Source: Bacteroides faecichinchillae JCM 17102 (lineage in GTDB: Bacteria; Bacteroidota; Bacteroidia; Bacteroidales; Bacteroidaceae). From it: a stretch of DNA of 64,000 bases. Shown piece after piece: positions 1 through 64,000 of this stretch (within the stretch, counting starts at the first letter, position 1; every line of letters begins with the position of its first letter). The notes below the pieces were generated by a model, which had not been told where the DNA came from, made no database searches, and was given only the letters and a program-made list of their open reading frames with translations. A program made the translations under genes and the position numbers. The stretch spans positions 1 through 64,000 of the forward strand of contig NZ_BAKK01000022.1 of the NCBI RefSeq assembly GCF_000614145.1, written 5' to 3'.

Positions 1-39
1 AAAGTTGCAAGGGCTTTCTTTTTATAAGAATTTACATGT

Positions 40-516
40 TTATAAGAATGTACTAGGACCAAGTATATCGTGCATATATGTTACATTACGTTTTCGTAAC
101 ATCATTCCACTAGGAGTATAAAAAAGCTGATATTTGATATCTACATTGTCTTGCCCTACTTTTATCACGATAATGGCTTGCCATTTAGGAAATTCTACCA
201 TTGTAACATCATCTACTACCCAACTGGCATAAGGACCTGCTACAAAGGAATTGTAAACTGTTGGAGAAAGTTGATCAAGACTTACAAGATCAGTTTGTGT
301 CATTTCCCATTGAGCTTGAGCGTTGAACCAGACGCTTTTGGTGAATCCGTTCATAACAAAGTTGGCACAATAGTAACCGGAATCTTGTGACCAAGCTACA
401 CCGCTTGCTTTTGGGTACATCTTTTTAAAAGCTGCCTGTACAATTGAAGGAGGTGCAATGGCAAAGATAGATACAGACAAGAACAACATAATTGTCAATA
501 GACTAAATTTCTTCAT
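40..516 (-). CDS. PepSY-like secreted protein
   Basis: A 158-residue protein with a clear N-terminal signal peptide (about residues 1-28), so it is probably exported to the periplasm. The mature part contains a pattern typical of the PepSY-like family of Bacteroidetes: AFKKMYPKASGVAW followed by beta-strand rich stretches with alternating aromatic residues. Members are small beta-sheet proteins of unknown function, often found in pairs. A second, shorter secreted protein of related look is encoded at 13110. No operon partner is visible; the gene stands alone downstream of an amylase operon terminator. The family call rests on sequence pattern only. Confidence 0.7.
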   Translation of the reverse strand: MKKFSLLTIMLFLSVSIFAIAPPSIVQAAFKKMYPKASGVAWSQDSGYYCANFVMNGFTKSVWFNAQAQWEMTQTDLVSLDQLSPTVYNSFVAGPYASWVVDDVTMVEFPKWQAIIVIKVGQDNVDIKYQLFYTPSGMMLRKRNVTYMHDILGPSTFL

Positions 517-858
517 AAGCTGTTGGTTTAGGAGATTTTTATCTAACTAAACAGCTTCCAAGAATTTTTGTTTTGTCATGGAAGTATAATTAAGGGTATA
601 TCTAGAACTATGTTGGTAATGATAGTTTTTTGTCATCGTCATATTACTGTCTATTTATTAGTGGTACAGCTGTTTAAATTGCTTCATTTAATCTTACAGA
701 ACGGTCGTCTTATAAAAGAAATAACGGTTCGTTTTGCATAAACGACCGCTATTTCTTTTAAATTAAGTATATTTTATTCGAATCATCTTTAACTTTTGAA
801 AGACTTTAATCTTTTTGACGATTCTTATATAACTTCTATAAAACTTTTGTCAACCAAT
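517..858. other. Intergenic region with one strong hairpin
   Basis: No coding sequence is supported here. It holds the upstream region of the PepSY-like gene and the hairpin at 713-760 that lies behind the amylase gene. The rest is AT-rich without a recognisable motif. Confidence 0.5.
713..760 (-). terminator. Hairpin downstream of the amylase operon
   Basis: An 11-bp outer arm (TAAAAGAAATA / TATTTCTTTTA) encloses an inner CGGT-CGTTT / AAACG-CCG arm and a short TGCAT loop. It lies about 100 bases after the amylase stop and reads into T-rich sequence on the minus strand, so it probably ends the leftward operon. Confidence 0.6.
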
Positions 859-2556
859 TTAAAATGTAATCTTTAATATTTTTGCATTATATCCTCCTAC
901 AGAAACTTCTGTAGCCTTATAAGGTAATAAACAAATATCTTCTTTTGCGCTTGTCAATAAATCTATTGCCTGATAAGTGTCCATTTGGGGAATCTGCAAA
1001 AAGTCGAATGCGTGTGAAGGTACATTAATTGCAATATTTACCAGCTGACTGTCAAAATTGACAACAATAAACAATAATTCGTTTTTGAATTTTCTCATGA
1101 AAGTATACTGTTTATGTTCGTTGAAGCGCCATCCATTTTGGTTAGCATACATAAGATCGAAGAAAACGCCATGTGCAATGGCTCGTTCTTCGTTACACAA
1201 CGTCAATACTTTCTGATAGACATTGTATAACCTCTTATGCTCTTCAGACAACATCTTACCATCAAACTTTCCACCATTTCGCCAACGACGAATAGTATCT
1301 ACGCTCCAGTAGTCAAAAATCGTTGTTCTGCCATCTCTTCCACTGAATCCTTCACTATCCATTCCCATTTCTCCAAATTCCTGACCGAAATAAATCATCA
1401 TAGGATTGGTACTCATACAAGCAGAGACAACGAGAGCAGGAATACCTTTGCGTGGATCACTAGCAAAGAAATCAGAAGCGATGCGCTGTTCATCATGGTT
1501 TTCCAGGAAGTTCAGCATTTTCTTTTCAATCCCGTTAAGGCTTTGCCAGCAATGTGTGATAGCCGATGCGGATGTGTATCCACAAGCTACATTGCGAAGT
1601 GTGTCGTATAAACCGACTTTATCGTATAGATAATCAAATTTTCCGCGGAACAGATAATTTCTGTATTCATTCGGATTATAGATTTCTGCAATAAAAAGAA
1701 TATCAGGATATGCTTCTTTAATTTGAGGTATTGCCCATTCCCAGAACTCTACAGGAACCATTTCCGCCATGTCACAACGGAACCCGTCAATATTCTTTGA
1801 TGCCCAGAATAAAAGGATATCCAACATCTTAATCCAAGTATCCGGAGTCGGGAAGAAGTGGCAAATTCCGCCGTTCTGATAATCTACTCCATAGTTTAAC
1901 TTGACTGTTTCGTACCAATCGTTAATATTGGGGGTTGCATCGAAACGGTTATTACCTGTAGCTTTAGCAGGAAATTCTCGATAAGGCTCAGCCGCACTTT
2001 CTTTCATATCAAATTGTCCACGAAGTTCGGCTTGTGGAATGTAGTAGAAATTGTTGTAAGGACTAAAAGAGTAGCTTGGATCATCATTTGCTCCAAGTTC
2101 TGTCGTTCCATCCGGTTGTGCGTCAGAATGATATTGGCGGGCAACGTGGTTAGGAACAAAATCAATGATCACTTTCAAACCTGCACGATGAGTACGGTGT
2201 ACCAGATTCTCAAACTCTCTCATTCGTTCCGGTACATCATTTGCCAGATCTGGATCTACGTCATAATAATCTTTGATTGCATAGGGTGAACCGGCTTTTC
2301 CTTTTACAATTGCCGGATGGTCAGGACGTATATTATATCTTCGGTAATCAGTCTGTGTGGCATGTTCGATAATTCCTGTATACCAAATGTGGGTGGTTCC
2401 TAACTTTTTAATTTCATTTAAAGCTTTGAGAGTAAAGTCTGCCATTTTACCACATCCGTTAGTGGTAATATCTCCATTATATATGCAATGGTTGTTATTG
2501 TTCCCAAACAGGCGGGTAAACACCTGGTAAATGATTATTTTCTTATCGTTATTCAT
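859..2556 (-). CDS. Alpha-amylase family glycoside hydrolase (GH13)
   Basis: Encodes a 565-residue GH13 (beta/alpha)8 hydrolase acting on alpha-glucans. Counting from the start chosen here, the conserved regions are all present: DFVPNH at 132-137, the nucleophile aspartate D262 in GFRCDMAE, the acid/base glutamate E291 in FIAEIYNP, and the third acid D355 in ENHDEQ. No signal peptide is seen, so the enzyme is likely cytoplasmic. An upstream in-frame ATG at 2598 would overlap the patatin stop codon; the ATG at 2556 lies 13 bases behind that stop and gives a normal N-terminus running straight into the first barrel strand. Substrate specificity (maltogenic, cyclomaltodextrin or glycogen-type) cannot be read from the sequence. 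Confidence 0.9.
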   Translation of the reverse strand: MNNDKKIIIYQVFTRLFGNNNNHCIYNGDITTNGCGKMADFTLKALNEIKKLGTTHIWYTGIIEHATQTDYRRYNIRPDHPAIVKGKAGSPYAIKDYYDVDPDLANDVPERMREFENLVHRTHRAGLKVIIDFVPNHVARQYHSDAQPDGTTELGANDDPSYSFSPYNNFYYIPQAELRGQFDMKESAAEPYREFPAKATGNNRFDATPNINDWYETVKLNYGVDYQNGGICHFFPTPDTWIKMLDILLFWASKNIDGFRCDMAEMVPVEFWEWAIPQIKEAYPDILFIAEIYNPNEYRNYLFRGKFDYLYDKVGLYDTLRNVACGYTSASAITHCWQSLNGIEKKMLNFLENHDEQRIASDFFASDPRKGIPALVVSACMSTNPMMIYFGQEFGEMGMDSEGFSGRDGRTTIFDYWSVDTIRRWRNGGKFDGKMLSEEHKRLYNVYQKVLTLCNEERAIAHGVFFDLMYANQNGWRFNEHKQYTFMRKFKNELLFIVVNFDSQLVNIAINVPSHAFDFLQIPQMDTYQAIDLLTSAKEDICLLPYKATEVSVGGYNAKILKITF

Positions 2557-2569
2557 ATAGAGTAGATTT

Positions 2570-3466
2570 TTATTTCCAAGTTTTTCCTTTCTTTTCAAGC
2601 AGTTGCTTTATTATATTATTAGCAGTCTGGTAACCTTGTCCGAAGATCTCTTCCGCTTTTTCCAATTCCGTATTGCCATAGCCATAGAGATTGTATGGTT
2701 CGACTAACAGATCGCATTTTTCTCTTTCGGGAAAGGTATTGGCACGGAACATAAAATGAAAAGAACGCATAGCAATACTTACAATATTCATTTTATAATC
2801 TTCTGCCATGATAGGACTTACATTGATTGCTACTACTTTGTCGCAAATCCTGCGGATGGTGGAAACTGGAAGATTCATCATTAATCCACCGTCTACATAG
2901 TTTGTTCCTTCGATATTGACAGGGGCAAACATAACAGGCATACAGCAGGAAGCTGCAACTCGTTCGGCAATGGAACCGCGATGGAAATGGACCATACGTC
3001 CATGATCGAGGTCAGTAGCTGTGATTATAAGTGGGATTTGGAGCTCCTCCAGATTCTTTACTTTCAGATTGGTTCGGAGAAAGTCCATGAATTCGCATAA
3101 ATCGAATAATCCCTTTTTAGGAATCACGAGCTTTGTCAAATCCTGAAATTTATGTCCGGAAAAGTAATCGAGTACTTTATGTGGTTCATTGCCGTCAGCA
3201 TAGAAGACTCCTGCAAGTGCTCCGGCACTAACACCAGAGATGATATCAGGTTTGATATCATGCTCTAACAATGCTTGCATTACTCCCAAATGTGCAAATC
3301 CTTTAATAAATCCTCCGCTTAAAGCGTATCCTATTTGATATTTACGGTTATTCCAATTGTTGGTAATTACTCCATGAGTTATTTCCTTTCTTTTATTCGG
3401 TACGAATTTAGTGAAATTATTGATAGTAGAAGGAATATAACAAATAGTTTTTTGAATAGTTCCCAA
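2570..3466 (-). CDS. Patatin-like phospholipase / acyl hydrolase
   Basis: A 298-residue patatin-family serine hydrolase. The glycine-rich oxyanion motif GGFIKG is at 51-56, the nucleophile S80 sits in GVSAG, and the second member of the Ser-Asp dyad is D192 in VDGG. No signal peptide is visible; N-terminal residues 1-40 precede the catalytic fold and are not conserved-looking. The family cleaves acyl esters of phospholipids or other lipids. It sits 34 bases behind the polyferredoxin gene and just before the amylase gene on the same strand, so it may be cotranscribed with both. The true substrate is unknown. Confidence 0.88.
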   Translation of the reverse strand: MGTIQKTICYIPSTINNFTKFVPNKRKEITHGVITNNWNNRKYQIGYALSGGFIKGFAHLGVMQALLEHDIKPDIISGVSAGALAGVFYADGNEPHKVLDYFSGHKFQDLTKLVIPKKGLFDLCEFMDFLRTNLKVKNLEELQIPLIITATDLDHGRMVHFHRGSIAERVAASCCMPVMFAPVNIEGTNYVDGGLMMNLPVSTIRRICDKVVAINVSPIMAEDYKMNIVSIAMRSFHFMFRANTFPEREKCDLLVEPYNLYGYGNTELEKAEEIFGQGYQTANNIIKQLLEKKGKTWK

Positions 3467-3500
3467 TTCCGGGAACGATTATTCGTCTTTGTATTACAAT

Positions 3501-5060
3501 TTAGAATCCGAAATCGTCTACTTTTACATTTTGTTCTTCTGTCTCTTTGAAGGGTTTCGCTTCTTTCTGAATGGAATTTCCTTCAATATATACTGCACGA
3601 AATGGGCGGGATGGACATACATATTCACATCCGCCACAGCCTACACATATTTCTTTATTAATTTTGGGGAGAGTTAATCCATTTCTGAAAGGTACCATAG
3701 AAATAGCCTGTGTAGGACAGTGTTCGGAGCATGCTCCACAACTTGTCCCTTCAGTATATACAATACAATTCTCCTCAACAAAAACGACATATCCCATTTG
3801 ATTGAGATGTTTTTGTTCTACAGTTAGCGGACGAATAGCACCATTGGGACAAACATCACCACAAACTGTACAGTCAAAATTACAAAAACCTTTATCGAAG
3901 TTTACGGTAGGTTGCATCATGCCTGAAAGTCCATATTCGGAGAAAGATGGTTTCAATACATGAGATGGACATTTGCTCACACAAAGATGACATGATGTAC
4001 ATTTCTGTTGGAATTCTTCTCTGCTAACTGATCCCGGAGGAGTAATTGGATTTTTCTTCGTGTATGGCTTCTGGCCTCCCATAGTAGCAACAGAAGCTTT
4101 GGCTTTAGTCAGAATCTTAGGAGTTGTTCCAGCCATAATGCCTGCTGTCAAGAAACGGCGTTTAGACATATCTACAGCCGTTATTTCCTTTTCTACTGAA
4201 GTTTTCCGCTTTTTCTTAGGAGTGTTCTCTTTTTGCTTTAAGGAAGGGCTATATATTAAAGCTTTCTGTTTACAAACATTTAAACAATCGAAACAATTTA
4301 CGCAACGACTATGGTCGATAAAGTGTTCTTTACTATCAATACATGCTGCTTTACATTTAGTTGCACAAAGACCACAGCCATTGCATTTGTTGGTATCGAT
4401 CCGGATTTTAAACAGTGAAAATTGACTCAAGAATCCCAAAACAGTTCCTACAGGACAAATTGTATTACACCATGTACGTCCATGCTTCCAAGCAAGTATA
4501 ATGATGATTCCTAACGTAACGATCGCAATGACAAAAGATGAAAGACTAAGAATAGACGCATCTACCCGATAGAACGTATAATTATCAAACTTAGAGAAAA
4601 TAGATTCCAGCAGGTTGTTGCCTAATATGTATACAGGTTTGAATACATTGGTAATAATTCGTCCGAAAGCACTGTATGGATCAAGCAAACCCAGTAATAG
4701 AGGGAGTTTGCATAAAAAAGTAATGATAACTACCCCCAGTATACCCCAGCGTAATATGTTTTTAGCTGCACTGTAATTATATCTTTTTTTCTTTTTTCCG
4801 GTTGATTTTGAAATCCTAGCAATAATATCTTGCAAAATTCCCATCGGACAAATGGTAGAGCAGTAAATACGGCCGAATAATAGACTAAGCACTATCAATA
4901 CAATAAGTATACCTACACTGAGCGAAAGCAGGGCAGGAACGAATTGTATATGTGCCAACCTATGAAAACTGTTAGGTAATAGCTCTGCAAAATCGAGAAA
5001 ATAAAAAGTTATCAGTGCAAATAATATAACTGATATTCCTATACGTATCTTTCTTAACAT
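3501..5060 (-). CDS. Membrane-bound polyferredoxin (NapH/NosR-like 4Fe-4S protein)
   Basis: A 519-residue iron-sulfur protein. The N-terminal part has several membrane helices and two CxxxCP motifs (CSTICP and CNTICP) as in NapH, NosR and CcoG. Next come paired ferredoxin motifs (CNGCGLCATKC and CVNCFDCLNVC), then a lysine-rich linker and an internal SKRRFLTAG segment resembling a Tat signal. The C-terminal half carries more clusters: CTSCHLCVSKCP, CTVCGDVCP, CGACSEHCP and CVGCGGCEYVCP. The family moves electrons across or along the membrane. Six bases separate it from the upstream DUF362 gene, so the two are probably cotranscribed. The Tat-like internal segment suggests the last ferredoxin domains may face the periplasm; that is inference. 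Confidence 0.85.
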   Translation of the reverse strand: MLRKIRIGISVILFALITFYFLDFAELLPNSFHRLAHIQFVPALLSLSVGILIVLIVLSLLFGRIYCSTICPMGILQDIIARISKSTGKKKKRYNYSAAKNILRWGILGVVIITFLCKLPLLLGLLDPYSAFGRIITNVFKPVYILGNNLLESIFSKFDNYTFYRVDASILSLSSFVIAIVTLGIIIILAWKHGRTWCNTICPVGTVLGFLSQFSLFKIRIDTNKCNGCGLCATKCKAACIDSKEHFIDHSRCVNCFDCLNVCKQKALIYSPSLKQKENTPKKKRKTSVEKEITAVDMSKRRFLTAGIMAGTTPKILTKAKASVATMGGQKPYTKKNPITPPGSVSREEFQQKCTSCHLCVSKCPSHVLKPSFSEYGLSGMMQPTVNFDKGFCNFDCTVCGDVCPNGAIRPLTVEQKHLNQMGYVVFVEENCIVYTEGTSCGACSEHCPTQAISMVPFRNGLTLPKINKEICVGCGGCEYVCPSRPFRAVYIEGNSIQKEAKPFKETEEQNVKVDDFGF

Positions 5061-5066
5061 TGTGTT

Positions 5067-6002
5067 TTACATCTTAATTCGCTTCACATTCAGTTTGTCG
5101 ATATCCATTGTTCCTACTTTCAGTGCTTCTCCTTTAGAGAGATGTCCTACTGTATCCAAAGGCATATCCCGTACTTGATTGAAGAATTTGGCAGCAGCAG
5201 TATCTACTGCTACAATATCCGGAGAAATGAACAATCCTTTTGCCAACACTACATCTGATTCGGAACGTCCACGTGGACCATTTGTTTTCATGATACGATA
5301 GGCATCGACGACATTGAGAACTGCTTTCTTTTCCATGGTACAAATATCTGCAATACATTGTTGTAAATCATGTTGATGGAAGAATCCGCGATCCCATACA
5401 ATGCCCATATGGTTCTTCATAGAAATCGTCAGATTAGCTCCTCCATGGTTTTTGAGTATAGGCACATTGATCCATGCATCACAGTTTACGATAGCCTCAT
5501 GTACTTTTGCCTTTTTCATATTTACACCGTTTGGTAAGTCTATCTGTTTATAATAAGATTCCAGATGAGCTGGCATTATTTTTGCGCCGGTGTTTTTTAC
5601 TACAGCTTCAATACCACTATTTTTGTAACATTTCTGCCAATCGTCACAAGTGTGATCGAATACAGTTACTTCTTTTGCTCCGGCAGCAAAACATTGTTTG
5701 ATGATTTCAGCCACTAATTTAGGGTTGGTGTTTCCAGCTAACTCAGGAACTTTATCCCAACCAATATTGGGTTTAACGACTACTTTTTGACCGGGCTTTA
5801 TGAATTGTTTCATGCCACCTAATTCTTTAATAGCACGTCGAAACATCTCTTCCGGTTCTCCACCCATAACAGCCACCAAGTCCGGTTTACCTCCTTTAGG
5901 TGCATTGATTGTCTGAGTAAGAACTTCCATTGCCTCAGACCGTTGTATTGTAAAAGCAGCACCAGTAATTGCTACTGCTTTAAAGAAGTCTCTTCTATCC
6001 AT
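5067..6002 (-). CDS. DUF362 protein with Tat-type signal
   Basis: A 311-residue DUF362 protein. Residues 3-8 read RRDFFK followed by an apolar stretch, which fits a Tat signal for export of a folded, possibly cofactor-loaded protein. The body carries DUF362 hallmarks such as VVVKPNIGW, VTVFDHTCDDW, and NVPILKNHGGANLTISMKNHMG. No ferredoxin cysteine clusters are present, unlike the other DUF362 protein of the cluster at 6595. The biochemical activity of DUF362 is not established. Position between the ECF-S-like membrane protein and the polyferredoxin suggests a redox partner role. Confidence 0.85.
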   Translation of the reverse strand: MDRRDFFKAVAITGAAFTIQRSEAMEVLTQTINAPKGGKPDLVAVMGGEPEEMFRRAIKELGGMKQFIKPGQKVVVKPNIGWDKVPELAGNTNPKLVAEIIKQCFAAGAKEVTVFDHTCDDWQKCYKNSGIEAVVKNTGAKIMPAHLESYYKQIDLPNGVNMKKAKVHEAIVNCDAWINVPILKNHGGANLTISMKNHMGIVWDRGFFHQHDLQQCIADICTMEKKAVLNVVDAYRIMKTNGPRGRSESDVVLAKGLFISPDIVAVDTAAAKFFNQVRDMPLDTVGHLSKGEALKVGTMDIDKLNVKRIKM

Positions 6003-6012
6003 TTTTATAGTT

Positions 6013-6528
6013 TTAAAGTTTAGCTATTGCTTTCAGCAAGGCGTAGCCGCCGAACCATTGAATAAGCATTCCCGGTATACCCATGCGGAAATCCTGTGCT
6101 GCTACATAGAAATCTCCTACAAGTATCCATTCGAATGCAGTCCCTATGATTTGATAAGAGAGCACAACTCCGAGAACTGCTAACAGGGAGACTGACTTTA
6201 CAGTTCGAGCTGCAATTGCAGCAGTTCCTGCAAGTAAAGTTGATTTTATCAATATTGCTGGTAAAACTGCGGCTGCAGGCATTGCAAATAGCAAATGATT
6301 GATGACAGGTGAGAGAATAGCCGTTAGCAATCCTACCCGAAAACCATATTTATACGAAGCAATTAACGTGAAAAAATAGAGGGGCAATAAAGTCGGACCA
6401 CCAAAAGGAACGAGATGACATAATTGTGGTAGAGCGATGTTACCTGCTACAAATAATAAAGCGAACAGGTATGTTTTCACGTTGCTGTAATTCAGCGAAT
6501 AGAGTTTGGCAGATGTTTCCATTTTCAT
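6013..6528 (-). CDS. ECF-transporter S-component-like membrane protein
   Basis: A 171-residue protein with about five or six hydrophobic helices and little else. Size and helix pattern, with short loops such as VPFGGPTLLPLYFF and YKYGFRVGLLTAILSPVINH, resemble the substrate-binding S components of ECF vitamin transporters. No EcfA ATPase or EcfT gene lies nearby, so it would have to share a module encoded elsewhere or act alone. It lies 10 bases upstream of the Tat-DUF362 gene on the same strand. The ligand cannot be predicted. Family assignment is moderate. Confidence 0.6.
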   Translation of the reverse strand: MKMETSAKLYSLNYSNVKTYLFALLFVAGNIALPQLCHLVPFGGPTLLPLYFFTLIASYKYGFRVGLLTAILSPVINHLLFAMPAAAVLPAILIKSTLLAGTAAIAARTVKSVSLLAVLGVVLSYQIIGTAFEWILVGDFYVAAQDFRMGIPGMLIQWFGGYALLKAIAKL

Positions 6529-6594
6529 TAATAACTTTAATGTTTAGATTATAATATCTTAAGAATTAGACCTTTCTTGATGGAAAAGGTTTAA

Positions 6595-7716
6595 TCAGAC
6601 TTGTATAATTTCGTAATTCATTGTTCCTAATCCGATCTTTTCGGCATGTTCCAGTCCGGCAAGCCAATTGGTATTGGGGTGCATCAAATGAAACTTATCG
6701 TGTCCGCAGAGATCATTATGTTCATGTTTTTCGGATAATCGGTTACCACTGTGTAGAATAGGGGCTTTGATTACCATATCGGCGCAAGCTTTATCCAGTG
6801 CTACCGGATCGAGTGAAGCAAGTATTCCTAAATCTGGAATAATAGCTGCATCGTTATGATTCCAACAATCACATTCGGGTGATACGTTCATAATAAAACT
6901 GACATGGAAGTGAGGTTTGTCTTTAACCACTGCTAATGAGTATTCTGCGATCTTATAATTTAGCCGTTCGGAAGTATCTTCATCGCCCATAATAGCTCCG
7001 TTATACTGGCAAAGGGCTACACATTGACCGCAACCGATACATTTGTTATAGTCAATTTCTGCTTTTCGCCGAATATTTAAATGTACGGCATCGTGGGCGC
7101 AATGTTTTACACAGATGTTGCATCCTATGCAGCTTTCCATATCTATTTTAGGTTGAGAGGCACTATGAAGTTCCAACTTACCGGCAACACTAGCACATCC
7201 CATACCTAGATTTTTCAATGCTCCACCAAAACCTGCCTGCTCGTGCCCTTTGAAATGATTCATACTGATGATAATATCTGCATCGGCAATGGCAGTTCCT
7301 ATCTTTGGTGCTTTGCAATATTCACCATCTAATGCTATTTCTTTACAGTCTGTTCCTTTCAGGCCATCACCAATAATAACCTGACATTGAGCAGAGATTG
7401 GATTGAAACCATTTTCCATTGCACTTTGCAAATGATCTACAGCATTAGCTCGACGACCGGAATAGAGTGTATTACAATCTGTCAGGAATGGTTTAGCACC
7501 AGAACTTCGAAGTAAATTAGCCATTCTTGCAGCATAATTGGGACGAATATATGCTAGGTTTCCTGGTTCTCCAAAGTGTATTTTGATAGCGACAAAACTG
7601 TCTTTCAGAGGTAGGGTAGTGATACCTGCTTTCTTTACCAGACGTTCCATTTTATCCAAAAGATTGGACGTAGGAGTAGTTCTAAGATTTGTATAATATA
7701 CTTTTGACGTTTGCAT
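6595..7716 (-). CDS. DUF362 protein with 2[4Fe-4S] ferredoxin domain
   Basis: A 373-residue cytoplasmic DUF362 protein with no signal peptide. The N-terminal DUF362 region (VAIKIHFGEPGN, PFLTDCNTLY, MNHFKGHEQAGFGGALKNLGMG) is followed by two ferredoxin clusters, CIGCNICVKHC and CIGCGQCVALC, in the middle of the chain, then a C-terminal DUF362 stretch ending SLDPVALDKACAD. It is the first gene of a leftward set that also holds an ECF-S-like protein, a Tat-exported DUF362 protein and a polyferredoxin. Family members are thought to take part in electron transfer but no reaction is established. Confidence 0.85.
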   Translation of the reverse strand: MQTSKVYYTNLRTTPTSNLLDKMERLVKKAGITTLPLKDSFVAIKIHFGEPGNLAYIRPNYAARMANLLRSSGAKPFLTDCNTLYSGRRANAVDHLQSAMENGFNPISAQCQVIIGDGLKGTDCKEIALDGEYCKAPKIGTAIADADIIISMNHFKGHEQAGFGGALKNLGMGCASVAGKLELHSASQPKIDMESCIGCNICVKHCAHDAVHLNIRRKAEIDYNKCIGCGQCVALCQYNGAIMGDEDTSERLNYKIAEYSLAVVKDKPHFHVSFIMNVSPECDCWNHNDAAIIPDLGILASLDPVALDKACADMVIKAPILHSGNRLSEKHEHNDLCGHDKFHLMHPNTNWLAGLEHAEKIGLGTMNYEIIQV

Positions 7717-7744
7717 AGTTAGTAATTTGTGAGTTTATTGCTTA

Positions 7745-7752
7745 CAAAAGTA
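7745..7752 (-). promoter_or_regulatory. Bacteroides-type -7 box for the DUF362 operon
   Basis: The minus strand reads TACTTTTG, matching the TAnnTTTG -7 consensus of Bacteroides, 29 bases before the DUF362-ferredoxin start codon. No convincing -33 TTTG is seen. Confidence 0.5.
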
Positions 7753-7992
7753 ATGTAATTTTTGAATAGCACATTGTTATTCTGTTGTTTTTTCGCAAAA
7801 AAAGCTGAAAAAAGGCAGTCATTATCCAATTTTTAACGCTCTTATGTACCCTATGTTTTCTCATTTTTAAAGACTATTGTGAAAGTAAATCTAATCAAGA
7901 GGAACCCGAATATAATGTAAAGTGAAATAGAAACTAAAGCAAGAGACCGTAAGAGGTAATCAAATTTTAGTTTTGCAATAGGTTTACGTTTA

Positions 7993-8076
7993 GTTTCATT
8001 AGGATGAAACTTCTAGTTTCACACTTTGAAACCAACAGTTTCATCGGGTGAAACTATTGGTTTCAAGGCATGAAAC
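7993..8076. repeat. Four tandem GTTTCA-N5/6-TGAAAC dyads, 22-bp period
   Basis: Four successive imperfect palindromes, each GTTTCA (second unit GTTTCAC) then 5-6 bases then TGAAAC, occupy 7993-8010, 8016-8032, 8038-8054 and 8060-8076. The TGAAAC halves start at 8005, 8027, 8049 and 8071, exactly 22 bases apart, about two helical turns. Core and spacer bases differ between units, while the half sites are kept. This looks like an array of protein-binding sites or of small hairpins rather than a simple slipped repeat. Confidence 0.85.
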
Positions 8077-8301
8077 TGTTTCTTGTATTAGATGGAACAA
8101 AATTTTGTGACTTTATATTAGATATAGAGGCATGGACTATGATTGGTAAAGGTTCTTATTCAGTCGTTCTTCTCATAATATTTCATAGTCTATATGGGGG
8201 TACTTCAATAAAATTTGGAGGAGACAATAATGACCAATGACACACTGTTCTTTTTTATGAATATGTATGTCATAACAATAAAAAGGGCTGATACTCAAGA
8301 A

Positions 8302-9033
8302 CTATTGAATTTTACGATAAACGTCATCAAACGGCACCCTGCACCGTTCTCCCCAGATTCCTTTATTTCCATCCCGTATACCGCAGGGGATAACCATATT
8401 TATTTCAGCTCCATAAGGCAATTTCAGGGCTCTTTTAAGCCTCCGACTATCCAAACCTTCTAGCGGACAGGTATCATACCCTTCGTTTGCCATTGCAATC
8501 ATAAATGTCTGAGCAGCGAGTGCACAAGATTTATGTGCAACAACACGCATATCATTTTCAGAAACCTCGAGCATCATCGGACGGAAAATACTGATGACGT
8601 TAGCCAGCAGTTTTCTGAACAGCCCTAAAATTCCGAAGAAACGGGCATAAACAAACGGCATTAATATCCCATAGTACAATTCTCTGTCTTTAATACGTTT
8701 AGCTTGACGTTCTTTCGGACTATTACGGTGAATATTTTCCTTCTCAAACTTAAGTACATACTTTGCACGCTTCCTATATAGATCTCGTCGTACAACAAAA
8801 ACGACCACTTGTGAAGCAGTGGCGGTCGATTTCTGGTCGAGACAAGCTTTTGAAACTTTTGCTAGCAATTCTGGTTGTATGATATGGTAAAATTCCCACA
8901 ATTGCATATCTGAACTGTTAGGAGCTAACGTTGCCAGTTCCAAGCAATGTTTTACCTTTTCCGGGTCTATAGTTTTTTCTTTATCATACGCCCGTACGGA
9001 ACGACGGTAATGGAGAACTTCATCTATATTCAT
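8302..9033 (-). CDS. Nitroreductase family protein
   Basis: A 243-residue FMN-dependent nitroreductase-fold oxidoreductase. The N-terminal RRSVRAY motif (residues 9-15) and LAPNSSDMQLWEF are the usual FMN and substrate contacts; the C-terminal EMNMVIPCGIRDG-like stretch (INMVIPCGIRDGNKG) closes the fold. It carries an extra basic, partly hydrophobic insertion in the middle (YAKRIKDRELYYG and FFGILGLFRKLLAN), longer than in minimal family members. Physiological substrate is unknown. It is transcribed alone, leftward. Confidence 0.85.
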   Translation of the reverse strand: MNIDEVLHYRRSVRAYDKEKTIDPEKVKHCLELATLAPNSSDMQLWEFYHIIQPELLAKVSKACLDQKSTATASQVVVFVVRRDLYRKRAKYVLKFEKENIHRNSPKERQAKRIKDRELYYGILMPFVYARFFGILGLFRKLLANVISIFRPMMLEVSENDMRVVAHKSCALAAQTFMIAMANEGYDTCPLEGLDSRRLKRALKLPYGAEINMVIPCGIRDGNKGIWGERCRVPFDDVYRKIQ

Positions 9034-9394
9034 AATTCTGCTAATTTGATTAAAATACTTTTTTTAGATTTAATAATTGCCTGAACTGTGTCGGAGAATC
9101 AGACATTTCATTTTTGAACAAACGATGGAGTAATTGAGAATGTTCAAATTTCTACTTCATTTGTTTAAACTCAGGGTTCCTTACTTGAAACAATTTATAG
9201 TAAGGTAACATTGGTTTTACCTAATCTATGATTATATTCTAATGTATACTGTTTTTATCGTCTTTGTTTTTATTTTATCATATGGTGTCTATATCCTAAA
9301 ATCTTTATATATTGTTTTTGTTTACATCGATATACATTTAAAGAAGAACTACTTAACCTTTTTATTCAAGAAAAAACTATTTTCGGGATATAAA
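9034..9394. other. Intergenic region, nothing recognised
   Basis: About 360 AT-rich bases between the DUF169 gene end and the nitroreductase start. I see only a weak GGTAA/TTACC inverted repeat near 9203-9220 and no convincing gene. Confidence 0.4.
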
Positions 9395-10108
9395 CTATGG
9401 AAGTTGCATCCTTTCCTTAATCTTTCCCCACGCATGTGTATCAAACAGACAACTTTGGCGCATTGTCTGATACATCTCTTTGAATCTGGAAATTGGTATC
9501 GTATAGCTCAATTTATCCGGTTCAAAATAAGGTCGCACAGATGGATCAAAGAAACCGATAAAAGTTCGTTTGCCATTTTTTCGGTTTTCAATGGTGGCTT
9601 GTGTCACCACTGTGCTACAGCCAGAACCAAAGGTAGTTACGACACAATCATGTGCATTATTATCAAAGAAAGCCCAAGTTGTCAATCCTGATAGCATATC
9701 AGGATTTGCCAGAAATATAATTCCTTCTTTATCCTCTAAATCTTCTATCATATCTATACGAGCAAAATGAAGATATTTCTTCTCGGTTCTGGGTACTTCC
9801 ATTTGACGAATAAAGTCAGTCACCATTTCAGGAGTTTGCTTGTATCGCTCTTTAAGGGAAACGAATGTTGGTATATGTTCCGACATCTCAGTAAATCCTG
9901 TATAGAATTTACCTCCTCCACAACCGATTGTTTCAGCATTCAGACTGATAATTCCCCCGTTTCTAACGGTTTTCATTCCTTTGAAGAAACAGCCATTTAT
10001 TTTCTCAGTTTCTCCTTCCAGAGTATCAGAGTACCAGAAGACAAGAGGTAGTTCTGCTGATTCACCGAATGCCTCTTTAAAGTTTTGAATAAATGTTTTG
10101 ATTTCCAT
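9395..10108 (-). CDS. DUF169 domain protein
   Basis: A 237-residue protein of the DUF169 family (COG2043). Typical features are the early PLVFWYSD stretch, a C63-GGGK motif (residues 63-67) and a later NMLSGL-like stretch (NPDMLSGLTTW) followed by GSGCSTVVTQ. Conserved cysteines suggest a metal or iron-sulfur site but the activity is unknown. No signal peptide. It has its own promoter (TTG and TAACTTTG at 10146-10176) and is probably monocistronic. Confidence 0.8.
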   Translation of the reverse strand: MEIKTFIQNFKEAFGESAELPLVFWYSDTLEGETEKINGCFFKGMKTVRNGGIISLNAETIGCGGGKFYTGFTEMSEHIPTFVSLKERYKQTPEMVTDFIRQMEVPRTEKKYLHFARIDMIEDLEDKEGIIFLANPDMLSGLTTWAFFDNNAHDCVVTTFGSGCSTVVTQATIENRKNGKRTFIGFFDPSVRPYFEPDKLSYTIPISRFKEMYQTMRQSCLFDTHAWGKIKERMQLP

Positions 10109-10145
10109 GACACATTGGTTTTTATTTAACTTTGAAGGTTATATA

Positions 10146-10176
10146 CAAAGTTAGAATAAAAAAAGCGATACACCAA
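10146..10176 (-). promoter_or_regulatory. Promoter of the DUF169 gene
   Basis: On the minus strand TTG at 10176-10174 is followed, after 20 bases, by TAACTTTG (10153-10146), a full match to the TAnnTTTG -7 box. It lies 38 bases before the start codon. Confidence 0.65.
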
Positions 10177-10202
10177 TTGTTGAGAAATTAATAATTATAA
10201 AA

Positions 10203-11090
10203 TTAGAAATTAATATCGGAAACCTTCTTCTTACATTTTTCAAGCTTCTCCAATCCTTCTTTTGAGAGTGTGGGATAATGTAAATTCAGTCTTTTTATAC
10301 GCTCACCAATGATTTTGCCTACTGCATAACGCATAAACCATTTATTATCAGCGGGAATAACGTACCATGGAGCCACTTCTGTAGAAGTTTTTGTAAGTAC
10401 ATCTGCATAAGCTTTCATATATTCATCCCAAAATTGACGTTCTTTGATATCAGCAGAAGAGAACTTCCAATTTTTAGACTTATCTTCCAGTCGTTCCAAG
10501 AAACGTTTTTTCTGCTCGGCTTTCGAGACATTAAGAAAGAACTTTAGGATAACTGTTCCGTTTTCCGTCAGGTATCGTTCGAAATCATTAATTTGGCGGT
10601 AACGACGTTTCCAGAAATCAACATCTATATCATCTATTTTTTCAATGCCTGGGAGTTTATTCGACAGAATAATTTCAGGATGCACTTTAGCAATCAATAC
10701 GTCTTCATAATGTGAACGGTTGAAAATACCTATTCTTCCTCTTTCAGGAAGGCAACGATTAATACGCCAAAGGTAATCATGATCCAGTTCTTCGGTAGAT
10801 GGTTGCTTGAAAGAGAAAACTTGGCAACCCTGTGGGTTGATGCCGGACATTACATGTTTAATGGTTCCATCTTTTCCGGCAGCATCCATTGCCTGAAAAA
10901 TGATAAGAATGGAATACCGGTCCTGTGCATAAAGCATACTCTGGAGGTCGGAAAGTTTTTCAATATCCTTTGCTAATTGTTCCTTAGCATCTTGTTTAGA
11001 GATACCTCCTGTAAAAGAAGAGTCGAAATCAGATACCAGATGATTCTTTCCCGGTTTAGCCAATAAGTCCTTAAAAATGTCTTTTTCCAT
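10203..11090 (-). CDS. PPK2-family polyphosphate:nucleotide phosphotransferase
   Basis: A 295-residue PPK2 enzyme that moves phosphate between inorganic polyphosphate and nucleotides. The P-loop DAAGKDGT is at 69-76, followed by the lid/Walker B region PERGRIGIFNRSHYEDV and by WKFSSADIKERQFWDEYMKAY. Length fits single-domain PPK2 proteins. Whether it makes or uses polyphosphate, and with which nucleotide, is not readable here. It is transcribed alone, leftward, divergent from glutamine synthetase. Confidence 0.9.
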   Translation of the reverse strand: MEKDIFKDLLAKPGKNHLVSDFDSSFTGGISKQDAKEQLAKDIEKLSDLQSMLYAQDRYSILIIFQAMDAAGKDGTIKHVMSGINPQGCQVFSFKQPSTEELDHDYLWRINRCLPERGRIGIFNRSHYEDVLIAKVHPEIILSNKLPGIEKIDDIDVDFWKRRYRQINDFERYLTENGTVILKFFLNVSKAEQKKRFLERLEDKSKNWKFSSADIKERQFWDEYMKAYADVLTKTSTEVAPWYVIPADNKWFMRYAVGKIIGERIKRLNLHYPTLSKEGLEKLEKCKKKVSDINF

Positions 11091-11301
11091 AAGTTTGAAA
11101 TTTGAAAGTTTCTACTACTCTAATAAAAACATTTAGAGAGATTGATTAGTTTTTTGATGGCGATAGATAAAATATGTGTTTTAACTATATGTCTTAAAAG
11201 ATAATTACTTATATTTGTCTCTGTGACTTTAAAATGGTTATCATGAAAAACAATTTTAAGATTATTGTATTAAAACTATACAACAATAAAAACAACCAAT
11301 T

Positions 11302-12803
11302 ATGAATCAAGAACTATCAATGAATGCCAATCAATTGGTGGCATACTTGCAAAAGCCTACCTCAGAGTTTACTAAGGCAGACATTATCTCATTTATTCAG
11401 CAGAACAACATTCGCATGGTGAATTTTATGTATCCGGCGGGTGACGGGCGTCTGAAAACATTGAATTTCGTTATCAACAATCAGGCTTATCTGGAAGCTA
11501 TTCTTACTTGTGGAGAGCGGGTCGATGGTTCCAGCCTTTTTTCTTTTATAGAAGCGGGGAGTAGTGATCTTTATGTTATTCCTCGTTTCCGTACCGCATT
11601 TGTAGATCCTTTTGCGGAAATTCCCACATTAACCATGCTTTGTTCTTTCTTTAATAAAGACGGCGAACCTTTGGAAAGTTCTCCTGAATATACACTTCAC
11701 AAAGCTAGCAAGACATTTACGGAGGTTACAGGGATGGAGTTTCAGGCGATGGGCGAACTGGAATATTATGTAATTGCACCGGATATAGATATGTTTCAGG
11801 CAACCGACCAACGCGGATATCATGAATCGGGGCCTTATGCTAAGTTTAATGAATTCCGTACGGAATGCATGTCGTATATCGCACAAACCGGTGGGCAGAT
11901 AAAATATGGGCATTCTGAGGTCGGAAATTTCACTTTGGATGATTGTGTTTATGAGCAGAATGAGATTGAGTTTCTACCTGTGCGTGTGGAAGAAGCTGCG
12001 GATCAATTAATGGTGGCAAAATGGGTGATACGTAATTTGGGATTACAATATGGGTATAATGTGACATTCGCTCCTAAAATTACAGCAGGAAAAGCCGGAT
12101 CGGGACTACATATTCATATGCGTATAGTCAAAGATGGTAAAAATCAAATGTTGAAGGATGGAGTTTTGTCGGAAACAGCACGTAAAGCAATTGCAGGTAT
12201 GATGGTTCTTGCCCCTTCAATAACAGCTTTCGGAAATACGAATCCAACTTCTTATTTCCGTCTTGTCCCTCATCAGGAAGCACCGACAAATGTATGTTGG
12301 GGGATCGTAATCGTTCTGTATTAGTTCGTGTCCCTCTGGGATGGGCTGCTCAATCGGATATGTGTGTACTGGCAAATCCGTTGGAGGTTGAAAGTCATTA
12401 TGATACCAGTCAGAAACAGACAATTGAGATGCGTTCACCAGATGGTTCGGCAGATATTTATCAATTGCTTGCTGGGTTAGCTGTTGCTTGTCGGCATGGT
12501 TTTGAGATAGAGAATGCTCTGGATATTGCTGCTAAGACTTATGTGAATGTAAATATTCATCAGAAGGAAAATGAAGATAAATTGAAATCGTTGGCTCAGT
12601 TGCCGGAAAGTTGTGTGGCATCTGCTGATTGCTTGCAGCAACAACGTGCTATCTTTGAACAATATAATGTATTTAGCCCGGCAATGATTGAAGGGATTAT
12701 TCGTAAACTTCGCAGTTATGAGGATAAGACGTTACGTGCGGAATTGGAGGGTAACCCACAAGCAATGCTTGATTTAGTGAATAAGTATTTCCATTGCGGA
12801 TAA
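11302..12803 (+). CDS. glnA: Type I glutamine synthetase, interrupted by a one-base frameshift
   Basis: Two overlapping frames (11302-12324 and 12294-12803) together make a 500-residue glutamine synthetase, which joins ammonia to glutamate using ATP. The first part has the beta-grasp VNFMYPAGDGRLKTLNF, the metal/glutamate motif MGELEYYV and GSGLHIHM; the second starts at GDRNRSVLVRVPLGW, which carries the catalytic arginines. The joint falls in a run of five G at 12299-12303; a sixth G would restore NVCWGDRNRS exactly. I treat this as one gene with a probable base-calling error; a real null allele is the alternative. A strong terminator follows at 12827. Confidence 0.88.
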
Positions 12804-13109
12804 TGAAATCAATGTAATAATATACTAAAGCTTAAATCCTATATTCATGATGAAGTCGGATTTAAGCTTTTTGTTTTTCTATAAATTTCTGGTTAAATCT
12901 GTAAAATGAGTCATTATTCCACAACTGTGTATTGAAATTCCACATCATTCTACACTAATTTTACATTTATACTTGCTAGACTTTTTGTTATTTTGTTGAA
13001 TATCAATGGATAATTGTGTAATATCCACTTTGGCATTTGCTTTGTATTAAGATAAGCATTGGAGAGAATAAATAAATGTTTTATCATTTACATTTAAACA
13101 ATTACGATT
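12804..13109. other. Intergenic region: terminator, then PepSY-like gene upstream region
   Basis: It holds the glnA terminator and then about 230 AT-rich bases before the next start codon. There are several TTTG words but no clear TAnnTTTG box. Confidence 0.4.
12827..12874 (+). terminator. glnA terminator
   Basis: A perfect 13-bp stem, AAAGCTTAAATCC (12827-12839) with GGATTTAAGCTTT (12858-12870), followed by a T-rich tail. Confidence 0.8.
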
Positions 13110-13418
13110 ATGAAAAAGGTATTAGTAGCAGTATTAATGGGATTAGGAAGTTCTGTAGCATTTGCACAGGTAGTTAAGGACTCTATAGCAGTAGAAACTG
13201 TAGTACAAAATCCACAGGATGAGTTTACCAAAATTGAGATGAAGGATTTACCCGAAGCTGTAACACAGACAATTGCGAAAACCTATGAAGGTTCTTCTAT
13301 TAAGGAAGCTTTTGTTGCAGAAAAGGAGAGTGGTAAAGTTTATAAAGTGATAGTTACTACAAAAGAAGCTAAAGATGTAACCGTTTTGATGAATGAAAAA
13401 GGGGAAGTCGTTGAATAA
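13110..13418 (+). CDS. Small secreted PepSY-like protein
   Basis: A 102-residue protein with a signal peptide ending near the AFAQ site (about residue 20). The mature part has MKDLPEAVTQTIAKTYEG and KVYKVIVTTKEAKDVTVLMNEKGEVV, the strand-turn pattern of PepSY-like proteins. Probably periplasmic; function unknown. It is monocistronic and convergent with the Crp-type regulator, with a shared hairpin between them. Confidence 0.7.
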   Translation: MKKVLVAVLMGLGSSVAFAQVVKDSIAVETVVQNPQDEFTKIEMKDLPEAVTQTIAKTYEGSSIKEAFVAEKESGKVYKVIVTTKEAKDVTVLMNEKGEVVE

Positions 13419-13544
13419 AAGTATCACTAAATTAGTTTATGTTATATAGACTGTAAACTTCTCCATAAAGAAGATAATGAATATAATATAAACTAATGAA
13501 GATGATGCAATTAAGCAAAACTTTATTGTAATAAATAGCCTATG

Positions 13545-13579
13545 GTAAAGTTCCGGTTCGTGATGAATCGGAACTTTAC
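13545..13579. terminator. Hairpin between convergent genes
   Basis: A perfect 11-bp stem, GTAAAGTTCCG (13545-13555) with CGGAACTTTAC (13569-13579). T-runs on either side are poor, so a bidirectional terminator is likely but not certain. Confidence 0.55.
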
Positions 13580-13599
13580 AATGTTTATATAGGTATAGA

Positions 13600-14163
13600 T
13601 TATTCTATCTTTTTACGAATATGGCTAATCGTTTCCGGAGTAACCCGGAGAAAAGAGGCAACTTCTCTGAGTGTAATGTAATTTTGAAAGTCAGGGGAGC
13701 GGCTTACCAAATCCCAATATAGTTCAGTTGGAGTTTTACAATAGACATCCAATAAACGTTTATAGGTTTGTACAAACAATTCTTCTGCCAAAATTCGTTC
13801 CAATTGTTGGTTAGCTTCATTAGTTGTGAAGAATTTCCTCATTTCTTCAGCCGGGGCATAATAGATTATTGAATTGGTGGCAGCCTGTATACTTACCATT
13901 GCTTTTTCTCTTCTGAGACAAGCAGGATAATCACCTACATACTCTCCGGCAAAAGAGTAGCCTACGATATGCTCGCATCCTCTGTCGTCTGTACAAACAT
14001 ATCGAAATAAGCCTTCTTGTATATACGCTCCATTCCCTGTCTGAAATCCCTGTTGGGCAAAATACTCTTTCTTTTTAATCTCTTTGTATTGACCATATTT
14101 CAGAAAAAACTCTTTGAACGCAGAGAACTCTTCACGTTCAGCATAATGGTTGAAGTTCTTCAT
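13600..14163 (-). CDS. Crp/Fnr family transcriptional regulator
   Basis: A regulator of about 187 residues with an N-terminal cyclic-nucleotide-binding-like barrel (YFAQQGFQTGNGAYIQEGLFRY region) and a C-terminal helix-turn-helix, ITLREVASFLRVTPETISHIRK. There are no FNR-type cysteine clusters, so oxygen sensing by iron-sulfur is unlikely. An in-frame ATG at 14196 adds 11 residues of no family likeness; the ATG at 14163 gives the usual N-terminus and is preferred. Effector and targets are unknown. Confidence 0.85.
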   Translation of the reverse strand: MKNFNHYAEREEFSAFKEFFLKYGQYKEIKKKEYFAQQGFQTGNGAYIQEGLFRYVCTDDRGCEHIVGYSFAGEYVGDYPACLRREKAMVSIQAATNSIIYYAPAEEMRKFFTTNEANQQLERILAEELFVQTYKRLLDVYCKTPTELYWDLVSRSPDFQNYITLREVASFLRVTPETISHIRKKIE

Positions 14164-14196
14164 ACATAGTTGTTTTCGTGTTTTTATTGTCAGCAA

Positions 14197-14557
14197 ATAT
14201 ATTTGAAAAAGTAATATTGCGACTAATCTTTGTTTATTTAAAAAGATAATTTAAATATGTGCCCGTTTCTGAACACAACTTTTTCATTTATTAAAACTAT
14301 GTATGATTTATCGTAGATACTTATTGTCAAAGAATAAATGAATGTATTGAATATTAATGTGCATATCAATCCAATCGTCTGAGACAAAATTCTGTTGCAA
14401 TAACTCACTTTTTCTAATACGCGCATAAAATATATGGAAAAGAAAGCTCATTCTGGCAATTATCCCATATCTTTTTATTATTCAGATGCTTAGATAGCCA
14501 ATGACTGGACATCTGAATCTTTCCAAGTTCGGAGTATATATTCTATAATCTTTCTGA
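14197..14557. other. Intergenic region, weak hairpin only
   Basis: About 360 bases between the SIMPL gene end and the regulator. ATTCAGATG (14480-14488) pairs with CATCTGAAT (14510-14518), a possible terminator for the SIMPL gene. A 62-codon open frame on the minus strand has no coding look. Confidence 0.4.
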
Positions 14558-15267
14558 TTATTTAATCTCAAATCTAGCCTTCATTTCATATTTATATTTA
14601 ATTTTTCGGAGTGCTGTTGAATTTGGATCTCCCGGTGAGGCAAAAGCAGCATTGCTAAATGAAGTTTGCGCAGGCATGAAATGATTGCCTTGTTCTTCTG
14701 GCTCTATAATACGTATAATATCTCCCAATCGTTTCCCCATACAATCGACAAGATAAGTTGCTTTCACTTTTGCAGCTTTTAAGGCTTCTATTTTTCCCAG
14801 TTTGCGATATGTTGCTTGATCTTTATTTTTCAATTCTCCGAAGTGGAGTGCATTTATTCCTTTATGTTGATATTCTTGATAATTGTATCAACGATCTTGA
14901 AATTATCAAGCTTCAGATCGAATTCTTTGCTGACTAAGAAGTCTTTACCAGTTTGGCGCCAATAATTACCTATTTCCCATACACGAATATTAGAAGAGGC
15001 AACTCCTATGCTTTGCAAAGTAGCCATTAAGTCCTTTTCGATGTTTTCGATAGGAACTTTTGTCTTGTATTGTTCAGGTTTGGTATTATCCTGAAACTCT
15101 TCTTCCCAATATTCTTGAATCTGGATGATTAGATGAATTTCATCCGGATCTACTTCAATTTCAGAGCTACCGGTTACTTCAATGTACTTTGATGAATCAT
15201 CATTCTGTGCATGAACCATTACTGAATAACTAATCAATAAAACGCTTAATAAAATAACTTTTCTCAT
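14558..15267 (-). CDS. SIMPL (DUF541) domain secreted protein, frameshifted
   Basis: Two frames (15267-14854 and 14833-14558) form a 236-residue SIMPL/YggE-like protein. It starts with a signal peptide ending at VHAQ, followed by the family opening YIEVTGSSEIEVDPDEI. The second part has NKDQATYRKLGKIEALKAAK and ends in a strand-rich MKARFEI. The break lies near 14858: inserting one G gives KGINALHFGELKNKD, joining both frames. Members sit in the periplasm or outer membrane region; their role is poorly defined. A base-calling error is more likely than decay, because there is only one lesion. Confidence 0.8.
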
Positions 15268-15622
15268 ATTGCTGATTATTTTGAGTTTGATATATGGGCA
15301 AAGTTAAAATAAAAAAGTAACTAATGTGGATAAAGCTGTAAAATATATATTGGAGGTCATTATTCGCAGATATTTTATTTGAAAAGATAATGTTAAGTAT
15401 TGGACTATAATTATAAAAAAGATGTTTTATGATAAAGAAAATGAGTATTTATAGTGCATTATTCGTAGAAAATAGCTTTCTTTGTACCGAACAACAATAA
15501 AAGGTTTATTTCGATTTGATTATTTCATATGTATTTTCTCATTTATTGAGTATATCCATTTCTGATTAAGAACTTCCAAAAAACTTTCTTGTTGAATTAT
15601 TAATTTTTTATATTTGAATTTT
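15268..15622. other. Intergenic region, nothing recognised
   Basis: About 355 very AT-rich bases upstream of two divergent genes (SIMPL and RRM). No repeats or clear boxes are visible. A long untranslated leader for the RRM gene is possible but not shown by the sequence. Confidence 0.4.
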
Positions 15623-15868
15623 ATGAATTTGTATGTTGGAAATCTTAACTATAATGTTAAGGAATCAGATTTGAGACATGTAATGGAAGAGTATGGAGCA
15701 GTTGCTTCAGTTAAATTAATCACTGATCGTGAAACAAGAAGATCTAAAGGTTTTGCGTTTATCGAAATGCCGAATGATACCGAAGCTGCAGATGTTATCA
15801 AGAAATTGAACGGTGCAGAATATGTTGGTCGTCCAATGGTTGTAAAAGAAGCATTGCCGAAGAACTAA
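15623..15868 (+). CDS. RNA-binding protein with one RRM domain
   Basis: An 81-residue single RRM protein. RNP2 is LYVGNL near the N-terminus and RNP1 is KGFAFIEM in the middle, both intact. Such short RRM proteins are common in Bacteroides, which lacks Hfq, and are candidate RNA chaperones. A TTG nine bases earlier could also start translation, but the ATG at 15623 gives the standard MNLYVGNL start. A strong terminator follows. Confidence 0.9.
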   Translation: MNLYVGNLNYNVKESDLRHVMEEYGAVASVKLITDRETRRSKGFAFIEMPNDTEAADVIKKLNGAEYVGRPMVVKEALPKN

Positions 15869-15890
15869 TTGAAAATCAATATTAGTATAA

Positions 15891-15930
15891 AGAAAGAGTG
15901 CGTTATCTGCTGATAGCGCACTCTTTTTTA
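15891..15930 (+). terminator. RRM gene terminator
   Basis: AAAGAGTGCG (15893-15902) pairs with CGCACTCTTT (15918-15926 region), extended inwards by TTATC/GATAG, and is followed by a run of T. Confidence 0.85.
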
Positions 15931-15939
15931 CATTGATTA

Positions 15940-16113
15940 CTAATCCTCATTGTTATCCTCTTCGTCATCCACCATATTATTGAGTTCCAGTTCCAGATTT
16001 ACCAAGTTTTGTTCCCATAATTTCAGGATATCTTTTGGTGTATCCTTTGCTGCCTTTTTAATCCTTTCCTGAGCAACAGATACTTCATGTTCTAATTGAC
16101 TACGTCTACTCAT
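15940..16113 (-). CDS. Small acidic protein, 57 residues
   Basis: A clean 58-codon frame from ATG at 16113 to TAG at 15940. It begins MSRRSQLEHEVSVAQERIKK, continues with an amphipathic helical part (DILKLWEQNLVNLELELNN) and ends in an acidic tail (VDDEEDNNED). Coding look is good: no rare composition, heptad-like spacing of leucines and valines, and it ends just behind the RRM terminator in convergent orientation. I do not recognise a family with known function. A helical, possibly coiled-coil cytoplasmic protein is the most that can be said. Confidence 0.7.
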   Translation of the reverse strand: MSRRSQLEHEVSVAQERIKKAAKDTPKDILKLWEQNLVNLELELNNMVDDEEDNNED

Positions 16114-16252
16114 ATTTGTTATTGATTTTTAATTGACGAGATTATAACATGCAAGTATAACAAATGGTTCAACAAAATCAATAATGATAATATAGGGTGA
16201 ACTATTCGTTATAGTGGCTGTTGTAAATCAGAATCTTTTAATACATATAATT

Positions 16253-16987
16253 ATGCTCAATCTGATCGCTGTATTTTTAGTATGTTCAGGTGTTGGAATT
16301 GCTGTTCATATAGCAATAGACCTGTCTCGTCATCCGCAATCTATGAAAATAATGAATACAGTATGGATATTGACTGCGCTTTGGGGAAGTTATCTGGCTT
16401 TATGGGCTTATAATAAATTTGGTCGAAGTACTCCAATGGAATCGGGAGATATGAAAATGGATATGTCTGGCGTGAAAGGGACAGATACGTCTGAAATGCA
16501 GGGAATGTCATTGGATATGTCCATGGGGGGGATGAGTCGCTCTCATTGGCAGTCCGTAGCATTGTCTGCACTCCATTGTGGAGCTGGTTGTACACTAGCA
16601 GATATTATTGGCGAGGGGTTCACAAACTATGTCCCTGTAACAATTGCAAGCAGTCAGGTATTTGGGAACTGGGTACTTGATTTTATATTAGCTTTGATTA
16701 TTGGAATTAGTTTTCAATTTTATGCTATTCGTGAAATGGAAAAGATTTCTGTGAGGAATGCTTTGTTTCGTGCTTTCAAGGCTGATTTCTTCTCACTTTT
16801 GTCTTGGCAGATTGGAATGTATAGTTGGATGGCTATTGTTATATTTATTTTATTTGCCGCTACTCCGTTGCCGAAAGATACTTGGATGTTCTGGTTTATG
16901 ATGCAAATTGCCATGCTTTTCGGTTTTATTTGTGCTTATCCGATGAACGCTTTATTAATAAAAAATGGAGTAAAGAAAGGTATGTAA
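16253..16987 (+). CDS. DUF4396 membrane protein with Met-rich loop
   Basis: A membrane protein of about 244 residues with five or six helices. After the first two helices comes a loop of roughly 40 residues rich in methionine (MKMDMSG, MQGMSLDMSMGGMS), then the conserved SHWQSVALSALHCGAGCTLADIIGE stretch seen here at residues about 100-123, with His and Cys in or near the membrane. DUF4396 proteins are found near copper genes; the Met/His/Cys pattern suggests copper or silver handling, which is inference. A GTG at 16214 could extend the N-terminus by 13 residues; the ATG at 16253 starts directly at the first helix. Confidence 0.75.
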   Translation: MLNLIAVFLVCSGVGIAVHIAIDLSRHPQSMKIMNTVWILTALWGSYLALWAYNKFGRSTPMESGDMKMDMSGVKGTDTSEMQGMSLDMSMGGMSRSHWQSVALSALHCGAGCTLADIIGEGFTNYVPVTIASSQVFGNWVLDFILALIIGISFQFYAIREMEKISVRNALFRAFKADFFSLLSWQIGMYSWMAIVIFILFAATPLPKDTWMFWFMMQIAMLFGFICAYPMNALLIKNGVKKGM

Positions 16988-17007
16988 TTTGATAACTTAT
17001 TAACAAA

Positions 17008-17041
17008 TGAGGGAGACTAGATTAATTTTTAGCTTCCCTCA
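17008..17041. terminator. Terminator between DUF4396 and sucD
   Basis: TGAGGGA (17008-17014) pairs with TCCCTCA (17035-17041), helped by CTA/TTAG inside; located between convergent genes, so it may serve both. Confidence 0.6.
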
Positions 17042-17053
17042 CTTAATATTATT

Positions 17054-17926
17054 CTATTCACTTAGCAGTGATTTTAGAAGTATGGGAATTTCAGCCGGTT
17101 CCTTGGCCACTTGAATTCCCGCAACTGTAAGTGCAGTGATCTTTTCTTGAGCAGAGCCGGAGCTTCCAGAAATTATAGCTCCTGCATGTCCCATTTGTTT
17201 TTCCGGAGGAGCGGACTGTCCTGCAATAAAAGCAACTACGGGTTTGGTGATATGCTTTTGTATGTACTCGGCAGCTAGTTCTTCGGCATTTCCACCGATC
17301 TCTCCAATCATAACAATTGCTTCTGTTTCATCATCATTTTGAAACATTTCTAATAATTCACGGAAATAAAGCCCAACGACCGGATCACCCCCCATACCAA
17401 TGGCAGTCGATTGTCCCATGCCATTTGTTGTCAGATGATAAACAATCTCATAAGTTAAAGTTCCACTACGACTGATTACTCCAATATTTCCTTTCTTAAA
17501 TACGTTTCCCGGTAGAATACCCACAAGGCTTTCTTCCGGTGAAATTAGTCCAGGGCAATTCGGACCAATTAATTTAGCACCTTTGAGCTGGGTGAAACGA
17601 TAGGCTTTGATGACATCTAATGTAGGCACGCCTTCAGATATACAGATAATTAATTTGATTCCTGCATCTGCTGCTTCCATGATAGTATCAACTGCATGAC
17701 TTGCGGGGACAAAAATGATAGAGGTATTAGCTTGCGTTTGTTTTACAGCTTCATACATCGTATTGAATACCGGAAGTCCGTCGATTTCAGTTCCTCCCTT
17801 TCCTGGAGAAGTACCTCCTGCGACATTGGTACCATATTCTTTCATTTTCACAGCATGAAAATGTCCGTCTCTTCCTGTTATTCCTTGTACTAATAAGCGA
17901 GTCTCTTTATTAATAAGTATGCTCAT
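17054..17926 (-). CDS. sucD: Succinyl-CoA ligase alpha subunit
   Basis: A 290-residue alpha subunit that binds CoA and carries the phospho-histidine of succinate-CoA ligase. The nucleotide-fold start GITGRDGHFHAVKMKEYG, GPNCPGLISPEE and the active histidine in GHAGAIISGSSGSA are all visible. The start codon overlaps the stop of sucC by four bases, so the two are translationally coupled. In Bacteroides this enzyme serves the branched fumarate-succinate-propionate metabolism. Confidence 0.95.
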   Translation of the reverse strand: MSILINKETRLLVQGITGRDGHFHAVKMKEYGTNVAGGTSPGKGGTEIDGLPVFNTMYEAVKQTQANTSIIFVPASHAVDTIMEAADAGIKLIICISEGVPTLDVIKAYRFTQLKGAKLIGPNCPGLISPEESLVGILPGNVFKKGNIGVISRSGTLTYEIVYHLTTNGMGQSTAIGMGGDPVVGLYFRELLEMFQNDDETEAIVMIGEIGGNAEELAAEYIQKHITKPVVAFIAGQSAPPEKQMGHAGAIISGSSGSAQEKITALTVAGIQVAKEPAEIPILLKSLLSE

Positions 17927-19071
17927 ACATTTCCTCCTTTCACTGATTGTACTGCTAATAAAGTTGCTTCATTCATTGTTTCTGCTACTTGAAAATGACT
18001 ATGGTCTCTTAATAATCCTCGACCTATATTTTCATTCGTTCCGGTCAGACGAACGATGACTGGAATATCTGTTTGTAGTTGGTCAAAAGCTTGAATTAAT
18101 CCTAACGCTACATCGTCACAACGAGTAATGCCACCGAAAATATTGATGAAAACAACTTCTACTTTTGAATCATTTAATAATAGCTTCATAGCTTCAACTA
18201 CTTTTACAGGATTTGAGCTTCCTCCGATATCCAGGAAGTTAGCAGGAGAACCTCCATGAAGTTTAATCATATCCATCGTGGTCATTGCCAATCCGGCGCC
18301 ATTTACCATACAGCCAATGTTTCCGTCCATATGTACATAACTAAAGCCTCTGTTTTTTGCTGTCACTTCTATTCGCTCTTCAGGAGTTGGCTCAAAAAGA
18401 GCATGTATTTCGGGGTGCCGGTACAATGCATTATCATCGAAAACCATTTTGGCATCAAGAGCTATAAGTGTACCTTGGGGTGTTAGTACCAGTGGATTGA
18501 TTTCGGCTAACGAAGCATCAGTTTCTATAAATGTCTTGTAAAGTTTTTGTAGAATAGAACTCATACGTTCTACTAATTCATTTTGCTTGAAGAATGAAAA
18601 AGCGAAACGATGTGCCAAATATGCAGGAAGTCCGATAAATGGATCAATGCTGTAACGGATAATTTTCTCTGGAGTTTTGTGAGCTACTTCTTCGATATCT
18701 ATTCCACCGGATGCACTTATGATCAAAACAACTGATCGCGTATTTCGATCGATCGTAAAACTAAGATAATATTCGGCAGCTATATCAACAGCCTCACTAA
18801 CAAGTATTTGTTTTACAGGAAATCCTTTAATAGTCATGTTTAAGATTTCATTAGCATATTGACGTACGGATTCTTTGTTGTTGGCAAGTTTAATGCCCCC
18901 GGCTTTTCCGCGGCCACCTGTCAATACTTGAGCTTTTATAGCTACTTTGTCTGTTACTATTTCTTGATAGGCTTTTATAGCTTCGTTGGCAGTGTGACAT
19001 AACACATGCTGTTCGACTGGAATCCCATACTGAGAAAAAATCTCTTTTGCCTGATATTCATGTACTTTCAT
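17923..19071 (-). CDS. sucC: Succinyl-CoA ligase beta subunit
   Basis: A 382-residue beta subunit with an N-terminal ATP-grasp domain (KVAIKAQVLTGGRGKAGGIK) and a C-terminal CoA-ligase domain with NGAGLAMTTMDMIKLHGG and INIFGGITRCDDVA. Normal length for the family. First gene of the sucCD pair, transcribed leftward. Nucleotide preference (ATP or GTP) is not decided by the sequence. Confidence 0.95.
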   Translation of the reverse strand: MKVHEYQAKEIFSQYGIPVEQHVLCHTANEAIKAYQEIVTDKVAIKAQVLTGGRGKAGGIKLANNKESVRQYANEILNMTIKGFPVKQILVSEAVDIAAEYYLSFTIDRNTRSVVLIISASGGIDIEEVAHKTPEKIIRYSIDPFIGLPAYLAHRFAFSFFKQNELVERMSSILQKLYKTFIETDASLAEINPLVLTPQGTLIALDAKMVFDDNALYRHPEIHALFEPTPEERIEVTAKNRGFSYVHMDGNIGCMVNGAGLAMTTMDMIKLHGGSPANFLDIGGSSNPVKVVEAMKLLLNDSKVEVVFINIFGGITRCDDVALGLIQAFDQLQTDIPVIVRLTGTNENIGRGLLRDHSHFQVAETMNEATLLAVQSVKGGNV

Positions 19072-19157
19072 GGATGATGGATTAAGTGTTTCTTATATAG
19101 AAAACAATCAGGCTAACCAAAAAGTTGTAGGATAAGTAAATGAAAGAGGATAAATAA

Positions 19158-19190
19158 AAAGGAATGCTCCCATGAAAAGAGCATTCCTTT
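19158..19190 (-). terminator. fabD terminator
   Basis: A perfect 12-bp stem AAAGGAATGCTC / GAGCATTCCTTT (19158-19169 and 19179-19190); on the minus strand it is followed by TTTTTATTTA, 25 bases behind the fabD stop. Confidence 0.85.
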
Positions 19191-19214
19191 CTGTGAATTA
19201 TTTAATTTATTCGA

Positions 19215-20111
19215 TTATGCTATGCCGTGAGCAACAACCGTAGAATCAATTTTCTTGATCAAACCTTGCAACACTGCACCAGGACCACATTCTGTGAAAT
19301 CTGTTGCGCCATCAGCAACCATATTCTTAACAGTTTGAGTCCAACGTACAGAAGCAGTCAGCTGAGCAACCAGATTCTTTTTGATTTCTACAGGATCAGT
19401 ATGTGGAAGTGCATCTACATTCTGATAAACCGGACATTTGGGAGTATGAATTTCAGTAGCGTTGATTGCTGCTTCTAGTTCTATTTTAGCAGGGCCCATC
19501 AATGGGGAGTGGAATGCACCACCTACCTTCAGCGGGAGTGCACGTTTTGCTCCGGCAGCTTTCATCAGTTCGCAAGCTTTTTCGATACCTGGAACGGATC
19601 CGGAGATAACGATTTGTCCTGGACAGTTGAAGTTAGCAGGAACACAAACATCACCTTCAGCATTTACTGCAGCACAGATTTCTTCTACTTTTTCATCCGG
19701 CAATGCGATGATAGCAGCCATAGTAGAAGGAGTAGCCTCACAAGCCTTTTGCATAGCCATCGCACGTGCATAAACCAATTTCAAACCATCTTCGAAACTC
19801 AAAGCTCCGGCAGCAACCAATGCAGAAAATTCGCCTAAAGAGTGACCGGCAGTCATTTCAGGTTTGAAATCGTCACCCATGCAAAAAGCGGAGATTACAG
19901 AGTGCAAGAATACAGCCGGTTGAGTAACTTTTGTCTGACGCAGATCTTCGTCAGTTCCGTTGAACATGATATCTGTTATGCGATATCCGAGGATATCATT
20001 TGCTTTTTCAAACAATTCCTTTGCTAAAGCAGAATTTTCATACAGGTCTTTACCCATTCCTACGAATTGAGCTCCTTGACCGGGAAATACAAATGCTTTC
20101 ATCTTATTCAA
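19215..20111 (-). CDS. fabD: Malonyl-CoA:ACP transacylase
   Basis: A 298-residue transacylase that loads malonyl groups on acyl carrier protein for fatty-acid synthesis. FPGQGAQ is at 9-15, the nucleophile S91 lies in GHSLGE, and GGAFHSPLM holds the catalytic histidine. A TACCTTTG box lies 29 bases before the start and a strong terminator follows, so the gene is probably transcribed alone. Confidence 0.96.
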   Translation of the reverse strand: MNKMKAFVFPGQGAQFVGMGKDLYENSALAKELFEKANDILGYRITDIMFNGTDEDLRQTKVTQPAVFLHSVISAFCMGDDFKPEMTAGHSLGEFSALVAAGALSFEDGLKLVYARAMAMQKACEATPSTMAAIIALPDEKVEEICAAVNAEGDVCVPANFNCPGQIVISGSVPGIEKACELMKAAGAKRALPLKVGGAFHSPLMGPAKIELEAAINATEIHTPKCPVYQNVDALPHTDPVEIKKNLVAQLTASVRWTQTVKNMVADGATDFTECGPGAVLQGLIKKIDSTVVAHGIA

Positions 20112-20139
20112 TATTTAAATTTATTGTTAATTGCGGGTG

Positions 20140-20147
20140 CAAAGGTA
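20140..20147 (-). promoter_or_regulatory. -7 box of fabD
   Basis: The minus strand reads TACCTTTG, matching TAnnTTTG; a TTG about 23 bases further upstream (20173-20171) may be the -33 element. Confidence 0.55.
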
Positions 20148-20178
20148 CAGATTTTTATAATATAATGGCACAATTTGT

Positions 20179-20991
20179 TTATTTTTGTGCAGTTCGGTTG
20201 GGAAAATGCCATAATGGTCCATTGCCATGACCAATATTTAATTCCTTTCCTGCTGCAATTGCGCTATTGATATATTCTTTGCTCTGACGAACAGCTTCAT
20301 TCATTGAGTATCCTTTTGCCAGATAGGTTGCAATAGCTGAGGAGAGAGTACAGCCTGTACCATGTAGGTTTTTACTTTTGATTTTTTTTTCTTTATATAC
20401 ATAGGTATTACCATCTAATGTATGAAGTACGTCACACATTTCGTTGTCTGGTAGATGTCCTCCTTTTATAAGAACAGAAATATTATATAATTCAGAGAGT
20501 TTCCAAGCTACTTCTGTCATTTCATCCGGAGTATATAATGTTTTTCCTATAAGAACCGCAGCTTCATCCAAATTAGGAGTAATTAAAGATGTAAGTGGAA
20601 ATAGTACTTTTTTTATTTCTAGAATTGCATCTTCGGTCATTAATTGGCGTCCGCTGGTAGATGTCATAACTGGATCATAAACTATATTTTGGGGCTTATA
20701 TTTCTTGATACAATCAGCTATAACGTGAACAATGGAAGTGTCATCAACCATTCCTATTTTGATACTATCCGGTTGCATATCGTCCATCACAGCTTCAATC
20801 TGTTTGCAGACAATTTCAGAAGGTAATGGGTGTACAGCTTGTACTCCTAATGTATTTTGAATCGTAATGGCTGTAATAGCAGACGCTGCATAGCCTCCTA
20901 GTGCAGAAATAGTTTTGATATCTGCCTGAATGCCTGCCCCTCCCGAACAATCAGAACCGGCAATGGATAAAATGATCGGATAACATTTCAT
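20179..20991 (-). CDS. thiD: Hydroxymethylpyrimidine / phosphomethylpyrimidine kinase
   Basis: A 270-residue ribokinase-fold enzyme that phosphorylates HMP and HMP-P in thiamine synthesis. The start IAGSDCSGGAGIQADIKT and the catalytic HGTGCTLSSAIA region near the C-terminus are diagnostic. The promoter box at 21018 leaves only a leader of about 20 bases, so no TPP riboswitch can fit in front of this copy. No other thi gene is adjacent. Confidence 0.93.
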   Translation of the reverse strand: MKCYPIILSIAGSDCSGGAGIQADIKTISALGGYAASAITAITIQNTLGVQAVHPLPSEIVCKQIEAVMDDMQPDSIKIGMVDDTSIVHVIADCIKKYKPQNIVYDPVMTSTSGRQLMTEDAILEIKKVLFPLTSLITPNLDEAAVLIGKTLYTPDEMTEVAWKLSELYNISVLIKGGHLPDNEMCDVLHTLDGNTYVYKEKKIKSKNLHGTGCTLSSAIATYLAKGYSMNEAVRQSKEYINSAIAAGKELNIGHGNGPLWHFPNRTAQK

Positions 20992-21017
20992 TTTAGACTT
21001 TTTTTATCGTTCTTCCG

Positions 21018-21025
21018 CAAAGATA
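21018..21025 (-). promoter_or_regulatory. -7 box of thiD
   Basis: The minus strand reads TATCTTTG, 27 bases before the thiD start codon. Confidence 0.55.
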
Positions 21026-21082
21026 GAATAAAAATAGTAAGGTACAAAATGACATATTGTTTTAAAATTCAATACATTGCTC

Positions 21083-21669
21083 ATGATTATGTTAGTGTTC
21101 GTGGTTTTAAAGGTACTTTTCTGATTGAACTGCAATCCATGAAACCGATTAAACATCAATATAATGTAGATATGGTGACTGTAATTGGCTTTTTTGAAAG
21201 TTCATAGACTGGATAAAGACTTCATAGTGAGTATCGAGGTAAACCATGCTACTTTAGCCGGACACACTTTAGATTTCGAATTGATGCAAACAATGATGCA
21301 AATTATCCGTAACGGTGGATTGGGTATTAGTGGTACGAACTTCGATGCTAAAACCCGTCGTAAGTCTACTGACCTGAAAGATATTTTCATTGTTCATGTT
21401 GCAGGTATGGACGCTATGGCATGTGCACTTGAAAATGCGGAACTTTGTTGAATGAATCTCCTTACAAGAAGAAGTTGACTGACCGTTATGTTTCTTTTGA
21501 TACAGGCAAAGGTGAGGAATTCGAAGAAGGGAAATTACCATTGGAAGATGTAGTTACTTTTGCTAGAACCAAAGGTGAACCAAAACAAATTAGCGGTAAA
21601 CAGGAACTTTACGAAGCGTTTCTGAACATGTATCATTTTAAAAAAATGTGGCAGTTTCAAACAAAATGA
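21083..21669 (+). pseudogene. xylA: Decayed xylose isomerase (C-terminal half)
   Basis: Three frames together give the C-terminal half of XylA. In order: GFKGTFLIE, then KPIKHQYNVDMVTVIGF, a frameshift in the T-run near 21190, then LDKDFIVSIEVNHATLAGHT, an in-frame jump straight to MMQIIRNGG, then GTNFDAKTRRKSTDL, GMDAMACALENAEL, a one-base loss near 21450, and SPYKKKLTDRYVSFDTG to the stop. The jump removes about 40 residues that hold metal ligands (the family's DANRGD and WDTDQF region). The first half of the gene is absent. Unlike the single-indel genes of this window, this one is truly dead. Confidence 0.85.
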
Positions 21670-21723
21670 CCGCTAAATTAGGTCGCATAGAGGTTAATTC
21701 TCTCCAAATTATACGGTCATTTT
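21663..21723. terminator. Long-loop hairpin between xylA remnant and yhiM
   Basis: AAAATGACCG (21663-21672) is complementary to CGGTCATTTT (21714-21723) and the T-rich side faces both ways; located between convergent reading directions. The 41-base loop is long. Confidence 0.45.
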
Positions 21724-21737
21724 ATCTTCAATATCTT

Positions 21738-22790
21738 CTATCCTTTACCGGATGTTCCGCTTTCCAAAATACTAACGATAGAGAATAATGTGAAGCAAAT
21801 AGCTCCGAGCCCTGTCAGAACGCGAGATGGAATAAAGTAATCATCATGCATTGAAGCAAGCTCAAATACGAAAGCAGCAAGGAACAAACAACTCAGTGCT
21901 GTCATTATTGGTATCAAAGGAATGCGATTGGATAGTTTGAATTCGTGTCTCCAGATTTTTGCCAGTAAAATCACTTTGCTGGAAATACTGTAGCAGACTA
22001 ATCCCAATCCGATCATGATATATCCGATTACACCATTTGTACTACTTGAATCAGCAAAAATAACAAAAAGTCCCCAAACGAGAGAGGTTGTTCCCATCAA
22101 CAAAACGAGTTCCGGCCATTTGCTGCGTTCCTTCTCTGAGTATACATTACGAATTTGACGAGCAATCGTAGCTACTAAAGCAATCAAGCTAGTACAAATA
22201 CATGCAATTCCTGCCATGACATGACCTGCTACGAAATAGGCGGGATGTGAGTGACTGCTTCCCAATAGAATAAATGCCCATATCCAAGCAACTGTTGATG
22301 TGACAATAGCTACTAATTTTAAGATACGTTCCTGTCCTTCTGAAAAAGCTCCATTAGGTATGTCATTTCCGATACTTTTAGAATTAGCAGGAATTAGAGA
22401 AAAACGTGTGGAAGAAGTTGCAGCCGTTGCTACGCACATGGTTATCAATCCTACACCTGCTACTACATGACCTGCGACAAAAGAAGAAGAGGAAGTCGAA
22501 TTTGTGAATATGCATATACCTCCGATGATGGTAATGACTGCAGCTGCATAGGCAAGTATTGGTAGACCATACTTTGACGATTTATTATAAGTATGTATGA
22601 TTTGCCTAATGATTGTTGCTGCTGTACAGAACAATGCAATACATATCATACCTAGTGAAAACACAACAGGACCAGCCACTACGCGGCTTGGTGCATCTCC
22701 ATATCCGTAAATAAATGCACCATATCCGAAGCAAAAAACAGCCATTATCAGAGGGATTGCTCTGAATAAAATACTCATTCCGTAATTCAT
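21738..22790 (-). CDS. yhiM: YhiM-type inner-membrane protein (DUF2776)
   Basis: A 350-residue membrane protein of the same length as E. coli YhiM (DUF2776), which has been linked to acid and osmotic stress survival. Both end in a near-identical stretch: SRVLTGLGAICFTLFSIVSI here. Five copies of a repeat of about 70 residues can be seen, each centred on VAGHV/GxG-like motifs: RVVAGPVVFSLGMI, FVAGHVVAGVGLI, YFVAGHVMAGIACI, NGVIGYIMIGLGLV and FIPSRVLTGLGAI. Each repeat seems to supply two helices, about ten in all. Its transport or sensing role is unknown. It has its own -7 box. Confidence 0.85.
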   Translation of the reverse strand: MNYGMSILFRAIPLIMAVFCFGYGAFIYGYGDAPSRVVAGPVVFSLGMICIALFCTAATIIRQIIHTYNKSSKYGLPILAYAAAVITIIGGICIFTNSTSSSSFVAGHVVAGVGLITMCVATAATSSTRFSLIPANSKSIGNDIPNGAFSEGQERILKLVAIVTSTVAWIWAFILLGSSHSHPAYFVAGHVMAGIACICTSLIALVATIARQIRNVYSEKERSKWPELVLLMGTTSLVWGLFVIFADSSSTNGVIGYIMIGLGLVCYSISSKVILLAKIWRHEFKLSNRIPLIPIMTALSCLFLAAFVFELASMHDDYFIPSRVLTGLGAICFTLFSIVSILESGTSGKG

Positions 22791-22847
22791 AATTAGATTG
22801 CTTTAAAATTTCAACTAAAACAAGGGTACACTCGTTTTGTTTAGGTC

Positions 22848-22855
22848 CAAAGGTA
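22848..22855 (-). promoter_or_regulatory. -7 box of yhiM
   Basis: The minus strand reads TACCTTTG, 58 bases before the yhiM start. Confidence 0.5.
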
Positions 22856-22902
22856 ATTTCTAATTGATAACTTCATGTGAATCCTATTAAAAGTCATCGC
22901 TT

Positions 22903-22936
22903 TTTGCTCGATTAAACAAATGTTTTTGTAAATTTG
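22903..22936 (+). promoter_or_regulatory. ileS promoter
   Basis: TTTG (22903-22906), a 22-base spacer and TAAATTTG (22929-22936) form a Bacteroides-type promoter about 65 bases before the ileS ATG. Confidence 0.65.
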
Positions 22937-23001
22937 CACCCTTAAAAATGGGGATACCCCTCAAATTGTAAATTGTAAATAGTAAAATCGTAGATGCAAC
23001 C

Positions 23002-26000
23002 ATGGGTAAGAGATTTACTGAATATTCGCAGTTTGACCTTTCACAGGTGAACAAAGATGTGCTGAAGAAATGGGACGAAAATCAAGTTTTCGCCAAGAGT
23101 ATGACAGAACGTGAAGGCTGTCCTTCGTTTGTATTTTTCGAAGGACCTCCCTCAGCTAACGGTATGCCGGGTATTCACCATGTAATGGCTCGTACTATTA
23201 AAGATATTTTTTGCCGTTACAAAACGATGAAAGGTTATCAGGTAAAGCGTAAAGCTGGATGGGATACTCATGGACTGCCTGTAGAGCTGGGTGTGGAAAA
23301 AGCATTGGGCATTACGAAAGAAGATATTGGTAAGAAAATCTCTGTTGCTGAGTATAACGCAGCTTGCCGTAAGGATGTGATGAAGTTTACCAAGGAATGG
23401 GAAGACCTGACTCACAAGATGGGATATTGGGTAGATATGAAACACCCTTATATCACTTATGACAATCGTTATATTGAAACATTGTGGTGGCTGCTGAAAC
23501 AGTTACATAAGAAAGGTTTACTCTATAAAGGATATACTATTCAACCGTATTCACCAGCGGCCGGAACAGGATTGAGCTCTCATGAGTTGAATCAACCCGG
23601 TTGTTATCGGGATGTAAAAGATACAACGGTTGTTGCACAGTTTAAGATGAAGAATCCTAAACCAGAAATGGCAGAATGGGGAACACCTTATTTTATCGCT
23701 TGGACAACGACACCTTGGACATTGCCCTCAAATACAGCACTTTGTGTTGGTCCGAAAATTGACTATGTAGCTGTACAATCATACAATCCTTATACAGGAG
23801 AACCCATAACAGTAGTTTTAGCGAAAGCTTTATTGAATACTCATTTCAATCCCAAAGCTGCTGAATTGAAATTAGAAGATTATAAGTTGGGAGATAAACT
23901 AGTGCCATTCAAAGTGATAGCCGAATATAAAGGTCTGGATTTGGTTGGTATGGAGTATGAGCAACTCATTCCATGGGTGAAACCGGTTGAAGTATTCGAA
24001 GATGGTAGTTGGAAAGCTAGTGATAAGGCATTTCGTGTGATTCAGGGTGATTATGTAACCACAGAAGATGGTACAGGTATTGTTCATATCGCGCCTACTT
24101 TCGGTGCAGATGACGCAAATGTAGCACGCGCTGCTGGAATCCCGTCTCTTTTCATGATCAATAAGAAAAGTGAGACTCGTCCTATGGTAGACCTGACAGG
24201 AAAATTCTATTTATTGGATGAATTAGATGAGACCTTTGTAAAGGAGTGTGTAGATGTCGATAAATACAAAGAGTATCAGGGAGTTTGGGTAAAGAATGCA
24301 TATGATCCACAATTTACAGTAGATGGAAAATTTGATGAGAAGTCAGCACAGGCTGCCGAATCGTTAGATATTGCTATCTGCATGATGATGAAAGCAAATA
24401 ATTTAGCTTTCAAAATAGAGAAGCATGTTCATAATTATCCACATTGTTGGCGTACAGATAAGCCTGTACTTTATTATCCGTTGGATAGTTGGTTCATCCG
24501 TTCTACAGCATGTAAAGAACGCATGATGGAATTGAATAAGACTATTAGCTGGAAGCCAGAATCTACAGGAACTGGTCGTTTTGGTAAATGGTTGGAAAAC
24601 TTGAATGATTGGAATCTAAGCCGTTCCCGTTATTGGGGAACTCCATTACCCATCTGGCGTACGGAAGATAATACGGATGAAAAGTGCATTGAATCAGTAG
24701 AAGAACTTTATAATGAAATTGAAAAATCGGTAGTGGCCGGATTCATGAAATCGAATCCATACAAGGATAAAGGTTTTGTGCCGGGTGAGTATAGCGAGAA
24801 TAATTATAATAAGATTGATCTTCATCGTCCATATGTGGATGATATCATTCTTGTATCTAAGAATGGAAAACCGATGAAACGTGAGATGGACTTGATCGAT
24901 GTTTGGTTTGATTCAGGTTCTATGCCTTATGCACAGATTCATTATCCTTTTGAAAATAAAGAATTGTTGGATAGCCGTCAGGTGTATCCGGCTGATTTTA
25001 TAGCGGAAGGAGTAGATCAGACACGTGGTTGGTTCTTTACATTACATGCTATAGCTACAATGGTATTTGATAGTGTATCTTATAAGGCTGTTATTTCTAA
25101 TGGTTTGGTACTTGATAAGAATGGTAACAAGATGTCTAAACGTCTTGGTAATGCTGTTGATCCATTCTCAACCATTGAAAAATATGGTTCTGATCCATTA
25201 CGTTGGTACATGATTACTAATTCTTCTCCATGGGATAACTTGAAGTTTGACGTGGAAGGTATTGAAGAAGTGCGTCGTAAATTTTTTGGAACTTTATATA
25301 ATACATATTCATTTTTTGCACTATATGCTAATGTGGATGGATTTGAATATAAAGAAGCTGATGTGCCGATGACTGAACGTCCGGAAATTGATCGTTGGAT
25401 TTTGTCTGTACTGAATACTTTGATTAAAGAAGTTGATACTTGCTACAACGAATATGAACCGACTAAAGCGGGTCGTCTGATTTCAGACTTTGTTAATGAC
25501 AACTTGTCTAACTGGTATGTACGCCTGAACCGTAAACGTTTCTGGGGTGGTGAATTTACTCAGGATAAATTGTCTGCTTACCAAACTTTATATTCTTGCC
25601 TTGAGACAGTGGCTAAGTTGATGGCTCCGATTTCTCCATTCTATGCAGATCGTTTGTATATGGACTTAATTGCAGCTACAGGACGTGATAATGTGGTTTC
25701 TATTCATTTGGCTGAATTCCCGAAATATCAGGAAGACATAATAGACAAGGAATTGGAAGCACGTATGCAGATGGCTCAGGATGTTACATCTATGGTGTTG
25801 GCCTTGCGTCGTAAAGTGAATATTAAAGTTCGCCAACCATTGCAATGTATCATGATTCCGGAAACAGACGAAGAGCAGAAAGCACATATTGAAGCTGTAA
25901 AAGCTTTAATTATGAATGAAGTTAATGTGAAAGAGATCAAGTTCGTTGATGCTGCTGCTGGAGTATTGGTTAAGAAAGTGAAATGTGACTTTAAAAAGCT

Positions 26001-26490
26001 GGGGCCGAAATTCGGCAAACAAATGAAGGCTGTTGCTGCTGCCGTAGCTGAAATGTCACAAAAAGCAATTAATGAATTGGAGAAGAATGGCAAATATTTA
26101 CTGAACTTAGATGGTGCTGAAGCTGTTATTGAAGCATCGGATGTTGAAATCTTCAGTGAAGATATTCCGGGATGGTTGGTTGCTAATGAAGGTAAGCTGA
26201 CTGTAGCACTTGAAGTTACAATAACCGAAGAATTGCGTCGTGAAGGTATTGCTCGCGAATTGGTAAACCGTATCCAAAATATTCGTAAATCAAGCGGTTT
26301 CGAGATTACAGACAAAATAAAAATAACAATCTCGAAAAATACGCAAACGGATGATGCGGTAAAAGAATATAATACTTATATTTGTAACCAAGTTTTAGGA
26401 ACATCGCTCGATTTGGTAGATGAAGTGAAGGATGGTACAGAGCTAAACTTTGACGATTTCTCTTTGTTTGTCAATGTGATAAAAGACTAA
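23002..26490 (+). CDS. ileS: Isoleucyl-tRNA synthetase
   Basis: A 1162-residue class I synthetase. The HIGH-type motif is GIHH in PPSANGMPGIHHVMART near residue 50, and the KMSKS loop reads KMSKR in DKNGNKMSKRLGNA. The editing domain (TTPWTLPSNTALCVG) is present. The length and KMSKR form place it with the long, eukaryote-like IleRS type rather than the shorter E. coli type; that type is often less sensitive to mupirocin, which is family knowledge, not shown here. It leads a rightward set with the DksA-like gene and lspA. Confidence 0.97.
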   Translation: MGKRFTEYSQFDLSQVNKDVLKKWDENQVFAKSMTEREGCPSFVFFEGPPSANGMPGIHHVMARTIKDIFCRYKTMKGYQVKRKAGWDTHGLPVELGVEKALGITKEDIGKKISVAEYNAACRKDVMKFTKEWEDLTHKMGYWVDMKHPYITYDNRYIETLWWLLKQLHKKGLLYKGYTIQPYSPAAGTGLSSHELNQPGCYRDVKDTTVVAQFKMKNPKPEMAEWGTPYFIAWTTTPWTLPSNTALCVGPKIDYVAVQSYNPYTGEPITVVLAKALLNTHFNPKAAELKLEDYKLGDKLVPFKVIAEYKGLDLVGMEYEQLIPWVKPVEVFEDGSWKASDKAFRVIQGDYVTTEDGTGIVHIAPTFGADDANVARAAGIPSLFMINKKSETRPMVDLTGKFYLLDELDETFVKECVDVDKYKEYQGVWVKNAYDPQFTVDGKFDEKSAQAAESLDIAICMMMKANNLAFKIEKHVHNYPHCWRTDKPVLYYPLDSWFIRSTACKERMMELNKTISWKPESTGTGRFGKWLENLNDWNLSRSRYWGTPLPIWRTEDNTDEKCIESVEELYNEIEKSVVAGFMKSNPYKDKGFVPGEYSENNYNKIDLHRPYVDDIILVSKNGKPMKREMDLIDVWFDSGSMPYAQIHYPFENKELLDSRQVYPADFIAEGVDQTRGWFFTLHAIATMVFDSVSYKAVISNGLVLDKNGNKMSKRLGNAVDPFSTIEKYGSDPLRWYMITNSSPWDNLKFDVEGIEEVRRKFFGTLYNTYSFFALYANVDGFEYKEADVPMTERPEIDRWILSVLNTLIKEVDTCYNEYEPTKAGRLISDFVNDNLSNWYVRLNRKRFWGGEFTQDKLSAYQTLYSCLETVAKLMAPISPFYADRLYMDLIAATGRDNVVSIHLAEFPKYQEDIIDKELEARMQMAQDVTSMVLALRRKVNIKVRQPLQCIMIPETDEEQKAHIEAVKALIMNEVNVKEIKFVDAAAGVLVKKVKCDFKKLGPKFGKQMKAVAAAVAEMSQKAINELEKNGKYLLNLDGAEAVIEASDVEIFSEDIPGWLVANEGKLTVALEVTITEELRREGIARELVNRIQNIRKSSGFEITDKIKITISKNTQTDDAVKEYNTYICNQVLGTSLDLVDEVKDGTELNFDDFSLFVNVIKD

Positions 26491-26528
26491 TACTAAATTA
26501 TTGATTAACCTTTTAAACTAGTAAAGTT

Positions 26529-26909
26529 ATGGCAGAAAAGACTAGATATTCGGATGCGGAACTCGAGGAATTCCGTGCCATTATTATGGAGAAGTTGGAA
26601 TTGGCTCAACGAGATTATGATCAGTTGAAGATGAGTCTGATGGGATTGGATGGTAATGATACCGACGATACATCTCCTACATATAAAGTTCTTGAAGAAG
26701 GAGCAAATACGCTTTCCAAAGAAGAAACAACTCGTTTGGCGCAGCGCCAACTAAAGTTTATTCAAGGATTGCAAGCTGCTTTAGTACGTATTGAGAATAA
26801 GACATATGGCATTTGCCGTGAAACTGGAAAGTTAATTCCTGCCGAACGTTTGCGTGCTGTTCCTCATGCAACGTTAAGTATCGAAGCAAAGAACAGTGGT
26901 AAGAAATAA
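26529..26909 (+). CDS. TraR/DksA family protein without zinc-finger cysteines
   Basis: A 126-residue protein of the TraR/DksA family. The N-terminal coiled-coil part (YSDAELEEFRAIIMEKLELA) and the C-terminal finger region are in place, but of the usual four zinc cysteines only one is left: YGICRETGKLIPAERLRAVPHATLSIEAKN, where C-x2-T and S-x2-A replace the two CxxC pairs. It may still reach into the RNA polymerase secondary channel. It lies 38 bases behind ileS and before lspA, an arrangement common in Bacteroides. Confidence 0.85.
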   Translation: MAEKTRYSDAELEEFRAIIMEKLELAQRDYDQLKMSLMGLDGNDTDDTSPTYKVLEEGANTLSKEETTRLAQRQLKFIQGLQAALVRIENKTYGICRETGKLIPAERLRAVPHATLSIEAKNSGKK

Positions 26910-26932
26910 TAGTTAGCTACAAGCTACTAGTG

Positions 26933-26982
26933 ACGAGCTACAAGTAGCTGCGCAATATTTTCGCACGGCACTTGTAGCTCGT
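26933..26982 (+). terminator. Hairpin between the DksA-like gene and lspA
   Basis: ACGAGCTACAAGT (26933-26945) pairs with ACTTGTAGCTCGT (26970-26982), with TGCG/CGCA inside, followed by TATTTTTAATTTT. It would end or attenuate transcription before lspA. Confidence 0.7.
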
Positions 26983-27005
26983 TATTTTTAATTTTAGATA
27001 GACAA

Positions 27006-27658
27006 ATGAAGAAACTACTTACAAAAGGGAGAATTGCTCTGCTTGTTATCTTTTCTGTATTAATTATCGATCAAGTTATTAAAATATGGATCAAAACACA
27101 CATGTATTGGCATGAAAGTATACATGTGACAGATTGGTTTTATATTTATTTCACCGAGAATAACGGAATGGCTTTTGGAATGGAAATATTCGGAAAACTG
27201 TTCCTTACTACTTTCCGTATTGTGGCGGTTGGCTTGATTGGTTGGTATCTTTATAAAATTATTAAGAAAGGTTTTAAAACGGGTTATATTATCTGTGTAT
27301 CTCTGATCTTGACAGGGCTTTGGGGAATATTATCGATAGTGTATTTTATGGAGTAATATTCAATGAAAGTACTCATTCACAGATTGCTAGTTTTATGCCT
27401 GAGGGAGGAGGATATTCTACTTGGTTCTATGGAAAGGTAGTAGATATGTTTTATTTTCCGATAATTGAAACAAATTGGCCGACATGGATGCCGTTTGTAG
27501 GTGGAGAGCATTTTGTTTTCTTTAGTCCAATCTTTAATTTTGCAGACGCTGCCATAAGTTGCGGTATTATTGCTTTATTACTTTTTTATAGTAAATATCT
27601 GAATGAATCTTACCATTCATTGGATAATAAAAAGGAAAATGTGGATCATGAAAAATAG
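27006..27658 (+). CDS. lspA: Prolipoprotein signal peptidase, one-base frameshift
   Basis: Two frames (27006-27356 and 27320-27658) make a 217-residue signal peptidase II, the membrane aspartic protease that trims lipoprotein signal peptides. The first catalytic Asp lies in GNIIDSVFYG and the second in FNFADAAIS, both in the second frame; the first frame has FTENNGMAFGM. The break is in GGG at 27315-27317; a fourth G gives LTGALGNIID and restores the gene. Because the enzyme serves many lipoproteins of Bacteroides, an error in the sequence is more likely than loss. The stop overlaps the start of the next lipoprotein gene. Confidence 0.88.
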
Positions 27659-28727
27659 ATTTCGATTTCATCTGTGTTACATCTGTATATTCGCGCTGGC
27701 GATTGCTGGATGTAAAGTGAAAAGACCCGACGATGTCATTCCGGAATCGAAAATGGAAGATATATTGTATGATTATCATATAGCAAAAGCTATGGGAGAA
27801 AATTTGCCTTATAATGAAAATTATAAGAAGTCTCTTTATATCGATGCTGTTTTTAAGAAGTATGGTACTACAGAAGCTGTGTTTGATTCATCAATGGTTT
27901 GGTATACACGTAATACAGAGGTTTTATCGAAAGTCTATGAAAAGGTGAAAAACCGTTTGAAGAGTGAGCAAGAGACTATAGGGGATTTGATTGCTAAACG
28001 CGATAAAAAGCCAAAAATAACAAAGAATGGTGATAGTATTGATGTTTGGCCTTGGCAACGTATGATACGTCTGACAAGTGGGATGATGAATAACCGATAT
28101 TCATTTGTTTTGCCAACAGACTCGAATTACAAAGATCGTGATACATTGGTATGGGAGGTACGTTATAGTTTTTTGGAACCGGTACTTGCTGATTCTTTGA
28201 GAGCAACGACAATGGCTTTACAAGTAATATATGAAAAGGATACGGTTAGTCATTGGAAAACATTCACCTCTCCGGGTATTCAGCAAATTCGTATGTATGC
28301 TGATACATTAGGTGGTATGAAGGAGATAAAAGGTTTTATTTTCTATTCGGTGGAAGATAGTTTGAAGAGTAGTGTACTATTGGCTGATCGTTTTGTTATG
28401 ACTCGTTACCACTGTAAAGATACACTTTCGTTTATTGTACGTGATTCTTTGAATAAGATTGAAGCTTTAAAAGCGGATTCTTTGAAGAAAATTTCTGCTA
28501 CTAAAGAGAAAAAGGATTCTCTAAGGGCTGAAGAGGGAAGAAAGGATGACAATCAGCGTTTAACTCCAGAAGAAATGAATCGTCGCCGGTCGGGATCTCG
28601 CCCGGAAAAGAAACCGGAACAAATTGAAGTGGAACAGCATATTCAACAAGAAAGAATAGAGCAGAGAAGAGAACGCCAGATAAATCAGCGCAGACAGCAG
28701 CAGAGGCGCCAGCAAACTACTCGTTAA
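27648..28727 (+). CDS. DUF4296 lipoprotein
   Basis: A 359-residue lipoprotein: a short charged start, a hydrophobic stretch and the lipobox LAIAGC. Next comes the DUF4296 domain with PESKMEDILYDYHIAKAM, then a beta-rich part, and finally a very polar tail of about 60 residues rich in Arg, Gln and Glu (QRREQINQRRQQQRR-like). The ATG at 27648 overlaps the lspA stop and gives a normal lipoprotein signal; an earlier in-frame ATG at 27603 would add 15 residues inside lspA. Coupling to lspA is clear; the function is unknown. Confidence 0.8.
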   Translation: MKNRFRFHLCYICIFALAIAGCKVKRPDDVIPESKMEDILYDYHIAKAMGENLPYNENYKKSLYIDAVFKKYGTTEAVFDSSMVWYTRNTEVLSKVYEKVKNRLKSEQETIGDLIAKRDKKPKITKNGDSIDVWPWQRMIRLTSGMMNNRYSFVLPTDSNYKDRDTLVWEVRYSFLEPVLADSLRATTMALQVIYEKDTVSHWKTFTSPGIQQIRMYADTLGGMKEIKGFIFYSVEDSLKSSVLLADRFVMTRYHCKDTLSFIVRDSLNKIEALKADSLKKISATKEKKDSLRAEEGRKDDNQRLTPEEMNRRRSGSRPEKKPEQIEVEQHIQQERIEQRRERQINQRRQQQRRQQTTR

Positions 28728-28731
28728 TTGT

Positions 28732-29109
28732 ATGAAACGTTTTGCGGCTCATTATTTGTTTTTGCCGAGTATTGGTTTTATCAAACAATATGTGGTAGAG
28801 ATTATTGAAGGGGGAAGTGTACAGCATATTTTTCCATTAACTGAGGAGATTGAGTCTATTGAATGGATGCCGGGAGTAATTGCTTTGCTTTCCACAAATG
28901 AAATAAAAAACATTGGGATGATTTTTACAAACATCTCAATGTTTGAATCCAATCTTCCCAATGTTTCAAATCAATCTTCCCAATGTTTTTTAAAAGCATT
29001 CGAGGAGTCATTACATAAAAGTAAAGCTCTGTATCCTTGCTTATTTTATCCTTTCGATTTTATTTCCATGCAGCCTGTCGCCGAAACTCGGCACAAATTA
29101 CTGCAGTAG
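28732..29109 (+). CDS. Conserved small protein of unknown function
   Basis: A 125-residue protein, four bases behind the DUF4296 gene and probably in the same operon. The start (MKRFAAHYLFLPSIGFIKQYVVEI) and the end (YPFDFISMQPVAETRHKL) look conserved, while the middle is built over a 22-bp repeat array that is not in step with codons. The last 50 bases overlap the 3' end of the convergent TrmH-family gene. No signal peptide and no known domain. Function not recognised. Confidence 0.65.
   Translation: MKRFAAHYLFLPSIGFIKQYVVEIIEGGSVQHIFPLTEEIESIEWMPGVIALLSTNEIKNIGMIFTNISMFESNLPNVSNQSSQCFLKAFEESLHKSKALYPCLFYPFDFISMQPVAETRHKLLQ
28909..28988. repeat. 22-bp-period repeat array inside a coding region
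   Basis: CAATGTTT occurs at 28937-28944, 28959-28966 and 28981-28988, exactly 22 bases apart, each preceded by a C-rich TCT(T)CC-like stretch. An inverted copy AACATTGGGATG (28909-28920) pairs with CATCTCAATGTT (28932-28943) with one mismatch. The period equals that of the array at 7993-8076, but the motif differs. Confidence 0.75.
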
Positions 29110-29827
29110 CAATTGCCACATTAAGAGATTCTGAAGTTTCCTTACCTTGAGGATAATTGGGAATATATAGTTTCCGATTAATCAATGTTTCCACTTCTTT
29201 TCCTATTCCGTTACCTTCATTACCCATTACAATAATTCCATTGGTGCTTAATGGTTGCTCATACATGTTTTTTCCGTTTAGGAATGTACCGAATATTGGT
29301 GTATCGTCTCCAAGAGAACGAATAAAATCTGATAGGGGAGTATAATACACTTTCACTCTGGCAATTCCTCCCATAGTGGCTTGTATGGTTTTGGGGTTGT
29401 ATACATCTACTGTATTAGATGAACAGATGATATGTTCGATGCCAAACCAATCGGCCAAACGTATAATTGTCCCAAGGTTACCGGGATCTTGTACGTCATC
29501 CAAAGCAAGACAAAGTGATCGGTGAACGATCTCTGGATTTAATTTATATTTTGCTTGTTCAAAAACAGCAAGTACTTGTTGCGGGGTTTTCAACAAGCTT
29601 GCACGAGAAAGTTCTTCTTGTGAAATTTCTATGATTTCATCTGCTTTACATTCCGGGTGGCTCTGTAGCCAAGAACTTGTAGCAGCTAGAAAGCGACAAG
29701 GAAAATGTCCAAGCAAATCACTAACTAGCTTGGGACCTTCTGCCAGAAATACTTGTTCCTCTTTACGTATCTTTTTTAGTTCCAACGAGTGGATATATTT
29801 AATTTTGTTCTTGCTTAATGATTCCAT
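29060..29827 (-). CDS. TrmH/SpoU family RNA 2'-O-methyltransferase
   Basis: A 255-residue SPOUT methyltransferase acting on rRNA or tRNA. An N-terminal substrate-binding part (EEQVFLAEGPKLVSDLL) is followed by the knotted catalytic domain with LDDVQDPGNLGTIIRLADWF, IVMGNEGNGIG and the final ESLNVAIATAVICAEFRRQ. All three SpoU motifs are complete. RlmB-type or TrmH-type target cannot be decided from this. It is convergent with, and overlaps by 50 bases, the small protein gene at 28732. Confidence 0.9.
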   Translation of the reverse strand: MESLSKNKIKYIHSLELKKIRKEEQVFLAEGPKLVSDLLGHFPCRFLAATSSWLQSHPECKADEIIEISQEELSRASLLKTPQQVLAVFEQAKYKLNPEIVHRSLCLALDDVQDPGNLGTIIRLADWFGIEHIICSSNTVDVYNPKTIQATMGGIARVKVYYTPLSDFIRSLGDDTPIFGTFLNGKNMYEQPLSTNGIIVMGNEGNGIGKEVETLINRKLYIPNYPQGKETSESLNVAIATAVICAEFRRQAAWK

Positions 29828-29956
29828 ATATTTGATATTTTGGGCAAAGCTATAAAGATATTTCCAATTAATCGGTTATTATTTCTATTTTTTCCTGATA
29901 ATTATTTGGTCTATTAATAATTGTTGTGTAAATAAAATATGCTATCTGCTTAATTT

Positions 29957-29985
29957 TAGTAGTTTTGCTTAAAAATAGTAGTTTG
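29957..29985 (+). promoter_or_regulatory. Promoter and possible operator of blaI
   Basis: TAGTAGTTT occurs twice, at about 29957 and 29976, 19 bases apart. The first copy contains TAGTTTTG (29960-29967), a match to the -7 box. A repressor site overlapping its own promoter would fit autoregulation by BlaI. Confidence 0.4.
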
Positions 29986-30010
29986 ATATTCAATATAAAA
30001 TAGAGAATGT

Positions 30011-30374
30011 ATGGAAGGATTGACACATCAAGAGAAAGAAGTAATGATTTACTTTTGGAGAATGGGACCAAGCTTCATCCGAGAGGTAGTAAATGAAATG
30101 CCGGATCTAAAGCCTCTTTATACAAGTGTAGCTTCAGTCGTTCTTAATTTAGAGAAGAAGAAGTATTTGTCGCCATTCAAATTTAGGAAATTCTATTCAA
30201 TACCATTCATTGGTGAAAGAAAGCGATTATAAACGTAACTTTTTGAATGGGATAGTAACGGACTATTTTACCGGTTCGTATAAAGAAATGGTTTCATTCT
30301 TTGTCTGGGATCAAAAGATCGGTAAAAAGGAGCTTGAAGAATTGATGAAAATAATAGAAAATGAGGAATCATAA
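30011..30374 (+). CDS. BlaI/MecI family repressor, one-base frameshift
   Basis: A 120-residue winged-helix repressor of the BlaI/MecI family. The first frame gives LTHQEKEVMIYFWRMGPSFIREVVNEM and YTSVASVVLNLEKKKYLS; after removing one C near 30170 the second frame continues HSNLGNSIQYHSLVKESDYKRNF to the stop TAA at 30372-30374. Such repressors are normally cleaved by a BlaR1-type membrane protease. Here the partner directly downstream is a remnant, so the repressor, if functional, has lost its local sensor. Confidence 0.8.
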
Positions 30375-30385
30375 ACTGAATACGT

Positions 30386-30832
30386 ATGGAACCTTTTGCA
30401 ATTTATTTAATAAAAGTCTGATTGTATTATATGCTTTTTATAAGTTGTCTTTTAGTAAAGATACATTTTTCAAATTGAGACGAATGATGTTACTTTTAAT
30501 ATGTGTGATTTCATTTGTTTATCCTTTTATTGATTTTCCGGTTTGGACTGATTAGGGTAATCATTCGGTGGGAAAAACACTTGCAGTTGTTTATGCAAAA
30601 ATTCTGTCAGAAATTTCAATTTATGCTTCTGTTGTATTTTCTGGTGCCGAGAATACAAGTTGGGCAGTTGAAACTTATTTATGGATAATATATGGAATAG
30701 GGATTGCCCTACTGATGCTACTACGATAGTGGTTAAGATTGACGATCGTAACCATGATACGAAAGAAATGGCAGAAATGGGAAACCGGTGAATGTTAAAT
30801 TTACAATTCCTGTCATGTTCAGAATTGGATGA
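30386..30832 (+). pseudogene. Gutted BlaR1/M56-type sensor with TonB-like C-terminus
   Basis: The start MEPFAIYLIKV and, after a frameshift, LIVLYAFYKLSFSKDTFFKLRRMM match the N-terminal membrane part of M56/BlaR1 proteins. A second membrane-like stretch follows near 30590-30720. The 3' end reads KPVNVKFTIPVMFRI, the closing strand of TonB-type C-terminal domains often fused to M56 proteins in Bacteroides. The HExxH protease domain and most of the periplasmic part are missing, with several stops between the pieces. Confidence 0.7.
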
Positions 30833-30992
30833 TTGAATTCTGTTAGAATTTTCATAGTTTGCGGAAATTATCACAGACATGCTATTAATCATGCATTTAT
30901 TATAGTTGTGAAAATTTCCGTAACTGTGGTGAAAAGTACATTTTAAATGTCATTTATCGTTTTGATAATTTTCCCGAACGGAAAATATGCTC

Positions 30993-31000
30993 TATCTTTG
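30993..31000 (+). promoter_or_regulatory. -7 box of the tamL-like gene
   Basis: TATCTTTG matches TAnnTTTG, 36 bases before the ATG. A clear -33 element is not seen. Confidence 0.5.
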
Positions 31001-31035
31001 CCATACATTTTACTTCAGGTTTATAGAGATACCGT

Positions 31036-33349
31036 ATGAGGAAAGGATTTCATGGCTTATTTACTTGTGCTATTATTATTTTGTTGCTAGCTTCGTGTAC
31101 TGCTACGAAGTTTGTGCCGGATGGCTTTTATCTGTTGGATGAAGTCAAAATTCATACAGATAATAAGAATGTTCGTCCTTCATCCTTAAAAATGTATGTA
31201 CGTCAGAATTCCAATGCTAAATGGTTTAGTCTCATTAAAACACAACTTTATGTTTATAACCTTTCAGGACGTGATTCAACTAAATGGGGAAATAAGTTTC
31301 TGAGAAGAATAGGTGATGCTCCTGTTATATATAATGAGAGTGAAGCTCTTCGTTCTCAGGAAGAAATTATGAAAGCAGTGCATAATATGGGTTATATGGC
31401 TGCTATCGTAAAAAAAAACGACAAAAGTTAAGAAAAAGAAGATCAAATTACTGTATGATGTAACGGTTGGTGAGCCTTATATTATTCAATCTTTAAAACT
31501 CGACATAAATGATACTAAAATAGATTCTCTTTTAAGACAGGATTCGGTGAAGAGCTTATTAAGAGAGGGAATGATATTTGATGTAAATGTATTGGATGCA
31601 GAAAGGCAACGTATAACTAATAAACTACTTCAAAACGGTTATTATAAGTTTAATAAAGATTATATCGGATATACGGCGGACACTGTCCGTAATACTTATA
31701 ATGTAGATTTAACATTACATTTACGTGCGTACAGAGCTCATGAGAATGATTCTGCTGAAGCGCATAAACAATATCAAATCAATGAGATAAATTTTATAAC
31801 AGATTATGATGTATTGCAGTCGTCAGCATTAAGTAGCGTTAATATAAATGATTCTATTCATTATAAAGGATTTCCTATATATTATAAAGATAAACTTTAT
31901 TTGCGTCCTAAAGTGCTGACGGATAATCTTCGTTTTGCTTCTGGTGATATATATAAAGAACAAGATGTACAGCAAACTTATTCTAGTTTTGGTCGCTTGT
32001 CTGCATTAAAATATACGAATATTCGTTTTATAGAGACTCAGGTAGGTGATACGGCAAAACTTAACTGTTATGTAATGCTGACTAAAAGTAAACATAAATC
32101 TATTGCTTTTGAAGTGGAAGGGACGAATTCCGCTGGCGACTTGGGAGCAGCAGCTTCCGTTTCTTTTCAGAATCGGAACTTGTTTCATGGATCGGAAACT
32201 TTTATGGTCAAGTTTCGTGGAGCTTACGAAGTTATTTCCGGGCTTCAGGCAGGATACTCAAATAATAATTATACAGAATTTGGTGTAGAGACAAGTATTA
32301 ATTTCCCAAATTTTCTATTTCCATTTGTGTCTTCTGATTTTAAGCGTAGAATTAGAGCTACGACGGAGTTTGGATTACAATACAATTACCAGCTACGTCC
32401 TGAATTCTTGCGTACAATGGCTTCTGCATCATGGAGCTACAAGTGGTCTCAACGTCTGAAAATTCAGCATAAAATTGATTTGATTAATATCGGTTTTCTT
32501 TATTTGCCACGTATTTCTCCTAAATTTAGAGAAGATTATATCAATAAAGGACAAAATGATATTTTCCAATATAATTATCAGGACCGACTGATTATTAATA
32601 TGGGGTATAGTTATCACTACAATAGTACAGGAGGTTCTATTGTGAATAATACAATATCATCTGATTCTTATTCTGTACGTTTCAATTTCGAATCGGCAGG
32701 AAATATTATGTATGCTTTATCTAGAGCGACAAATATCCGCAAGAATGATAATGGTGAATACGCTATTTTAGGAATCCCTTATGCGCAATACATTAAAGGT
32801 GAATTTGATTTTGCTAAAAATATAAGAATTGATCACCGTAACTCATTGGCCTTTCATGTAGGTATGGGAGTGGCTGTACCTTATGGTAATGCAAAGACGA
32901 TTCCATTTGAGAAGCAGTATTTTTCCGGTGGGGCCAACAGTGTTCGAGGATGGTCGGTTCGTGATCTGGGGCCAGGTTCTTTTGCAGGAAAAGGAAGCTT
33001 AATGGATCAATCAGGAGATATTAAATTAGATGCTAGTATTGAGTATCGCAGTAAGCTGTTTTGGAAGTTTCAGGGCGCGTTATTTATTGATGCTGGTAAT
33101 ATCTGGACTATTCGTGATTATGCTAATCAACCGGGAGGAGTCTTCAAATTTAATAGATTCTATAAGCAGATAGCTGTGGCATATGGCCTGGGACTTCGTT
33201 TAGATTTGGATTTCTTTATTCTTCGTTTTGATGGAGGTATGAAAGCTATAAATCCAGCTTATGAGACTAAGAAGGAACATTATCCGATCATTAATCCTAA
33301 GTTTAGTCGTGATTTTGCTTTCCATTTTGCGGTAGGATATCCTTTCTGA
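31036..33349 (+). CDS. TamL-like outer-membrane assembly lipoprotein, one-base frameshift
   Basis: A 770-residue Omp85-type protein. It starts with a lipoprotein signal (LLLASCTATKFVPDG), which marks the TamL variant of TamA found in Bacteroidetes. POTRA-like regions follow, then a 16-strand barrel with the Omp85 lid motif around GGANSVRGWSVRDLGPG and a final strand FHFAVGYPF. Two frames meet at a run of nine A at 31410-31418; one A fewer gives VKKTTKVKKKKIKLLYDV and rejoins them. A homopolymer error is the likely cause. A strong terminator follows at once. Confidence 0.85.
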
Positions 33350-33397
33350 TACAAAAACTAAGCTGTTTCAAAATGAGACAGCTTAGTTTTTGTATCA
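33348..33397. terminator. Strong bidirectional terminator
   Basis: A stem of more than 20 bp, GATACAAAAACTAAGCTGTTTCA with its complement TGAGACAGCTTAGTTTTTGTATC, one near-end mismatch, loop AAAT. It separates the convergent tamL-like and DUF3332 genes. Confidence 0.9.
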
Positions 33398-33410
33398 GTT
33401 CTTTTAGTTC

Positions 33411-33965
33411 TTAACGAGCTGCAAAAAACATTGGATTAGTTGTTGTAGCCTGACGAGCTGCAATCATACCTTGGGCGTCAAGGGTTACGTTCATTCTTTC
33501 GCCGTTTGGCATGAACATATCAGCAGTGCCGTCATTGTTCATTTTAACAAGGGGAGCGGTCTCACCATTGGCAACCACATTCCAAGTGTTAGTTGCTTGA
33601 TCATAGATCAAATCCATAGAAGCAGTTTCGCCTTCTTTAGTAATGGAATAACCATTCTCGAGTGTTTTTACCATGTAATTTCCATTTTCTCCTTTCACCT
33701 TTTTCACGTCTCCTACATTAGCCATCGGATTGGTTCCACTCCAGAATTCGATAGAATTGATTACTAAAGCATCGGCTAGATAAGCCACACCGTAAACAGG
33801 AATGATGTTGAATGCCAAAAATACAAGTTCATTTACAAATTTGGTTCCAACAGATTGGTTCCAAGAAGTCAGACGATTAAATAAACCAAATGAACCTACA
33901 CAGGAACTGAATAGTAAACTTCCACTCAGTACAACTGCTACAAATGTTAGTTTGTTTCTTTTCAT
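33411..33965 (-). CDS. DUF3332 lipoprotein
   Basis: A 184-residue protein of the DUF3332 family. A signal with lipobox-like SLLFSSCVGSFGL is followed by a helical stretch (ELVFLAFNIIPVYGVAYLADAL) and a beta-rich C-terminal part with YSITKEGETASMDLIYD and NGERMNVTLDAQG. Likely anchored in the envelope. Function unknown. It is separated by terminators or gaps from its neighbours. Confidence 0.8.
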   Translation of the reverse strand: MKRNKLTFVAVVLSGSLLFSSCVGSFGLFNRLTSWNQSVGTKFVNELVFLAFNIIPVYGVAYLADALVINSIEFWSGTNPMANVGDVKKVKGENGNYMVKTLENGYSITKEGETASMDLIYDQATNTWNVVANGETAPLVKMNNDGTADMFMPNGERMNVTLDAQGMIAARQATTTNPMFFAAR

Positions 33966-34071
33966 AACTTAACAAATTCTGATTAATAAATAATGTTACT
34001 AATATAGTTCTTAATTGAATGCAAATATAATATTTTTTAATCAGCTTAAGTTATGAATTCTCATTTTTGTT

Positions 34072-34509
34072 TTATCTCATTTTCCTTTTTATTAGTTGAT
34101 TTCCTATAAAATAATCAATAGAAAATTTACCAGGTCCTGCAATATACATAAGTATAAAGACTACTAAGTAGATGAATGCTAACTCTTTTACTGTAAAGAC
34201 ATCATTGGCATGAATCACAAAAAAAGCGACGGATATTGTAAAGATCATTGGAATCATAGCTAGTCTATATAAAAAACCAATGATGAAACCCATTGAACAT
34301 ACAAGTTCTCCAAAAATGGCTAATCCGAGAGATAGGGGACTTCCAAAACCTAGAGGATCAGGAAAAGTCATCGAAAGCTCCTGAAAATTACTCCATTTCT
34401 GAATGCCATGATTCATTAATAATATTCCGAATATAATTCGGGCTGCCAATAAGAACAATGATACTTTAGTTGTATTTGGCTTAGTTGGAAATAAAAAATT
34501 GTAAACCAT
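34072..34509 (-). CDS. DoxX family membrane protein
   Basis: A 145-residue membrane protein with four helices. The early LLAARIIFGILLMNHGIQKW and the middle GLAIFGELVCSMGFIIGFLYR are the family's typical stretches. DoxX-like proteins are linked to redox or stress functions in other bacteria; nothing here shows the partner. It is transcribed leftward between two envelope lipoproteins. Confidence 0.85.
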   Translation of the reverse strand: MVYNFLFPTKPNTTKVSLFLLAARIIFGILLMNHGIQKWSNFQELSMTFPDPLGFGSPLSLGLAIFGELVCSMGFIIGFLYRLAMIPMIFTISVAFFVIHANDVFTVKELAFIYLVVFILMYIAGPGKFSIDYFIGNQLIKRKMR

Positions 34510-34602
34510 AAGTTATTCTATTTTAAGTTTATCTTCATATTTATAAACATAAAATATCTTGATTTTGTTCTTTATGGAAAGTAAATATTAAAAATAAATA
34601 AT

Positions 34603-34637
34603 GGGAATAAAGTAGTAGGTATACCTTTTTTATTCCC
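34603..34637 (-). terminator. Terminator of the NlpE-like gene
   Basis: GGGAATAA (34603-34610) pairs with TTATTCCC (34630-34637), with the palindrome AGGTATACCT inside; on the minus strand a T-rich stretch follows. Confidence 0.65.
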
Positions 34638-34667
34638 ACTATTTATTAAATGTCTATGATTTAAAGA

Positions 34668-35102
34668 TTATTCTTTATTCAAAATATAATGTTCTGCAAG
34701 TTTACCGGTAACTTCTTTTTTATCTGCCATCAGTTTACTCAGATGGTTTTTGCCTACTTTATAGTACGATTCTTCTCCGCCTTCTTCTTTTAAAGTCAAT
34801 ATGTTATCTTTCAAGGTGTAGGTGCCTTTTTCGTCAAAAGAACTATCTCGGTCGATATAAACGGAATGGAGAGTAAATGTTTTGTCTTTATTTAAAATGA
34901 GAGTTATTTCGATACCGGGACAATCAGCTGCCGGAAAAACTCCTTTATAAGTACCTTCATAATCGAGGGATATTTCTGCATTGTGCGTATCGATTATTTT
35001 GGTAGAGGTACTATCAATTCTAGTGCCTTTATTAGCCTTTGAGCCGTTTCCACATGCTACAAGGAGCATACATGAACACGTTAAGATGAGAATCTTTGTC
35101 AT
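34668..35102 (-). CDS. NlpE-like lipoprotein
   Basis: A 144-residue lipoprotein with lipobox LLVACG. The mature part has the NlpE N-terminal pattern YEGTYKGVFPAADCPGIEITLILNKDKTF and GTYTLKDNILTL. In E. coli NlpE senses surface contact and copper and feeds the Cpx system; this short version has only the N-terminal domain and lacks the CxxC of NlpE. A role as an outer-membrane surface or metal sensor is inference. Confidence 0.8.
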   Translation of the reverse strand: MTKILILTCSCMLLVACGNGSKANKGTRIDSTSTKIIDTHNAEISLDYEGTYKGVFPAADCPGIEITLILNKDKTFTLHSVYIDRDSSFDEKGTYTLKDNILTLKEEGGEESYYKVGKNHLSKLMADKKEVTGKLAEHYILNKE

Positions 35103-35221
35103 GATTTTACTTTTTTAAATTTTATCAAATCTGCTTATTAGGGTATAAAGATATGAAATAATATTTAGTATATCTACCATGAAAATGAACTGCAACTTTA
35201 TTTATGAATTAATAAACTTAT

Positions 35222-35229
35222 TATCTTTG
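35222..35229 (+). promoter_or_regulatory. -7 box of the 82-residue protein gene
   Basis: TATCTTTG, 18 bases before the ATG at 35248; the close spacing supports this ATG over the GTG at 35242. Confidence 0.5.
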
Positions 35230-35247
35230 TGAAAAATTACAGTGAAT

Positions 35248-35496
35248 ATGACACAACATACTTATGACAATGAATCGGTTCAAGAATTAATAGGCTGGGC
35301 GAAAAAGATGCTTGAGACTAAAAATTATCCAACGGAGAAATATCAAATTAATAAATGTACGTCCATAATTAATGGAAAACTTTATTTAGAATCATTGATT
35401 GCAATGATCTCTAGAAATTGGGAGAATCCAACGTTTCATTCTACTATTGAACAACTGTGGGAATACAGAGAAAAGTGGGAGAGTAGAGAAGGATAG
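35248..35496 (+). CDS. Small conserved protein of unknown function
   Basis: An 82-residue cytoplasmic protein starting MTQHTYDNESVQELIGWAKK, with mixed helix content and a charged end (EYREKWESREG). No signal peptide or known motif. It has its own -7 box and is followed by a long inverted repeat. I do not recognise the family. Confidence 0.6.
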   Translation: MTQHTYDNESVQELIGWAKKMLETKNYPTEKYQINKCTSIINGKLYLESLIAMISRNWENPTFHSTIEQLWEYREKWESREG

Positions 35497-35540
35497 TAAA
35501 TATAAAAGTGGAAATTAGAGAACTAAGTTCTTCATTTATT

Positions 35541-35594
35541 GATGATGCAAAATAATAGGAATTTAAAAAGAGTTATTCCGTATTTTGCATCATC
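35541..35594. repeat. 54-base near-perfect inverted repeat
   Basis: GATGATGCAAAATA (35541-35554) is the exact complement of TATTTTGCATCATC (35581-35594); inside, GGAAT pairs with ATTCC around the loop TTAAAAAGAGTT. It lies between convergent genes and could end both, but it is long, symmetric and lacks a T-tail. Confidence 0.75.
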
Positions 35595-35616
35595 AACTAT
35601 TGTAATGACAACGTTA

Positions 35617-36036
35617 TTAAAATGGAAACCATTTACTCTTTTTCTTTAGAGTTGTAAGCTTTTTTATGTCTGAATTATATATTTCTGCAAAAGTCTTTTT
35701 TTCTTTTATCATTTTATAAATCAATCCCCAATCGGGAAGCCCGCCAAGATTTCGATCATCAATAAATAAATCGGCTTTTAATTTTCGCGTGTAACTTTGG
35801 TGATCTTTTTGTTCTTCAGGATAATCTTTATTGACTGCGTAAAATTCCAATCCTCTGTTTTTACACCATTCTACTGCTTCATCTAATAATTTGCCTTCCC
35901 GCACACTCCACAAGATTAAACGATGTTGCTCTTGTTGCAATAATTTCAGAGTTTCAATAGCAAAGGGGATTTCTTTTCCAATACCAGGATATCGATGCCT
36001 TACAATTGTTCCGTCAAAATCAACCGCTATAACCAT
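35617..36036 (-). CDS. HAD-fold phosphatase-like protein
   Basis: A 139-residue HAD-superfamily protein. Motif I is DFDGTI at residues 5-10 (D5 the nucleophile, D7 the acid), motif II is the ILWSVREG region, and motif III/IV lies in ADLFIDDRNLGGLPDW. There is no cap domain, so a large or protein substrate, or a nucleotide, is possible. Substrate not known. The promoter box is at 36065-36072, back to back with that of the transporter. Confidence 0.8.
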   Translation of the reverse strand: MVIAVDFDGTIVRHRYPGIGKEIPFAIETLKLLQQEQHRLILWSVREGKLLDEAVEWCKNRGLEFYAVNKDYPEEQKDHQSYTRKLKADLFIDDRNLGGLPDWGLIYKMIKEKKTFAEIYNSDIKKLTTLKKKSKWFPF

Positions 36037-36064
36037 AACTTATGTTAGAATACGTAATTTGTAA

Positions 36065-36072
36065 CAAAGATA
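36065..36072 (-). promoter_or_regulatory. -7 box of the HAD gene
   Basis: The minus strand reads TATCTTTG, 28 bases before the start codon; the divergent box at 36095 is identical in sequence. Confidence 0.55.
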
Positions 36073-36094
36073 CAAACAGTATGCTAAAAAAATG

Positions 36095-36102
36095 TATCTT
36101 TG
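36095..36102 (+). promoter_or_regulatory. -7 box of the POT-type transporter
   Basis: TATCTTTG, 34 bases before the ATG at 36137. Confidence 0.55.
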
Positions 36103-36136
36103 TCTCGAATTAACATTTTAATAAAATACATTTTAC

Positions 36137-37525
36137 ATGAACAATTCCCCTCAGCGTGCTGCCAAAGGTTTTACACGAGCTTTTTGGGTTAGCAACACAG
36201 TCGAACTGCTTGAACGTATGGCCTATTATGCCGTATTTATCGTTCTCACTATTTATTTATCCAATATTCTAGGTTTCAATGATTTTGAAGCAAGTATGAT
36301 TTCCGGTCTTTTCTCTGGTGGATTGTATTTATTACCTATATTTTCAGGGGCTTATGCTGATAAGATTGGTTTCCGGAAATCAATGATCTTAGCTTTTACT
36401 TTGTTGTCTATTGCTTATTTAGGGTTAGGTGTCTTGCCTACATTTCTCGAAGCGACAGGATTAGTAAACTATGGTGAAACTGTTCAATTCAATGGTTTAC
36501 CGGATAGCTATGCTCGGTGGATAATTATTCCTATTTTATTTATTCTGATGATCGGCGGGTCTTTTATTAAGTCCATTATTTCAGCGTCGGTAGCGAAAGA
36601 AACAACTGAAACAACACGTGCTCGTGGATATTCCATCTTTTATATGATGGTTAATGTGGGGGCTTTCACTGGTAAAACAATTATAGATCCTCTGAGAAAT
36701 ATGATTGGTGAACAAGCTTATATCTATATTAATTATTTCTCTGGGGCAATGACTATCATTGCTTTATTTGCTGTAATTCTTTTTTATAGATCGACTCATA
36801 CAGCCGGTGAAGGAAAGAGCTTACATGAAATAGGACAGGGCTTTATGAGAATTGTAACGAATTGGCGTTTATTGGTTCTTATTCTGATAGTGACTGGTTT
36901 CTGGATGGTACAGCAGCAACTTTATGCAACAATGCCTAAGTATGTAATACGTATGGCTGGTGAAACAGCAAAACCAGGTTGGATTGCCAATGTAAATCCG
37001 TTTGTCGTGGTATGTTGTGTTAGCTTTATTACGCGCCTGATGGCAAAGCGCAGTGCAATAGCTTCTATAAATGTGGGAATGTTTTTGATCCCAGTTTCGG
37101 CTTTATTGATGGCTTGTGGTAATATTTTAGGATACGATATTATTTCCGGCATGAGCAACATTACTTTGATGATGGTAGCTGGTATTGTGGTACAAGCACT
37201 TGCCGAATGTTTCATATCACCGCGTTATCTGGAGTATTTCTCATTACAGGCACCCAAAGGAGAAGAGGGTATGTATTTAGGATTTAGTCATTTACACTCT
37301 TTTCTTTCATCTATTTTCGGTTTTGGATTGGCGGGAATCTTATTGACGAAGTATTGTCCGGATCCTGTGTTGTTTGAGACTCGAGGGGCATGGGAGGCGG
37401 CTAGCGCAAATGCTCATTATATTTGGTATTATTTTGCTGCAATTGGGTTGATTGCTGCTGTAGCTCTATTTTTATTCGCTAAAATAACCGAATCCATCGA
37501 CAAAAAGAAGGAATCTTCTCGATAG
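36137..37525 (+). CDS. MFS transporter of the peptide (POT) type
   Basis: A 462-residue membrane protein with about 12 helices. The proton-coupled peptide transporter signature ExxER is present in the first helix (E23, E26, R27 in ELLERMAYY). The loop DKIGFRKSMI after helix 2 is the MFS motif A variant. A loop of about 40 residues (FLEATGLVNYGETVQFNGL) lies between early helices. Likely imports di- or tripeptides with protons; the substrate is inferred from family only. A terminator follows at 37550. Confidence 0.8.
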   Translation: MNNSPQRAAKGFTRAFWVSNTVELLERMAYYAVFIVLTIYLSNILGFNDFEASMISGLFSGGLYLLPIFSGAYADKIGFRKSMILAFTLLSIAYLGLGVLPTFLEATGLVNYGETVQFNGLPDSYARWIIIPILFILMIGGSFIKSIISASVAKETTETTRARGYSIFYMMVNVGAFTGKTIIDPLRNMIGEQAYIYINYFSGAMTIIALFAVILFYRSTHTAGEGKSLHEIGQGFMRIVTNWRLLVLILIVTGFWMVQQQLYATMPKYVIRMAGETAKPGWIANVNPFVVVCCVSFITRLMAKRSAIASINVGMFLIPVSALLMACGNILGYDIISGMSNITLMMVAGIVVQALAECFISPRYLEYFSLQAPKGEEGMYLGFSHLHSFLSSIFGFGLAGILLTKYCPDPVLFETRGAWEAASANAHYIWYYFAAIGLIAAVALFLFAKITESIDKKKESSR

Positions 37526-37549
37526 TTATCTTCTTTTTTGCGTATATTT

Positions 37550-37588
37550 GCCGTCACTTTGCTGTAAAAGTGGCGGCATTTTGTTTTT
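37550..37588 (+). terminator. Terminator behind the transporter gene
   Basis: GCCGTCACTTT pairs imperfectly with AAAGTGGCGGC around a GCTGTAA loop, followed by ATTTTGTTTTTT. Confidence 0.65.
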
Positions 37589-37607
37589 TAATGAAGGAAG
37601 ATAAAAC

Positions 37608-38411
37608 ATGAAAGTAAGATTTATAAGTCTGGCAAGTGGCAGTAGTGGGAACTGTTATTATCTAGGCACCGAAACCTCTGGAATATTAATAGATGCAGGA
37701 ATTGGCATTCGCACTATAAAGAAAACGCTGAAGGACTTCAACATTTTGATGGATAGCATACGAGCTGTATTTGTCACGCATGATCATGCAGATCACATTA
37801 AAGCCGTAGGGCATCTGGGAGAGAAACTAAATATTCCTGTATATACAACAAAACGTGTTCATGAAGGTATTAACCGTAGTTATTGCATGACGGAAAAACT
37901 TACTACTTCGGCTCGTTATTTAGAGAAACAGGAGCCTATGCATCTAGATGATTTTAATATCGAATCTTTTGAAGTTCCTCATGATGGCACTGATAATGTT
38001 GGATATTGTATAGAGGTAGATGGAAAAGTATTCTCTTTTCTGACTGACCTTGGTGAAATTACTCCTATAGCAGCTCATTATATTTGTAAAGCCAATTATT
38101 TGATACTGGAAGCTAATTATGATGAGGAAATGCTTAAGATGGGACCTTATCCTCAATATTTGAAAGAAAGAATCACAAGTAAAACTGGACATATGAGTAA
38201 TTCTGATACTGCTGAGTTCTTAGCAGAAAATATCACTGAACATTTGGAATATATCTGGTTATGCCATCTAAGTAAGGACAATAATCATCCGGAGTTGGCA
38301 TACAAAACTGTAGAATGGAAATTAAAGAACAAAGGAGTTATTGTTGGCAAGGATGTGCAACTGCTTGCTTTAAAGCGAAATACGCCTTCTGAGCTTTATG
38401 TGTTCGAGTAA
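37608..38411 (+). CDS. MBL-fold metallo-hydrolase (YycJ/WalJ-like)
   Basis: A 267-residue metallo-beta-lactamase-fold hydrolase. The start FISLASGSSGNCYYLG and the metal motif THDHADH (about residues 58-64) match the YycJ/WalJ group, and later ligands lie in VPHDGTDNVGY, DLGEIT and CHLSKDNNHPELA. WalJ-type proteins of other phyla are DNA exonucleases linked to replication or repair; the same role here is an inference. Cytoplasmic. Confidence 0.85.
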   Translation: MKVRFISLASGSSGNCYYLGTETSGILIDAGIGIRTIKKTLKDFNILMDSIRAVFVTHDHADHIKAVGHLGEKLNIPVYTTKRVHEGINRSYCMTEKLTTSARYLEKQEPMHLDDFNIESFEVPHDGTDNVGYCIEVDGKVFSFLTDLGEITPIAAHYICKANYLILEANYDEEMLKMGPYPQYLKERITSKTGHMSNSDTAEFLAENITEHLEYIWLCHLSKDNNHPELAYKTVEWKLKNKGVIVGKDVQLLALKRNTPSELYVFE

Positions 38412-38446
38412 CAACGAAAAAAGACAGTAAAAAAGCTGCATTATTG

Positions 38447-38478
38447 TTTGGATAAATGAAATAAAAGACCTACTTTTG
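38447..38478 (+). promoter_or_regulatory. Promoter of the tRNA-Lys pair
   Basis: TTTG (38447-38450), 20-base spacer, TACTTTTG (38471-38478): an ideal Bacteroides promoter, 20 bases before the first tRNA. Confidence 0.8.
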
Positions 38479-38498
38479 CAACCGCAAATGAGGAAAAG

Positions 38499-38571
38499 GC
38501 ACTCTTAGCTCAGTTGGTAGAGCAACTGACTCTTAATCAGTGGGTCCAGGGTTCGAATCCCTGAGGGTGTA
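38499..38571 (+). tRNA. tRNA-Lys (CTT), first copy
   Basis: A 73-base cloverleaf with anticodon loop CTCTTAA, anticodon CTT, T-loop GGTTCGAATCC and D-loop AGCTCAGTTGGTAGAGC. The acceptor arm pairs GCACTCT with AGGGTGT, G-U pairs allowed. The CCA end is not encoded. Confidence 0.92.
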
Positions 38572-38601
38572 CAGATCTCAGTTGGCAATTATAATAATTT
38601 C

Positions 38602-38674
38602 GCACTCTTAGCTCAGTTGGTAGAGCAACTGACTCTTAATCAGTGGGTCCAGGGTTCGAATCCCTGAGGGTGTA
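38602..38674 (+). tRNA. tRNA-Lys (CTT), second copy
   Basis: Identical in all 73 bases to the copy 30 bases upstream; probably cotranscribed from the promoter at 38447 and ended by the terminator at 38686. Confidence 0.92.
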
Positions 38675-38685
38675 CGAAGACAATT

Positions 38686-38720
38686 AAGGAGAGCTTTTTA
38701 AGTTCTCCTTTTCTTTTTTT
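38686..38720 (+). terminator. Terminator of the tRNA-Lys pair
   Basis: AAGGAGA (38686-38692) pairs with TCTCCTT (38704-38710), followed by a long T-run. Confidence 0.8.
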
Positions 38721-38739
38721 GTTACTTACTATTTTATTA

Positions 38740-39051
38740 GGGTCAGTCCGAAACCCCTGTGGGTATGTTAAATCTACACAGTTAGTTTGCATAATCTAAA
38801 AATAAAGAATGGTATATCTCCGACTCCCCTAAACTGTGCTCTGAACGCTTTAATTTTTGTATTGAATGATTCTGCAAATGCATTTGTTTCCCTGTTAACG
38901 AAATAGTTTAGTATTGTTTCATAATAGTTCTGCATGGTATTTGTTACGGTTCTGAAACATCGGTATCCAAGCTTTTCTATTTTATTGTACCACAAGGCAA
39001 GCTTTCCACGTGCCACATCTTTGTCATAGTGCTTATTATGGGTCAGTCCGA
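38740..39051 (-). mobile_element. Insertion-sequence remnant with transposase C-terminus
   Basis: The minus strand frame ending at 38774 codes the last 80-odd residues of a transposase: YDKDVARGKLALWYNKIEKLG, TNAFAESFNTKIKAFRAQFRG, ending in FFIFRLCKLTV. This resembles the C-terminus of ISL3/ISAon1-type DDE transposases of Bacteroidetes. The sequence GGGTCAGTCCGA sits at both sides, at 38740-38751 and 39040-39051, in the same orientation and exactly 300 bases apart. The left copy is probably the element's terminal repeat. The rest of the transposase is gone. Confidence 0.7.
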
Positions 39052-39329
39052 TATTATCGTATTCTTTTTTTTAAGATTTAATTTATGTGCCTCGAGAGGA
39101 AATCATTTTTGAAAATATTTTTTAGTCTATTTATTATTGGATGTTTGGAATTTATGAAACTTCTTTAGAATAGCGCAAAAATTGAAGGACTGTAATTTAG
39201 GTATAACTACCTGTAATTGATATACAGTTTCTAATAAAAACTTCCTGTAATTTTGCAGTAAATAAGATGGGAGCAAAAGAGAAAGGAGATAAAAAGTTTT
39301 ATTTGATTTTTATTAATAATGTAGATAAT
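39052..39329. other. Intergenic, decayed
   Basis: AT-rich sequence with no readable gene between the IS remnant and the flavodoxin pseudogene. I see no clear repeats. Confidence 0.35.
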
Positions 39330-39911
39330 ATGAAAACAAAGTTTGTAATTCTAATGATGATTCTAATGTCTATACTAGAGATGAATGAAATGTCCAGACA
39401 GCACAACCAACTGAAAGCAAAAAGGTATTGAGAGCTTTATTCACGTCGTGGAAATAATTATCGAAATGGATAGATTGAAGATTTAAAAGTGGACAATACA
39501 GAAATCGTTCATGGGAAAATTAAGGCATTGAGTTTTATATTGAAACGGTAAGATTCTATCTGACAAATTACCAGGAGACCCTCAAGTAGCTCAGAAAGAG
39601 CAAAAAGAGAATGCTCGTCCTGCTATCAAAGGAAAAATGGCGAATATGTCTGACTATGATGTGATTTATTTAGGTTATTCTAATTGGTAGGGTACAATAC
39701 TCATGACAGTATTTAGATTTTTGGAATCTTGTGATCTTTCAGGTAAAAAGGAATTGTTCCCTTTTGTACGTATGTAGGTAGTGCAATGGAGCATAGCAAA
39801 CAAGATATTAAAAAGATTTGCCCTGAAGCAATTGTACTGAAAGGACTTTCCATTCGTGGTAATAACGATGCAGATAAAGCTATTAAGAATTGGGTGAAAA
39901 CTGTAAAATAA
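39330..39911 (+). pseudogene. Decayed flavodoxin-like protein
   Basis: Pieces in several frames spell a secreted flavodoxin: the start MKTKFVILMM, then KKVLRALF, later GKMANMSDYDVIYLGYSNW, a stop where a second W is expected, FLESCDLSGKKE, YVGSAMEHSKQDIKKICPEA and LSIRGNNDADKAIKNWVKT to TAA at 39909-39911. At least four frameshifts or stops are present, so the gene is dead. Flavodoxin next to a carboxymuconolactone-decarboxylase-like gene is a common Bacteroides pairing. Confidence 0.75.
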
Positions 39912-39927
39912 GAAATAAGAAAAGTAC

Positions 39928-40782
39928 ATGAAAAGGAATTTATTAATATTAGTATTATTGATGTTTAGATACATTCCTGTTTTTTCACAAGATACATTAA
40001 ATTCTGAAACAGAGAAGAGTATGGATAGAATTGACTTTTGCAAGAAGGACTATACAACCTTATTTGGTGGAGAGGCTTTAACAGGACAGGGAACAGATCC
40101 TGAAATGATGGATATACTTCAGAAATTCATTTTTGGAGAAGTATTTCGTACAGGAAATCTGGATATGAAAACTAGAGAAATGATTACTTGTGTTACTCTT
40201 GCAACAATGCAAACTTTACCACAACTGAAATCTCATGCCAATGCTGCATTGAATATTGGCGTTACTCCAGTTGAACTTCGGGAAGTGATTTATTTGAGTG
40301 CTCCATTTATTGGATTTCCCAGAATGTTAAATGCATTAGGAACAATCAATGAGGTGTTTAAAGAACGTGGAATCTCTCTACCTTTGGAAAAGCAGGGTAT
40401 TGTCACAGAAACAGACCGCCGTGAAAAAGGTAAAAAGATTCAAGACAAATTGTATGAAGGTGGTATCCATAGTGTGATGGAAGGTATTCCCGGAAATATG
40501 GGTAACGACGTGGAGCGTTTTCTCACCGAATATTGTTTTGGTGATATCTATACTCGTAACGGACTTGATCTAAAAACACGCGAATTGCTGACTTATTGTA
40601 TATTGGCTACTTTAGGAGCGGAGAGTCAATTACATTCACATTTACAAGGGAACTTGATTGCGGGAAATACTCCGGAAACAATTGTTGCTTCAGTCATTCA
40701 GTGTCTACCATATATTGGTTTTCCTTCCGCCATCAAAGCACTTAAGATTATTAAGGAAGAAATTTCTGGAGGAAGAAAATAA
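39928..40782 (+). CDS. Carboxymuconolactone decarboxylase family secreted protein
   Basis: A 284-residue protein with a signal peptide (about residues 1-20, cleaved after FSQ) and two tandem CMD/AhpD-like domains: TREMITCVTLATMQTLPQLK in the first and TRELLTYCILATLGAESQLH in the second. Neither has the CxxC of AhpD peroxidases, so a thiol reductase role is unlikely; a decarboxylase or binding role is possible. The frame is intact while both flanks are full of pseudogenes. A terminator follows. Confidence 0.85.
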   Translation: MKRNLLILVLLMFRYIPVFSQDTLNSETEKSMDRIDFCKKDYTTLFGGEALTGQGTDPEMMDILQKFIFGEVFRTGNLDMKTREMITCVTLATMQTLPQLKSHANAALNIGVTPVELREVIYLSAPFIGFPRMLNALGTINEVFKERGISLPLEKQGIVTETDRREKGKKIQDKLYEGGIHSVMEGIPGNMGNDVERFLTEYCFGDIYTRNGLDLKTRELLTYCILATLGAESQLHSHLQGNLIAGNTPETIVASVIQCLPYIGFPSAIKALKIIKEEISGGRK

Positions 40783-41102
40783 TAGTTTCAACCAGGTAAA
40801 GATCTTTTGGAGAAAGGTCTCGAATCATTTCAAGGCCTTTTTTCTTTGATTAATATTGTCAGCTGAAACAATAGGAATTGTATTTTTGATTATAATATCT
40901 ATATCTTAAAGTAAGACTTATTCCTATACCATCATGATATAGTACGATAAATTGAATAAAATCAATAAAAAGATATATCTTATACTATTAACCTTATTAT
41001 CTACAACACAAATATTTGTACACAAGAAGAGTTTATTACCTGCTTGTATGATTCTGAATTATACCTATTGCCATTTACAAAACACAAAAAGAGAATTCGA
41101 AA
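40783..41102. other. Intergenic: terminator, then decayed AT-rich sequence
   Basis: Holds the terminator at 40813 and about 250 bases without a recognisable gene or motif. Confidence 0.4.
40813..40844 (+). terminator. Terminator of the CMD-family gene
   Basis: AAAGGTCT (40813-40820) pairs with AGGCCTTT (40833-40840) with one G-U, followed by TTT. Confidence 0.65.
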
Positions 41103-41346
41103 ATGAAAGTCGTAATCTTTAATCATGGATACGATGGCAATAAGAACATTAAGTCGAATTAATTATGCGCATATCTAAAAAGCTTTCTAGCGTAAAAAGG
41201 CATATATGTTATTAGTATTCAGCACGAATTACCAGACAATCCTCTTTTGGCAAAGAATGAGGATTTACAAAGACACGTATGTCAAGATTGGAAGAGAGTA
41301 GAAGAGAATAATTATCTTTAATGGATATGTTTTCAGAAAGCTAAAT
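41103..41346 (+). pseudogene. Decayed alpha/beta-hydrolase, N-terminal piece
   Basis: MKVVIFNHGYDGNKNIKS opens the frame, with the NHG oxyanion motif of alpha/beta hydrolases. After breaks come YVISIQHELPDNPLLAKNEDLQR and DWKR. The nucleophile elbow and the C-terminal half are absent. Several stops and shifts in 240 bases. Confidence 0.6.
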
Positions 41347-41359
41347 AAGCGTGCCAAAA

Positions 41360-41860
41360 TTTTTGTGGACATGGAAAAGCTTTGTTGTAGTCCGCTATTG
41401 ATGATATAAGAGTACAGGGAAAGGACGGATTAGTTACAGTAGTAGGTATATCAGAATTTCATTTTATGAGTGATACTAAATGGATGCTTAAACAGGGATT
41501 TAAAACGGTTTGAGATACTTCCTAATAAATTTAGCCTTTTAATATTGTAAATTAATAATAATGCATCTGATCCTTCGCTCAGAAGATGTGTTTTTAGTGG
41601 TGAATGTCCAGAGAAAACAGGTTTAGTTGTCTACTGTACTAATCGTTGTCCATTTACGGAGTATCATGTTTGCAATTCATTGGTCAATATAGCTAAAAAT
41701 AAACATATACCGCCGAAAGTAATTAAACTGGAGACTATGGAGCAAGCGCAGAATGTACCCTCCGGCCACTATATTTACTCTCCTCTATAATGGCAAATTT
41801 ATAACTACCGGCTTGAGTGTATGTACCGATAAACGATTCAATAAAATTATGGGAGTGTAA
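41360..41860 (+). pseudogene. Decayed GNAT acetyltransferase with YoaP domain
   Basis: Pieces in changing frames match the C-terminal part of GNAT proteins with a YoaP domain: VQGKDGLVTVVG, FHFMSDTKWMLKQGFKT, SGECPEKTGLVV, TNRCPFTEYHVCNSLVNIAKNK, VIKLETMEQAQNVPS and DKRFNKIMG up to TAA at 41858-41860. The acetyl-CoA-binding N-terminus is missing. Confidence 0.65.
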
Positions 41861-41916
41861 GTCTCTCATTCTATTAAGGGGATTATAATTTTGATTAACG
41901 AAGAGAATTATAACTA

Positions 41917-41958
41917 AAAACGCTGTCCAAGCTAATAATAACTTCAAGACAGCGTTTT
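41917..41958. terminator. Terminator behind uxaC
   Basis: A perfect 11-bp stem AAAACGCTGTC (41917-41927) / GACAGCGTTTT (41948-41958), T-rich on the minus strand side. Confidence 0.8.
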
Positions 41959-41980
41959 ATTGTAAATGAATCTTTAACAG

Positions 41981-43387
41981 TTAAAACTTAAAAAAATTCT
42001 TCGCATTATTATAACTGATATCTTCAATCATCTGGTTCACTCGTTCCATTTCAGATGCAGGGATTTCTCCATTTTCTATGTCTCGTCCCACAAGATTACA
42101 TAACGTACGGCGGAAATATTCATGACGCGGATAAGAAAGGAAAGAGCGAGAATCTGTGAGCATACCTACAAATCGACTTAAGAGACCTAATACAGAAAGG
42201 GTATTCATTTGTTTTTCCATACCATCTTTCTGATCTAGGAACCACCATCCGGAACCGAATTGAATTTTACCAGGAATAGAGCCATCCTGAAAATTACCAA
42301 GCATTGTTGCGATCATTTCATTGGCACAAGGATTCAAGTTATATAAAATAGTTTTTGTTAATTTACCATTAGAATTCAAACGGTCGAGGAATTTTGACAT
42401 TGATTTGGCTGTTGTAAACTCACCGATGGAATCGAATCCAGTATCAGGACCTATCAATTTGAACATTTTGGTATTATTATTCCGTATAGCACCATAATGA
42501 TATTGTTGTGTCCATCCTTTTTCCCAATCCATTTCTCCAAAAATAATTAGCATTGCTGATTTAAACTTCCGAATTTCTTCTTTTGAGAGCTCTACACCAC
42601 CATATACTTTATTAAAGATAGCTTTGATTTCTGCATCAGTGTAATCTTCGGCATAGAACTCTTCAATTCCATGATCAGATAAACGGCAACCTTGTTCTGC
42701 AAAGAAGTCATGGCGTTTGTGAAGAGCAACAATCATGTCATCAAAATTGGAGATACTAATATTGCTTACAGCTGAAAGCTTCTCTACATACAAACGAAAG
42801 TCGGCAGGGACTTCAATAGCCATTGCTTTATCAGGACGCCATGTAGGTAACATTTTGATTTCAAATCCACTCTCACGTGTTTTAATATGATATTCCAACG
42901 AATCGATCGGATCATCAGTAGTGCATACTACTTCAACATGGTACCGACGCATCATTCCTCGAGCTGAATATTTTGGTTGGGCTAATTTCTCATTACATTC
43001 ATCGTAGATTTCACGCGCAGTTTTGGAATTTAATATTTTGTTGATTCCAAAAGCTGTTTTTAATTCCAGATGAGTCCAGTGATATAAAGGATTGCGGAAT
43101 GTATAAGGAACTGTTTCGGCCCACTTTTCAAATTTTTCCCAATCTGTGGTATCTTTACCTGTACAAAAGCGTTCGTCTATACCATTAGTACGCATCGCAC
43201 GCCATTTATAGTGGTCGCCACCTAACCATATTTCAGTAAGTGACTTAAATTGATAATCGTCAGCTACCATTTGAGGACTTAAGTGGCAGTGATAGTCAAT
43301 AATTGGCATTTTAGCCGCGTGTTCGTGATATAGCTTCTGCGCAGTTTCTGTTTGCAACAGAAAGTTTTCATCCATGAAGTTTTTCAT
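41981..43387 (-). CDS. uxaC: Glucuronate (uronate) isomerase
   Basis: A 468-residue uronate isomerase, converting glucuronate to fructuronate and galacturonate to tagaturonate. The metal-binding HCHLSP (H33, H35) and the WGGDHYKWRAMR-like stretch (LGGDHYKWRAMR) near the N-terminus are diagnostic; the C-terminal part has RFVGMLTDSRSFLSYPRHEYFRR. Normal family length. It stands alone here, with a well-formed promoter about 120 bases upstream, and would need uxuA/uxaB and kinase genes elsewhere. Confidence 0.96.
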   Translation of the reverse strand: MKNFMDENFLLQTETAQKLYHEHAAKMPIIDYHCHLSPQMVADDYQFKSLTEIWLGGDHYKWRAMRTNGIDERFCTGKDTTDWEKFEKWAETVPYTFRNPLYHWTHLELKTAFGINKILNSKTAREIYDECNEKLAQPKYSARGMMRRYHVEVVCTTDDPIDSLEYHIKTRESGFEIKMLPTWRPDKAMAIEVPADFRLYVEKLSAVSNISISNFDDMIVALHKRHDFFAEQGCRLSDHGIEEFYAEDYTDAEIKAIFNKVYGGVELSKEEIRKFKSAMLIIFGEMDWEKGWTQQYHYGAIRNNNTKMFKLIGPDTGFDSIGEFTTAKSMSKFLDRLNSNGKLTKTILYNLNPCANEMIATMLGNFQDGSIPGKIQFGSGWWFLDQKDGMEKQMNTLSVLGLLSRFVGMLTDSRSFLSYPRHEYFRRTLCNLVGRDIENGEIPASEMERVNQMIEDISYNNAKNFFKF

Positions 43388-43992
43388 TTTACAGTGTTTT
43401 TAGTATATATAATTCTTACTTTTGGGGTTTATACTTATATAGTATTGATAATAAAGATGATATGAGTGTGAAAATGATTTATATTAATCAATCGTTATCG
43501 AACACAAAAATAAAATATTTACTTATAGCAACAAAATAATTCATATGTTTGAGATGATTATTTATAATATTTAAGTTTTAGATTATGGAGGACTAAAGCT
43601 ATAACATTAGGATATGGTTTCTATGTTTCCGCAGAGAAGGAGAGTCTTAGATGAAAACTATTATCTATCTGATGTATTTGCTAAAAATGAAAAGACAATA
43701 CCATATTTAAGTGATCAATGAAGGGCTTTTAAAAGAAGAAGGTACAGTTCTATCGTAATATTTGATATTTATCTAGTTTGCTTGGTTGAACAGAGAACTA
43801 TAATGTATTTTCTTTATTTCTCTGGTGATATCAAATAACTATAGTTTAGAGTCTAATTGCTTCCTCATAAATAACTTATAGTTTTCTCGTGCGTGAAGCG
43901 AAGTTATGAAACTCTCAAGATAGATTAATCTGATTTTGTATTAAACTAAATAATAAGAAGAAATACATAAGATTTTTTGCATAATTTACACT
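43388..43992. other. Intergenic region: uxaC promoter, then nothing recognised
   Basis: The first 150 bases hold the uxaC promoter and a CGTTATCGA-like word near the expected start of transcription that could be part of an operator. The other 450 bases are AT-rich without a gene I can support. Confidence 0.4.
43505..43535 (-). promoter_or_regulatory. uxaC promoter
   Basis: On the minus strand TTTG (43535-43532), a 19-base spacer and TATTTTTG (43512-43505), an excellent fit to the Bacteroides consensus. The leader would be about 110 bases and contains TCGATAACGATTG just behind the start site. Confidence 0.75.
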
Positions 43993-44520
43993 TTACTCTG
44001 CTGTATGTAGTATAAAGGTAGTAGCTCCAATAGTAACAATAGCCCCATCTTCAATACGAATCTGGTCCCTATCTCCTAATATCTCATTCATAAGAAAAGT
44101 GCCAGTGAGACTAGGAGCGTCTCTTAATGTGTAAATCAACTTTCCTTGTTTATTACGTTTTATATTAATAATACAATGACGACGATCCATACTCATATCA
44201 CCGCTTTCTATTGGAGTATTAATAACTGTACCTATGCAACGACGACCAATAACATTGTCACCCTCTTGTAAGGGAAGGACTTGTTTATATCCAAATACAT
44301 TTTCGATAATTGTGATATACCCAAATTCCTCTTTGAGAGCTTCTTCTGCTGCTTCCAGATTTTCTTCTTTACGAATAGCTTTTATTTTGCTCTTTCCAAG
44401 TCGAATACTAAATTGTTTACCACAATGTTCACATTCGAATACGAGTGATTGACCTTCACTGTATTTGGTTTCATTAAAATATAGATAATTTTCGCATTTG
44501 GGACAAAGAACTCTCTTCAT
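43993..44520 (-). CDS. Zinc-ribbon plus FHA domain protein
   Basis: A 175-residue protein. The N-terminus is a zinc ribbon with C6, C9, C30 and C33 (CPKC and CEHC). A charged linker leads to a C-terminal FHA domain with NVIGRRC, MDRRHCIINI and SLTGTFLMN, the usual phosphothreonine-binding loops. FHA domains read Ser/Thr phosphorylation, but no kinase gene is near. It lies 18 bases behind the HU-SPOR gene, on the same strand, so the two are probably cotranscribed. Cytoplasmic, no signal. Confidence 0.85.
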   Translation of the reverse strand: MKRVLCPKCENYLYFNETKYSEGQSLVFECEHCGKQFSIRLGKSKIKAIRKEENLEAAEEALKEEFGYITIIENVFGYKQVLPLQEGDNVIGRRCIGTVINTPIESGDMSMDRRHCIINIKRNKQGKLIYTLRDAPSLTGTFLMNEILGDRDQIRIEDGAIVTIGATTFILHTAE

Positions 44521-44538
44521 GTTTTTAAAAGGGGATTT

Positions 44539-45597
44539 TTATTTTGCCAATAACCAGGCGCTTTTATAAATTTCATTTTTTCTTAATTCCAATAATTGTT
44601 TGGTTGCTTCTTCGCGATTATTGAATGAGCGTATACTTACACGTACTTTTCCGCCATTATTTAAAACCATAGCTTCGGCAAATCCTTTAGTCTGTAATTG
44701 GTTAGTTATTGTTTCTGCATCTTTCTGACTGATTCCTCCTGCCACAATTATATGGAAAGGATTATTGGCTTGAGGATGAGATACTTTTACTACAGGAACT
44801 TCCGATTTGGCAACCTTTACTTCTTTTACAACAACCGGTTTTGTTATTTGTCTTTTATTAGCTACAACCTTTTTAGATTGGGAAGCAATCGTTTTTTGAG
44901 ACTTCTGTTGAGCTGTTTTGGGGTGTACTTGAACAGGAGTCATTGCTACTGATTGGTTCTCAAATTGCTCAAATAATTCGGTAGGAAGAAGCTGAGCATA
45001 ATTATTCTTTTGAATATATGTATTCTCTATAGGAGTTGAGAAAGCAAAGAACAATACGATAGCAGCAATCATAGCTGCAACATTACGTATTAAGGTACGG
45101 TTAATGCTGATCTCATAAGTCTTCTTCTTTGGGGATAAATTAGCTGGTACTAACACTCTCTCTCTTTGTTGCAGTACAGAAAGCTCTTGCATCTCAAAAG
45201 TGTCGAGCCCGTAAAGAGAAGGAGTCGTAATTTTATAATCATAAGGTACGAACTCAAAATTACCATAAATATTATAATGAATTTCGCCAATATTATCTAG
45301 ATGTACCTTTCCTTCTTCATGAAGAAGTCCGATCAATTCAGCCACTTCCTTTTCTACTAATCGGGTAGCATCGGAGAAACTGGTATCATGCACTGACATA
45401 TAGGATTGAACCAATATCCCGTCATTTAATCTCAATTGCGGATTAAAACCGACGATACGGGTAGGAGGTAAAAAAAGATTTTCTTCTTTTATATATGAAG
45501 CGGGTGCATAGTGAGATACGAAACCGCCAAAATTGGGAACGATTACACAATCGTTTTCTAATAAGAGTGATTCTATATGTTGTGCTAATTCAATCAT
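44539..45597 (-). CDS. HU-like (CCDC81-type) plus SPOR domain membrane protein
   Basis: A 352-residue protein. Residues 1-140 form the bacterial HU/CCDC81-type domain (LLLENDCVIVPNFGGFVSHY and GRIGFNPQLRLNDG-like VGFNPQLRLNDGIL). One membrane helix (about residues 175-193) leads to a lysine/valine-rich periplasmic linker and a C-terminal SPOR domain (PFHIIVAGGISQKDAETITNQL ends near residue 300). SPOR domains bind denuded peptidoglycan at division sites. A protein that bridges cytoplasm and septal wall is inferred. Followed by the FHA gene. Confidence 0.85.
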   Translation of the reverse strand: MIELAQHIESLLLENDCVIVPNFGGFVSHYAPASYIKEENLFLPPTRIVGFNPQLRLNDGILVQSYMSVHDTSFSDATRLVEKEVAELIGLLHEEGKVHLDNIGEIHYNIYGNFEFVPYDYKITTPSLYGLDTFEMQELSVLQQRERVLVPANLSPKKKTYEISINRTLIRNVAAMIAAIVLFFAFSTPIENTYIQKNNYAQLLPTELFEQFENQSVAMTPVQVHPKTAQQKSQKTIASQSKKVVANKRQITKPVVVKEVKVAKSEVPVVKVSHPQANNPFHIIVAGGISQKDAETITNQLQTKGFAEAMVLNNGGKVRVSIRSFNNREEATKQLLELRKNEIYKSAWLLAK

Positions 45598-45602
45598 GTG
45601 TG

Positions 45603-45610
45603 CAAAATTA
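45603..45610 (-). promoter_or_regulatory. -7 box of the HU-SPOR gene
   Basis: The minus strand reads TAATTTTG, only six bases before the start codon, so if used the mRNA would be nearly leaderless. Confidence 0.35.
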
Positions 45611-45653
45611 AGAGATAAATTGCATATATCCCAGAAAACTGCGAAAAATTCAC

Positions 45654-45661
45654 TACTTTTG
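45654..45661 (+). promoter_or_regulatory. -7 box of rfbC
   Basis: TACTTTTG, 26 bases before the rfbC ATG. Confidence 0.55.
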
Positions 45662-45687
45662 CATCGTTTTATTTATTACTATTAGCA

Positions 45688-46236
45688 ATGAACTATATAC
45701 AAACAGAAATAGACGGAGTCTGGTTGATAGAACCAAAGGTTTTCTCCGATGAAAGGGGATATTTTATGGAAGCATTCAAACAAGATGAGTTTGAAGCAAA
45801 CATTGGTCCAGTGAATTTTATACAGGATAATGAATCAAAATCTTCATTCGGAGTATTGAGAGGACTACATTATCAAAAAGGAGAATATAGTCAATCAAAA
45901 TTAGTACGTGTTATCAAGGGAAAAGTAGTAGATGTTGCAGTTGATTTACGTCAGTCATCGACTACATTTGGAAAGTATATCAGCGTATTGCTTAGCGAAG
46001 AAAACAAAAGGCAGTTTTTCATACCTCGTGGATTTGCACATGGTTTTGCTGTGTTGAGTGAGGAAGCTATTTTCACGTATAAGGTAGATAATAAATATGC
46101 CCCTCAGGCAGAAGCGTCTATTATATATGATGATGAAACATTAGGAATAGATTGGCCGTTGGCGAAGTCTCAAATGCTACTGTCTCCCAAAGATAAGCAG
46201 GGAATAGCATTTAAAGATGCTGTATATTTTGAATAA
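45688..46236 (+). CDS. rfbC: dTDP-4-dehydrorhamnose 3,5-epimerase
   Basis: A 182-residue cupin epimerase of dTDP-rhamnose synthesis. The catalytic histidine H61 lies in VLRGLHYQ, with FFIPRGFAHGFAVLSEEA and the C-terminal DETLGIDWP. Normal length. It lies 20 bases before ugd, so the two make sugar nucleotides for surface polysaccharide as one unit; the other rfb genes are not in the window. Confidence 0.94.
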   Translation: MNYIQTEIDGVWLIEPKVFSDERGYFMEAFKQDEFEANIGPVNFIQDNESKSSFGVLRGLHYQKGEYSQSKLVRVIKGKVVDVAVDLRQSSTTFGKYISVLLSEENKRQFFIPRGFAHGFAVLSEEAIFTYKVDNKYAPQAEASIIYDDETLGIDWPLAKSQMLLSPKDKQGIAFKDAVYFE

Positions 46237-46256
46237 AGTTCTAGCAAATAGTAGAT

Positions 46257-47569
46257 ATGAAAATAGCAATTGTAGGAACCGGATACGTTGGGTTAGTAAC
46301 AGGAACGTGTTTCGCTGAAATCGGTGTGGATGTAACATGTGTAGATACTAACAACGATAAAATAGAATCTTTAAAGAAGGGAATTATTCCTATCTATGAA
46401 AATGGATTGGAAGAAATGGTACTTCGAAATATAAAAGCGAAACGTCTGAAGTTTACAACCTCATTGGAAAGTTGTTTGAATGATGTAGAAGTTATATTTA
46501 GTGCTGTAGGAACTCCTCCGGATGAAGATGGGAGTGCTGACCTCAGTTATGTGTTGGAAGTGGCACGTACAATTGGGCGAAATATGAACCAATATAAGTT
46601 GATAGTAACTAAAAGTACGGTTCCGGTAGGTACTGCCCGTAAAGTTCGTGCCGTTATTCAGGAAGAGCTAGATAAGAGAGGCTTGAATATTACATTTGAT
46701 GTCGCTTCCAATCCCGAATTTCTGAAAGAGGGAAATGCAATCAGCGATTTTATGAGCCGGATCGTGTAGTGGTTGGAGTGGAATCAGAGCGTGCCGAAAA
46801 ACTGATGTCTAAGTTATATAAGCCGTTTTTGCTTAATAATTTCAGAGTTATTTTTATGGATATTCCTTCCGCTGAGATGACTAAGTATGCTGCGAATTCA
46901 ATGTTGGCAACCCGTATTAGCTTTATGAACGATATTGCTAATCTCTGTGAATTGGTTGGAGCTGATGTCAATATGGTTCGGAGCGGTATTGGTTCTGATA
47001 CCCGTATAGGACGTAAATTCTTGTATCCGGGTATTGGATATGGGGGATCTTGTTTTCCTAAAGATGTAAAAGCTTTAATAAAGACAGCTGAGCAGAATGG
47101 ATATACAATGCGTGTGCTTAGTGCTGTAGAGGAAGTAAATGAACTACAGAAAGGTGCCTTATTTGATAAATTGGTGAAGCAATTTAATGGTAATATAGAA
47201 GGCAAAAACATTGCTTTATGGGGATTAGCATTTAAACCGGAGACTGATGATATGCGGGAAGCTCCATCGTTAGTGCTAATTGATAAGTTATTGGAGGCAG
47301 GTTGTCATGTCCGGGTATATGATCCAGCTTCAATGGAGGAATGTAAACGGCGAATAGGAGATATTGTTTATTATGCATGTGATATGTACGATGCCGTACT
47401 TGATGCTGATGTTTTGATGTTGGTGACAGAATGGAAAGAATTTCGTTTACCTTCGTGGGCCGTTATTAAGAAAACAATGGCTCAGCAGATTGTATTAGAT
47501 GGTCGTAACATTTATGACAAAAAAGAAATGGAAGAATTTGGATTTATTTATTCATGCATTGGAAAATGA
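46257..47569 (+). CDS. ugd: UDP-glucose 6-dehydrogenase, one-base frameshift
   Basis: Two frames (46257-46769 and 46769-47569) form a 437-residue dehydrogenase making UDP-glucuronate. The first has the NAD-binding GTGYVGLVTGTCFAEIG and TKSTVPVGTA; the second has the catalytic cysteine in GYGGSCFPKD and LWGLAFKPETDDMREAPS. The break lies near 46750; one extra A (ATGAAGCCGGAT) gives DFMKPDRVVVG and restores the frame. One lesion only, so a sequence error is likely. Confidence 0.9.
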
Positions 47570-47605
47570 AATAAATAAAGTATCTTTCGTGCAAAAATTA
47601 GACAA

Positions 47606-48403
47606 ATGACAAAGTATGTAGCGATATCGTTTATAGCGATTTTGCTTTCGGCATGTAGCAGCAGTAGCAAAAAGTCGGAATTTTCTCAACAAAAAGAAGA
47701 TTTAAATGCCAAAGAATTACTGCAAGGTATCTGGGTAGATGATGAATCAGAAGAACCGCTGATGTATGTAAAAGGAGATACAATTTATTACTCTGATGCG
47801 CAAAGTGCTCCAATTACATTTAAAATTATCCAAGATACTCTTTATACGTATGGTAATGATACTACTTGTTATAAAATAGATAAGCAGTCAGAATATATTT
47901 TCTGGTTTCATTCTATGGTAGATAATACGATTAGACTACGTAAATCAGAGGATGACATTGATTCTTTATCTTTCGTAAATCGGTCTACAGTGATTCCAAT
48001 TTATACAGAAGTAACGAAACGAGATAGTGTTGTGAATTACGATGGTATTCGTTATCGTGCTTATGTGTATATTAATCCTTCACAGATGAAAGTGATGAAA
48101 ACTACTTATTCAGTGGATGGATTGAGTATGGATAATGTATATTATGATAATGTAATGCACATTTGTGTCTATGAAGGAAAGAAAAGCCTATTTGCAAGTG
48201 ATATAACCAAGCAAATGTTTGACAATGTGGTTCCTGCAGATTATTTGAAACAATCAATTTTATCTGATATGCATTTTATAAAAGTAGATCGAAATGGTTT
48301 CCATTATCAGGCTGCTTTATCCATTCCGGAAAGTGTGATTTATAATATGGTGAACTTAATTGTTAGTTTTGATGGTAAGTTGACTATATCTTCGGTTAAG
48401 TAA
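47606..48403 (+). CDS. DUF4738 lipoprotein
   Basis: A 265-residue lipoprotein with lipobox LLSACS followed by a serine-lysine linker. The mature part has the DUF4738 pattern LLQGIWVDDESEEPLMYVKGDTIYY, strand-rich and with tyrosine-rich turns. Function unknown; the protein probably sits at an outer or inner membrane surface. It is 36 bases behind ugd and convergent with the helicase, leaving only 11 bases between the two stops. Confidence 0.75.
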   Translation: MTKYVAISFIAILLSACSSSSKKSEFSQQKEDLNAKELLQGIWVDDESEEPLMYVKGDTIYYSDAQSAPITFKIIQDTLYTYGNDTTCYKIDKQSEYIFWFHSMVDNTIRLRKSEDDIDSLSFVNRSTVIPIYTEVTKRDSVVNYDGIRYRAYVYINPSQMKVMKTTYSVDGLSMDNVYYDNVMHICVYEGKKSLFASDITKQMFDNVVPADYLKQSILSDMHFIKVDRNGFHYQAALSIPESVIYNMVNLIVSFDGKLTISSVK

Positions 48404-48414
48404 GTTTAAATGTC

Positions 48415-49671
48415 CTAGTTCTTTTGAGAAGAAGGACGGAAATTTCCTTTTTTATAGCTCGGTCTTTTCCCGCGGAAATTTTTTCTCTTATAATCGGATT
48501 CTCTTTTTTCAAATGAACGTGGTCTATACTCGGGAGTTTCGCCCAACTCTGTTGGAATGGGAATCTTATAAATATCTTTCTCGAGGAAGTTCTCAATATT
48601 TTTGAAATTTGTCTGTTCTTTCTCGCTAACAAAAGTTATTGCTACTCCATCATTATTAGCACGTGCTGTACGTCCAATACGGTGTACATAATCTTCACTA
48701 TCATGTGGCACATCAAAATTGATGACTAATCGTATGTCATCAATATCAATACCACGTGCAACAATATCAGTCGCAACTAAAATATTGATTCTTCCCGCTT
48801 TAAATTCGTACATAACAACTTCCCGTTGAGCTTGTTCCAAATCCGAATGCATTTCTCCTACATTCAATTTCATCATTTTAAGTGCTTTAGTTACTTCTTT
48901 TACTTTTATTTTAGAAGAAGCGAAAATGATAACACGTTCTGGAACTTCATCAGAAAATAGACTCCGTATGATTCCTAGTTTTTGATTCTCATAACAGATA
49001 TATGCTGCCTGAATAATCTTATCGGCCGGACGTGAAACAGCAAGTTTGACTTCTATCGGATCATGCAATATAGTCTTTGCTAATTGTTGTATCTTAGCAG
49101 GCATGGTAGCCGAAAACATAATTGTTTGACGTTCCTTCGGCAAATATTTCACGATTTGCATGATATCATCATAGAAACCCATGTCAAGCATACGATCTGC
49201 TTCATCTAATATAAAATAAGAAACCTTGGAAAGATCTACATATCCAAGGCTTAAATGTGCAATTAACCGTCCGGGAGTAGCGATAACTACATCAGCACCT
49301 AAGGTTAATCCCTTTTTCTGCTGCTCAAATAATACTCCATCATTTCCACCATATACAGGAACACTTGATACAGGCATGAAATAAGAGAAGCCTTCCATTT
49401 GTTGGTCTATTTGTTGAGCCAATTCACGGGTAGGAGACATTATGACACAATTAATAGCATCTTCTGGATGACCTCCTTCAGATAATCTATTAAGAACGGG
49501 TAGTAAAAATGCTGCAGTTTTACCAGTACCGGTTTGTGCTACTGCTATCAAATCTTTACCTTCAAGTATTATTGGAATTGCTTGCTCTTGTATAGGCGTG
49601 CATTCGTCAAATCGCATTGCGTCAAGCGCTTCAAGCACATTTGCGTTTAGTTGTAGTTCGGAAAACTTCAT
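48415..49671 (-). CDS. DEAD-box RNA helicase
   Basis: A 418-residue ATP-dependent RNA helicase. In order: Q motif region, AQTGTGKTA (motif I), PTRELA, DEADRMLDMG (motif II), SAT in FSATMP, and HRIGRTAR (motif VI). The C-terminal tail of about 40 residues is rich in Arg, Lys and aromatic residues (RKNFRGKRPSYKKGNFRP), typical of RhlE-like helicases and used for RNA binding. Likely acts in ribosome assembly or RNA decay; which one is not shown. Confidence 0.93.
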   Translation of the reverse strand: MKFSELQLNANVLEALDAMRFDECTPIQEQAIPIILEGKDLIAVAQTGTGKTAAFLLPVLNRLSEGGHPEDAINCVIMSPTRELAQQIDQQMEGFSYFMPVSSVPVYGGNDGVLFEQQKKGLTLGADVVIATPGRLIAHLSLGYVDLSKVSYFILDEADRMLDMGFYDDIMQIVKYLPKERQTIMFSATMPAKIQQLAKTILHDPIEVKLAVSRPADKIIQAAYICYENQKLGIIRSLFSDEVPERVIIFASSKIKVKEVTKALKMMKLNVGEMHSDLEQAQREVVMYEFKAGRINILVATDIVARGIDIDDIRLVINFDVPHDSEDYVHRIGRTARANNDGVAITFVSEKEQTNFKNIENFLEKDIYKIPIPTELGETPEYRPRSFEKRESDYKRKNFRGKRPSYKKGNFRPSSQKN

Positions 49672-49691
49672 TATCTAAAATTATTTGCCAA

Positions 49692-49699
49692 CAAAGATA
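49692..49699 (-). promoter_or_regulatory. -7 box of the DEAD-box gene
   Basis: The minus strand reads TATCTTTG, 21 bases before the start codon. Confidence 0.5.
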
Positions 49700-49718
49700 G
49701 AATAAATTTTGCTCTCAA

Positions 49719-50948
49719 TTACATATTTAAATAAGAATCTTTGAATCCCAGAAAATAGAGTACTCCATCCAATCCGATAGTATTAATCGATTGTTTCGCA
49801 TTCGCTACAACTTTCGGCTTTGCATGGAAAGCAATACCCAATCCGGCAATTCCTAACATAGGAAGATCATTAGCTCCATCGCCAACAGCTATTGTTTGAG
49901 CTATATCTACTTTCTCCACTTGAGCTATTAGGCGAAGAAGTTCTGCTTTTCTTTTGCCATCAACGACGTCTCCTAGATAACGTCCAGTCAGCTTACCGTC
50001 TATTATCTCCAATTCATTCGCATATACATAGTCAATGCCGTATTTCTTTTGTAAATACTGTCCGAAATAAGTAAACCCTCCTGAAAGAATAGCAATTTTA
50101 TACCCATATTTCTTCAAAACATACATCAATCGATCTACTCCTTCGGTGATCGGCAGACTTTCAGCGATTTCTTCCATAACAGACTCATCCAACCCTTTTA
50201 AAAGAGCTACGCGACGTGTGAAACTTTCTATGAAATCTATTTCTCCACGCATGGCACTTTCAGTGATTGCTTTTACTTCTTCACCTACACCTGCACGTAT
50301 AGCCAATTCATCAATAACTTCTGTTTCGATCAATGTAGAATCCATATCAAAACAAATCAGACGACGCATGCGACGATACATATTGTCTTGTTGGAAAGAA
50401 AAGTCCATCTCTAACTCACTGGCAAGCTGCATCAATCGCTCTTGCATAGCAATTCGATCTTTGGGAGTTCCTCGTACTGAGAATTCTATGCAGGCGCGGG
50501 TAGGGGTATCAGTCTTACCTTCGTCTAAAGGAATACGTCCTGTCAAACGTTTGATCGCATCTATATTCAAACCTTGCTCTGCCAAAACACTAGTTGCAGC
50601 AGATATTTGTCGTGCAGATAGCTTACGTCCTAATACAGTCAGTATATATCGGTTTTTACCTTGCATTCCTACCCAATTCTCATATTGTTCTGTAGTGATA
50701 GGTTCAAATCGGATGCTTACTCCTAATGATGAAGCTTTGAACAATAACTCCTTCATAATGAATCCAGAATGTCGTTCTTCACTTTTAAAAAGAATTCCCA
50801 ATGATAAAGTATTATGAATATCTGCTTGACCGATATCAAGGATAGTAGCATCATATTTAGCCAGAATTTCGGTTACAGAAGCTGTCAGCCCGGGACGGTC
50901 TTCACCGGTAACCCTAATCAAAATTAATTCAGTATTTGATGGTTGCAT
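49719..50948 (-). CDS. serB: Phosphoserine phosphatase with ACT domains
   Basis: A 409-residue enzyme that makes serine from phosphoserine. The N-terminal half holds ACT-like regulatory folds (LILIRVTGEDRPGLTASV and YILTVLGRKLSARQISAA), the C-terminal half a HAD phosphatase with CFDMDSTLIETEVIDE, ILSGGFTYF, and GDGANDLPML. ACT domains suggest feedback by serine. An ATG at 50972 would add eight residues; the ATG at 50948 (MQPSNTELIL) starts right at the ACT fold and is preferred. Confidence 0.93.
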   Translation of the reverse strand: MQPSNTELILIRVTGEDRPGLTASVTEILAKYDATILDIGQADIHNTLSLGILFKSEERHSGFIMKELLFKASSLGVSIRFEPITTEQYENWVGMQGKNRYILTVLGRKLSARQISAATSVLAEQGLNIDAIKRLTGRIPLDEGKTDTPTRACIEFSVRGTPKDRIAMQERLMQLASELEMDFSFQQDNMYRRMRRLICFDMDSTLIETEVIDELAIRAGVGEEVKAITESAMRGEIDFIESFTRRVALLKGLDESVMEEIAESLPITEGVDRLMYVLKKYGYKIAILSGGFTYFGQYLQKKYGIDYVYANELEIIDGKLTGRYLGDVVDGKRKAELLRLIAQVEKVDIAQTIAVGDGANDLPMLGIAGLGIAFHAKPKVVANAKQSINTIGLDGVLYFLGFKDSYLNM

Positions 50949-51050
50949 AAAAAATAGACTTTTATCATGCAAAAGTAGAGAAAAAAGTTTGTTTTTATGC
51001 TAAATAACATAAAAAGTTATACTTATTAAGTAAGAAATCTACTTGTTTTC

Positions 51051-51082
51051 TTGGAAGTTAATTTAATAATTACTTACCTTTG
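51051..51082 (+). promoter_or_regulatory. Promoter of the structured leader
   Basis: TTG (51051-51053), 21-base spacer, TACCTTTG (51075-51082). It predicts transcription from about 51089, which leaves a leader of about 125 bases before the ATG at 51215. Confidence 0.7.
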
Positions 51083-51088
51083 CACTCG

Positions 51089-51214
51089 GTTTCAAAAATA
51101 AAGGCACTGATAATCAGCGGATTCCTCTTCGCCTGATGCCTGGAAAGACGATGTTTCGGGAAGAAACCACTGTTTGAGGACAGTCCCGGATAGTATTAAC
51201 TAAAACCGACTTAC
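51089..51214 (+). ncRNA. Structured 5' leader, possible cis-regulatory RNA
   Basis: The leader can fold in several ways. GGCA (51103-51106) pairs with TGCC (51137-51140). TCAG (51114-51117) can pair with CTGA just upstream (51107-51110) or with CTGA downstream (51133-51136), but not both. GTTTC (51153-51157) pairs with GAAAC (51163-51167), and the loop GGG can pair with CCC (51185-51187) as a pseudoknot. ACTGT (51169-51173) pairs with ACAGT (51180-51184). I could not match it to a riboswitch class I know. Start site and function are inferred. Confidence 0.5.
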
Positions 51215-51718
51215 ATGAGACATGTAAAATGGATTTTTGTTGTATTACTGATTTGTTCCTTGACCGCTTTCGTTGAGAAAGACAAACCTACCGGAGGTTT
51301 GAGTGCGGGTGACGTAGCCCCTGATTTTAAAATCGAATCTACGTCAGAAAAGCAACCTTTATTTAAGCTAGCTGATATGAAAGGTAGATATGTGTTGCTT
51401 AGTTTTTGGGCAAGTTATGATGCGCAATCCCGGATGCGAAACGTGAGTTTGAGCAATGTGCTTCGTTCTTCCCATAATGTGGAAATGGTTTCTGTTTCGT
51501 TTGACGAGTATGAGTCAATCTTTGAGGAAACTATTCGTAAGGATCAAATAGTTACGCCCACTTGTTTTGTAGAAACAGAAGGCGAGGATTCCGGATTATT
51601 TAAGAAGTATCGTTTGAATCGGGGATTCACTAACTATTTATTGGATGGAAATGGTGTGATTATTGCCAAAAACATCTCTGCTGCAGATCTTTCTGCTTAT
51701 ATAAAAAAGATTTGCTAA
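51215..51718 (+). CDS. Thioredoxin-fold secreted protein without active-site cysteines
   Basis: A 167-residue TlpA/AhpC-like thioredoxin-fold protein with an N-terminal hydrophobic signal (about residues 5-20). The fold is clear: GDVAPDFKI, GRYVLLSFWASYDAQSR and TPTCFVET. Where TlpA proteins have WCxxC, this one has WASYDA (S67, Y68, D69, A70), so it cannot be a standard disulfide reductase. It may be a binding protein or a degenerate member. A long structured leader precedes the gene. Confidence 0.8.
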   Translation: MRHVKWIFVVLLICSLTAFVEKDKPTGGLSAGDVAPDFKIESTSEKQPLFKLADMKGRYVLLSFWASYDAQSRMRNVSLSNVLRSSHNVEMVSVSFDEYESIFEETIRKDQIVTPTCFVETEGEDSGLFKKYRLNRGFTNYLLDGNGVIIAKNISAADLSAYIKKIC

Positions 51719-51812
51719 CAATCTTTTGATGTGAGGAGAAAGTTAAATTTTCCATCTTGCCTTTTAGCGAGATGATAGAGAATAGACAAAAGAGGAAATG
51801 AATACAACAAAA

Positions 51813-51855
51813 AAGTTCCGCCTGTTCTTGCTGACAGCATGAATAGGCGGAACTT
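51813..51855. terminator. Terminator between convergent genes
   Basis: AAGTTCCGCCT (51813-51823) pairs with AGGCGGAACTT (51845-51855); on the minus strand CTTTTTTG follows, so it ends the lon-tgt-lptG run. Confidence 0.8.
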
Positions 51856-51875
51856 CTATATTAGTTATACTTTTT

Positions 51876-52971
51876 TTATTTTGGAGCTTTTCTGTACAAG
51901 AAGAATGCTATACCTGCATAAAGAATATTTGGAATCCATACAGCAATAAAAGGAGGTACATTTCCATTAACAGCAAAAGTTGAAGTTACTGTCTGGAATA
52001 AGATATAAGAAAAACTTAGTCCTAGTCCAATACCTAAATGAAGACCCATACCGCCTTTGGTTTTTCGAGAAGAAAGAGAAACACCAATGATTGTTAGAAT
52101 GAAAGATGCAAATGACATTGCAATTCGTTTATGATACTCAATCTCAAACTCTTTTATATTGGCAAATCCTCTTCGTTTTTGTTTATCAATGTATTCGCTC
52201 AATTGAGGCTGGTAAGCATTTCTTGCTGATTTTTCATGATCAAGAAATCAGAAGGTCCATATTAATGATAGAGTCTATCCGATCTCCCTTAGTGATTGTT
52301 TCTTTCAATCCATCCAGCTCTCGAATCATATAATCGTGAATAGTCCATTTATTAACGGTCGTTGTATCATATGTGATACGTCGTGCTGTCAGATGTGAAA
52401 CTAATTTTTTATCAACAAATTTATCCAGTGAAAAACGATTACCGGTTTTTAAAGCATCATTATAGCTATTGATATAGGCAATCACCCCATCAGCCACTTC
52501 CAACTGTACATTCTGTGCGGTATTCTTTTTTTTAGGTTTAATATATCTATCCTCGAAATTCAAACGTGTTACACTTCCCCTGGGAATAATATATGAACTC
52601 AACGTAAAAGTTATCACAGCAATAATAGCCGCAGAAATCATATATGGACGCATCATTCGCTTGAAACTCATACCAGTAGAGAACATGGCAATAATTTCGG
52701 AATTCTCAGCCAATTTGGAAGTAAAGAAAATAACAGCAATGAATACAAAAAGCGGACTGAATAAGTTTGAAAAATAGGGGATAAAATTCATGTAATATTC
52801 GACAATGATTTTATTCCATGGAGCCTCATGTTCCATCAACTTATCCATTTTCTCATTAAAGTCAAATACCACTGCAATAGAAATAATTAATGCAATAGCA
52901 AATACGTATGTCCCCAAGAATTTCTTGATGATATACCAGTCCAGCCGTTTTAAGAATCGATTGCTTTTCAT
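51876..52971 (-). CDS. LptF/LptG family permease, two one-base frameshifts
   Basis: Three frame pieces make a 365-residue permease of the LPS export complex. The first (52971-52240) has the N-terminal helices LDWYIIKKFLGTYVFAIAL and the periplasmic part up to NMDLLIS. One missing C near 52256 and one missing T near 52203 restore MDPSDFLIMKNQQEMLTSL and NLSEYIDKQKRRGF, leading to the last helices (GMGLHLGIGLGLSFSYIL). Two single losses in one essential gene suggest sequence errors. It follows tgt by three bases and is part of lon-tgt-lptG. Confidence 0.85.
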
Positions 52972-52974
52972 TTC

Positions 52975-54105
52975 TTATAATCTTGATGACACCTTTTTTA
53001 CCATCATCGGTTTCCATGTAGAAAAATCTCCGGCAATGATATGCTTTCGTGCTTCTCCCACCAACCATAGATAGAATGCTAAGTTATGTATTGAAGCAAT
53101 TTGCATTGCCAATAATTCTTGTGCATGGAAAAGATGACGCAAGTAGGCTTTGCTATATAATGTGTCTACAATGGAGGCTCCGTCAATCTCAATAGGAGAG
53201 AAGTCTGTTTCCCACTTCTTGTTTCGCATATTAATGATACCGTCTTTGGTAAACAACATACCGTTTCTTCCGTTTCGGGTAGGCATAACACAATCAAACA
53301 TATCCACGCCACGTTCGATTCCTTCAAGTATATTAACAGGGGTACCAACACCCATCAGATAACGAGGTTTGTCTTTAGGAAGAATCTCATTAACAATCTC
53401 GATCATTTCATACATCTTATCTACAGGTTCACCAACCGCCAGCCCTCCAATAGCATTACCGTCGGCATTCTTAGAGGCTATGAATTCTGCAGATTGTTTA
53501 CGCAGGTCTGGGTATACACATCCTTGTACAATAGGGAAAAGCGATTGTTTATATCCGTACTTAGGTTCTGTTTCGTTAAAGCGCTGGATACAACGGTCAA
53601 GCCATCTATGAGTTAATCCCAATGATTTCTTAGCATACTCATAATCAGAATCTCCCGGAGGGCATTCGTCAAAAGCCATCATGATATCGGCGCCAATCGT
53701 ACGTTCAATATCCATTACTTTTTCAGGAGTAAAAATGTGTTTACTCCCATCGATATGTGAACGAAACTCTGCACCTTCTTCTCTAAGTTTGCGAATACCG
53801 GCTAAAGAAAATACTTGAAACCCACCACTATCGGTTAGCATTGGACGATCAAAACCATTAAAACGGTGTAATCCACCAGCTTTTTCAATAACGTCTAATC
53901 CCGGACGCAAATATAAATGATAGGTATTTCCTAAAATAATTTGTGCCTGAATATCTTCTTTTAATTCTGTCAGATGTACTCCTTTTACTGTGCCTAAAGT
54001 ACCTACAGGCATAAAAATAGGCGTTTGTATTTGTCCATGGTCTGTTGTTATCAGACCAGTACGGGCATTACTTTTGGTGTCTGTATATTGTAACTCAAAT
54101 GTCAT
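52975..54105 (-). CDS. tgt: tRNA-guanine transglycosylase
   Basis: A 376-residue Tgt that swaps guanine 34 for a queuine precursor in tRNAs. The active-site region [10 protein letters not shown], the GGLAVGEP motif and [12 protein letters not shown] are intact. The usual zinc site CxCxxC-H is changed: where it should stand the protein reads [20 protein letters not shown], with no cysteine. Related Bacteroidetes proteins seem to lack this site too, which I state from memory. Its start overlaps the lon stop by four bases and lptG follows by three. Confidence 0.93.
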
Positions 54106-56566
54106 TCCTGGCTGGGTTTCTTTACAGATAAATCAATAGCATCAGAAACTTTCTCATTAGTTAAAGCGATAGCGAAAACTTCTTTAACATCGTTTACATA
54201 ATGGAAAGTGAGACCTTTCAAATAAATATCCTGAATCTCGTCAATATTCTTTTTATTTTCGGAGCTCATGATAATTTCCTTAATTCCGGCACGTTTGGCT
54301 GCTAATATCTTTTCTTTGATACCTCCTACAGGAAGCACTTTACCACGAAGAGTAATCTCTCCGGTCATAGCAATGTTAGCTTTCACTTTACGTTGTGTTA
54401 AAGCAGAAGCTAATGATGTAGCCATCGTTATACCGGCTGAAGGACCATCTTTAGGGATTGCTCCTTCGGGCACATGAATATGAATATTCCAATTCTCAAA
54501 AATATCTTCCTCCAAATTAAGTATAGAAGCATGAGCTTTGATGTATTCAAGTGCCAACATGGCAGATTCTTTCATCACATCTCCAAGGTTACCGGTCAAT
54601 GTAAGACGTTCGCCTTTACCTCGGCTTAAGCTGGTTTCAACAAAAAGAATCTCACCACCAACTGCTGTCCATGCCAATCCTGTGACAACACCTGCGTAAT
54701 CGTTTCCTTGATATTTATCACGTGTATATTCCGGTGCACCCAAAAAATCATAAAGATCTGATGGCTTAATTTCTTTTTTAGCAAAGTAACCATCCGTTGC
54801 GTATTGGCGTGCTGATTTACGAAGGATCTTACCTATCTTTTTCTCTAATTCACGTACGCCACTTTCACGAGTATAAGATTCAATAATAGCTTCCAACGTT
54901 TCTTTAGGGAATTTGATATCTGTCTTATTCAGACCGTTTGCTTCTAATTCCTTTGGGAGTAAATGCTTACGAGCAATCTCTATTTTTTCTTCTGTGATAT
55001 ATCCGCTGACTTCTATTAATTCCATACGGTCAAGCAATGGACCAGGGATTGTATTTAGGTTGTTAGCTGTGGCAATAAACAATACTTTGGATAAATCATA
55101 GTCACATCCAGAAAATTATCATGGAAAGCTGTATTCTGTTCGGGATCTAGTACTTCCAATAATGCAGAAGACGGGTCTCCTTGACGATCAGCGCTAACTT
55201 TGTCAATTTCATCAAGAATAAATACAGGATTAGATGCACCTGCTTTGATCAAGCTTTTTATAATACGTCCAGGCATTGCTCCTATATATGTTTTACGGTG
55301 ACCGCGAATTTCTGCTTCATCATGAACACCCCCTAAGGACATACGTACATATTTTCGTTTCAATGCAGAAGCTATGGATTTACCCAGTGATGTTTTACCA
55401 ACTCCTGGAGGGCCATACAAACAAATAATCGGTGATTTCATGTCACCTTTGAGTTTCAGTACTGCCAAATGTTCCAAAATGCGTTCTTTTACTTTCTCTA
55501 GTCCATAATGATCCTTGTTCAACGTCTTTTCTGCATTCTTCAGATTCAGATTATCGGTTGTATAAGTTCCCCAGGGGAGGTTTAGCATTGTTTGCAGATA
55601 GTTCAGTTGTACACTAAAATCCGGTGATTGTGGATGAGTGCGTTCCAATTTAGCTAACTCTTTCATGAAAGTTTCCCTGACCTCAGTATTCCAACGCATT
55701 TTTTCAGCTTTCTGACGCATTTCTTCAATTTCCTGTTCTTGACCGCCACCGCCTAACTCATCCTGAATCGTCTTAATCTGTTGCTGTAAGAAATATTCTC
55801 TTTGCTGTTGATCGATATCTTCCCGAGCACGCATCTGGATAGATGCCTTAATTTCTGCTAACTGAACTTCACGGTTCAGAATCTCCAAAAGATGGTATGT
55901 ACGTTCTCTTAAAGAATTGATAGCTAATAAATCCATCTTCTCGTCCTTTTTAAAAGGGAGGTTGGAACAGATGAAATTAACTAAAAACATCGAATTACTG
56001 ATATTCTTAATGGCAAATGTCGAATCCTGATGCATTATATCCGATGATTTGATGTAACGCATTGTCAAGTCTTTACACGTTTCTACTAAAGCTTGAAACT
56101 CTTTATCATCTTTATTAGGTATTTCTTCATTTAGAAGTTCTATTTCTCCCTTTAAATAAGGATGGATTTCTATGATGTCTTTCAGTTGCATACGTTTCAT
56201 TCCTTGTAGAATGACGGTGGTCGTTTGATCCGGCATCTCAAGTACACGTACAATTCGCCCTACAGTGCCAATTGCATGTAGATCTTCTAACTTAGGATCT
56301 TCTATCTGAGCAGATCTCTGGCATACAACTGCAATATCTTTATTTTTCTTCTCGGCATCACGAACCAGTTTCAATGATGTTTTCCGTCCAACAGTTATTG
56401 GTAGAAATACTCCAGGAAACAACACCATATTACGAAGGGGAAGGACCGGAAGAATTTCACCTGATTTTACATTAACATCAAACGCGTGTTCGTCGTTTCC
56501 ATCATAGTCTGTGATAAGTGAGAAGTTGTTATCACTTACATCTTCCAATAAATATTTATCTTTCAT
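54102..56566 (-). CDS. lon: Lon ATP-dependent protease, one-base frameshift
   Basis: Two frames (56566-55055 and 55082-54102) form an 821-residue Lon. The first holds the N-terminal substrate domain ([20 protein letters not shown]) and the Walker [12 protein letters not shown]; the second the sensor and the protease domain with the catalytic serine in KDGPSAGIT and the lysine further on. The break is near 55111: one more G gives [20 protein letters not shown]. The ORF overlap and single lesion point to a sequence error. Upstream -7 box at 56618. Confidence 0.92.
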
Positions 56567-56617
56567 CTTTTCGTTTTAATTTAGTTTATGTCATAACTGA
56601 TATGCATAAATCGTTTG

Positions 56618-56625
56618 CAAAGTTA
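56618..56625 (-). promoter_or_regulatory. -7 box of lon
   Basis: The minus strand reads TAACTTTG, 52 bases before the lon start; no heat-shock CIRCE-type repeat is seen. Confidence 0.5.
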
Positions 56626-56780
56626 ATTGATTCTCTCTAATAATAAAGCGCATGTAGAATAAAAATACAAAAACAATGCCAAAATTTCAATGGACAAAGG
56701 ATATATTCCATAATAATTATTTATTTTTGGCGGTTTTCAGTAAAATATGAGTAAGAAACAGGTTTAGAATAGAGAGAATT

Positions 56781-57494
56781 ATGTCGAATCCTTATTTTCA
56801 ATTTAAACAGTTTGTTGTATGGCATGACAAATGTGCCATGAAAGTTGGTACTGATGGGGTATTGTTAGGTGCTTGGACCTCTATTCAAGGAGCTCATCGA
56901 ATTTTAGATATTGGAACAGGTACGGGGCTGGTCGCATTGATGTTAGCTCAACGCAGTTTATCAGACTCCTATATTGTCGCACTTGAGATTGATGAAGCTG
57001 CCGCTGAACAAGCAAAAGAAAACGTGTCTCGTTCTCCTTGGAAAAATCGAATAGAGGTTTTACAAACTGATTTTAGATTTTATCATTCTGCTGAAAAATT
57101 TGATGTTATTGTTTCTAATCCTCCTTATTTTGTCGATTCTTTAACTTGTTCGGATCAACAACGAAGTACAGCACGACATAATAACTCATTGACTTATGAA
57201 ATATTATTTAAAGGGGTGTCAGAGCTACTTGCAAAAGAAGGAAAGTTTGCGATTGTTATTCCTACAGATGTTGTAGATAGAGTGAAATTGATTGCCGTTA
57301 ATTATGGAATATATGCTTTCAAACAATTGAATGTGGTAACAAAACCTGGGGGGACTCCTAAACGGACATTGATTTGTTTTTCATTCAAGAAACAAGTATG
57401 TTTGATTGAAGAGCTTTTGACGGAAGTGTCCAGGCATCAATATAGTGAAGAATATATCGCTTTGACGAGAGAGTATTATTTAAATATGAAATAA
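56781..57494 (+). CDS. trmN6: tRNA1(Val) adenine-37 N6-methyltransferase
   Basis: A 237-residue class I SAM methyltransferase of the YfiC/TrmN6 type. The family start FQFKQFVVWHDKCAMKVGTDGVLLGAW, the SAM-binding LDIGTGTGLVALMLAQ and the catalytic NPPYF for adenine N6-methylation are complete. It acts next to the anticodon of tRNA1(Val). Followed on the other strand by tRNA-Pro. Confidence 0.9.
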   Translation: MSNPYFQFKQFVVWHDKCAMKVGTDGVLLGAWTSIQGAHRILDIGTGTGLVALMLAQRSLSDSYIVALEIDEAAAEQAKENVSRSPWKNRIEVLQTDFRFYHSAEKFDVIVSNPPYFVDSLTCSDQQRSTARHNNSLTYEILFKGVSELLAKEGKFAIVIPTDVVDRVKLIAVNYGIYAFKQLNVVTKPGGTPKRTLICFSFKKQVCLIEELLTEVSRHQYSEEYIALTREYYLNMK

Positions 57495-57543
57495 ATAAAA
57501 CCTTTATATAGCTTAAAGTAAATATAAAGGTCTTATTTTATCG

Positions 57544-57618
57544 TCGGGGTAGCGGGATTCGAACCCACGACCCCCTGCTCCCAAAGCAGGTGCGCTAACC
57601 GGACTGCGCTACACCCCG
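57544..57618 (-). tRNA. tRNA-Pro (TGG)
   Basis: A 75-base cloverleaf on the minus strand with anticodon arm CCTGC-TTTGGGA-GCAGG, anticodon TGG, T-loop GGGTTCGAATCCC and acceptor arm CGGGGTG/TACCCCG. The CCA end is not encoded. Confidence 0.93.
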
Positions 57619-57836
57619 CTACTTTATAAGGGTTGTTCTTTTCAAAAGCGGTGCAAAGATAGGGAGTATTTTTTAATTAACAATAGCAGAATGAAAGTTT
57701 TTTCTTTATTTATTCTCAAAAAGCTGAAACTCACTAGTTTGCAAACTAACTTTTTTTTGGCAGAGATTATTAACATCATAGGATATCGCAGTTCATCTTT
57801 CATTTCCTGAATTGAGTTTAATATTGTAATTTTAGG

Positions 57837-58055
57837 TTATGGTTCTATCAACTCACAAATTTCAAGTCCTGTTTGGAGAAGGCTATTAATATAAGTCGTC
57901 AAAGTCTTATGATATTTAATCACTTTTTCACCTAATAAAGTTGCTTTGGGTTTTCCTTCTGAGAAATAGTGATCAACAATACGAGTACCTTCTTGATCAT
58001 AAAAAACAATCTTGAATGTAGGCTGTAAAAATTGGGTGCTCAACAGAGAATACAA
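57837..58055 (-). pseudogene. Fragment resembling a methyltransferase C-terminus
   Basis: A 72-codon frame with DHYFSEGKPKATLLGEK and IKYHKTLTTYINSLLQTGLEICELIEP. The end resembles the C-terminal helix-strand of class I SAM methyltransferases (YHRPLxxYxNxLxxxGFxIxxxxEP). The SAM-binding part is missing, so this is probably a truncated remnant next to the tRNA-Pro gene. It could instead be a small independent gene. Confidence 0.45.
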
Positions 58056-58208
58056 AAGAACCTTCTATTAGATAGGTGTTTATTTTTTGACAATTATCAA
58101 TAAATGTATGAGAATTATGCTAAATAGCAAGAAATATTTTAAGATTCAATGAACCATTTTTCTTTATTTTCTGTTAGCAGAATAGAAAACATAAAACAGA
58201 AATGTCAT

Positions 58209-58397
58209 ATGAAAACAAAAAGATTAGAAGAAACGAAAGAAACGCCATTGCTGGAACAAAAAGGATATGAGCGAATTGTAAATGAAATAGCACCAGTACA
58301 ACAAACGGAAGCTTACCGCAAACCAACTAAAGAGGTGGTAAAAGAAGCTGTGAAAGAGCTAAATCCTGATTTGAACAGTTTAGGTAGTAGAGGGTGA
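58209..58397 (+). CDS. Small conserved protein, 62 residues
   Basis: From ATG at 58209: MKTKRLEETKETPLLEQKGY, then ERIVNEIAPVQQTEAYRKPT and a C-terminal LNPDLNSLGSRG. Highly charged, no signal, no cysteine. The 3' part has a strong coding look. A longer start at 58149 adds 20 residues of poor quality and is not preferred. It is convergent with the histidine kinase, 13 bases apart. Function not recognised. Confidence 0.55.
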   Translation: MKTKRLEETKETPLLEQKGYERIVNEIAPVQQTEAYRKPTKEVVKEAVKELNPDLNSLGSRG

Positions 58398-58410
58398 TAA
58401 TCATCCTCTG

Positions 58411-59703
58411 CTATAATGAGCGTTGAATTATAGGAAAAGTCAGGTTGAAACTACTACCTTTTCCAGGTTCTGATTTTACAGAAATACTTCCTTTATGCAG
58501 AGTAATTATTTGTTTGCATAGACTCAATCCAATACCTGATCCTGATGTTTTTGTGGTAAAAAAAGGAACAAATATTTTATCCAATACATTCGGTAATATT
58601 CCTTCTCCGTTATCAGATACAGTTAAAGTAATAGTACTAGTAGAATGAGAACTTATTTTAATTTCAATATTTTTATTTGTTTTCCGACTACATGCTTCAT
58701 GTGCATTTTTTAATAAATTGATAAGTACTTGTTCTATTTGTGTTCGATCTATATATAGAAATATGTCAGTTGAAGGAATTTCAATATGAAACTGTTTTTG
58801 TGGAAATAGCTTTTTTAAATCAATAAATAATTCAGTAATAGAAACGTTGCTGCATACGGGGGTAGGGATTCGAGTTAAACGACGGTAATTTTCTACGAAT
58901 TCCAATAATCCTTTACTTCTTCTGTGAATAGTTTGCATAGCTTGTAACATGATTGAATATTCTTTCTCGCTGAGTTGGTCTGGAATACCTCTTTCGCTTA
59001 GTGTTTCTGAAAGAGATATGATTGGAGTAATAGAATTCATAATTTCATGTGTTAGTACCCGAATCAATTTCTGCCAAGCTTCCATTTCGTTCCGCTCCAA
59101 TACTGAATGGATATTTTTTAAGCTGATAAGTTGATGTTCTTTTCTAGTCGAAGTAAATATGGTGCATGAAATAGCCATCTCTAAAATAGTTCCGTTTTGT
59201 TCCAGTCGAACTACAGAAGTGTCTGGTGCAATTGCAGCCCTCTGTAGATTTTCCGGTAATTGTACTATTGGGCCTAAATGATCAATAGCAGTTTGGTTCA
59301 TCCACTCTATATAACCCGTTTTGTCTGTCACCAAAACAGCAGTATCTACTTTATTTAATAAATTTTCATAATATTGGTGTTTAACTTCTTCTACTAACAA
59401 CCTTTCCCGAAAATCTTTTAAAGCTTCTGAAAGTTCTTTAGACCATTCATCCATTATTTTATTTTTGAATGGAGGGTGAAAAGTTTGCATTAAGTCATTG
59501 TAACGTAGGCTATCTGTAAGTCGTCGTAACAAAGAAATTTGTTTAAATTGCATACGGTAAAGACTCATACTAGTAACTATTAGCAATAAAACACAAATAG
59601 AGACACTGAACCATAAATGCTTTTGAAATAGTAGATAACTACCAATAGATAATAATACAATAAGTATTGTGTGTAGAATAACTTTAGCTGCAAATTGCTT
59701 CAT
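58411..59703 (-). CDS. Membrane sensor histidine kinase
   Basis: A 430-residue kinase. Two membrane helices near the N-terminus (about residues 8-45) are followed by a PAS-like domain (VLVTDKTGYIEWMNQTAIDHLG), then the dimerisation domain with the phospho-acceptor H in LTHEIMNSI and the catalytic domain with LLKNAHEAC (N box), DNGEGILP (G1) and GSGIGLSLC (G2). With only a tiny periplasmic loop it probably senses signals in or near the membrane. It overlaps the regulator gene by four bases, so both form one two-component system. Confidence 0.92.
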   Translation of the reverse strand: MKQFAAKVILHTILIVLLSIGSYLLFQKHLWFSVSICVLLLIVTSMSLYRMQFKQISLLRRLTDSLRYNDLMQTFHPPFKNKIMDEWSKELSEALKDFRERLLVEEVKHQYYENLLNKVDTAVLVTDKTGYIEWMNQTAIDHLGPIVQLPENLQRAAIAPDTSVVRLEQNGTILEMAISCTIFTSTRKEHQLISLKNIHSVLERNEMEAWQKLIRVLTHEIMNSITPIISLSETLSERGIPDQLSEKEYSIMLQAMQTIHRRSKGLLEFVENYRRLTRIPTPVCSNVSITELFIDLKKLFPQKQFHIEIPSTDIFLYIDRTQIEQVLINLLKNAHEACSRKTNKNIEIKISSHSTSTITLTVSDNGEGILPNVLDKIFVPFFTTKTSGSGIGLSLCKQIITLHKGSISVKSEPGKGSSFNLTFPIIQRSL

Positions 59704-61067
59704 AAGCCTAATTTTTCTAGTTTACGATATAAAGCAAACCTTGTAATACCCAAATATTCTGCAGCTCGGGAAATGTTACCTTCACTGAGTCGCATAGCTT
59801 TTTCAATAGCTTGACGCTCCAGTACTTCCAGATTTAAGAATTCTTTTTCCTCTTTTTTCTGTTTGGAAGTATTATGAAAAAGAAAATTATCAGGTTTTAA
59901 TAGTGAACCATCTCCCAGAATAACCGCACGTTCCATAATATGTTGTAATTCTCGTACATTTCCGGGCCAAGTATATTTTAAGAGTTTATTTTTTGCTTCT
60001 CTTGTCAAACCGCGCATTTCTTTCTTATATTTCCTGGCATAACGGTCTAAAAAGTGCTCGGCAAGCAAAATAATATCATTTCCTCTATCACGAAGTGGAG
60101 GTATATGGATTTCAATAGTATTAATGCGATAAAGTAGATCCTGACGAAAGTTTCCTTCTTCTACCATATGACGAATATCCGCATTGGTCGCACATATTAA
60201 ACGGACGTCAATAGGTACTGTTTGTGTACTTCCCAAACGGCTAATATATCGCTTTTCAATAGATGTAAGCAGTTTCGATTGCATTGGAAGAGAAAGATTC
60301 CCAATTTCATCTAGGAAAAGTGTTCCATTCGTTGCTACTTCCATTCGTCCAGCTTTTGACTTCTTAGCATCAGTAAAAGCTCCTTTTTCAAATCCAAACA
60401 ACTCGCTTTCGAATAATTGTTCAGGAATACTTCCCAAATCAATCGTCACGAAAGGTTTATTATAACGTGGAGAACAACAGTAAAGTAAACGGGCAATAAC
60501 ATCTTTTCCAGTACCGTTTTCGCCTAAAATAAGAATATTTGCATCTGTTTCACTTAGCTTTTGTATAGTAGAAAAGACTTCGTTCATTGCAGGAGACTCA
60601 CCAATTATTTCATTATCAAAAGCATTCTGTTCACTTAAAACTTCCACTTGTTCTTTCAATCTATTGATTTCTTTTCTCGATTGTCGTAAGCGCATTCCTG
60701 AAGTTAGAGTCGCTAACAATTTTTCCTTTTCCCAAGGTTTAGGAATGAAATCGGTAGCTCCAGCTTTGATAGCACGTACTGCTTTGTCTGTATCAGCATA
60801 GGCAGTCATGAAGATTACAACAGCTTGAGAATCTATTTCTAAGATATGTTCAAGACTTTCAAATCCTTCTTGTCCACTGATTGCATCGCGACTGAAATTC
60901 ATATCAAGTAAAATAATATCTGGTTGGAAAGTATTCATGAAATATTCGATACGATCAGGGGTAGTAGCAACTTTTATCTTTTCCGCATATGGTTCCAGCA
61001 ATAAATTGAGGGCGAAAAGAACGTCTTCATTATCATCTACAATTAAAATTTTTCCTATTTTATCCAT
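59700..61067 (-). CDS. Sigma-54-dependent response regulator (NtrC family)
   Basis: A 455-residue regulator: receiver domain with the phospho-acceptor Asp in DIILLDMNF (about residue 55), a sigma-54 AAA+ domain with GENGTGKD (Walker A) and GAFTDA, the variant of the GAFTGA loop that contacts sigma-54, and a C-terminal Fis-type helix-turn-helix (NISRAAEYLGITRFALYRKLEKLGL). Divergent from tolC, whose upstream region holds two matching dyads and a -24/-12 sequence. It most likely controls that efflux gene set. Confidence 0.95.
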   Translation of the reverse strand: MDKIGKILIVDDNEDVLFALNLLLEPYAEKIKVATTPDRIEYFMNTFQPDIILLDMNFSRDAISGQEGFESLEHILEIDSQAVVIFMTAYADTDKAVRAIKAGATDFIPKPWEKEKLLATLTSGMRLRQSRKEINRLKEQVEVLSEQNAFDNEIIGESPAMNEVFSTIQKLSETDANILILGENGTGKDVIARLLYCCSPRYNKPFVTIDLGSIPEQLFESELFGFEKGAFTDAKKSKAGRMEVATNGTLFLDEIGNLSLPMQSKLLTSIEKRYISRLGSTQTVPIDVRLICATNADIRHMVEEGNFRQDLLYRINTIEIHIPPLRDRGNDIILLAEHFLDRYARKYKKEMRGLTREAKNKLLKYTWPGNVRELQHIMERAVILGDGSLLKPDNFLFHNTSKQKKEEKEFLNLEVLERQAIEKAMRLSEGNISRAAEYLGITRFALYRKLEKLGL

Positions 61068-61126
61068 TTTAATATGATTTCTAACTTCTTCGCTACAAAA
61101 GTAGTTATAATCTAAATATGTTGTAT

Positions 61127-61161
61127 GTGCGAATACGCACTATTTTTGTGCGGAATTGCAC
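61127..61161 (+). promoter_or_regulatory. Pair of dyads, likely activator sites
   Basis: GTGCG-AATA-CGCAC at 61127-61140 and GTGC-GGAATT-GCAC at 61148-61161. Their centres are 21 bases apart, two helical turns, and lie about 60-90 bases before the -24/-12 promoter. This is the layout of enhancer sites for an NtrC-type activator. Confidence 0.65.
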
Positions 61162-61217
61162 GATGTGTTGCAGTTTGTCATAATGTTATATGTTTAATAT
61201 ACAATTATTTATTTATT

Positions 61218-61233
61218 TGGCATAGCTTTTGAG
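61218..61233 (+). promoter_or_regulatory. Sigma-54 (-24/-12) promoter of tolC
   Basis: TGGCATAGCTTTTGAG: TGGCAYR in the -24 half and TTGA where TTGC is usual in the -12 half, with correct spacing. Start of transcription would be near 61244, a few bases before AAAGAAG and the ATG at 61254. Confidence 0.6.
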
Positions 61234-61253
61234 TGATTCTATTAAAAGAAGAT

Positions 61254-62737
61254 ATGCTGGATATGAACCGACGAATATTACTTATAATAGTTATCCAATT
61301 AATACTAACCGGACAAGTATTAAGTCAGAAACGTATCATGGAGATTTCGCTAGAACAAACGGTGGAATTAGCAAAGAATCAGTCTCCTGATGCACAAAAT
61401 GCTCAACACAGCTTTCGTTCTGCATATTGGAATTATCGTTATTACCGTGCTAATTATTTGCCGACGTTAAGTTTAAGCTCAAACCCTAATTTGGATCGAG
61501 CTATTAATAAAGTAACTTTATCTGATGGTTCTGTTAAGTTTGTAGAGCAAAATTTATTGAATACAGATTTAAGTTTCAATCTTTCTCAAAACATATCCTG
61601 GACGGGAGGTTCTTTATTTTTAGAGACTTCCGCTCAACGAATGGATATTATAAATGATCATCTATTTTCTTGGCAGACATCACCTGTTATGTTAGGATAT
61701 AAACAATCACTTTTTGGATATAACAGTTTGAAATGGGACCGTCGTATAGAACCTTTACGATATAAGGAAGCGAAAAAAAGATATGTAGAGACGTTAGAGT
61801 TGGTTGCCGCACGTGCGACGTCAAAATTCTTTTCCTTGGCTACAGCACAGAGTAATTATGAAATAGCTAATTTTAATTATGCCAATGCAGATACGCTTTA
61901 TCGATATGCGCAAGGACGTTATAATATCGGCACCATAACTGAAAACGAAATGTTACAATTAGAGCTGAACCGATTGACTGAAGAAACTAACCGTATGGAT
62001 GCGCGTATAGAAATGGATAATTGTATGCAAGAGCTTTGTTCTTATTTGGGAATTAAAGAAGAAGTAGAAATTCGTGTGAATGTTAGTTCCAAAGTTCCTG
62101 ATTTTAATGTGAATCTTGATGAGGCACTTGCATTAGCTTATGAAAACAACCCAGATATAGATGCAATGAGCCGTAGGAAGTTGGAAAGTGCAAGTGCTGT
62201 GGCTCAAGCCCGTGCTAATGCAGGTCTTAAAGCAGATATTTATTTACGTGTCGGTTTGACACAGACTGCTGATAAATTACCAGAAGCCTACCGTCATTTA
62301 TTGGATCAACAGCATGTTAGTGTCAATATTTCACTGCCTATTTTGGATTGGGGAAGAGGAAAGGGACAAGTACGGGTAGCACGTTCTAATCGTGATTTAG
62401 TTTATAACCAAGTGGAACAGGATTTGACGGATTTCGAATTGAATGTACGTAAATTGGTTAAACAATTCAATTTACAGATACAACGAGTGCGTATTGCAGC
62501 TAGAACAGACGAGACAGCACAACGGAGAAATGAGGTTGCCCGCAGACTTTATTTGTTGGGAAAATCTTCAATTCTTGACTTGAATGCTTCCATTTCTGAG
62601 AAAGATAGTGCTCGGCGTAATTATGTATCAACTTTATATAACTATTGGAGCTGTATTATACACTTCGTAGTATGACGTTATTTGATTTTGAGCATAATAT
62701 AAAACTAACTGAGGATTATAATCTCCTGATTAAATGA
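61254..62737 (+). CDS. TolC-family outer membrane efflux protein, one-base frameshift near the end
   Basis: A TolC-type protein of about 494 residues with a signal sequence (LLIIVIQLILTGQVLSQ) and two similar halves of long helices: ISLEQTVELAKNQSPDAQNA in the first and LDEALALAYENNPDIDAM in the second. The uncorrected frame stops at 62675, but one missing base near 62650 leads on to YTLRSMTLFDFEHNIKL to TGA at 62735. Starts at 61233, 61254 or 61263 are possible; 61254 follows AAAGAAG closely. It forms the outer-membrane duct for the adaptor encoded next. Confidence 0.85.
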
Positions 62738-62764
62738 AGTTAAACACAGAAATATTAATATATT

Positions 62765-64000
62765 ATGGATATAAAACTAGAAAAAAAACCTTGGTACATT
62801 CGTTATAAATATTACTTAATAGCAGGTATCTTATTTGTCGTATTTTTGATTTACATAGTGATACTCTCTTTAGGTCCTAAAAAGCTTCGTATTGATACTG
62901 ATAATATTCAGATATCAGAGGTGAAAGAAGATAAATTTATGGAATATGTCGATGTAGAAGGCTTGGTACAACCAATCCTTACTATAAAAGTCAATACTCG
63001 TGAAGCTGGTAGTGTGGAACGTATTGTAGGTGAGGAAGGAAGTCTACTTCAGATGGGAGATACAATTCTGGTTCTTTCTAATCCGGATTTGTTACGTAGT
63101 ATTGAAGATCAGCATGATGAGTGGGCGAAACAAATGATCACTTATCAAGAACAGGAGATTGAAATGGAACAGAAAAGCCTTAATTTGAAACAACAAGCTT
63201 TGACAAATAGTTACGAATTGGAACGTTTGAAAAAGAGTATAGCTCTTGATCGGGAAGAATATCAAATGGGAGTAAAGAGTAAGGCACAACTACTAGTAGC
63301 AGAAGATGAATATAATTATAAACAGAAAAGTGCTATGCTGCAACAGGAAAATTTACGCCATGATTCCGCCGTTACAATGATTCGCAAAGAGTTGATTCGG
63401 AACGATCGAGAACGGGAACAGAAAAAATATGAACGTACTCGTGAACGACTTAATAAATTGGTGGTGACTGCTCCTATTAAAGGGCAACTTAGTTTTGTAA
63501 AAGTAACTCCTGGTCAACAAGTTTCTTCGAGTGAAAGTATTGCGGAAATTAAAGTCTTGGATCAATATAAGATACATACTTCTTTGAGTGAATATTATAT
63601 TGATAGAATTATCACTGGTCTTCCGGCTACCATTAATTATCAAGGAAAGAAATATCCCTTAAAGATAACCAAAGTAGTTCCTGAAGTGAAAGACCGTATG
63701 TTTGACGTAGACCTAGTTTTTACGGGTGATATGCCAGATAATGTAAGAGTAGGAAAAAGTTTTCGTGTTCAGATTGAATTAGGACAGCCGGAACAAGCAC
63801 TTGTTATTCCGCGAGGAAATTTCTACCAAGCTACAGGAGGACAGTGGATATACAAAATCAATGAATCCAAAACTAAAGCAATTCGCATACCTTTATCTAT
63901 TGGTCGCCAAAATCCCCAGCAATATGAAATTACAGAAGGTTTACAGGCAGGAGATTGGGTAATTACAACAGGATATGATACCTTTGGCGATGCTGAAGAA
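62765..64000 (+). CDS. HlyD/MFP-type efflux adaptor, partial
   Basis: An open frame of 412 codons runs from ATG at 62765 to the window edge without a stop. It has a short cytoplasmic start (MDIKLEKKPWYIRYKYY), one membrane helix, a lipoyl-like half (GSVERIVGEEGSLLQMGDTI), a long coiled-coil hairpin from about residue 105 to 230, the second lipoyl half (VTAPIKGQLSFVKVTPGQQV) and beta-barrel parts (ALVIPRGNFYQ). It couples an inner-membrane pump, probably encoded just beyond the window, to the TolC-type protein. Confidence 0.88.
   Translation, partial: MDIKLEKKPWYIRYKYYLIAGILFVVFLIYIVILSLGPKKLRIDTDNIQISEVKEDKFMEYVDVEGLVQPILTIKVNTREAGSVERIVGEEGSLLQMGDTILVLSNPDLLRSIEDQHDEWAKQMITYQEQEIEMEQKSLNLKQQALTNSYELERLKKSIALDREEYQMGVKSKAQLLVAEDEYNYKQKSAMLQQENLRHDSAVTMIRKELIRNDREREQKKYERTRERLNKLVVTAPIKGQLSFVKVTPGQQVSSSESIAEIKVLDQYKIHTSLSEYYIDRIITGLPATINYQGKKYPLKITKVVPEVKDRMFDVDLVFTGDMPDNVRVGKSFRVQIELGQPEQALVIPRGNFYQATGGQWIYKINESKTKAIRIPLSIGRQNPQQYEITEGLQAGDWVITTGYDTFGDAEE

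Follow-up and report, generated by a model that had tools for sequence, protein, structure and literature searches.

Dispersed intergenic arrays of GTTTC/GAAAC dyads in Bacteroides faecichinchillae and related genomes

The genome of Bacteroides faecichinchillae JCM 17102 contains a dispersed family of short tandem dyad arrays, one of which (coordinates 7993–8076) lies in the 64,000-nucleotide stretch of contig NZ_BAKK01000022.1 analysed here (the window). Our reading, which we hold to be rather likely, is that this is a REP-like intergenic family whose half-sites are kept for a putative DNA-binding protein, each array providing a multi-site platform rather than a promoter operator. Of the mechanisms considered, a protein-binding platform has the best support; its main rival is a purely selfish REP-like family.

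The window array and its family

The window array consists of four GTTTC/GAAAC dyads, with GTTTC half-sites starting at 7993, 8016, 8038, and 8060, and GAAAC half-sites at 8006, 8028, 8050, and 8072, a step of exactly 22 bp (Table 1). This bears out the four dyads with TGAAAC halves 22 bases apart described in an earlier note on this DNA; the GTTTCA-N5-TGAAAC unit given there describes three of the units but not the first (N6). The same note equated 22 bp with two helical turns and hence one face of the DNA; with 10.5 bp to each turn of B-DNA it comes by arithmetic to ~2.1 turns, such that 'one face' is approximate only. Single units with two mismatches are common by chance (10 in the window versus 5.25 expected from shuffles), and the array is beyond chance because its tandem order, rather than the single units, exceeds the controls. 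What is conserved is a 5–6 bp half-site (GTTYCA), which alternates in orientation as GTTTC-N7/8-GAAAC-N5- and recurs with a period of about 22 bp. Between GTTTC and GAAAC the centre spans 7 or 8 bp. Linkers measure 5 bp in 415 of 430 cases, and 11 of the 15 that deviate belong to the B. faecis group. The words between half-sites vary by genus, and the half-sites (fixed in part by the search pattern) and the period are constant; the inner word AAGGCAT, present in Unit 4, is the most frequent within the B. faecichinchillae species group.

Table 1. Coordinates of the window array, its flanking genes, and features elsewhere in the genomes. L and G numbers are our own handles; gene calls are from our own hexamer script and start codons are approximate.
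Feature	Location	Strand	Remarks
Unit 1	7993..8010	.	GTTTCA-N6-TGAAAC; 6-bp centre
Unit 2	8016..8032	.	GTTTCA-CACTT-TGAAAC; 5-bp centre
Unit 3	8038..8054	.	GTTTCA-TCGGG-TGAAAC; 5-bp centre
Unit 4	8060..8076	.	GTTTCA-AGGCA-TGAAAC; 5-bp centre
DUF362 / 4Fe-4S protein gene	6595..7716	-	Start 276 bp from window array; context, regulation by array not shown
Nitroreductase-family gene	8302..9033	-	Stop 225 bp from window array; context
577-aa ParB-like gene	L204:8654-10387 (G000:C108)		B. faecichinchillae; ParA gene nearby
Companion repeat	L012:7345-7490, L005:3020-3155, and 16 further copies >100 bp		B. faecichinchillae
Variant companion repeat	L007:7140-7215, L010:7060-7130, L043:555-667		About 100 bp from arrays

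The genome-wide search proposed in the earlier note places the window array within a larger set, located beside mostly unrelated genes. In the B. faecichinchillae genome (4.78 Mb in 144 contigs, about 97% complete) a tandem two-unit pattern with ≤3 mismatches gives 41 forward matches versus none for the backward pattern, and these group into 16 arrays of about 3–7 units each, a count that depends on the mismatch limit, at least one further, degenerate array (L172) being present. Exact single units number 31, of which the 16 arrays account for 30. An array parser recovers 171 chains in 1,456,628 bases of fetched loci (some of which overlap) versus none once those sequences are reversed. With any centre of 0–10 bp allowed, a search of B. 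bouchesdurhonensis (NZ_LT707006.1) gives 66 forward matches versus seven for the backward control, and among the 50 matches listed 31 have a centre of 5 bp, 12 of 6 bp, and seven of another length.

Arrays are present at ≤2 mismatches in nine of 25 genomes of the genus (B. faecichinchillae included) and absent at that limit from the other 16, several of which are incomplete; in 16 genomes from other families of this order none are found at ≤2 mismatches. Of 295 genomes sampled throughout the order, 294 have no exact match, the sole positive being B. faecichinchillae, and just four of the 295 belong to its family. In an exact scan of named genomes the matches listed include Bacteroides, Prevotella, Paraprevotella, Alloprevotella, Mediterranea, and Caecibacteroides. 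In the first five of these genera the family has a patchy distribution, and its function, if any, is therefore dispensable, a point against the platform reading. A phage origin was considered and rejected, with one matching stretch in a viral collection.

Also among the matches listed are MAG contigs labelled Treponema (at least two), Parabacteroides, Spirochaetaceae, and Clostridiales (at least one each); arrays at loci L136, L072, L037, and L094, in MAG contigs labelled Treponema, Spirochaetaceae, and Clostridiales, reflect either misbinned contigs or a wider spread. In a relative with a single 6.47 Mb contig, 18 arrays are spread round the whole chromosome; no directional bias is detected in this one complete relative (Rayleigh p about 0.47), and the distances between arrays are slightly more regular than expected at random, a marginal result (fraction 0.05).

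Placement and turnover of the arrays

All 16 B. faecichinchillae arrays are intergenic (seven between convergent genes, eight co-directional, and one divergent), in agreement with the small dispersed repeat family that the earlier note offered as an alternative. Among the other loci fetched, 86 arrays with two neighbours include 24 convergent, 47 co-directional, and 15 divergent placements; the corresponding shares of intergenic length are 19%, 47%, and 34%, such that arrays are scarce between divergent genes (15/86). A further 26 arrays lie at locus edges. Random placement, including in coding regions, or a spacing not conserved in related strains would, according to the earlier note, refute its proposal; the outcome is mixed, as the arrays lie in intergenic DNA, with two of 114 outside B. 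faecichinchillae called inside genes, and the 22-bp step is kept across species while unit number varies. The sole array-like match wholly within a well-scored gene call is at L066:5391-5429.

Co-directional arrays are nearer to the 3′ end of the upstream gene in 39 of 49 cases (p 4e-5). For the 91 arrays with confident neighbours, 4% of 79 gene starts are within 50 bp of an array versus 19% expected, and 29% of 103 gene ends versus 26% expected under random placement. Starts are depleted and ends are near expectation: arrays keep away from starts more strongly than they favour ends, and start avoidance may by itself account for their placement. A Pfam scan of 30 neighbour proteins (some immediate small ORF calls were skipped) assigns no family to four, and the only theme-suggesting families found at two arrays are amidohydrolase and BT4734-like_N. 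Neighbours of the arrays other than that in the window are mostly unrelated (enolase, MraW, QueF/QueC, MnmA, an epimerase, and others), and a promoter-operator regulon is rejected on these neighbours and on the placement away from gene starts. At L106:5630-5800 in B. cellulosilyticus an array is closely followed by what appears by eye to be a G+C-rich terminator-like hairpin.

At the window locus B. faecichinchillae has four units whereas B. bouchesdurhonensis and B. faecalis have one, the difference of 66 bp corresponding to three units. Unit 1 is the sole window unit with a counterpart in both (its first half-site is ATTTC in B. bouchesdurhonensis). Because the one-unit B. bouchesdurhonensis is closer to B. 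faecichinchillae here (94–96% identity) than is B. faecalis (91%), the simplest history is a gain in the B. faecichinchillae lineage. Comparison with these two relatives reveals no terminal repeats or target duplication; the 66-bp difference is inside a unit and one unit is left, so this is not an empty site. No long donor for the new units is found, the longest match being 25 bp, and the longest sequence common to the B. faecichinchillae arrays is 28 bp, with no long donor copy seen.

Eleven B. faecichinchillae loci have flanks of about 91–99% identity in B. bouchesdurhonensis (alignment rows >88% and >200 bp), and of six array pairs parsed between the two genomes four differ in unit number and two are the same, with more unit-sized gaps elsewhere. 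One array contains an 89-bp block in inverted orientation (93% identity). Two of the 16 loci (QueF-QueC and epimerase-DUF5686) keep the array in the complete relative, with flanks of ~80–85% identity over most of their length; the other 14 have no counterpart among its 18 arrays, which is what a repeat family lacking any host function would show and which counts against a platform. At a third locus (mnmA-GH3) the array is also present in B. faecis and, beside the GH3 gene, in B. cellulosilyticus, and one relative lacks both the array and a companion repeat at the amidohydrolase-methionine synthase locus.

The companion repeat is a separate family often travelling with the arrays. It is about 130 bp long, rich in GGTGATAG, with the pattern GGTGATAGGTGATAGAT..GGTGATAGGTT..AACCTATCACC..TTGAAA..CGATGAATAAA..GGTGATAGGTTGATAGAG; we count 18 copies >100 bp in B. 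faecichinchillae, and none is found in the window. By our tally, eight of the 18 have at least five half-sites within 300 bp on the 5′ side, and none has more than three on the 3′ side. Rfam does not name it when seven loci, including five with the repeat, are searched. A variant contains GTGACGG/GTGATGG direct repeats plus an inverted copy.

In eight of nine genomes or groups, dispersed arrays share inner words more often than a position-independent null predicts, the exception being Prevotella KH2C16; sharing is 0.35 versus 0.12 in B. faecichinchillae and 0.77 versus 0.23 in B. cellulosilyticus. Words are no more alike within than between arrays in five of six genomes, the exception being B. 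bouchesdurhonensis (7/108 vs 26/1377). Word sharing is unlinked to the adjacent linker in B. faecichinchillae (3/56 pairs, 1.6 expected), and there is little or no neighbouring-linker sharing there or in B. cellulosilyticus, B. timonensis, and B. faecis; the linker is shared along with the words in Paraprevotella (319/601 vs 178) and Mediterranea (4/7 vs 0.7).

Mismatches between orthologous arrays (10 of 15 comparisons, at seven B. faecichinchillae loci, one comparison being dropped as inverted and four for flanks differing by >20%) number 15/415 in half-sites (3.6%), 271/2989 in flanks (9.1%), and 95/455 in spacers (20.9%), the spacer figure being inflated by misaligned units and the half-site constraint being partly ascertained, as recognition of arrays relies on half-sites. 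An earlier, smaller count of five pairs, with two badly aligned flanks left out, gave 7/270, 160/1581, and 63/296, respectively.

These patterns bear on the possibility, to which we give a clearly lower probability than to a protein-binding platform, that the arrays are a selfish REP/BIME- or MITE-like family without host function, with half-sites kept for the needs of a mobilising enzyme and arrays that then decay or expand by slippage. It is consistent with the patchy distribution, the intergenic placement away from gene starts, the gain and loss of units between close species, and the recurrence of inner words in dispersed arrays. However, half-sites remain conserved within orthologous arrays, shared words in B. 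faecichinchillae are not linked to the adjacent linker (as they are in Paraprevotella and Mediterranea), and neither a long donor copy nor terminal repeats or a target duplication at the window locus are seen. RAYT/REP mobilisation is rejected, as the REP-associated Y1 transposase family PF01797 (IS200/IS605-type) has no member in the B. faecichinchillae assembly (about 97% complete), whereas five of 14 control genomes are positive.

Half-site recognition and known systems

Among 511 units in 111 arrays both halves are perfect in 376, one is changed in 125, and both are changed in 10. The halves change independently, as about 10.3 both-changed units are expected by arithmetic, and with only three of the 10 complementary the changes are uncompensated. 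T to C at position 4 accounts for 100 of the 145 half-site changes, as for a protein contact that would accept either pyrimidine. Conservation of this kind argues for a putative protein reading each half-site, rather than for base pairing. The dimeric regulator suggested in the earlier note survives in that the constraint data fit binding of a protein to repeated half-sites, but it would be a genome-wide feature and no local operator.

REP/BIME elements of enterobacteria are short palindromic units clustered in inverted orientation and dispersed intergenically, and the arrays resemble them in all three respects; they differ in the step of about 22 bp, the 5–6 bp half-site, the free inner words, and the presence of several units (often 4–8). 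CRISPR arrays combine repeats and unique ~30-bp spacers with cas genes, and are rejected as an identity, since the spacers here are 4–8 bp and no cas family occurs among the 30 neighbour proteins scanned against Pfam. Noc binding sites and other dispersed nucleoid sites are many dispersed sites for one chromosome-wide protein; the arrays are likewise numerous and dispersed, but are multi-unit and have no directional bias detected in one complete relative. The BrickBuilt MITE of Porphyromonas gingivalis, from the same order as B. faecichinchillae, is an intergenic dispersed element that has 23-nt repeats (AGAYCATARTATCCTCTCRTRTG), 19 copies in one strain, and a leader and tail with terminal inverted repeats (PMC4596501). 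The arrays are not BrickBuilt, as its repeat unit is different and unrelated to theirs, and leader/tail terminal inverted repeats are not seen in the arrays.

The half-sites also resemble those of parS, whose canonical form GTTTCA-CG-TGAAAC has its halves joined by 2 bp. The core GTTYCA/TGRAAC is common to both, as is tolerance of T or C at the same position. In contrast to the 2-bp centre of parS (GTTYCACGTGRAAC), the array centre is 5 or 6 bp, parS-like sites lie elsewhere, and the bases adjacent to the core differ, A being commonest before G and C not being preferred after A. Of the 25 genomes of the genus, 22 contain parS-like sites (≤1 mismatch) and 23 give a strong match to ParB. We treat the half-site resemblance as a lead only.

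A second ParB-like protein is present in eight of nine array-bearing versus one of 16 array-less genomes of the genus, by our own tally of frames ≥404 aa with E 1e-9 or weaker than the main ParB (E about 1e-36); three weaker matches (frames of 151–363 aa) are left out, and genome size and mobile-element load confound the comparison. Against this lead, the array-richest genome (G001) is without a second ParB-like protein. The B. faecichinchillae gene is probably on an integrative element. Of the seven surroundings of second ParB-like genes fetched, which leave out three of the genomes, six hold none of the half-site pairs sought and one holds one everted pair. A more specific version of the platform, to which we assign little probability, is that the arrays would be chromosome-wide platforms for a partition- or nucleoid-type protein (ParB, the ParB-like paralogue, or another dimeric factor) reading parS-type half-sites at non-parS spacing, and would evolve by shuffling shared 5- and 7-bp words between fixed half-sites. 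We know of no described intergenic repeat with such word-shuffling modular recombination.

Transcription of the arrays into RNA hairpins, acting as a terminator, an mRNA 3′ stabiliser, or a regulatory RNA, is improbable. The folds of ten B. faecichinchillae arrays (11 strands) far surpass those of dinucleotide shuffles (z -5.5 to -9.4), and co-directional arrays tend to the 3′ side of the upstream gene. However, when the half-sites are fixed in the null and the spacers resampled the signal vanishes: the real fold is no better (group mean z -0.04 to +2.99), only one of 95 arrays in nine genome groups has p≤0.05, and in several groups the real spacers pair worse than resampled ones. With no compensation in the half-site changes and no folding advantage of real over resampled spacers, it is unlikely that base pairing is being maintained. 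The only Rfam matches at the window array are to one miRNA model on both strands, at 26.7 and 22.5 bits versus a gathering threshold of 83.

That the window array is a local operator, at which cooperative binding of a regulator controls the DUF362 gene set as the earlier note proposed, is highly improbable even though its position is between a gene on the same strand and the start of the DUF362 gene, since the 15 other arrays adjoin mostly unrelated genes, start-proximal DNA is avoided, and the two closest relatives found have a single unit at the locus yet conserve the flanks, including the DUF362 side.

Proposed role and significance

Overall, the interpretation in the earlier note is partly supported, its small dispersed repeat family being right and its DUF362 operator not supported. 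Among the papers listed in searches of open-licence literature, none on these arrays was seen. We propose that a putative dimeric, sequence-specific DNA-binding protein recognises each half-site and would sit cooperatively along the array, which would form a multi-site platform, its role being architectural (nucleoid or recombination) or REP-like, rather than a promoter operator. No binding protein for the arrays was found. Their spread and turnover probably proceed via recombination between the short palindromic units.

Such arrays are not to be read as operators of neighbouring genes in annotation. Their evolution is unusual, combining constant 5-bp words with freely exchanged inner words, gain and loss of units, and inversion, each of which can be measured between species that differ by a few percent. 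If the half-sites are indeed kept for a protein, the arrays would mark the sites of an architectural factor on the chromosomes of abundant gut bacteria, and would provide an exact bait for it.
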